A DNA stretch of 22,095 bases, taken from a virus. The stretch spans positions 1 through 22,095 of IMG/VR virus record IMGVR_UViG_3300047481_000154; one strand, given 5' to 3'. The translations under genes were made by a program, and so were the position numbers. Position 1 is the first letter of the stretch, and each line of letters begins with the position of its first letter. Shown here in pieces: positions 1 to 22,095 of this stretch. The notes under the pieces are model-generated. The model ran no database searches and was not told the origin of the DNA. It worked only from the letters and a program-made list of their open reading frames with translations.

Positions 1-747
1 ACCCTCGACTACAGCGTTCAAACCAAGAACGGTGCGGGTAGCGCTGGTCGTGGCAGCAGCCTGAGCAGCCTCAGCGGATAGGCCAGCAGTGCTTGCGGCA
101 GAAAATGCTCTAGCGGCGGCAAGGCGAGCGGCACCGGCTACCGTGAGGAGCTGAGGTCCCATCTCGAGTGCCATCATCCCAGCCAAGCGCGGGTTTGACA
201 CAACAGCGGTAAAGCTATCGATAAAGCCGTCAGCCTTCTCCAGTTCTGCGCGTTGTGCCTGAAGTTCAGCAGAGTCTTTGGCGCCTAGCTCTTTGCGGTA
301 ACGATCAATGACCTCACCCGGAGTCGTGCCGGAGATGTATCTAGCGGCAGCGTCAGGCGCACCCATCGTTACTAGGTTGGCTACCTCGTTTATGCCACCA
401 ACCAAGCCGAGACCACCCCTAGCAATGGAGCGCCCAACATCGCCCATGAAGGTACCGCCAGAGGGCTGAGCTTCAGTGCTTGGATCTGCGCTGGAATATT
501 TTTGCGCTAGGTCGGCTTGCGCCTCGGCAAGGATCTGATCATAGGTTTTGGATGGCTGCTCTTGTGGTGTAGCTATAGCTTTGCGCCCAGATCTCATGTA
601 CTCATCTGCCCGTTGCAACTGAGCATCAATGCGCGCATTCATCTCATCACCAAACATTTGTCTGGCGACGTAGTCTCCGCTACTAATAGCTTGTCCTCTA
701 CGGCGAACCTTCTGCCCTGCTTCGTTTGCTGTCTGGTAAATCGCCAT
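1..747 (-). CDS. Large internal virion-type protein, N-terminal part (truncated by window edge)
   Basis: The frame is open from ATG at 747 to the window edge (249 codons), so only the N-terminus is present. It begins MAIYQTANEAGQKVRRRGQA and is followed by a hydrophilic, Gln/Ala-rich stretch. A Gly-rich segment comes next, and then an Ala-rich, partly hydrophobic region (around LTVAGAARLAAARAFSAAS) that could contact membrane. The start follows the previous stop by 11 nt and has a TAGGATAG ribosome binding site. It is the last of three consecutive large genes after the nozzle and GNAT genes, the place where T7 encodes its ejection proteins gp14, gp15 and gp16. I infer a role as a DNA-ejection protein inside the capsid. 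No enzymatic motif is visible in the part present; a transglycosylase or other domain could lie beyond the edge. Confidence 0.75.
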   Translation of the reverse strand, partial: MAIYQTANEAGQKVRRRGQAISSGDYVARQMFGDEMNARIDAQLQRADEYMRSGRKAIATPQEQPSKTYDQILAEAQADLAQKYSSADPSTEAQPSGGTFMGDVGRSIARGGLGLVGGINEVANLVTMGAPDAAARYISGTTPGEVIDRYRKELGAKDSAELQAQRAELEKADGFIDSFTAVVSNPRLAGMMALEMGPQLLTVAGAARLAAARAFSAASTAGLSAEAAQAAATTSATRTVLGLNAVVEG

Positions 748-758
748 TGCCTATCCTA

Positions 759-1913
759 TTAACGCTTGCCTTGTTTTCTGATCGCCTCTTCAACTATCCT
801 CATCGCATCTGCCGCAGCCTTAGCATGAGGGATCGGACGTCCTGCTGCTTGTGCCTCAGCATAGAGGCGCTGCGCTGTCTCAAATGTGTCAAGCGCAGAC
901 TGCAGGCGAGATTCCGGGTTCAAAGCAAAGTTAGGGTTATTCATTACCTTGCCGTTCGGGTCTAGGATTAGATCTTTGAAGATTTCGTGATCGTTGTTCT
1001 TCCCGTCTTGCCTCGACAAAACTGAGGCGATCTGCGCTCTAGCGCCAATCTGCGCCTGCGTGATGCCGCCAGCAACTGTCTTGTCTGTGCGGTTGTTTTG
1101 TTGAGTCTGCTCGTACCTAGACTTGTTCATGTCTTGAGCGTACTTGACCAGATTCTCCGGCATCATTGCTGAGAGAATCTCTGAGCGGCTGGTGTATCGC
1201 TGGGGCTTCCCATCTGGGCCCGGTCTGTACACAACAATGTCAGACACGCCGGTTTCCGGATCGCGCTCAGTCCTCAAGAAAGTCCCTTTGGGAACATCGC
1301 CAAACGCGCCATTCTTCTCAAAAATTTTAAGCGCCCTCGGGGAGTCTTGGTTTTTTTCAAAATGATCGAACGCCTCAAATACGCCTTCGTTCTTGATCAT
1401 CTTCTGAAATTGAACCTGCTTCTCGATAGCATCGGCATCGAGTGCCCCATAATCAATCAGGGCTTTCTGCTGAATGCCATTTACAAGGCGGCGAAACTGC
1501 GTCTCGGTTATCTCGTTTGGGTCAAGTGGCGTCGGCTGAGACTGACCAACACCCCGTTTTCTCATAGGGCCATCAGCGACTGTCGGTAGCCATTCAGGTG
1601 CTGGGGCCTGCCCGTTTCTCCAAGCCAGAAGCTCTTGCGTATTCTTGGAAACCTGATTACGCATGTCTAGCTTGCGCTTTTCCTCGGCTGCTTGTCGCTC
1701 TCCAGTATCAAGCTGTTGTTGCGTAAGCTTGTTAGCTAGATCCGATCTGGATTTTTCAATATCGTACCGATCGCGCTCAAGCCTCATCCGGTCTTCATCT
1801 AACTTCATGCGCTGCTTATCGCGCTCTTCTGCGGCTTCCATTGCATTGAGCTTCTTGCTGGTCTGGTAGCCTTCAGCAACACCTGAAAAGAACGCCCCTA
1901 GTCCACGTGCCAT
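759..1913 (-). CDS. Putative internal virion protein, coiled-coil N-terminus
   Basis: A 384-residue protein beginning MARGLGAFFSGVAEGYQTSK. Residues about 25-90 are strongly charged with heptad-like Glu/Arg/Lys spacing (KQRMKLDEDRMRLERDRYD), a probable long coiled coil. The remainder is mixed alpha/beta with no catalytic motif I recognise, and the C-terminus is again helical and Ala-rich. ATG overlaps the TAA of the preceding gene by one base (TAATG), with AAGGGG upstream as binding site. Proteins with this N-terminus style (short Gly/Phe segment, then charged coiled coil) occur among internal virion or structural proteins of environmental phages. I infer a virion ejection protein from position, comparable to T7 gp15, without visible homology. 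Confidence 0.7.
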   Translation of the reverse strand: MARGLGAFFSGVAEGYQTSKKLNAMEAAEERDKQRMKLDEDRMRLERDRYDIEKSRSDLANKLTQQQLDTGERQAAEEKRKLDMRNQVSKNTQELLAWRNGQAPAPEWLPTVADGPMRKRGVGQSQPTPLDPNEITETQFRRLVNGIQQKALIDYGALDADAIEKQVQFQKMIKNEGVFEAFDHFEKNQDSPRALKIFEKNGAFGDVPKGTFLRTERDPETGVSDIVVYRPGPDGKPQRYTSRSEILSAMMPENLVKYAQDMNKSRYEQTQQNNRTDKTVAGGITQAQIGARAQIASVLSRQDGKNNDHEIFKDLILDPNGKVMNNPNFALNPESRLQSALDTFETAQRLYAEAQAAGRPIPHAKAAADAMRIVEEAIRKQGKR

Positions 1914-3091
1914 TATTTTTTCCCCTTAAGAGCTTTGCGCTTGCGCTGTACCGCTGCTGGCGTGTGAGTCTCCTTAACCAACCGGTCGAGATTCTTCTTC
2001 CCAATCTTTTGAACCGTGTCGGCGGGGATAACATATTCGCCGTTTGATAGCATCGCCGGGATCTTGTCATCAACCGGACCTCCGGGGCCTTTCACAGGAC
2101 CGGGGCCAACATGCGCCCCATCTGCTAAATGCAAACCACGACGCACCTCGCCGCCGTCAGCCTTCAATAACTTGCCAAACGCCATACCGCCAAACTTGCC
2201 GATGCCGCCCCACATGTCTGCATTAGCTTGCTGCTGTGCGTTGTAGCCTTGCATACGCGCATTGAACTCTTGACCGTAGATGTTGCCTGCCGTGCCGTAG
2301 CCGCCAATCGCTGCTTGGTTAGCTGCAGTAGCGCCTTGGAAGCCACGACCCATCATCTCGCCGGGGGCGAAGGCGGATTGCCGTGCGCCTTGACCAGCGT
2401 TCATAGCGACGCCGTATGCGGTCGATGCGTTGGTAGCGAGGTTTCGACCAAGACCTGCAGCGTCATACATCAGCGCAGTGCCTTTATCTGTTGCCATAGA
2501 GCGAGCAGTGTTCTGCGCACCAGCTCGAGCCAACGCTTCTTGCGTCAGCATTGTTTGATTGAGCGCAGCAAAGCGACCTGAGTTCGGTCGGATACCTGCC
2601 GCAGCTAGTTGTCTGTTCTGTTGATCACGAGCAACGTCGAAAGCCTGAGCAACATCAGAGGTTGCCGCACTTGCCAGCTCCTCTCGCTTTGCCTCGGTGT
2701 TGTACTGCTTCGCCTGATCAACAAGCGCCTGCTCTACAGGACGGAATGTGCTCTTCTCATAGGCGGAGTACTCAGATGCCCTCTGCCTGTTCTCGCCCAT
2801 AATGTCCAACTCGGTGTTCAGCACCTGTTGCAGCACCGGTCTGAACTCCTCGTACTGCTGCTTGTAGAAGTCCAGCGTCTTGGCGGCGATTCGCTCCTGA
2901 GCTGCAGCGGTAGTCTTGGCAGCTTCAGCAGATGCAATCATCCCGGGGTTCGGATCAGGCGCACTGCCCTTACCACCGAAAGCGATGTTGCGTTTCTTCA
3001 TGACCGCGAGCTTGCGCTCGATCGGGTCACGGGGGTCATCGCAGACATCACCGTAGAACTGCATGAAGTCGTCGTATTTGTGTTCGAACAT
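1913..3091 (-). CDS. Putative internal virion protein with C-terminal phage 'GEYVIPADTV' module
   Basis: A 392-residue protein. Residues about 50-190 are helical and Gln/Ala/Glu-rich. Residues about 190-300 are rich in Ala, Gly, Asn and Gln with low sequence complexity. The C-terminus carries ADGG (311-314), a second LADG, then VDDKIPAMLSNGEYVIPADTV. That last module recurs near the ends of virion proteins of many tailed phages and in some tape-measure-like proteins. The tail is very basic (QRKRKALKGKK). AAGGA lies 8 nt before ATG, 11 nt after the GNAT gene stop. From order (nozzle, 63 residues, GNAT, this gene) I infer a T7 gp14-like ejection protein; sequence similarity to gp14 is not evident to me. 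The tail module's function is not known to me. Confidence 0.75.
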   Translation of the reverse strand: MFEHKYDDFMQFYGDVCDDPRDPIERKLAVMKKRNIAFGGKGSAPDPNPGMIASAEAAKTTAAAQERIAAKTLDFYKQQYEEFRPVLQQVLNTELDIMGENRQRASEYSAYEKSTFRPVEQALVDQAKQYNTEAKREELASAATSDVAQAFDVARDQQNRQLAAAGIRPNSGRFAALNQTMLTQEALARAGAQNTARSMATDKGTALMYDAAGLGRNLATNASTAYGVAMNAGQGARQSAFAPGEMMGRGFQGATAANQAAIGGYGTAGNIYGQEFNARMQGYNAQQQANADMWGGIGKFGGMAFGKLLKADGGEVRRGLHLADGAHVGPGPVKGPGGPVDDKIPAMLSNGEYVIPADTVQKIGKKNLDRLVKETHTPAAVQRKRKALKGKK

Positions 3092-3102
3092 TCTCTAGTC
3101 CT

Positions 3103-3513
3103 TTAGATAAAGCGGCATTCTTCTCGCCACATCCGATAGATGATTACGTCGCCGCCGTCTCTAGCCGCGCCCTCGAGCACAGCCTCTTGTTTGAATCCTA
3201 GGTGTTCGTCCAACTGACGAGCCTTGATGTTTGATGCTTCAACCCATCCACTTACTCTCTTGCACTTGAGCTGGTTGAACGGGTAGCCAAACGCGGCTTT
3301 AACAAAACTCTTGGTTGCCCAGTGCCCACCTTCGATTCCTGCCACATGCATGAAGATGTTGTTTGTGCTGTAGCTGTCGTACAGAACCCCACCCACCATT
3401 TCGCCGTTGCGCTCGACACCTATGCCCTGCATGCCAGCGGAGAACACCATTGGCACACCCCGGCTGGTCACAAACTCGAAGACCCTGTCAACGTCGAATA
3501 TCAGATTAGCCAT
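3103..3513 (-). CDS. GNAT-fold acetyltransferase-like protein (T7 gp13 position)
   Basis: A 136-residue protein with the layout of a GNAT domain. A central strand region (IGVERNGEMVGGVLYDSY) is followed by a helix region, then KRVSGWVEASNIKARQLDEH and LGFKQEAVLEG, the usual GNAT ending in which 'N..A..L.E.LGF..EG' forms the last helix and strand. A canonical acetyl-CoA pyrophosphate loop (Q/RxxGxG/A) is not obvious, so catalysis is uncertain. Between the tail gene and the internal virion genes it sits exactly where T7 has gene 13, whose product has been related to the acetyltransferase fold (established knowledge, recalled, not checked). It may be a structural or assembly factor rather than an enzyme. 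ATG is 1 nt past the previous TAG; no strong binding site is visible. Confidence 0.8.
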   Translation of the reverse strand: MANLIFDVDRVFEFVTSRGVPMVFSAGMQGIGVERNGEMVGGVLYDSYSTNNIFMHVAGIEGGHWATKSFVKAAFGYPFNQLKCKRVSGWVEASNIKARQLDEHLGFKQEAVLEGAARDGGDVIIYRMWREECRFI

Positions 3514-3514
3514 A

Positions 3515-3706
3515 CTATGCGTTCAGTCGCGCTATTATGGCATTTATTGTACTGATAACGGTGGGCAAATCAGCGTCGTTTGATAGCTGCGGCAGCGGCC
3601 CTCCCCGGACTCCGGTCATCGACTCGATGTTCTCTTTCATCGGGCGAAGCAGCGAGGCCACCTTGTAGTCCGCGACGTTCACGGCGGGGATACTTGGCTT
3701 TTTCAT
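3515..3706 (-). CDS. Small conserved-type phage protein (63 residues)
   Basis: I start this gene at ATG 3706 (MKKPSIPAVNVADYK), not at a longer upstream in-frame start, because this ATG overlaps the TGA of the nozzle gene as ATGA and GGAG lies about 12 nt upstream. The product is 63 residues and soluble. It has a central 'LLRPMKENIESMTGVRGG' helix and a C-terminal helix ending IISTINAIIARLNA-like, the pattern of short helical proteins that sit next to podoviral tail genes. No domain is recognised. Its tight coupling between the nozzle gene and the GNAT gene suggests a structural or tail-assembly role, by inference only. Confidence 0.7.
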   Translation of the reverse strand: MKKPSIPAVNVADYKVASLLRPMKENIESMTGVRGGPLPQLSNDADLPTVISTINAIIARLNA

Positions 3707-6426
3707 AACGTCTTCAGCTCCTTCATGGTCTCGGCCAGCTTCACGTATCGGCACTCGATGTTGCCGGAGAGCTTGACCTCAAAGACCTGACCCTTAAAGC
3801 CAGACGGCAACCGGTACACACCATTGCTCACATACTGCCCGGTGTGGATATGCTTCCCGTCACAATAGAGATCGACGAGCAGGTACACATCATCTACAAC
3901 CTGCGGGATGTTCTGAAGGATGGAGCCGTTAAGATCCCGGGCGTTCATAGCAACAGCGTTCAGAACCCCTTGAAGCGGCGCACCAGTAGCAAAGAGCGCT
4001 TGGTTGGCGGCGATGATCTCCTCGATCCGCTTCTGGAGATTAGCGACGTTGCCAATGTCGTCAAATGAGCCATCGACCTCAATGGCGCCCAAGTGTGCGG
4101 GGGAGTTGAAGACAAACCGTTTGCTCAGCCACTCGTATGGGAGCGTGTTGACATCGTCGCCCTCCCAGCGCTGGATGATGTTGTTGGACACCAGCAAGAG
4201 TGTTGCCGAATCGTCATCAACAAAAACTGCAGAAGCGCTGATACTTGATAGCGTGAGCGGAGTTGCCTGAATGACACGATCCAGAATGAACGCGCCCTCC
4301 TTGATGACTTCCGTTCCATCGGTGAAGAACCCGAAGTACTTGCCGTCGAACATTGCGCCGACGATCGTAGAGGGATTGAACTTTTGGAAGTTGTCTCGGA
4401 GCATCAGGTTGCCGGTAGCAAGACCTTGCACCCCGAGGCTGATGATGCACATGCCGTTAGGGCTTGCGTACATGACGCCGCTACCATCCGAGGCGATAGA
4501 CGTCTTCGATACGCAGGGCTCCAAGATCGGCACACGCTCGGACGACATAGACTCTGGAGAGCTGCCGGTGATAATGAACGGGTAGTTCTTGGTCATCACC
4601 GCGAGAGACTGCCCGAACACATCGATGCCCACGATCTCAGAGCCTACCGATATTGACCACTCTTCAGGGAAGGTGTGGAAGGCGTTGACTGGGGTGAAGT
4701 AGACGCGGTTGCCCTTGAAGCCAGCCATGAATTGGTTAGGCAGCAGGCACAAACCTCTCAAGTCTGACGGCGGCTCATTCCACCCAAGCGTCGGCAGTAC
4801 CTCGCCCAGCTGCGCCGATGGTTTGTTGTCAATGTATTGGGTGTTTGGGGCGCTGATCTCATCCACAAACAAGAACTCAGTGGCGCCGCTTCCGGTTACC
4901 GAACGGTAGACCCGGATCTTCGTGATGTTGTAGTTGGTCTGGGGAGGAGCGGCAAAGTTACTGAGGATGACTTCTTGACCGCTGGAGATGTTTACCTCGC
5001 TCGAGATAGGTGCTGGAGCGGACTCCTCGAGAATTGACCCGAACTCAGAGACAAACGTGTAGGTATAGACGCGGGTTTCAGCGGTACGGAATTTTGCTTG
5101 CGCTGTGGCGCTGCTACCTCCGCCACCAGAAATGGTGACTGTTGGCTCAGACGTATAACCGCTACCCGCATTGGTGAGAGTGATCGACGTTATAACGCCA
5201 TTATCCACAACAGGCTCAGCTGTCGCGCCATTCCCGCCGCCGCCAGTAAATGAGACCACAGGGCCATAAGCCGAGCCGCCGCTCGTAATGTTTATCCCGG
5301 CGATTACACCTGTGTTGGCAGTGGCAGTAGCAATAGCCCCACTGGCGCCCGTTCCGGTAATGGTAACTGTAGGGGCCGACGTATAGCCCTTGCCGCCGTT
5401 GGTCACGACGATCGAAGTCAAGACTCCATTAGTGATGAAGGCGGTTGCCTCTGCCCCAGATCCCGGGCCTGAGAACGATATGGTGGGCGCAACGCTGTAC
5501 CCAGTTCCCATAACGGCAGTTGCAGTGGCTCCCGATCCGCCGCCGCCCGTGAACGAAATCTCCGGGGGCTCTAGGTAGTTCTTGCCGGGATTGGTGATAG
5601 TGATGCCGGTAACCTTACCTCCAGACACAGTAGCCGTAGCCGCTGCACCCGTGCCGCCACCTGTGAATACCACTGTGGGAGCAGACGTATAGTCCTTGCC
5701 GGTCGCAGTGATGTTGATAGACGCAACCTGACCGCCTGTGCCGCCATCGTCAACGACTACAGTAGTGACCTTGCCCCTGAGTGGAGTGGCAGTAGCACCG
5801 CCGCCACCAGCCCCAGAGATCGTAATGGTGGGGTTCGAGGTGTATCCAGCCCCTTCGTTGGTCATAGTGACGCCGGTGACAACGCCGCCCGTGACCACAG
5901 CCACGCCAGTAGCACCAGAGCCGCCGCCACCAGCGATAGATACATCAGGCAATGCAGCGTACCCAGAGCCACCATTCGTGACTTCGATCTCTCCAAGACT
6001 GGCGGAGCCTTTGGCAAGAGTAACCGCGCTGGTCGGCGCAGGCACACCCATGTACAACCAGTTCTGCGGCGAGTTGCCTTGTATTGATCCAGCTAAAGCG
6101 GAGTTGGTCTTCTTCGGCGCGCCGTCCCCGGTGTAGTAGATCGACATCGGGTTGTCTTCGTCGGTGAGCGGGTTGTTCACCACATCCACATCAGTCAACC
6201 ACGACAACCAGAGGGGGTCTCCGTTAGACTTCTTGCCTTTGAAGATCGCCTTAGTGTCTGGCTGCACCGTAATAGAGGGCGACAGCAGGCCAAGCTTTCT
6301 CCATGAACGCAGATCACCTGAATACAGCTTTGTGTTGAGCGCCATCTGCGCTTCATTGTCTGCCAACAGGTGAGCTGCTACGCGGGGCACATACCCACCC
6401 TGCGTCATGATTTTCAAGCCAGCCAT
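3703..6426 (-). CDS. Nozzle-like tail protein with Gly-rich beta-repeat insertion
   Basis: A 907-residue protein in three parts. Residues 1-143 start MAGLKIMTQGGYVPRVAAHL and contain WLSWLTDVDVVNNPL. Residues about 144-447 are eight imperfect repeats of the form 'V.I.NGGSGYTSAPTVTISGGGGSGATATA'. Residues about 448-907 hold beta-rich sequence such as RVYTYTFVSEFGSILEES, VYFTPVNAFHTFPEEW, IVGIDVFGQSLAVMT and VMYASPNG, which resembles the propeller-like platform of podoviral tail nozzle or packaged-DNA stabilisation proteins (T7 gp12, P22 gp10). Without the repeats the protein would be about 600 residues, a more usual length for such proteins. GAGGAAATAG precedes ATG. Gene order (before the GNAT and internal virion genes) supports a T7 gp12 equivalent. 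The nozzle assignment rests on pattern and context; a structure prediction would decide. Confidence 0.7.
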   Translation of the reverse strand: MAGLKIMTQGGYVPRVAAHLLADNEAQMALNTKLYSGDLRSWRKLGLLSPSITVQPDTKAIFKGKKSNGDPLWLSWLTDVDVVNNPLTDEDNPMSIYYTGDGAPKKTNSALAGSIQGNSPQNWLYMGVPAPTSAVTLAKGSASLGEIEVTNGGSGYAALPDVSIAGGGGSGATGVAVVTGGVVTGVTMTNEGAGYTSNPTITISGAGGGGATATPLRGKVTTVVVDDGGTGGQVASINITATGKDYTSAPTVVFTGGGTGAAATATVSGGKVTGITITNPGKNYLEPPEISFTGGGGSGATATAVMGTGYSVAPTISFSGPGSGAEATAFITNGVLTSIVVTNGGKGYTSAPTVTITGTGASGAIATATANTGVIAGINITSGGSAYGPVVSFTGGGGNGATAEPVVDNGVITSITLTNAGSGYTSEPTVTISGGGGSSATAQAKFRTAETRVYTYTFVSEFGSILEESAPAPISSEVNISSGQEVILSNFAAPPQTNYNITKIRVYRSVTGSGATEFLFVDEISAPNTQYIDNKPSAQLGEVLPTLGWNEPPSDLRGLCLLPNQFMAGFKGNRVYFTPVNAFHTFPEEWSISVGSEIVGIDVFGQSLAVMTKNYPFIITGSSPESMSSERVPILEPCVSKTSIASDGSGVMYASPNGMCIISLGVQGLATGNLMLRDNFQKFNPSTIVGAMFDGKYFGFFTDGTEVIKEGAFILDRVIQATPLTLSSISASAVFVDDDSATLLLVSNNIIQRWEGDDVNTLPYEWLSKRFVFNSPAHLGAIEVDGSFDDIGNVANLQKRIEEIIAANQALFATGAPLQGVLNAVAMNARDLNGSILQNIPQVVDDVYLLVDLYCDGKHIHTGQYVSNGVYRLPSGFKGQVFEVKLSGNIECRYVKLAETMKELKTL
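5086..5997 (-). repeat. Eight Gly-rich beta-repeats inside the nozzle-like gene
   Basis: Eight imperfect units of about 33-40 residues lie within residues 144-447 of the 907-residue protein. Each has a hydrophobic strand, [NT]GG[SK]GYTSAPTV, a second short strand (TISG/SFTG), a run of Gly, then ATAT. Unit 5 (GTGYSVAPTISFSGPGSGAE) lacks its first strand, and unit 7 lacks the TSAPT stretch. This repeat type is widespread in phage and bacterial surface proteins and probably forms a beta-solenoid or string of small beta folds. Copy number is likely to vary between related phages. Confidence 0.9.
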
Positions 6427-6436
6427 CTATTTCCTC

Positions 6437-7375
6437 TTAGACGATTTGTTTTCCACGGAAGAACCCTTTCTCCCCGTGTACTGAACAGAATTCTGGATGT
6501 ATGAGTTCGCCATCTACGATCGTCAACACAGCAAAGCCAGAACAGTGGTTGGTTGGGTTGTCCTCCCCGTAGTGCATGTGATCGCCATCTGTCTCGGCTA
6601 ACGTGCCGCAGTCGATACCCCAGCGGGTTCCTCGATAGTCAGACAGAATCGTTGCCTGCAGCCGGTGTAGGTGACCTGTGCACATAGACACCCCACCGTG
6701 CAGCGTGTTGTTCCACGTAGCGTGGGTCCCATTCCTAAACCGGTGCTTGATCATCAGGTTCTTGTTGATGAACAAGCTGATAGTGAAGTTCCAACCGTGG
6801 AAGTGATCCCTTAAGCTAAATCCGCTAACTCCAGAGAACTCTGGAACCGAGTTAGCAAGCTTTGCTTCGAACCGCATGTCGTGGTTACCCAACGTCCACC
6901 AAGTCTTTGCGTTACCAGAGACTTCCTTGATCTCGTGTAGCCGCTCAGTAACAGCCTCTAGCTCTTGCTTGACTGTTGGCATTGCGCCCCAATCCATTCT
7001 TGGGTGGCGGCTGATGCTGGCTCCATCGAGTAAGTCGCCGTTCATCACAACGATCTCAGGCTTCAAATCCTTGACTACTTTGACTAATGCCTGATGAGCG
7101 GTACTGATAACCCCGGGCCAGTAATGCGCGTCTGATCCGACAACAATCACTCCGTTCTGCATTGAGCAGTCAACACGGGGTGAGTGTTCTCGAATCACAT
7201 ATGTTGGGGAACGCGGGTCTGTGGAGCCTAGATTAACGCCTAACTTGGTTTCAAGTTCTCTTCGACGACGATGTACGTTTCTTTCGGCAACGCCCAAATA
7301 CTTTGCAACAGCCGCAGCGGATTGAAGTTGATTCCAAGTCTCTATGAATTTCTCTTCACTTATTCGTTGTGACAT
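6437..7375 (-). CDS. HTH-containing calcineurin-like metallophosphoesterase
   Basis: A 312-residue protein. ATG 7375 is preferred to the upstream TTG at 7414, which would add 13 residues that only re-read the preceding gene. Residues about 10-45 look like a helix-turn-helix (AAAVAKYLGVAERNVHRRRR). The rest carries the metallophosphoesterase signature in order: D82-x-H84 (GSDAHYW), GDLLD (113-117), GNHD (163-166), H211 and GHLH (234-237). These residues bind two metals in the calcineurin/Mre11/SbcD fold. The substrate cannot be read: a nuclease, a phosphomonoesterase or a nucleotide phosphatase are all possible. It overlaps the preceding gene by 20 nt and is followed at 10 nt by the nozzle gene. 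The HTH suggests DNA contact. Confidence 0.9.
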   Translation of the reverse strand: MSQRISEEKFIETWNQLQSAAAVAKYLGVAERNVHRRRRELETKLGVNLGSTDPRSPTYVIREHSPRVDCSMQNGVIVVGSDAHYWPGVISTAHQALVKVVKDLKPEIVVMNGDLLDGASISRHPRMDWGAMPTVKQELEAVTERLHEIKEVSGNAKTWWTLGNHDMRFEAKLANSVPEFSGVSGFSLRDHFHGWNFTISLFINKNLMIKHRFRNGTHATWNNTLHGGVSMCTGHLHRLQATILSDYRGTRWGIDCGTLAETDGDHMHYGEDNPTNHCSGFAVLTIVDGELIHPEFCSVHGEKGFFRGKQIV

Positions 7376-7715
7376 TTCTCTTTTTTGGTTGTTGCAACAC
7401 AGTAAGCGCAGCAATCATCCCTATAGGAATCACTAATGTCTGCGCGTGATTATCGGAAGATAACGTCTGGCATACCTTCACATGTGTTTTGGTTTGCTTC
7501 ATTAGCCACCCCACCGTAAAACAGTTCAACAGGGGCTCCTCCTCGGCTTGGTGATTTCCTTCTTGCCATCCAAACTGGTGCTCAGCATCTAGCCACTCCA
7601 CCAGTACTATTGCTGCCGTGTCTATCTTGGGAACGTTTGGAGCCACATCGCTACTTTTACGACCACCCCTCCGATTGTTGCTGATAGTCCGCTTATCCAC
7701 AGTAATGTCCTCCAT
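7356..7715 (-). CDS. Small conserved phage protein ('TVGWL' type)
   Basis: Up to 119 residues from ATG 7715; GTG 7700 is an alternative with GGAGG eight bases upstream. The core has IVLVEWLDAEH, then NCFTVGWLMKQTKTHVKVCQT, then LVIPIGMI. This is a pattern I recognise from short phage proteins ('V.W.D......VGWL......V.IP.G.I') of unknown function, and it shows the frame is real despite heavy overlap. The N-terminal 25-30 residues are basic and lie in a region that also encodes the C-terminus of the preceding gene in another frame (overlap up to 94 nt). It sits between the lysis genes and the metallophosphoesterase. Confidence 0.65.
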   Translation of the reverse strand: MEDITVDKRTISNNRRGGRKSSDVAPNVPKIDTAAIVLVEWLDAEHQFGWQEGNHQAEEEPLLNCFTVGWLMKQTKTHVKVCQTLSSDNHAQTLVIPIGMIAALTVLQQPKKRNVTTNK

Positions 7716-7864
7716 CCACCTTTAGCCTCGGACAGTGTTTGCTGAATGCCTGAGAGCTGCTCCATTACTTGTTTCATGTCCTCGTGCAGATGGTTTACCT
7801 GCTCTTTGAGCGCCTCGATCTGAGCGTCGTGCTTGCCAAGGTCGCGGTGAATTCCTTCGCTCAT
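7622..7864 (-). CDS. Coiled-coil protein with C-terminal membrane segment, lysis-associated
   Basis: An 80-residue protein from ATG 7864, which shares one base with the endolysin stop (TGATG); a TTG three bases upstream is less likely. Residues about 8-48 are a charged amphipathic helix (DLGKHDAQIEALKEQVNHLHEDMK), a probable coiled coil. Residues about 54-76 are a hydrophobic segment (TLLWISGLSATIGGVVVKVAMWL) long enough to cross the membrane once. This architecture matches small XhlA-like or haemolysin-like membrane proteins found in phage lysis cassettes. AAAGG lies upstream of the start. Its role may be to assist holin or to anchor a lysis complex; this is inference from position and topology. 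Confidence 0.8.
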   Translation of the reverse strand: MSEGIHRDLGKHDAQIEALKEQVNHLHEDMKQVMEQLSGIQQTLSEAKGGWRTLLWISGLSATIGGVVVKVAMWLQTFPR

Positions 7865-8283
7865 CAAACTACCTTTCCGCCAGCCTGAAGCTCAGCTAAT
7901 GTCAGGCCACCCGTGTACTGGAAGTGCGCCATCTCTTTGAACTTTTTCCACTCGCCAGCCCACTCGAGGCCAGCCTCCTTACCCAGTCCGCCCAGCTTTT
8001 CCCACACTGGATCTTTTGTATTCCAATTTGCTTTTCCACTTACTAACGGCACCACATCGATTGCACATCGGTGGTTGTGCCACGACTGACCGGGTTTGGC
8101 GTTTGTAACAATCGTGCCCGGAGCGGTGCGGCCTTGAGCATAAAGTGCTGCTTGGCTTTCCGCATCTCTAAAAGTTGAAGTGATAAGCAAGTCAATCCCG
8201 TGCTCTTCACATAAATCCTGAAACTTTTCTACCTTTGCTCTGACTACGGGAAGAAGCTCTTTGATGTCTCTCGAGTTGATCAT
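7864..8283 (-). CDS. Endolysin, M15 family peptidase (VanY/L-alanyl-D-glutamate type)
   Basis: A 139-residue single-domain enzyme with no signal peptide, so it depends on the holin for access to the wall. Zinc ligands of family M15 are visible: H69 and D76 in SWHNHRCAID, and E117 with H120 in EMAHFQ. TSTFRDAESQAALYAQGRT (residues 35-53) matches the family's upstream 'S.R....Q..LY..GRT' pattern. The usual Gly in SxHxxGxAxD is Arg72 here. The predicted activity is cleavage of peptide cross-links in peptidoglycan (D,D-carboxypeptidase or L-Ala-D-Glu endopeptidase). The start overlaps the Rz stop as ATGA. Length is close to single-domain M15 phage lysins. Confidence 0.93.
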   Translation of the reverse strand: MINSRDIKELLPVVRAKVEKFQDLCEEHGIDLLITSTFRDAESQAALYAQGRTAPGTIVTNAKPGQSWHNHRCAIDVVPLVSGKANWNTKDPVWEKLGGLGKEAGLEWAGEWKKFKEMAHFQYTGGLTLAELQAGGKVV

Positions 8284-8765
8284 TGCGAGTTGTACTTCTT
8301 GATTATTTCCTGAAGGGCTTCTAAACGGCGCTCGTTGTCTCGACAGGACTCGTAGTTCTCTGCGACTGTGGCGGCAACGTCTTGAGCTTTGACGGGGGCT
8401 GCATCAGCTCCGGTGGCACTGGGATCCGGCACGGTTGCGTTCGCGGCTGCGTCGTGGAACACCCGGAAACCACCAGACAAATCGCAATCACTTTCCACAT
8501 ACTTCGGTATCTCCTTGATCAGAGTCTTGTAGACCACTCGCTCCTTGACAGCCGCAGCTGCCACCTTCGCGCCTACAGCGTCCGCAACCGCTTGGTCTTT
8601 CCTCTCCTGCTTGAGCGCCGCCTCTGCAAGCGCAGCCTTCTCCGCATCCCATTTCGCCTGTATGCGATCCGCCCCTAAACTCCAAGAAAGTGCGCACACC
8701 GCAACGACAGCGAGTGATAGTGCTATCCACTTAACCAGCTTCCAGTTCATCATCAGGCTTGCCAT
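8280..8765 (-). CDS. Rz: Rz-like inner-membrane spanin (i-spanin)
   Basis: A 161-residue protein with one N-terminal membrane segment (WIALSLAVVAVCALSWSLGA, residues about 13-32), followed by a long Ala/Lys/Glu helix and KERVVYKTLIKEIPKYVESD. The segment CDLSGGFRVFHDAA and a second helix follow. This topology and the 'Y..L..EIPKYV....C.L..GF...HDAA' stretch are typical of phage Rz proteins. The i-spanin pairs with the outer-membrane lipoprotein encoded inside this gene to fuse the two membranes in the last step of lysis. The start overlaps the holin end by 35 nt; ATG codons at 8753 and 8750 are alternatives that would avoid part of that overlap. Confidence 0.88.
   Translation of the reverse strand: MASLMMNWKLVKWIALSLAVVAVCALSWSLGADRIQAKWDAEKAALAEAALKQERKDQAVADAVGAKVAAAAVKERVVYKTLIKEIPKYVESDCDLSGGFRVFHDAAANATVPDPSATGADAAPVKAQDVAATVAENYESCRDNERRLEALQEIIKKYNSQ
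8321..8500 (-). CDS. Rz1: Rz1-like outer-membrane spanin lipoprotein, fully nested in Rz
   Basis: A 59-residue frame read directly from the sequence, shifted relative to Rz and wholly inside it. It starts MWKVIAICLVVSGCSTTQ: a short hydrophobic signal with lipobox VSGC, so Cys14 should be lipidated. The mature part is Pro-rich (PCRIPVPPELMQPPSKLKT), the hallmark of Rz1 o-spanins, which also often carry 'PVPPEL'. AAGGAG lies 10 nt before ATG. TAG is at 8321-8323. Family role: it binds the C-terminus of Rz across the periplasm and drives fusion of inner and outer membranes. Presence of a Pro-rich lipoprotein in this position makes chance unlikely, and it implies a Gram-negative host. Confidence 0.92.
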   Translation of the reverse strand: MWKVIAICLVVSGCSTTQPRTQPCRIPVPPELMQPPSKLKTLPPQSQRTTSPVETTSAV

Positions 8766-9015
8766 TCTTGATCTGCTCCAGTTTTTCTTTACTCCTACCC
8801 CATGCGGTTATCCCCAAGATCGCGCCAAACGCCAGATGGATAAGCCCACCAGCTTGTAGCGTAATCGGCTGCCACTGCATCAACCCGGAATCCATGTAGT
8901 ACTGGATGATGGAGAACAGGACCGGGAAGAGGATGAAGTCGCAAACGTTGATTGCCATGTACACCCAAGCCATCGTCGGGCGCCACTTGCGGTTCATCCA
9001 GTCTTCCCGATTCAT
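8731..9015 (-). CDS. Holin (2-3 TM segments)
   Basis: A 94-residue membrane protein. Hydrophobic segments lie at about residues 15-41 (MAWVYMAINVCDFILFPVLF) and 54-72 (LQAGGLIHLAFGAILGITAW); a weaker amphipathic stretch (SIIQYYMDSGLMQW) lies between them. The C-terminus is short and charged. This resembles the small phage/GTA holin family with RPxxAW near the N-terminus. It would form the inner-membrane holes that release the endolysin. AGGAG sits four bases before ATG and the gene lies directly ahead of Rz, Rz1 and endolysin, which supports the assignment. Confidence 0.85.
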   Translation of the reverse strand: MNREDWMNRKWRPTMAWVYMAINVCDFILFPVLFSIIQYYMDSGLMQWQPITLQAGGLIHLAFGAILGITAWGRSKEKLEQIKNGKPDDELEAG

Positions 9016-9029
9016 TTAACTCCTGCCCG

Positions 9030-9764
9030 TTATCCAAACATCTTTCTTATCTCACCAAAGCTTTTTACGAACTTGGATGAGTCATAAAGCGAAAACACCC
9101 TCAGATCTTTGTCGTCGGGCGTTGCGTCTCTGCATATCATGCCGTGCTGCTCTTTAGGGACTAGCACATACTGAGCAATCGGAGTCCCAGCTTTAATGAG
9201 CGTTTCTCCATCCAGAACATGCCAGAGGAGCTGCACGTTCATGTAAGCCGGGCCCGCCTCTTTGCTGAAGTATCCCGGGATGGTTGTGAACCGCCTCTCC
9301 TCACTAAGAGGGATTGGCATCTCGAGTAGGTAGTATCCTTTTGGCACAACACAGCGCCACCCGGAATTGATTTTTACCACCGTGCGTAACGTGTCATCCG
9401 GCCATTCCTCCCAGAAATTGGCGAGTTGTTCAGGCGGGTGAAAGCCAACACCATCTTGGGAGTACGCGCCGAGCCAAGAAAAATTTGCTGGGTCCTCTTT
9501 CTTGGTGGTGATCACTATGTCTTGCCATGTCCTCATAATCCAACCATGCCTCTGCAGCGTAAAGATGCCGGGGCACCGAGCGGTGTGAATCACCTTCTTG
9601 TGGTTCCAGTTGGGATCTTCTCTTAGTTTTGCAAAGTCCCTTACGGCGCGATCTACCCAAGGGTGCCTAAAATCCTTTGCGGGGATCATTGGCATCATTT
9701 GCGCGACGCCCGGGGTCTCATTGAGAAACTCAATTGTTGGTTTGCTGCGCCGGAACCAATTCAC
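9030..9764 (-). CDS. DUF6065-like conserved phage protein
   Basis: A 244-residue soluble protein starting at GTG 9764, which overlaps the desaturase stop as GTGA with GAGGAG upstream. Sequence features include CPGIFTLQRHGWIMRTWQDI, then SGWRCVVPKGYYLLEMPIP, then IPGYF, and finally LIKAGTPIAQYVLVPKEQ. The 'W.I..P.GY..L...P', 'GTP.AQ' layout recalls DUF6065-type phage proteins, probably a beta-barrel fold. This family assignment is from memory and not verified. No metal-binding triad is evident. Function is unknown. It is the last gene of the cassette containing the two oxygenases and the desaturase and is followed at 14 nt by the holin. Confidence 0.75.
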   Translation of the reverse strand: MNWFRRSKPTIEFLNETPGVAQMMPMIPAKDFRHPWVDRAVRDFAKLREDPNWNHKKVIHTARCPGIFTLQRHGWIMRTWQDIVITTKKEDPANFSWLGAYSQDGVGFHPPEQLANFWEEWPDDTLRTVVKINSGWRCVVPKGYYLLEMPIPLSEERRFTTIPGYFSKEAGPAYMNVQLLWHVLDGETLIKAGTPIAQYVLVPKEQHGMICRDATPDDKDLRVFSLYDSSKFVKSFGEIRKMFG

Positions 9765-10489
9765 ACACTCTCCTCAATAAACGGAATTAAGTAGTAGCTC
9801 AAGCACCACCCCCCATTACGCCAGTCATTTGGTCTGTCGTGATGTGGCTTGTGTATCCACTCGCCCCAAGGGAAGAGCGGAATGAGCCAATAAGCGTTTC
9901 TAGGTCTATCGCCAACGTGGGTAAAGATCTGGCTACACGCAATCGCCAGAAAGAAGTACCCGACAGGCGCTAGGTACCCAAACAGCAACAGCAGCGGATC
10001 AATCACCCAGAGAACTACGGCAAGGCCCCCACAAAGCAACAGGCCATAGTTGTGCAGAAACTTGTGCACTGGATCCGCAAGCATCCTCTTCACAATCATT
10101 GCTGGCGGCATAGAAACCTTGCGATACCACTTAACCAAGAAAAACCAGAGGCTACGGACATGGGGGTCTTGCTGGGTGTCCGACGTGCGGTGATGCACGA
10201 AGTGCAGGTGTGACCAAGCAATCGGACTCCCTTGAAACGCTAGTGTCCCTGCAATAGCAAAGGCAATCTCCCAGAAGCGCGTCGTCTTGAACGACTGATG
10301 GGTAAACAGTTGGTGATACCCCAAGGCCACCGAAATGTTGAATACTGAGTACACGGCAAAAGACAGGAGCAACCACCAAGGGCTCACAACTTCTGCGGCA
10401 AGGTACAAGGCGACCAACAAGGAAGGTAGAGCGATCCAGTTCACCACGGTTTGCCACCCGGGAGTAACGGCGAAAATCTTTTTATGCAC
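9761..10489 (-). CDS. Membrane fatty-acid (acyl) desaturase
   Basis: A 242-residue integral membrane enzyme with the three histidine boxes of the acyl-CoA/acyl-lipid desaturase family: HQLFTH (59-64), HFVHH (96-100) and HKPHH (213-217), plus H110 in QDPHV. Membrane segments lie near residues 14-33, 38-56, 74-91 and 148-188. These boxes bind a di-iron centre that uses O2 to insert a cis double bond in a fatty acyl chain; electrons must come from host ferredoxin or cytochrome partners. No electron-transfer domain is fused. Length is at the short end but all boxes are intact, so it looks functional. It starts at GTG 10489, 8 nt inside the upstream oxygenase. Likely an auxiliary metabolic gene acting on host membrane lipids late in infection. 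Confidence 0.93.
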   Translation of the reverse strand: MHKKIFAVTPGWQTVVNWIALPSLLVALYLAAEVVSPWWLLLSFAVYSVFNISVALGYHQLFTHQSFKTTRFWEIAFAIAGTLAFQGSPIAWSHLHFVHHRTSDTQQDPHVRSLWFFLVKWYRKVSMPPAMIVKRMLADPVHKFLHNYGLLLCGGLAVVLWVIDPLLLLFGYLAPVGYFFLAIACSQIFTHVGDRPRNAYWLIPLFPWGEWIHKPHHDRPNDWRNGGWCLSYYLIPFIEESV

Positions 10490-11033
10490 CTACCATCCCC
10501 TGTTCCAGCGCTGCCTTGATAGATTCGTATGGCGTACTGCTAAATGAGAAAGTGAGTATCTTTCTCCCCTGATTTGGCACTAGGGTCACCGAATGTGGCA
10601 CGGATGTATCCATCAGCCAACAGTCCCCACGCTCCGCAACATACCTCTCCACCTCAACAAGAGATTTATCGCCAGCATTCCAGTTGTAGTAGTGCGTTGA
10701 TTCTCCGTTTGCGTCAATGTATAGATTGATTCCGCATATCTTGTTCAGATCGACGTGCACCGGAAGAACTGGATTCGCTGCATCGCACGGGTTCATGACC
10801 AGCATGAATATATGCGGCACCTCAAGATCAAGGACGCTTTTTGGCAACAGAGAAATGCAGTACTGCTTTATGCTTTCAGGCACCAAATATGTATCGCCAC
10901 GCACAGGAGTGAGCTTGTCATCCATCTCTCTGTTGTACTTCTGTGGTTTGGTGTACGACCGATGAAACGTTATCTCCGCCTCACTTAGCATGGATAGATC
11001 AAAAGCAATGGGTAAGCGAGCACAATACTTCAT
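10482..11033 (-). CDS. 2-oxoglutarate/Fe(II)-dependent oxygenase-like protein, copy 2
   Basis: A 183-residue protein with the iron triad of 2OG oxygenases: H93-x-D95 (VHVDLN), distal H147 (VPHSV) and R157, exactly ten residues on, which would bind the 2OG carboxylate. Beta strands before and after (CGINLYIDANG, GDCWLMD, KILTFSF) fit the double-stranded beta-helix. It is clearly paralogous to the next gene upstream: shared 'PQKY', 'LD.EVP', 'HVD', 'GE.T.YY', 'G.CW..D...PHSV' and a C-terminal 'TP' helix. ATG overlaps the stop of its paralogue (ATGA). Expected reaction: hydroxylation or related oxidation; the substrate cannot be inferred from sequence. Confidence 0.85.
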   Translation of the reverse strand: MKYCARLPIAFDLSMLSEAEITFHRSYTKPQKYNREMDDKLTPVRGDTYLVPESIKQYCISLLPKSVLDLEVPHIFMLVMNPCDAANPVLPVHVDLNKICGINLYIDANGESTHYYNWNAGDKSLVEVERYVAERGDCWLMDTSVPHSVTLVPNQGRKILTFSFSSTPYESIKAALEQGMVGA

Positions 11034-11578
11034 GCCGCCTCTAGATATTCCATTACTTTCTCGAATGGTGTGCGAATGAATGAGATGCTTATTGCTCTAC
11101 GAATATGTGGAGGCGAGAGAAGAACAGAGTGTGGCTTTTCCGAGTCGAGCGCCCAACATTCCCCATGCCGCGCAACAAAACTTCCGATCTCCTTTATCTT
11201 GCCTCCGGTGTACTCATAGTAGGTAGTCTTCTCTCCATGGGGGTTTACATACACGTTGATGCAGCACTTCCTGACTTTATCCACATGCGGAGCCAGCATT
11301 GTCGGTTCCTGCGTATCAGCTGGCTTGATGTTTAACACCCAAACCTCCGGCACCTCAATATCAAGCAGCTCTGTAGGCATGTGCTTTAAGATCTGCTGCT
11401 TGTCATCTGCTTGGATCTCGTAGGTCGCGTTTGGGACAGACACAAAGCTGAATATCTTTGAGAGCGCTAGCCCGTATTTCTGCGGCGTAGAGTATTCCGC
11501 ATGCATGTACAGATTGCGCGCGTCAGTATCTATGCCTTCAATATCTAATGATAGATTCAGCTTTTGGTATGGCAACAT
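11030..11578 (-). CDS. 2-oxoglutarate/Fe(II)-dependent oxygenase-like protein, copy 1
   Basis: I start at ATG 11578 (MLPYQKLNLSLDIEG), two bases past the previous stop, giving 182 residues that line up end to end with the 183-residue paralogue. An upstream GTG at 11608 would lie inside the previous gene and has no binding site. The iron ligands are H98-x-D100 (PHVDK) and H150 (KPHSV), with R160 ten residues later for 2OG. Other matching parts are LLDIEVPEVWVLNIKP, CINVYVNPHGEKTTYYEY and GECWALD. All catalytic residues are kept in both copies, so neither looks decayed. The pair probably arose by tandem duplication and has diverged considerably. Confidence 0.86.
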   Translation of the reverse strand: MLPYQKLNLSLDIEGIDTDARNLYMHAEYSTPQKYGLALSKIFSFVSVPNATYEIQADDKQQILKHMPTELLDIEVPEVWVLNIKPADTQEPTMLAPHVDKVRKCCINVYVNPHGEKTTYYEYTGGKIKEIGSFVARHGECWALDSEKPHSVLLSPPHIRRAISISFIRTPFEKVMEYLEAA

Positions 11579-11580
11579 AA

Positions 11581-12126
11581 TTAAATCTTGAAGATGTATC
11601 CTTGGCACCTGCCAATCGCAGTGACAGTCTGTTTGTCAGACGCAATTCTGATTTGCCGCATGCTAGGAATTTCCTTCCCAGCTAAACTTAATGTCCCTCG
11701 CAACAGATATAGTTTTGTGCCATGCGGCAGATCGCATGACGATCCATCAGCTAGATCAAAGAACTCTAGAGGAGGAATCACTGGAGAGCGGTCCTTATTT
11801 ACGGCCGGTGAAAAGCAGACATGTTCGCTGTCTTCAAGCACATCGAACTTGTAGGCTCCTGCCGCTGGCTTGTGTACAAGAGTGCACCAACCGGGGCCGT
11901 GACGGTCAACTTCTCCCGTAGCGACATTGGTGTACGTATGAGAGCCGCTTATGAGAAACCATATGTACGCACCCCTCGACCCATTTATGCTTCCGCTCTC
12001 ATCTGTCTCAGCTTTATCTATAAAGAGCATATTGCTCACTAAGGCATCGTCTGTAACTATTTCGCCTGCTTTTAGCTGGGCGCGTAGCAGCACGTATCCA
12101 AAAGCTGGGTAAGGCTTGAGGATCAT
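11581..12126 (-). CDS. Cupin-like protein of unknown function
   Basis: A 181-residue soluble protein. The order of short strands and turns (AYIWFLISGSHTYTNVATGE, GWCTLVHKPAAGAYKFDVLE, LYLLRGTLSLAGKEI) suggests one or two small cupin-like beta barrels; the last segment resembles the 'G.L...G' turn of cupins. A clear metal-binding His cluster is not visible, so I do not call it an enzyme. GAGGTG lies 5 nt before ATG and the stop is two bases before the first oxygenase gene, so it probably belongs to the same transcription unit. It could be a small-molecule or carbohydrate-binding protein, or a distant relative of the oxygenase fold. Confidence 0.7.
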   Translation of the reverse strand: MILKPYPAFGYVLLRAQLKAGEIVTDDALVSNMLFIDKAETDESGSINGSRGAYIWFLISGSHTYTNVATGEVDRHGPGWCTLVHKPAAGAYKFDVLEDSEHVCFSPAVNKDRSPVIPPLEFFDLADGSSCDLPHGTKLYLLRGTLSLAGKEIPSMRQIRIASDKQTVTAIGRCQGYIFKI

Positions 12127-12128
12127 GT

Positions 12129-12428
12129 CTACACCTCAATTACAGTGGATTCGTCATTTGCCCTTTGTTCTTCTGCATCATGGGCAGCCCTGATAATCCA
12201 GTATGAATCAAGAACGGCTTGGAAGTCGTTGAGGTTTGTTATCTCCTCATTAGTTACCATCTTCCCAGTGCTAGGGTCCTGCACTTCCACCTCGCCATGT
12301 GTGCCGTACCACTGAACCGCATGCACCTCTGGCCCTACAGACGTCATGTCAACGCCGTTAAAACCGACCCCATCCACAGAGCAGAATTGATCTGATGGAA
12401 TTATTGTTGCTCTCATTGGTGCTGTCAT
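12129..12428 (-). CDS. Small fibre-associated conserved protein (possible tail-fibre chaperone)
   Basis: A 99-residue protein beginning MTAPMRATIIPSDQFCSVDG, with VHAVQWYGTHGEVEVQDP in the middle and a helical, Glu/Ala-rich end (AAHDAEEQRANDES). Proteins with 'VQWYG..GE.E' are common next to phage tail fibre genes and resemble small fibre-assembly factors; function is inferred from that position. Start codon overlaps the stop of the preceding gene as TAATG with AGATTAGG upstream. No catalytic residues seen. Confidence 0.7.
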   Translation of the reverse strand: MTAPMRATIIPSDQFCSVDGVGFNGVDMTSVGPEVHAVQWYGTHGEVEVQDPSTGKMVTNEEITNLNDFQAVLDSYWIIRAAHDAEEQRANDESTVIEV

Positions 12429-12718
12429 TACCTAATCTCCAATAACGAGGTCTTCGCCACCGCAAGGAGTGCTTGCTGTGAGCTTTCGTTTGCCTTCACC
12501 ATTTCATTTCTAAAGGATTCAACAGCGGCTCCTGTTGATCTCTGCTGCTGACTGTTCTCGATAAGAAGCACGGGTAGCCATGCAATTGCGCATGCCCACT
12601 CATCCACTTCTTTCCCGGTATTGGGGTTTGTGCCGCGCACCTGAGTAAACCAAGAGCATTGCAGCCCGATACAGTCTTTCTTGATGAGGGGGCAGTAGGT
12701 TCCGCTCTTAAGTTCCAT
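12428..12718 (-). CDS. Small four-cysteine phage protein
   Basis: A 96-residue protein with Cys at 9, 16, 21 and 43 (CPLIKKDCIGLQCSWFTQVRG, then WACAIAWLP). The CxxxxxxCxxxxC plus distal Cys arrangement could bind a metal ion or an iron-sulphur cluster, or be structural. The C-terminal half is helical (SQQQRSTGAAVESFRNEMVK). AAGGACTAATTT precedes ATG. I have the impression of seeing close relatives next to tail fibre genes of other environmental phages, but I cannot verify this. It lies directly after the tail-collar fibre gene (4 nt). No function assigned. Confidence 0.75.
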   Translation of the reverse strand: MELKSGTYCPLIKKDCIGLQCSWFTQVRGTNPNTGKEVDEWACAIAWLPVLLIENSQQQRSTGAAVESFRNEMVKANESSQQALLAVAKTSLLEIR

Positions 12719-12721
12719 AAA

Positions 12722-13684
12722 TTAGTCCTTCGTGGCAATAATCACATCAACGTACTGAACAGAGAGATCGATAGATGATCCGGAGAATGTGTGGTTGTGC
12801 GATCCGCCGCCGCCAGAATCTAGCGTGGTGGTATTTGTGTTGTTAATTGTGGTTCCGGATGTACTACCCGAGGTCGGAGTGTTCCCGCCCGTGGTTTTGC
12901 CCGATGTTCGGAATCTCATTGTGTGCGAGTGCGCTGGGATTTGGGTAGTAGCCAGCGTCGTGGCTCCGACCGTACCGCCAACGCCCTGCGAGGTAAACGC
13001 AGAGGTAAACGCAACCGAACCACCAGAGCTTACTGAGCCACTCACCACACGCAGAGCCTTGTTGTCGTGCGTCGTGACCTTAGTCCATCCAGTAGGAGCC
13101 GATGTCTGCTGGAACAGCATGGCAGTACCCGCAGGTATAGGCGAGGCGGCAATAGCAGCTGCTACGAATGCAGTGCTGGCAATCTGCGTGTTGTTCGTCC
13201 CAGCTGAAGCGGTAGGCGTTGTCGGCGTACCAGTCAAGTTGGGGCTGCTAACCGACGGAGTGGTAATCGTCGGAGACGTCAGCGTCTTGTTGGTAAGCGT
13301 CTGAGTCGCAGCGGGGGTCACGATCGCAACGCCACCAACCGTAGTGCCAGCCGGGAGATCCGTGATGTTCATGCCCGTACCGAGATCTGCCAGCGCTCCG
13401 GCAGTTGGCCTCAGTTCAAGCTTATCGCCGCCGATGTAGGCTTTTGCTGTAGTGCCGTCCTGACCTCGAACTACCGTCAGCGTGTCCGTTGCCCTGTTGG
13501 TTACCTTGACGATCTCGATGTTGTTACTCGAGTCAACAAGGGTGGCGTAGAAGAAGTTTCCACTCGCCGTCGTCACAGCAGGAAACAAGGCGCCAGTACC
13601 AACAGCCAGCGGTATCGACGTAGCTGATGACGTGATCGACGACGCTAAAGTCGTAGTGGCGTTGTTGGTGAACTTGATTGGCAT
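12722..13684 (-). CDS. Tail fibre protein with tail-collar domain
   Basis: A 320-residue protein. Residues about 1-105 form an N-terminal beta domain, perhaps for attachment, with VTNRATDTLTVVRGQDGTTA. Residues about 125-165 are Thr/Ser/Pro-rich with 'TLTNKTLTSPTI', a motif frequent in phage fibre shafts. Residues about 180-320 match the phage tail-collar pattern: IPAGTAMLFQQTSAPTGWTK, AHSHTM, GGGGSHNHTF and a final VQYVDVIIATKD. The HxH pairs recall the metal-binding histidines in T4 gp12-type receptor-binding tips. It probably forms a trimeric fibre or spike contacting the host surface. AGGGA precedes ATG. Two small accessory genes follow. Confidence 0.85.
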   Translation of the reverse strand: MPIKFTNNATTTLASSITSSATSIPLAVGTGALFPAVTTASGNFFYATLVDSSNNIEIVKVTNRATDTLTVVRGQDGTTAKAYIGGDKLELRPTAGALADLGTGMNITDLPAGTTVGGVAIVTPAATQTLTNKTLTSPTITTPSVSSPNLTGTPTTPTASAGTNNTQIASTAFVAAAIAASPIPAGTAMLFQQTSAPTGWTKVTTHDNKALRVVSGSVSSGGSVAFTSAFTSQGVGGTVGATTLATTQIPAHSHTMRFRTSGKTTGGNTPTSGSTSGTTINNTNTTTLDSGGGGSHNHTFSGSSIDLSVQYVDVIIATKD

Positions 13685-13696
13685 TCTTGATCCCTA

Positions 13697-14140
13697 TTAG
13701 GAGATGGTTACAGTCCAAGTGATCGTCATCGAGTCAGATGCACCTTTGTTCACAACAGAGAAGGTGGTGCGACAGAGCAACGTTCCAGCTGAAGAGGCGT
13801 TTAAGATGCCAGCCTCGACTAGCGCACCAGTGCCAGTACCAGCACCGAACGTCGCAACATAAGTAGCAACAGCAGCCGACGAAGTGCCAGACGTCAAGGC
13901 TACGCGCCCTACTTCTGTGCCTAGGGTGGTGTCGCCCGCCGCAGGCGCAGTGCTGCTCGTGCCTACCGCCATGTGGCTCATGACGTTGGCGGACGCACCG
14001 GTCATCCGACTTGCAATAAAGTTCTTGCCGACCGTAACAACTAAGTTGTCGATCTCGCGGCTGTCCTTCAACTTGCCATCATCACTGAACAATTCGATTT
14101 TCAAACGTCCGGTGGCTTTCAGTAGTTCTTGTGTAAGCAT
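13697..14140 (-). CDS. Putative tail/fibre-associated protein
   Basis: A 147-residue protein. Its N-terminal helix (MLTQELLKATGRLKIELFSD) is followed by a beta-rich Gly/Ala/Thr/Ser body with 'NLVVTVGKNFIASRMTG' and 'MAVGTSSTAPAAGDTTLGTE', a pattern frequent in phage tail-tip or fibre-base proteins of unknown function. The end (SDSMTITWTVTIS) is a beta strand. CGAGGAGAAATAA gives it a strong binding site. It lies between the repeat fibre and the collar fibre, so a part in the tail fibre complex is likely. No enzyme motif. Confidence 0.75.
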   Translation of the reverse strand: MLTQELLKATGRLKIELFSDDGKLKDSREIDNLVVTVGKNFIASRMTGASANVMSHMAVGTSSTAPAAGDTTLGTEVGRVALTSGTSSAAVATYVATFGAGTGTGALVEAGILNASSAGTLLCRTTFSVVNKGASDSMTITWTVTIS

Positions 14141-14161
14141 TTATTTCTCCTCGTATAAAAC

Positions 14162-15286
14162 TCACGGTCCATTCAGAACGAAGAAGTTCAGAACGTATGT
14201 GTTTAGTAGCTGCGGATTCGACGCCGCTATTGCGATCGAGATGCTCTCGGTCACCGTCACAGAGTCCCCAGTAATTGCTTTGTCCAGCAGGAAGCTTTCG
14301 TCGTCCGCAGTGCTGGCGGCATCAGAAAGCAGTTTTTCCACTTGTGATGCGATTGCATCAACTGCACCTTGCGTATCAGCAAGATCTTTACTCCATTGAA
14401 ACACTGCACTTAAAGAATCCAATGGGCTTGCACTATCAGTCAGCGCTTTACCAAAGCTTCGATTAGCGACGTCGGAGACTGTTGCTGTATCAGAAAGCAG
14501 TTTCCCAACTTGCGATGCGATTGCATCAGTTGGCGTTGCCGCATCAGAAAGCAGTTTTCCGACCTGTGATGCGATTGCATCAGCCACTGCCTGCGAGTCA
14601 GTAAATGTCCGATCCCACTGCAGCTGGCGGTTAAACAGGTCAGATGTAGTAGCGCTGTCGTCAAGCGCCTTGTCAAAGCTGTACGCGACGACATCAGCCA
14701 CTGCCGCGCTGTCCGCCGCAAGCCTTGCAAAGCTGAATGCAAATGCGTCGTTTGACACCGCCGTGTCTGCCAACGTCCTGCCAAAGTTAAAGCTGGGCGC
14801 GTCTTGCGCTTGAAAGGAATCAACAAGCGACTTGGAGACATTTAAGGTTGACGCGTCACTTCCTGTTGCGGTGTCCGCAATAGACTTACCTACGCTCAGT
14901 ACCCTAGCGTCATTAGCTGCAGCCACATCAACAAGCGCCTTGCTTAGATCGAACTCGCTTACGTCTACAGTCGATACGGTGTCCGCCAGATTCCGAACAA
15001 TGATGAGAAGGATCGTCACCGCCTCTGCAGTGGTGACAGAATCTCCCAGCTCCTTCGCCAATGCAATGGTCGGTTCGTCAGAGGCAAGCGCGGAGTCCAG
15101 CAGCGCCTTTGCAAACGCAATCACCTTCTGGTCAATAACCGCAACAGTGTCTTTGATGTACGGATACTTACCCGTCTCATCGAGCTGCGCTGCAGACTGG
15201 ATTAGGATGTAGTCAATGGCAGATGCTGCCAACTGGTACACCACATCAGATCCCGCGAGAGTCGCAGCTACACTGAGCCGGATCAT
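14162..15286 (-). CDS. Repeat-rich tail fibre shaft-like protein
   Basis: A 374-residue protein. Residues 1-59 form a small N-terminal domain. Residues 60-355 are sixteen copies of a unit of 18 (sometimes 20) residues, '[KR]xLxD[ST]AxxxDAxxxxxx', for example KLLSDAATPTDAIASQVG. The last 19 residues (SNPQLLNTYVLNFFVLNGP) are a short hydrophobic cap. Such regular Asp/Ala/Ser repeats suggest an elongated shaft, either helical-bundle or solenoid. ATG 15286 has no binding site of its own: GAGGA stands ahead of a six-codon frame just upstream which ends in TGA overlapping this ATG. It precedes the other fibre genes. I infer a fibre shaft or spacer; a receptor-binding role is not shown. Confidence 0.75.
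   Translation of the reverse strand: MIRLSVAATLAGSDVVYQLAASAIDYILIQSAAQLDETGKYPYIKDTVAVIDQKVIAFAKALLDSALASDEPTIALAKELGDSVTTAEAVTILLIIVRNLADTVSTVDVSEFDLSKALVDVAAANDARVLSVGKSIADTATGSDASTLNVSKSLVDSFQAQDAPSFNFGRTLADTAVSNDAFAFSFARLAADSAAVADVVAYSFDKALDDSATTSDLFNRQLQWDRTFTDSQAVADAIASQVGKLLSDAATPTDAIASQVGKLLSDTATVSDVANRSFGKALTDSASPLDSLSAVFQWSKDLADTQGAVDAIASQVEKLLSDAASTADDESFLLDKAITGDSVTVTESISIAIAASNPQLLNTYVLNFFVLNGP
14222..15109 (-). repeat. Sixteen tandem 18-residue repeats in the fibre-shaft gene
   Basis: Units begin with Lys or Arg and have a fixed Asp at position 5 and usually another near 11. Units 2, 9, 13 and 16 are 20 residues long; the others are 18. At the DNA level three segments of about 40 bp are nearly identical: 14489-14529 and 14543-14583 (4 mismatches in 41, 54 bp apart, all silent) and 14321-14360. 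This shows that some units were copied recently while others have drifted. Confidence 0.92.
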
Positions 15287-15303
15287 TTTTTAGTCGCAGC
15301 CAT
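15283..15303 (-). other. Six-codon frame (MAATKK) carrying the RBS for the fibre-shaft gene, ending in an A6 run
   Basis: ATG 15303 follows the stop of the preceding gene directly (TAAATG), with GAGGA (15311-15315) well placed upstream. The frame reads MAATKK and stops at TGA, which overlaps ATG 15286 of the repeat-fibre gene (ATGA). The two Lys codons form a run of six A. A one-base backward slip, or one extra A, would fuse this peptide to the fibre protein as MAATKKMIRLSV. The fibre ATG itself has no Shine-Dalgarno sequence. It is therefore either a coupling leader, a slippage site, or an assembly indel. Confidence 0.5.
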
Positions 15304-15636
15304 TTAGAAGTCCTCGCGCAGCTTGAACTTGAGTGGGTCGTATACGGTTTGAATCGTGCCGTCACTAAAGACGATCTCAATCTCGCCTTCATAGTCGCCA
15401 GCGGGGCCATCAAGAGATGTTGGCACTTGAGCCCAGTAGAACACCACCACACCACCCGCAGCATTTGAGATCGTGCCGGTCAGGGTTGCTTTGAGCGTTG
15501 TAGAGCCTACTTGACGGAACTTCAGGTACACCGTTGCGCCATTGAGCGTGATCGGGTTGCCCGTGTTCTCGTCGGACAGAGTGCACACCAGTGCTGGCCT
15601 TGTGTCCCCTTGGACCAGTTTGATTTTGTCTGCCAT
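15304..15636 (-). CDS. BppU-like N-terminal domain protein, tail/fibre base
   Basis: A 110-residue all-beta protein. It starts MADKIKLVQGDTRPALVCTL, then NPITLNGATVYLKFRQVGST, then GPAGDYEGEIEIVFSDGTIQ. The 'QGDT.P.L..TL.D..TG.PI.L.GATV.L.F' pattern matches the N-terminal domain found in phage upper-baseplate or fibre-anchor proteins (BppU-like), usually at the head of fibre genes. Here it stands alone as a small protein, so it may be an adaptor that anchors the fibre encoded next. ATG overlaps the preceding stop (TAATG) with CGGAGAATC upstream. Confidence 0.78.
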   Translation of the reverse strand: MADKIKLVQGDTRPALVCTLSDENTGNPITLNGATVYLKFRQVGSTTLKATLTGTISNAAGGVVVFYWAQVPTSLDGPAGDYEGEIEIVFSDGTIQTVYDPLKFKLREDF

Positions 15637-16283
15637 TAGATTCTCCGCATTCTCACTTGCTTGCTGACACGCACGTAGCCCTTGAGCGCACGATCCCGGG
15701 CGACATTCAAGCCAGCCAAGTAGAGAGCGTTACGAGCTATGGCAAGCTGCGGGTTGGTGTAAGGCTTGTCAGGGGATAAGGCCAAGCGGGAAATGGCGCC
15801 ATGTCCGATGATCTCGGCGTAGTCTTCGAAGATGACATCGTCGATTGTGGAAGATGTCCGAGTCGGCTTAAGCGCCACCCGCAAGGTGATCGCATTGGCA
15901 GCGGTTTCGTTGGGGATCGGATACACAGAGAACGAACGAGCGTCCTTCTGGGTAATCAGTCTTGGATCCTCACGGCGAATAGCCGCGCCAGATAATTGGT
16001 TGTAAACGGATGCAGAATTGATTTCGTCAGGACCGACCGGATCCAGTGGTACGCCTTTGTACCAAGCTCGGATGATCTTCGTGACCAGCCTGCCACTTGG
16101 CGGCTCGAAGTCGTAGTCCATAATGTTTTCGATAGCAGTGACCGGGTCGTGGTCGATCTGCAGGAGGAGGGACTTCTCGCAGAAGTCAATGATCGTGTTC
16201 TTGATCTCGTGCAGCGCCATTTCGTTGGTAGCGCCCGGCACCTGAGGTAACACGTAGTCGAGGAATGCGGTGTGTGCTGTCAT
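15636..16283 (-). CDS. Adaptor/tail-tubular-like head-tail connector protein
   Basis: A 215-residue protein. Helix-rich N-terminus (DYVLPQVPGATNEMALHEIK, NTIIDFCEKSLLL), a beta middle (YDFEPPSGRLVTKIIRAWYK), then a helical end (IFEDYAEIIGHGAISRLALS, then QLAIARNALYLAGLNVARD). The last part is typical of podoviral adaptor (T7 gp11-like) proteins: a region predicting '..DDYAE.I..GA...L.....KPY.NP..A......Y..G...A'. These form the ring between portal and nozzle. ATGA overlap with the previous gene couples the two. Exact family not verified. Confidence 0.72.
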   Translation of the reverse strand: MTAHTAFLDYVLPQVPGATNEMALHEIKNTIIDFCEKSLLLQIDHDPVTAIENIMDYDFEPPSGRLVTKIIRAWYKGVPLDPVGPDEINSASVYNQLSGAAIRREDPRLITQKDARSFSVYPIPNETAANAITLRVALKPTRTSSTIDDVIFEDYAEIIGHGAISRLALSPDKPYTNPQLAIARNALYLAGLNVARDRALKGYVRVSKQVRMRRI

Positions 16284-16603
16284 TTAGTCATCTCCGCCTG
16301 AAAGCGGCTAAGCAGGGCAGCAGCTCGCCCATCTTGTGAATACTCGTCGTCGCGCAGCTCGGCACGGAAGCACACGTAGTGCTTCAGTAGCATCCGGTAC
16401 GCAGACGGAAAAGGGATAGTGTCTCCAGCGACGTAGGTCTGCGCAGCCGCCGTATAGTTACCAAAACGGAAATCAGGACGCAGACGAAACCCCTCCTGAA
16501 CGCCATCGTTGGCATAGGAGAGAAGCTCAGGTGTGGTGTAGCGGACGCCTTGAGAGTCATTGAGTACCACACGTACATCATTGATTACGTCTTGGAATGT
16601 CAT
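16280..16603 (-). CDS. Adaptor protein, DUF6682-like
   Basis: A 107-residue protein: VINDVRVVLNDSQGVRYTTP, ELLSYANDGVQEGFRLRPDF, then YVAGDTIPFPSAYRMLLKHY and a Arg/Glu-rich final helix. The 'LND....RYT..ELL.YANDG..E..RLRPD....G......IP.P..YR..L..Y' pattern is that of phage adaptor proteins grouped in DUF6682 (from memory). It would sit at the head-tail interface with the portal. The start directly follows the stop of the upstream gene (TAA ATG). Together with the next 215-residue gene it probably makes the connector. Confidence 0.8.
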   Translation of the reverse strand: MTFQDVINDVRVVLNDSQGVRYTTPELLSYANDGVQEGFRLRPDFRFGNYTAAAQTYVAGDTIPFPSAYRMLLKHYVCFRAELRDDEYSQDGRAAALLSRFQAEMTK

Positions 16604-16915
16604 TTACCATAGGTCTTTCCGCGCCCAGTGGTTGGCACTGAACACATCGTTCTTGGTCAGCTGACCGCTCTTGTTCTTGATCCCAGCTGAACGCTTCAGG
16701 TAGTTCTCTCTGCGCTGCGGATCCTTGTGCTGGGTAAAGTCCTCGTAGTCGCGGTGGCCGTACTTGACCAGCTTCACCTCGTCACCCTTCTTGGCGAGCA
16801 CCATCTTCTTGTGCTTACCGCCTTTGGGCGCAGGTACCGGCTTGTTGAATCCCGGGAACTCGTGGCCCCGGTATTGCAGCTTGCCGCCTTCACGCTTTAC
16901 GTTGGACGCTTTCAT
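16604..16915 (-). CDS. Basic conserved phage protein (SANHWARKDLW end)
   Basis: A 103-residue, very basic protein. N-terminal half: HEFPGFNKPVPAPKGGKHKK, EVKLVKYGHRDYEDFTQHKD. C-terminal half: PQRRENYLKRSAGIKNKSGQ, then SANHWARKDLW. The pairing of 'F G H....Y.QHKD..RR..YL.R..GI' with 'S..HWAR..LW' is a pattern I recognise in many phage proteins of unknown role. High Lys/Arg content suggests binding to DNA or to the acidic capsid interior. It sits 7 nt after the secreted protein gene in the head-to-tail region. Confidence 0.8.
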   Translation of the reverse strand: MKASNVKREGGKLQYRGHEFPGFNKPVPAPKGGKHKKMVLAKKGDEVKLVKYGHRDYEDFTQHKDPQRRENYLKRSAGIKNKSGQLTKNDVFSANHWARKDLW

Positions 16916-16922
16916 GTTGTTC

Positions 16923-17240
16923 CTACAGCTTGTTGTTGTTGACCTCTGGCTCAGCAGCCAACTCCTCGAAGGAGTGAATGCTCCAGATCAGGTTCTCACC
17001 CGACTCGAGGACAGCAAGCACCTTGTCGTTTTGCGTGAGCCAACACAATCTCGTGTAGCCAGCGCCATTAGTTCCGAACGCGTACCCGTCACGCATGTCT
17101 TTGGCGCCACAGTACTCAGTGCGAGTAGTGATGATCGTCCAGCCGCCAGCGTTGTTCGGAAATCCCGCTGCTTGGGATTCTTCTGCTGCGGAGATTCCTA
17201 CTACAAACAACGCAATTAGTGCGGCGATTAGACGTTTCAT
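16923..17240 (-). CDS. Secreted small protein of unknown function
   Basis: A 105-residue protein with a classical signal peptide: MKR, hydrophobic core LIAALIALFVVGIS, then AAEESQA-A, so cleavage is likely near residue 25. The mature part (GWTIITTRTEYCGAKDMRDG, then TRLCWLTQNDKVLAVLESGE) has two Cys (44 and 66) that could form a disulphide in the periplasm. No domain is recognised. It overlaps the upstream 50-residue gene as ATGA, so it is translationally linked to capsid-region genes. A secreted protein here is unusual; it may act at the envelope (for example exclusion of other phages), but this is inference only. Confidence 0.8.
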   Translation of the reverse strand: MKRLIAALIALFVVGISAAEESQAAGFPNNAGGWTIITTRTEYCGAKDMRDGYAFGTNGAGYTRLCWLTQNDKVLAVLESGENLIWSIHSFEELAAEPEVNNNKL

Positions 17241-17389
17241 CTGCCTCTCCCTGCTGCCATGTTGTCAACTAGGTTGGGGTATGGACGCCCAGCCTTCTTG
17301 GCTCTTGCCTTGGCTTCTTGCTTCTGCTTCGGCGTTAGCGGCTTACTGCGCTTCTTGGGACTGGGTTTCTCCCACACTGGCTTCGCCAT
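17237..17389 (-). CDS. Short basic phage protein (50 residues, 'AGRPYPNLVDN')
   Basis: Read directly from the sequence, this is a 50-residue frame starting MAKPVWEKPSPKKRSKPLTP and ending with KAGRPYPNLVDNMAAGRGR. Its arrangement, 'KPLT..QK..AKA.AK.AGRPYPNLVDN', is one I recognise from short proteins near the capsid genes of many phages. It is strongly basic, so nucleic-acid binding or packing near DNA is possible. The first 47 nt overlap the 3' end of the preceding gene in another frame, and its TGA overlaps the ATG of the secreted protein (ATGA). Confidence 0.85.
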   Translation of the reverse strand: MAKPVWEKPSPKKRSKPLTPKQKQEAKARAKKAGRPYPNLVDNMAAGRGR

Positions 17390-17588
17390 TTGCTTTCCCC
17401 TTCTTGGTCAGGACAGCTTTCGCCATAGCTTTAATGTCGTCCTGCGGCTCAACAGTCTCAGCAACCGGTTGAACAGGCGCTTTCACTTTTGCAGGCACCT
17501 CGTAATCAACCATATCGTTGCGACCAGCTAGGGTCTCAGTCCACGGGTACACGGCGCCGGTTGTCTTTTGCTTAAGTAGTTTTTGCAT
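17343..17588 (-). CDS. Small post-capsid protein ('TGAVYPWTETLA')
   Basis: An 81-residue protein starting MQKLLKQKTTGAVYPWTETLAGRNDM, a pattern typical of short proteins encoded right after the major capsid protein in phages ('K.L.N..TG..YPWTE.LA...DM'). The rest is Lys/Ala/Pro/Glu-rich and probably disordered (VKAPVQPVAETVEPQ, KKGKANGEASVGE). It lies downstream of the terminator hairpin after the capsid gene. Its last 47 nt overlap the next short gene. Possible capsid-associated or packaging-completion role, inferred from place only. Confidence 0.8.
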   Translation of the reverse strand: MQKLLKQKTTGAVYPWTETLAGRNDMVDYEVPAKVKAPVQPVAETVEPQDDIKAMAKAVLTKKGKANGEASVGETQSQEAQ

Positions 17589-17597
17589 ACATCCTCA

Positions 17598-17633
17598 GAA
17601 AGAAGAAAGGGGGAAGAGATCTCTCCCTCCCCC
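17598..17633 (-). terminator. Rho-independent terminator after the major capsid gene
   Basis: On the minus strand, ten bases past the capsid TAA, GGGGGA pairs with TCCCCC around the inner palindrome AGAGATCTCT, with a small CCC bulge on one arm, and is followed by TTTCTTCTTTC. A G+C-rich hairpin with a T-rich tail fits an intrinsic terminator. T7 also has a terminator (T-phi) just after its capsid gene, which lets capsid mRNA dominate. Efficiency cannot be judged from sequence; it is likely partial because late genes continue downstream. Confidence 0.75.
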
Positions 17634-17641
17634 ATCAGGCA

Positions 17642-18583
17642 TTAAGCCTTGGCGGCGTACAGATCCACCAGAGCTTCAGGCTTCACAACCTTGTAGCCGT
17701 ACACGTTCAGACCGCGAACGATGTTGCCGAAGGTCGAAGTCGAACGCAGGCTTTCCACGTTGGTGATCTGCGAAGCGAACGAGATCGCGTCACGGGTACC
17801 AGCGAGGAAGTGATAGGCGTTGTCACCACCAGCAGTCACCTTGGTCAGGTTGTTCGAAACGAACAAGGTGAAGCGGTCGATCATGCCCAGCTTGCCGTTA
17901 CGCAGCGGAGACACATCGTCACCAGTCAAGTAGGCTTGACGCAGATCCGAGGACTTGAGCAGCGAAGCAAACCAAGGAGTGACAATCATCCAACGGCCAT
18001 CTTCAGGCACGTTCTGCTCGTCCAGAACTTGACCGCAGTTCAGGATGTTTTCCAGAACATTGGTTGCGTCGATCTGAACAGGGGCGCCAGCGGTACCGAG
18101 GTCGATGTCGTTCGAGATAACGCCAGCGGTGGTGCCTTTGTTGTCCGCAGAAGCATCAGCAGCCACGTTGTTCAGAACGTCGCCGTCGATAGCGATCTTC
18201 ATCTGCTCGGCAGCATCGTTGGTGAAGATGTCCATCAGACGAACGTCAGCCTGCACATCATCCACATCATCAACGATGACGGAGAAGTACTTGCCCTTGT
18301 CGATCGTCAGCTCGATCGGAGTCGAGGTCGGAACCTGATTCGACAGGTTCAAACCCTTCGTGTAGTTCGAGATGGTGATCGTCGGGATCGAACGAATGTG
18401 GATCGTGTCGCCCTGATTCTTGATCTCGCCTTCCCAATCGTTGTTGGTGATCTCAGCGAGAACGGTGCTCTTGTAAAACTTGACCTGAAGCTTGCCGCTC
18501 CAAATCTCAGGAATGAACGCTGAACCAGCAGCGTTAGCGTTGTACGAGTACTGGGGATAACCAGCGGATACTGGAACTGCCAT
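17642..18583 (-). CDS. Major capsid protein (HK97 fold)
   Basis: A 313-residue protein beginning MAVPVSAGYPQYSYNANAAG, then FIPEIWSGKLQVKFYKSTVL (typical N-arm entry 'F.PE.WS..L...FY...VL'). Also present are GDTIHIRSIPTITISNYTKG, YFSVIVDDVDDVQADVRLMD, WMIVTPWFASLLKSSDLRQA and the end IVRGLNVYGYKVVKPEALVD, all features of phage HK97-fold coat proteins of the P22-like group. It assembles with the scaffold encoded just upstream. AGGAG (18591-18595) seven bases before ATG, a short non-coding leader and a hairpin terminator behind it suggest high expression. No protease-cleaved delta domain is visible, matching the separate scaffold gene. Confidence 0.95.
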   Translation of the reverse strand: MAVPVSAGYPQYSYNANAAGSAFIPEIWSGKLQVKFYKSTVLAEITNNDWEGEIKNQGDTIHIRSIPTITISNYTKGLNLSNQVPTSTPIELTIDKGKYFSVIVDDVDDVQADVRLMDIFTNDAAEQMKIAIDGDVLNNVAADASADNKGTTAGVISNDIDLGTAGAPVQIDATNVLENILNCGQVLDEQNVPEDGRWMIVTPWFASLLKSSDLRQAYLTGDDVSPLRNGKLGMIDRFTLFVSNNLTKVTAGGDNAYHFLAGTRDAISFASQITNVESLRSTSTFGNIVRGLNVYGYKVVKPEALVDLYAAKA

Positions 18584-18590
18584 TTTATTT

Positions 18591-18595
18591 CTCCT
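18591..18595 (-). promoter_or_regulatory. Strong ribosome binding site of the major capsid gene
   Basis: AGGAG stands seven bases (AAATAAA) ahead of ATG 18583. The A/T-rich spacer and near-ideal distance fit the high translation expected for the coat protein. The 43-nt leader also holds a small inverted repeat TAGC-GGTACT-GCTA. Confidence 0.8.
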
Positions 18596-18626
18596 AACAT
18601 ATAGCAGTACCGCTAATATCTAAGGG

Positions 18627-19568
18627 CTAACGAATGCGCCCTTCGATCGTTGCGGCGTGGATTTCGGATTCCATCGCCACCATTTCCTTCGCTGAAATTT
18701 CCCCGCGTCGAGCTGCAGCGTAGAAGGCTGCGATCTCTGGACGGGTGAAGATCCGTTTACCGGCAGGAGGCTGCACGACACGATTCGTATCGGGCGACAC
18801 CTGTGCGGCTAACGCTTGGGAATTGGGGGCAGTGCGTTGTTGCTGCGTGGCTTTCCACTTGGTAAAGAACCGCGCAACGCGCTCTGCATCCTTAGCTGCT
18901 TCTGCTTCGGAAAGGAGGTCTTGACGGGTTTTGCCTGTCAGCTCGTCGTATTCATCAAGCCACTTCAAGAAGCCTTCATCGGAGTTGATCGTTACCCAGT
19001 CAGGAGCAATCCGACCTAAGGTGTCGAAGAAGTTGACCTCAACGGACTTGGCTGTGGTGGTGTTCACCATATCCAAGCGGCGCTTGAGTTCTTCTATCTC
19101 CGCATCTTTGGCTGAGACTTGCTCTTGGGCTGCTCGCTTCATAACGTCGAGCAGGTCGTCCCCGTACTTCTCTCTGTCTTCTTGGCTGATGAGTGACTGC
19201 TGCGGTTTGTCCGCCTGACTCTTCAGACTTTCCATCTGGTGCTGAAGCGCTTCGATTTGAGTGCGAAGCTCACGGTTGTCCGCCGCTAAACGCGGGACCT
19301 CAGCTCTGTACTTGCCCTCGATGACCTTGTACTTGTGTTCCCATGTGTCATCCTTTTGTTGCGAGTCTGGCAGCTCACCTACCGGTGGAGCAATCGCAAC
19401 GTCCGGCTGTGGAGCTGGACTTGGCTCAGGATCTGCATTGGGAGCAGAATCAGGTTGTGGATCAGGTACTGGTTGTGGTTGAGGATCCTCAGCAGGCTTC
19501 TCATACACCTGCTTGTGGAGTGCTTCGGCTTTTTCAGCCGCCTCTCGAACTGCGCGTGGAATTGCCAT
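18627..19568 (-). CDS. Capsid scaffolding protein
   Basis: A 313-residue acidic, helical protein. Residues about 24-62 are Pro/Gln/Asp-rich and disordered (repeats of PQPQPVPDPQPD type). Residues about 75-185 are a long coiled-coil region (TWEHKYKVIEGKYRAEVPRL, then RELRTQIEALQHQMESLKSQ and EIEELKRRLDMVN). A globular patch DWVTINSDEGFLKWLDEYDE follows. The basic end (RPEIAAFYAAARRGEISAKE, EIHAATIEGRIR) is the coat-binding type of tail seen in phage scaffolds. 'WE.KY....GKY..EVPRL' is familiar from podoviral scaffolds. It lies immediately before the capsid gene, the usual order. CATGGAGAATTT precedes ATG. Confidence 0.9.
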   Translation of the reverse strand: MAIPRAVREAAEKAEALHKQVYEKPAEDPQPQPVPDPQPDSAPNADPEPSPAPQPDVAIAPPVGELPDSQQKDDTWEHKYKVIEGKYRAEVPRLAADNRELRTQIEALQHQMESLKSQADKPQQSLISQEDREKYGDDLLDVMKRAAQEQVSAKDAEIEELKRRLDMVNTTTAKSVEVNFFDTLGRIAPDWVTINSDEGFLKWLDEYDELTGKTRQDLLSEAEAAKDAERVARFFTKWKATQQQRTAPNSQALAAQVSPDTNRVVQPPAGKRIFTRPEIAAFYAAARRGEISAKEMVAMESEIHAATIEGRIR

Positions 19569-19687
19569 AAATTCTCCATGAGCCGAACCTCGGAACGAGC
19601 AGAGCCCTCGGAAGGTAGTCCGCCGATACGAGATCAGTGTTCATTACTTGCTGACTAAGACCCGGTCAGCGCGGGTTGCCCTACGGG
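19569..19687 (-). other. 119-nt non-coding gap with inverted repeats, ahead of the scaffold gene
   Basis: The longest gene-free stretch. On the minus strand it contains GCCC-GTA-GGGC, and the competing inverted repeats ACCCG...CGGGT and GCTGAC...GTCAGC (plus coordinates 19650-19655 and 19665-19670). No run of T follows, so a simple terminator is not supported. I see no convincing sigma-70 or T7-type promoter. It may be a regulatory leader for scaffold and capsid mRNA, or an RNA processing site. Confidence 0.4.
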
Positions 19688-19918
19688 CTAAAACTTGCGA
19701 ATGGTTTCTTGTGCGTTGTCAGCTCGCTGTAGGAACTCTTGCAACAGCTGTTGGGCGCCTTGATTCCAGCGGGTTTGCACCTCGTCCTTGGAATAGGGCG
19801 TCTGTTCATTCAGCTCGTTGAGAGTCGTCCTTAGCCATTGCTTGACAACTTCAAAATGGAGATCACCATCCAGAGTCGCTAGGGCTTGGATGGTTTGTTT
19901 ACTTGGTTGTGTTATCAC
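19688..19918 (-). CDS. Small conserved-type phage protein (76 residues)
   Basis: A 76-residue helical protein from GTG 19918 (MITQPSKQTIQALATLDGDL), one base after the previous stop overlap region. 'ALATL.G......V..WL...L.E....' and 'KDEVQTRWNQGAQQLLQEFL' give a pattern I recognise from short proteins between portal and scaffold genes of environmental podoviruses. Binding site is weak (GAGAAACAG). Function unknown; head assembly is possible from its place. Confidence 0.78.
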   Translation of the reverse strand: MITQPSKQTIQALATLDGDLHFEVVKQWLRTTLNELNEQTPYSKDEVQTRWNQGAQQLLQEFLQRADNAQETIRKF

Positions 19919-20827
19919 TTAACTGTTTCTCATCGCATAGCGAGTGGAGAAAGAATTGTCAGGCTTGCCTTTGTTCTTCTTGGTGTCTTCTGCAGGAGAT
20001 ACGTTTCTCATTGCATAGCGAGTGGAGAAATCATCGCCTGTCTTTTTCCGCTGATCGTTGCTAGGCGGCGAAGAGGTTTTCTTAAGATCAGGATCTTTAG
20101 AGGTTCCAGCTAGACGCCGACGGTTCATATCATCGTCATTACGTGGGAAGCTCTGGGAGTCAGACCTCACACTTGAGAGTGTGCTGTGCGGACGATCCAT
20201 CCCATCATCAACTTTAGGAGAAGCAATTCTCTTCTTCGGTGCAGTCTTAGCAACGCGAGTAGGTGTATTGTTAGCGCTATAGTCTGAGGAGCGCGTATCT
20301 GGTGCGTCATCACCTCGACCCTTCATCGTCGGGTTCGAGAAAATCCCGCCACTCGGCTTGACTCCGCGATCTGCTTCATCAGGGTAGGTGTCAGCAACCG
20401 GTGGACGTATGTTGCCTCCCTCGTCAAGAGTGCTCATATTGCGACCGGAGTAGTCGTTGAACTCGTTGTTCGTAGGCGTCTTCATATCGCGTTCCATCAT
20501 GCCGCGACCGGCGCCATACTTGTTGTACGCTGCAGAACCCGGCTGGTCGATGTTACCTTCTTTCAGGCGAGTGCCCAGACGCTTGAAGCCATCAACGAAT
20601 TTCTCGAGGCCGCTCATGTTTGCGCGTTCAGCTTCGCGCTCGCGGTTAGAGGCTTCCAAGCCTTCGCGCTTCAGCTGCTCTGTTACGTCGCCACCATCAG
20701 CCAAGCCCAGACGAGAAGGCGCATTGTGGAACAGCTCGTTGCGAACGATGTTGCCCTTCTGCGTGATCTTGGGAGTCGAGTTGTTCTTGGCGTAGTTTTG
20801 CTTCTGCCAGTCAGGTGAGTAGCCCAT
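19919..20827 (-). CDS. Disordered, charged protein with ADGG motif and duplicated FSTRYAMRN tail
   Basis: A 302-residue protein of low complexity, rich in Asp, Arg, Lys, Ser, Asn, Pro and Gly, most of it likely disordered. It holds LGLADGGDVTEQLKREG (residues about 40-56) and a basic helix MSGLEKFVDGFKRLGTRLKE. Near the end FSTRYAMRN occurs twice (about 267-275 and 293-301), the second at the very C-terminus. GGGAAATAA precedes ATG. It sits between portal and scaffold, so it is probably a virion or assembly component; a repeated terminal peptide could be a docking tag. No homologous domain recognised. Confidence 0.75.
   Translation of the reverse strand: MGYSPDWQKQNYAKNNSTPKITQKGNIVRNELFHNAPSRLGLADGGDVTEQLKREGLEASNREREAERANMSGLEKFVDGFKRLGTRLKEGNIDQPGSAAYNKYGAGRGMMERDMKTPTNNEFNDYSGRNMSTLDEGGNIRPPVADTYPDEADRGVKPSGGIFSNPTMKGRGDDAPDTRSSDYSANNTPTRVAKTAPKKRIASPKVDDGMDRPHSTLSSVRSDSQSFPRNDDDMNRRRLAGTSKDPDLKKTSSPPSNDQRKKTGDDFSTRYAMRNVSPAEDTKKNKGKPDNSFSTRYAMRNS
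19925..20030 (-). repeat. Pair of 28-bp direct repeats coding for FSTRYAMRN
   Basis: The two copies are at 19925-19952 and 20003-20030, in the same orientation and 78 bp apart (start to start), with one mismatch. They are in frame within the 302-residue gene. The near-perfect match at DNA level points to a recent copy event or to selection on the encoded nonapeptide. Confidence 0.92.
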
Positions 20828-20829
20828 TC

Positions 20830-21027
20830 TTATTTCCCGTAGTCTTGCATCGAGCGACGGCCGGTGCCCGACATACCGGATGCGCAGCCAGCCATGCCGC
20901 CGTCAGCAAATGCTTTGCGGCCAGCGACGCCTTTGTGCATCTTCGAAACGTGCGCCTCGACTTCTTTCTTAGCGACTTTCTTCATCATCGATTTGTCTTG
21001 AGCGGCGTCCGCGTGTTTCTTCATCAT
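20830..21027 (-). CDS. Small basic protein with ADGG motif
   Basis: A 65-residue protein: MMKKHADAAQDKSMMKKVAK, a Lys-rich helix, KMHKGVAGRKAFADGGMAGC, then a Gly/Ser-rich end GTGRRSMQDYGK. The 'ADGG' is at residues 41-44. Short proteins with a Lys-rich start and Gly-rich 'ADGG...G.G..RG' end are common behind portal genes in aquatic phages; function unknown. AGGAGACGTAA before ATG is a good binding site. It may be a minor virion or DNA-binding protein. Confidence 0.78.
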   Translation of the reverse strand: MMKKHADAAQDKSMMKKVAKKEVEAHVSKMHKGVAGRKAFADGGMAGCASGMSGTGRRSMQDYGK

Positions 21028-21036
21028 TTACGTCTC

Positions 21037-22095
21037 CTAGATAGAGCCATTCATAACCAACGAGCGAAGGACTTGATCCGCCATCGGCTCAGGAACTTGA
21101 CCACCGTCTGCCATCGGCATTGGTTGCATCGTGTTTGCCATCTGGCCACCAGCTGGAGCACCATCAGGTAACTGCTCTTGCGGAGCGGCCAGCTGTGGCG
21201 GCATGCCTTGCTGTTGTTGCATCTGTGACATCATTTGCTGGATCATCTCTTGAGCCATCACCTGTGCGGCAGCTTGGATCTTCTGCTGCTCGAAGGTGTT
21301 CTGGTCAGGAACGATCTTGCTTGTGTCCATCTGCAGACCACGCGCAGCCTCGCGCAGCAGGTATGCCCTGCCCTCGACGCCAGTGATCTGAGAATCAATC
21401 GGATTCGCCGTAGCCATGAGGAACTCGTTGCGGCGCATCTGGAGAGTCTCTTTGTGCAGGAGACCGATTGCACCTTTGGCTACAACTTTGAAGTCGCCCT
21501 TGATGTAGGGATCAGGGTCGAACATCATGTTGTGCAGATATAGTCTCTGCACAATACCACTTACTATTTTATCTATGTTTGCCACAGCTTGCTTGATACC
21601 TTTCGATGCATTGTCCATAAGCATCGACAGACCACTAGCTGTGCGCCCTGCGCCACTCACGGCACTGGAGCCGTAGACGTAGTTCGGGATACCAGTGACT
21701 TCGTCGGCCTGCTTGGCAAACGTGGTGTACACGCTGAGCAGGACGTCGGCGTTCATGTTCGGCTGGAAGAATCGAACGGCAGGCTGACCACCGCCAGTAC
21801 GGTCGGAGGTTGTCTGCCAGATCTTCCACGGGTAGATGTCGGTCAGCTCCTCGCCATCGGGCAAGCGGTCAACCGCGATCTCAGCCTGAGGGCCGGAAGC
21901 AATACCCATGTTGTTCGCCAAGCTACGAGCGGCGGCGTTGCACATGATCTGGGTATCACGCATGACTTCAGGTAGCGCCACACCCCAGAAGCTGTGAGGC
22001 ACTTCCTCCCACGAGGAGATCTCATACGGGCGCTCGCCCAGCGGATCCGGGTTCAGGATGCACTTCCAGACGATCCCGCCAGTCCACCAGAGGTT
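21037..22095 (-). CDS. Portal protein, C-terminal part (5' end outside the window)
   Basis: The frame is open from the window edge to TAG/TAA at 21037 (352 residues shown). It includes WWTGGIVWKCILNPDPLGE, PHSFWGVALPEVMRDTQIMC, SLANNMGIASGPQAEIAVDR, then RTASGLSMLMDNASKGIKQA, followed by VSGIVQRLYLHNMMFDPD and IKGDFKVVAKGA. These fit the crown/stem/wing region of podoviral portal proteins. A long Met/Gln-rich helix (QVMAQEMIQQMMSQMQQQQG) follows, the barrel-like end seen in such portals. The tail carries PMADGGQVPEP about 22 residues from the end. The portal forms the dodecameric DNA gate at the capsid vertex. Its start and N-terminus are not in the window. Confidence 0.93.
   Translation of the reverse strand, partial: NLWWTGGIVWKCILNPDPLGERPYEISSWEEVPHSFWGVALPEVMRDTQIMCNAAARSLANNMGIASGPQAEIAVDRLPDGEELTDIYPWKIWQTTSDRTGGGQPAVRFFQPNMNADVLLSVYTTFAKQADEVTGIPNYVYGSSAVSGAGRTASGLSMLMDNASKGIKQAVANIDKIVSGIVQRLYLHNMMFDPDPYIKGDFKVVAKGAIGLLHKETLQMRRNEFLMATANPIDSQITGVEGRAYLLREAARGLQMDTSKIVPDQNTFEQQKIQAAAQVMAQEMIQQMMSQMQQQQGMPPQLAAPQEQLPDGAPAGGQMANTMQPMPMADGGQVPEPMADQVLRSLVMNGSI

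Follow-up and report, generated by a model that had tools for sequence, protein, structure and literature searches.

Organization of the locus

The window, which is the whole stretch of viral DNA that was analyzed (22,095 nucleotides; IMG/VR record IMGVR_UViG_3300047481_000154), contains five intact, tightly packed open reading frames on the minus strand, in the order cupin-like, oxyA, oxyB, desaturase and DUF6065-like. This cassette is flanked on one side by the g99, g96 and tail fibre genes (12129-13684) and on the other side by a holin gene (8731..9015, minus strand; GTA_holin_3TM-like, PF11351 in Pfam at 3.9e-7 and phrog_3427 at 2.1e-7), beyond which an M15 endolysin is encoded (7864-8283). 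Gaps of 2 nt separate g99 from the cupin-like gene and the cupin-like gene from the ATG start of oxyA. The next three joins are overlaps of 4 nt (oxyA/oxyB), 8 nt (oxyB/desaturase) and 4 nt (desaturase/DUF6065-like), and 14 nt lie between the DUF6065-like gene and the holin gene. The description in an earlier note of five packed genes between fibre accessory genes and a holin was thus borne out in its coordinates and joins. The reading frames are not chance ones, since the desaturase scores above the PF00487 cut-off, the DUF6065-like protein matches phrog_7084 with an E-value of 1e-36, and homologues are found in the same order elsewhere. The same note placed the cassette as one unit in the late region. 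Indeed, it forms a dense unit that adjoins late structural and lysis genes; promoter- and terminator-like matches at the locus were no more frequent than in shuffled sequences.

Predicted products of the cassette

The desaturase gene (9761..10489, minus strand) encodes a membrane fatty-acid desaturase (PF00487, 1.3e-7; 32.1 bits against a cut-off of 29.7). Its HX4H, HX2HH and HX2HH boxes and the ninth histidine, H191, were present in 22/22 viral relatives, and hydrophobic segments could be identified. The family consists of integral membrane enzymes that act on lipids. The equivalog cut-off of NF052548 (Delta(5) desaturase DesA, NCBIfam) was not reached (26 vs 500 bits), and the sole match among phage records was to Pelagibacter phage Mosig, with 26.6% identity.

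The genes oxyA (11030..11608, minus strand; probable start, judged from relatives, the ATG at 11578) and oxyB (10482..11033, minus strand) encode paralogues with 32% identity. For oxyA no Pfam match was found, and oxyB scored 14.6 bits against PF05118 (Asp_Arg_Hydrox, AspH/LpxO family), below the cut-off of 22.6. The two window oxygenases matched nothing in 50,697 phage records, and sequence-profile searches of the PDB with the oxygenase, DUF6065 and cupin-like families returned nothing useful. The structure model of OxyA is a double-stranded beta-helix (pLDDT 93.5) with VIA Z scores of 11.3 to proline 3-hydroxylase and 10.7 to AspH and PHD2. The protein hydroxylases AspH, PHD2 and P4H, as well as PiuC, were among the fold matches, and the fold is tied (Z 10-11) between free-amino-acid, protein and nucleoside hydroxylases. 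The iron ligands (H108-x-D110...H160 in OxyA) were conserved across homologues, with each histidine in 91/91 and the aspartate in 81/91, the other 10 carrying histidine at this position; the basic residue about 10 positions after the distal histidine (R170) was kept in 89/91. Based on motif, conservation and structure model, OxyA and OxyB are predicted to be divergent 2OG-Fe(II)-type oxygenases, OxyB being assigned the same fold by homology. The claim that three of the genes encode iron enzymes that use O2, with complete catalytic residues, therefore held, and as these residues are conserved across homologues, those of the cassette enzymes are judged to be under constraint.

The DUF6065-like gene (9030..9764, minus strand) encodes a phrog_7084/DUF6065-related protein. 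Its model has a pLDDT of only 58; the best Foldseek matches listed were dUTPases (best E-value 4e-5), and the VIA Z score was 10.7. The catalytic aspartate motif of dUTPases, which we take to be of the GxIDxxYxG type, is degenerate in the window protein (GYFSKEAG); in the alignment the S-CREM1 relative has GILDPRYG. Profile match, alignment and model together point to a protein of predicted dUTPase (beta-clip) fold, and because of the degenerate motif a functional dUTPase is not favoured. The label DUF6065-like was justified in part: the window protein matched 0 Pfam families, and 1 of its 15 relatives, a distant one, matched DUF6065 (PF19541) at 1e-5. Among bacterial genomes the family was matched once, and weakly (L195), so that no host was assigned.

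The cupin-like gene (11581..12126, minus strand) encodes a protein of putative cupin fold; profile searches with 10 members gave no cupin match, so that the name has no backing from any family search. Its position is constant. The gene after it encodes a 2OG oxygenase or a desaturase in 45/45 contigs, and it directly follows a fibre module, of one of three types, in 39/39 genes for which upstream sequence is available.

Association of the oxygenases with a tail-fibre tip

The tail fibre (12722..13684, minus strand; 320 aa; phrog_8469, 1e-25) carries two HxH motifs in its C-terminal tip (aa ~178-320), and the histidines of these motifs are 98-99% conserved among 107 unique tips of the family. 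Directly after the tip lies g96 (12428..12718, minus strand), a small protein with cysteines C9, C16, C21 and C43 conserved in the alignment. In contigs collected by g96, an HxH tip was found upstream of it in 76/77 cases. The next small gene, g99 (12129..12428, minus strand), has no family match of its own; the P-SSM2 gene at its position matches PF16778 (Phage_tail_APC), and by this analogy g99 is likely a fibre-assembly chaperone.

The g96-anchored contigs were not selected for oxygenases. Of the 59 contigs that extend 3 kb or more downstream, 35 have a 2OG gene within 5 kb, corresponding to 15/31 sequence clusters. The density of 2OG genes beside the tip was ∼16-fold higher than in the rest of the same contigs (0.163 vs 0.010 per kb; 45 vs 2 genes, p 9e-9, one contig per cluster). 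The HxH-tip fibre is thus followed by g96 and often by a chaperone-like g99. About half of the phages then have at least one 2OG-Fe(II) oxygenase, no 2OG gene being detected in the other half. Sometimes a desaturase, cupin-like or dUTPase-fold protein is also present; fibres commonly have oxygenases next to them but no desaturase, and the composition of the slot varies strongly among relatives.

The full five-gene set recurred only in the near-identical contig L002, and since capsid-clade relatives differ in gene composition, a fixed five-gene system was ruled out. The desaturase and dUTPase-fold genes are optional; the steadier link is that of the oxygenases with the fibre-tip module, and not with the holin, near which the earlier note had proposed to search. 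The pairing of desaturase and oxygenases that it emphasized was not seen across viruses in general: in a desaturase-anchored sample 2OG genes were not enriched nearby (32 near vs 33 far, p 0.62), which rules out the desaturase as the defining partner, and only 8/79 viral desaturases were near a fibre gene.

Comparison of phage backbones points in the same direction. The main head proteins of contig L116, a close relative, are 94-98% shared with the window, whereas the fibres agree over the first 101 aa only. None of the genes from g96 to DUF6065 is present in L116, which instead encodes an S74-domain fibre, a protein rich in Gly and a 2OG protein of 374 aa. Conversely, what L020-22 and L033/36 have in common with the window is limited to the fibre tip, g96 and g99 together with the cupin-like, oxygenase and desaturase genes, apart from a 46% identical g147 in L033/36. 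Tip and enzymes have thus been exchanged together between phage backbones. Between the window and L003 the fibres are 81% identical, and the cupin-like, oxygenase and desaturase proteins only 28-31%. In T4-like phages from freshwater, a desaturase-oxygenase-AspH-like set was also found at a distance from fibres. Freshwater phages also contained a radical SAM, 2OG and small protein layout, which could be read as RiPP-like from the layout alone. The recurrence of iron enzymes beside one fibre-tip type in many unrelated phages suggests that host recognition is paired with chemistry altering the surface or the fibre.

Possible role of the cassette

We tentatively favour the reading, with somewhat less than even confidence, that the cassette serves late tailoring of the host envelope or receptor and that its enzymes are a variable cargo carried by a tail-fibre module that is itself mobile. 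The enzymes would be made late, together with the fibre; the soluble oxygenases would hydroxylate, and the membrane desaturase desaturate, envelope components of the infected cell, with the host providing 2-oxoglutarate, Fe(II), O2 and the electron donor of the desaturase. The targets may be part of, or near, the receptor seen by the co-inherited tip, e.g., LPS acyl chains or surface structures, and as a result fewer progeny would re-adsorb to the dying host or to debris from it, and competitors would be shut out. That the enzymes are fibre cargo is argued by the constant cupin-like position, the 2OG density in the g96 sample, the swap in L116, its converse in L020-22 and L033/36 and the residue constraint. 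A broader version, in which aquatic phages in general carry a mobile module of HxH tip and interchangeable Fe/O2 enzymes matched to the receptor and editing it, is considered unlikely.

The main rival is that the oxygenases hydroxylate the fibre, tip or g96/g99 for folding, metal binding or receptor binding, the desaturase acting separately. This is rather unlikely, although the constant place beside three kinds of fibre genes and the protein hydroxylases and PiuC among the fold matches are consistent with it, as are the P-SSM2 gene order (fibre-g96-chaperone-PiuC) and the grouping, in S-CREM1, of a collagen-like gene, a Trp halogenase and a DUF6065 relative with a run of annotated 2OG genes. 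The HxH motifs of the tip, moreover, resemble iron-binding motifs of T4 gp37 (PMC11705849). However, enzymes that diverge to 28-31% where the fibres of the window and L003 remain similar argue that the target is a varying one in the host and not the fibre, as does the occurrence of the set away from fibres, and the integral membrane desaturase, left without a task by fibre hydroxylation, implies a lipid substrate. The HxH-tip phages without a detected 2OG gene count against both fibre hydroxylation and envelope tailoring. The latter is further weakened by the tied oxygenase fold, by the desaturases that are neither 2OG-enriched nor usually fibre-adjoining, by the dUTPase-fold protein, which has no place in a lipid model, and by the short time in which lipids could change if the genes are expressed late.

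Two further explanations are improbable, to a similar degree. Desaturase and hydroxylases could shift host lipid fluidity in infection or before lysis (cold or stress adaptation, holin timing), as the proximity of the desaturase to holin or endolysin genes in the window and L121, its place a few genes ahead of a phrog_181 endolysin in L081 and the increase in membrane fluidity proposed for Arctic phage desaturases (PMC7300359) would suggest; against this, oxygenases often lie beside fibres without any desaturase, and known lysis families are rare beside desaturases in the desaturase-anchored sample, for which few lysis families were scored. Alternatively, the slot could be a permissive late site for ordinary auxiliary cargo, in which small molecules or 2-oxoglutarate/nitrogen signalling would be the target of 2OG enzymes that are functionally independent of the fibre. 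This would fit its variable composition and the 2OG/NtcA proposal for cyanophages (PMC3037559), but not the concentration of 2OG genes at the slot or the travel of the enzymes with the tip between backbones.

Comparison with known systems

With the dUTPase superfamily and DUF6065 (PF19541) the cassette shares a modelled fold and a profile match in one distant family member; unlike a dUTPase, the window protein has a degenerate motif and the window offers no nucleotide-metabolism context. A phage-encoded lipid or fatty-acid desaturase was reportedly described in cyanophage by Roitman et al. (ISME J, 2018). The desaturase vFAD is known in Arctic phages (PMC7300359). Like these membrane enzymes the window desaturase has His boxes, but it is one gene in a cassette of oxidases linked to a fibre. 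Like the T4 gp37-type metal-binding fibres (PMC11705849), the window-type tip has conserved pairs of HxH motifs; the likeness is one of motif only, and the Trojan (Ferrojan) Horse hypothesis, as set out in that paper, does not include an enzyme cassette.

The closest parallel is found in the 2OG-Fe(II) arrays of cyanophages. Such genes number 24 in S-SCSM1 and 10 in S-CREM1 (PMC9602691, PMC9964418; Sullivan 2010, PMC3037559). As in the window, several divergent 2OG genes occur, in S-SCSM1 and P-SSM2 they adjoin fibre and g96, and in S-CREM1 the DUF6065 relative and the Trp halogenase are grouped with them. The window differs in that its oxygenases match no phage record and in its desaturase and cupin-like protein. 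The arrays are not related to the fibre in the available parts of PMC9602691, PMC9964418 and PMC3037559; neither a description of a link between fibre tip and 2OG oxygenases nor a paper tying 2OG genes to fibre hydroxylation was found in the literature. Both the 2OG arrays of cyanophages and the desaturases of phages are already known. 2OG oxygenases are common, unexplained auxiliary genes of cyanophages, with up to 24 per genome (PMC9602691), and the published proposals, as far as their accessible text goes, centre on host metabolism; the link to the HxH-tip module leads instead to a concrete idea that can be tested, namely that the receptor is edited or the fibre hydroxylated, with the envelope of the host and the fibre of the virion as candidate targets.

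Gene layout of the window

The window is a linear virus record of 22 kb whose minus strand carries all main genes, and its capsid protein has its best match among phage records in Rhizobium phage RHph_TM3_14A (50% identity). The five genes claimed by the earlier note (9030-12126), coding for a cupin-like protein, the divergent 2-oxoglutarate (2OG)-Fe(II)-type oxygenases OxyA and OxyB, a desaturase and a 'DUF6065-like' protein, were found at these positions, and their tight packing was confirmed, with joins of 2-nt gaps or 4-8-nt overlaps. They are preceded by the tail fibre gene and two small genes, g96 and g99 (the latter likely encoding a chaperone), and followed by the holin and an M15 endolysin. 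A metallo-phosphoesterase-like gene (6437-7414; phrog_221) within the late region has 68-71% identity in relatives, and a 374-aa protein built of a repeated short degenerate unit (14162-15286) is highly variable among close relatives (26-56% identity). Near late or structural genes of RHph_TM3_14A (L112:20437-20919) and Roseobacter phage CRP-235 (L114:23422-23844), acyltransferase genes are annotated as N-acyltransferase and 'putative toxin-activating lysine-acyltransferase'.

2OG oxygenase genes are linked to the HxH fibre tip

An independent sample of loci was fetched by g96, so as not to select on the oxygenase. Genes were labeled with purpose-built profile HMMs, and for several of the families Pfam, PHROGs or NCBIfam served as a check on representatives. 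A C-terminal fibre tip with two HxH motifs was located upstream of g96 in 76/77, and both motifs were conserved at 98-99% across 107 tips. A 2OG gene was present within 5 kb in 35 of the 59 loci having at least 3 kb downstream, and in 15/31 after collapsing to sequence clusters. The density of 2OG genes was 0.163 per kb near g96 compared with 0.010 elsewhere on the same contigs, the underlying counts, with one contig per cluster, being 45 and 2 (p 9e-9). When g99 was detected, 27/36 loci had a 2OG gene, compared with 8/23 without g99 (p 0.003, uncorrected for relatedness). The firm result of this analysis is that 2OG oxygenases are linked to the HxH fibre-tip module.

Neighbourhoods were also surveyed in 95 loci, fetched mostly by oxygenase or DUF6065 queries. 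A fibre module was found within 2.5 kb of all 39 cupin-like genes having upstream sequence, and an oxygenase or desaturase gene came next after 45/45 cupin-like genes, a figure that is partly built in because of these queries. The upstream module was of three kinds: HxH fibre with g96 and g99, another fibre with a Tfa-like gene, or a gp38-type adhesin (PF05268) with a small gene. Phage relatives of the same type keep the cupin-like gene, oxyA, oxyB, the DUF6065-related gene, one further gene and the holin, without the desaturase. Freshwater phages whose replication genes are T4-like also carry a set of desaturase, oxygenase and AspH-like genes, there next to a radical SAM gene and not to fibres. 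In such contigs (L075-L100, e.g. L082:4398-9600) the run consists of the radical SAM gene (phrog_1802), genes for an unknown protein of ~300 aa and a small protein, a 2OG gene, oxygenase gene(s), sometimes a desaturase gene, and lastly the AspH-like gene.

Fibre and enzyme genes are exchanged between phage backbones

In its main head proteins the related contig L116 is 94-98% identical to the window (capsid 96%); of the fibre, only the first 101 aa are common to both, and in L116 the entire stretch from g96 to the DUF6065-like gene is absent, replaced by an S74-domain fibre, a Gly-rich protein, a Tfa-like gene and a 374-aa 2OG protein. Contigs L020-22 have in common with the window only the C-terminal fibre tip, g96, g99, and the cupin-like, oxygenase and desaturase genes, and L033/36 share the same set plus the gene g147 (46% identical). 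In L003 the fibre is 81% and the DUF6065-related gene 88% identical to that of the window, with only 28-31% for the cupin-like, oxygenase and desaturase genes. By these sequence comparisons, fibre tip and enzymes can move as one module, and turnover of enzyme alleles is faster than that of the fibre.

Properties of the encoded proteins

OxyA is a paralogue of OxyB (32% identity), and the family to which both belong was not recognized above threshold by Pfam, PHROGs or NCBIfam. The confident structure model of OxyA (pLDDT 93.5) had similar scores (Z 10-11) against proline 3-hydroxylase, AspH, PHD2, prolyl hydroxylases and a nucleoside hydroxylase, which supports the superfamily and not a particular substrate. 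The complete catalytic residues proposed earlier were indeed present in the oxygenases and the desaturase. Among 91 unique oxygenase homologues the iron-binding His residues were kept in 91/91 and 91/91, the iron-ligand Asp in 81 and the 2OG-type Arg in 89. In the remaining ten, about one tenth of the family (10/91), His replaces the Asp (e.g. L003:5248-5826, L004:5975-6559 and L005:4230-4814), and this HxH...H pattern is a possible three-His site.

The desaturase exceeds the Pfam FA_desaturase cut-off, and its nine His are invariant in 22 viral desaturases. For viral desaturases in general, a tie to 2OG oxygenases was not supported: in a desaturase-anchored sample (n=79), a 2OG gene lay within 3 kb in 20 and a fibre gene in 8, with no enrichment relative to the rest of the contigs (p 0.62). 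Viral desaturases are common, mostly in settings other than fibre/2OG neighbourhoods, tandem runs among them; several genes in tandem, in some cases at least four consecutive, were seen in L285-L287, L304, L310 and L320.

The 'DUF6065-like' protein is a member of phrog_7084, and dUTPases were the top matches among those listed for its model (pLDDT only 58). It is a dUTPase-fold protein but probably not a working dUTPase: where the catalytic Asp would be expected, the window has the segment GYFSKEAG, compared with GILDPRYG in the S-CREM1 relative. For the cupin-like protein no match to a cupin profile was found.

Possible function and comparison with known systems

Tailoring of the envelope or receptor late in infection is tentatively favoured as the function, for three reasons: variation in the enzyme alleles does not follow that in the fibre, a desaturase in the membrane requires a lipid to act on, and the enzyme set can exist apart from fibres. 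The main rival, hydroxylation of the fibre, is favoured by the position of the enzyme genes, the folds resembling protein hydroxylases and a collagen-like neighbour in S-CREM1, and is considered less probable.

2OG arrays in cyanophages and desaturases in phages are already known; no description of the link between fibre tip and 2OG genes was found in the searchable open literature, which leaves most subscription journals outside its coverage. In the cultured phages P-SSM2 and S-SCSM1, genes annotated as 'ferrochelatase' (L277:9877-10470 and L275:10728-12089) both match 2OG-FeII_Oxy_3, so that this annotation looks wrong. The layout of P-SSM2 is similar to that of the window, with fibre, g96, chaperone and a PiuC-type 2OG gene, and in the similar layout of S-SCSM1, 2OG genes flank the short tail fibre and g96 on both sides.
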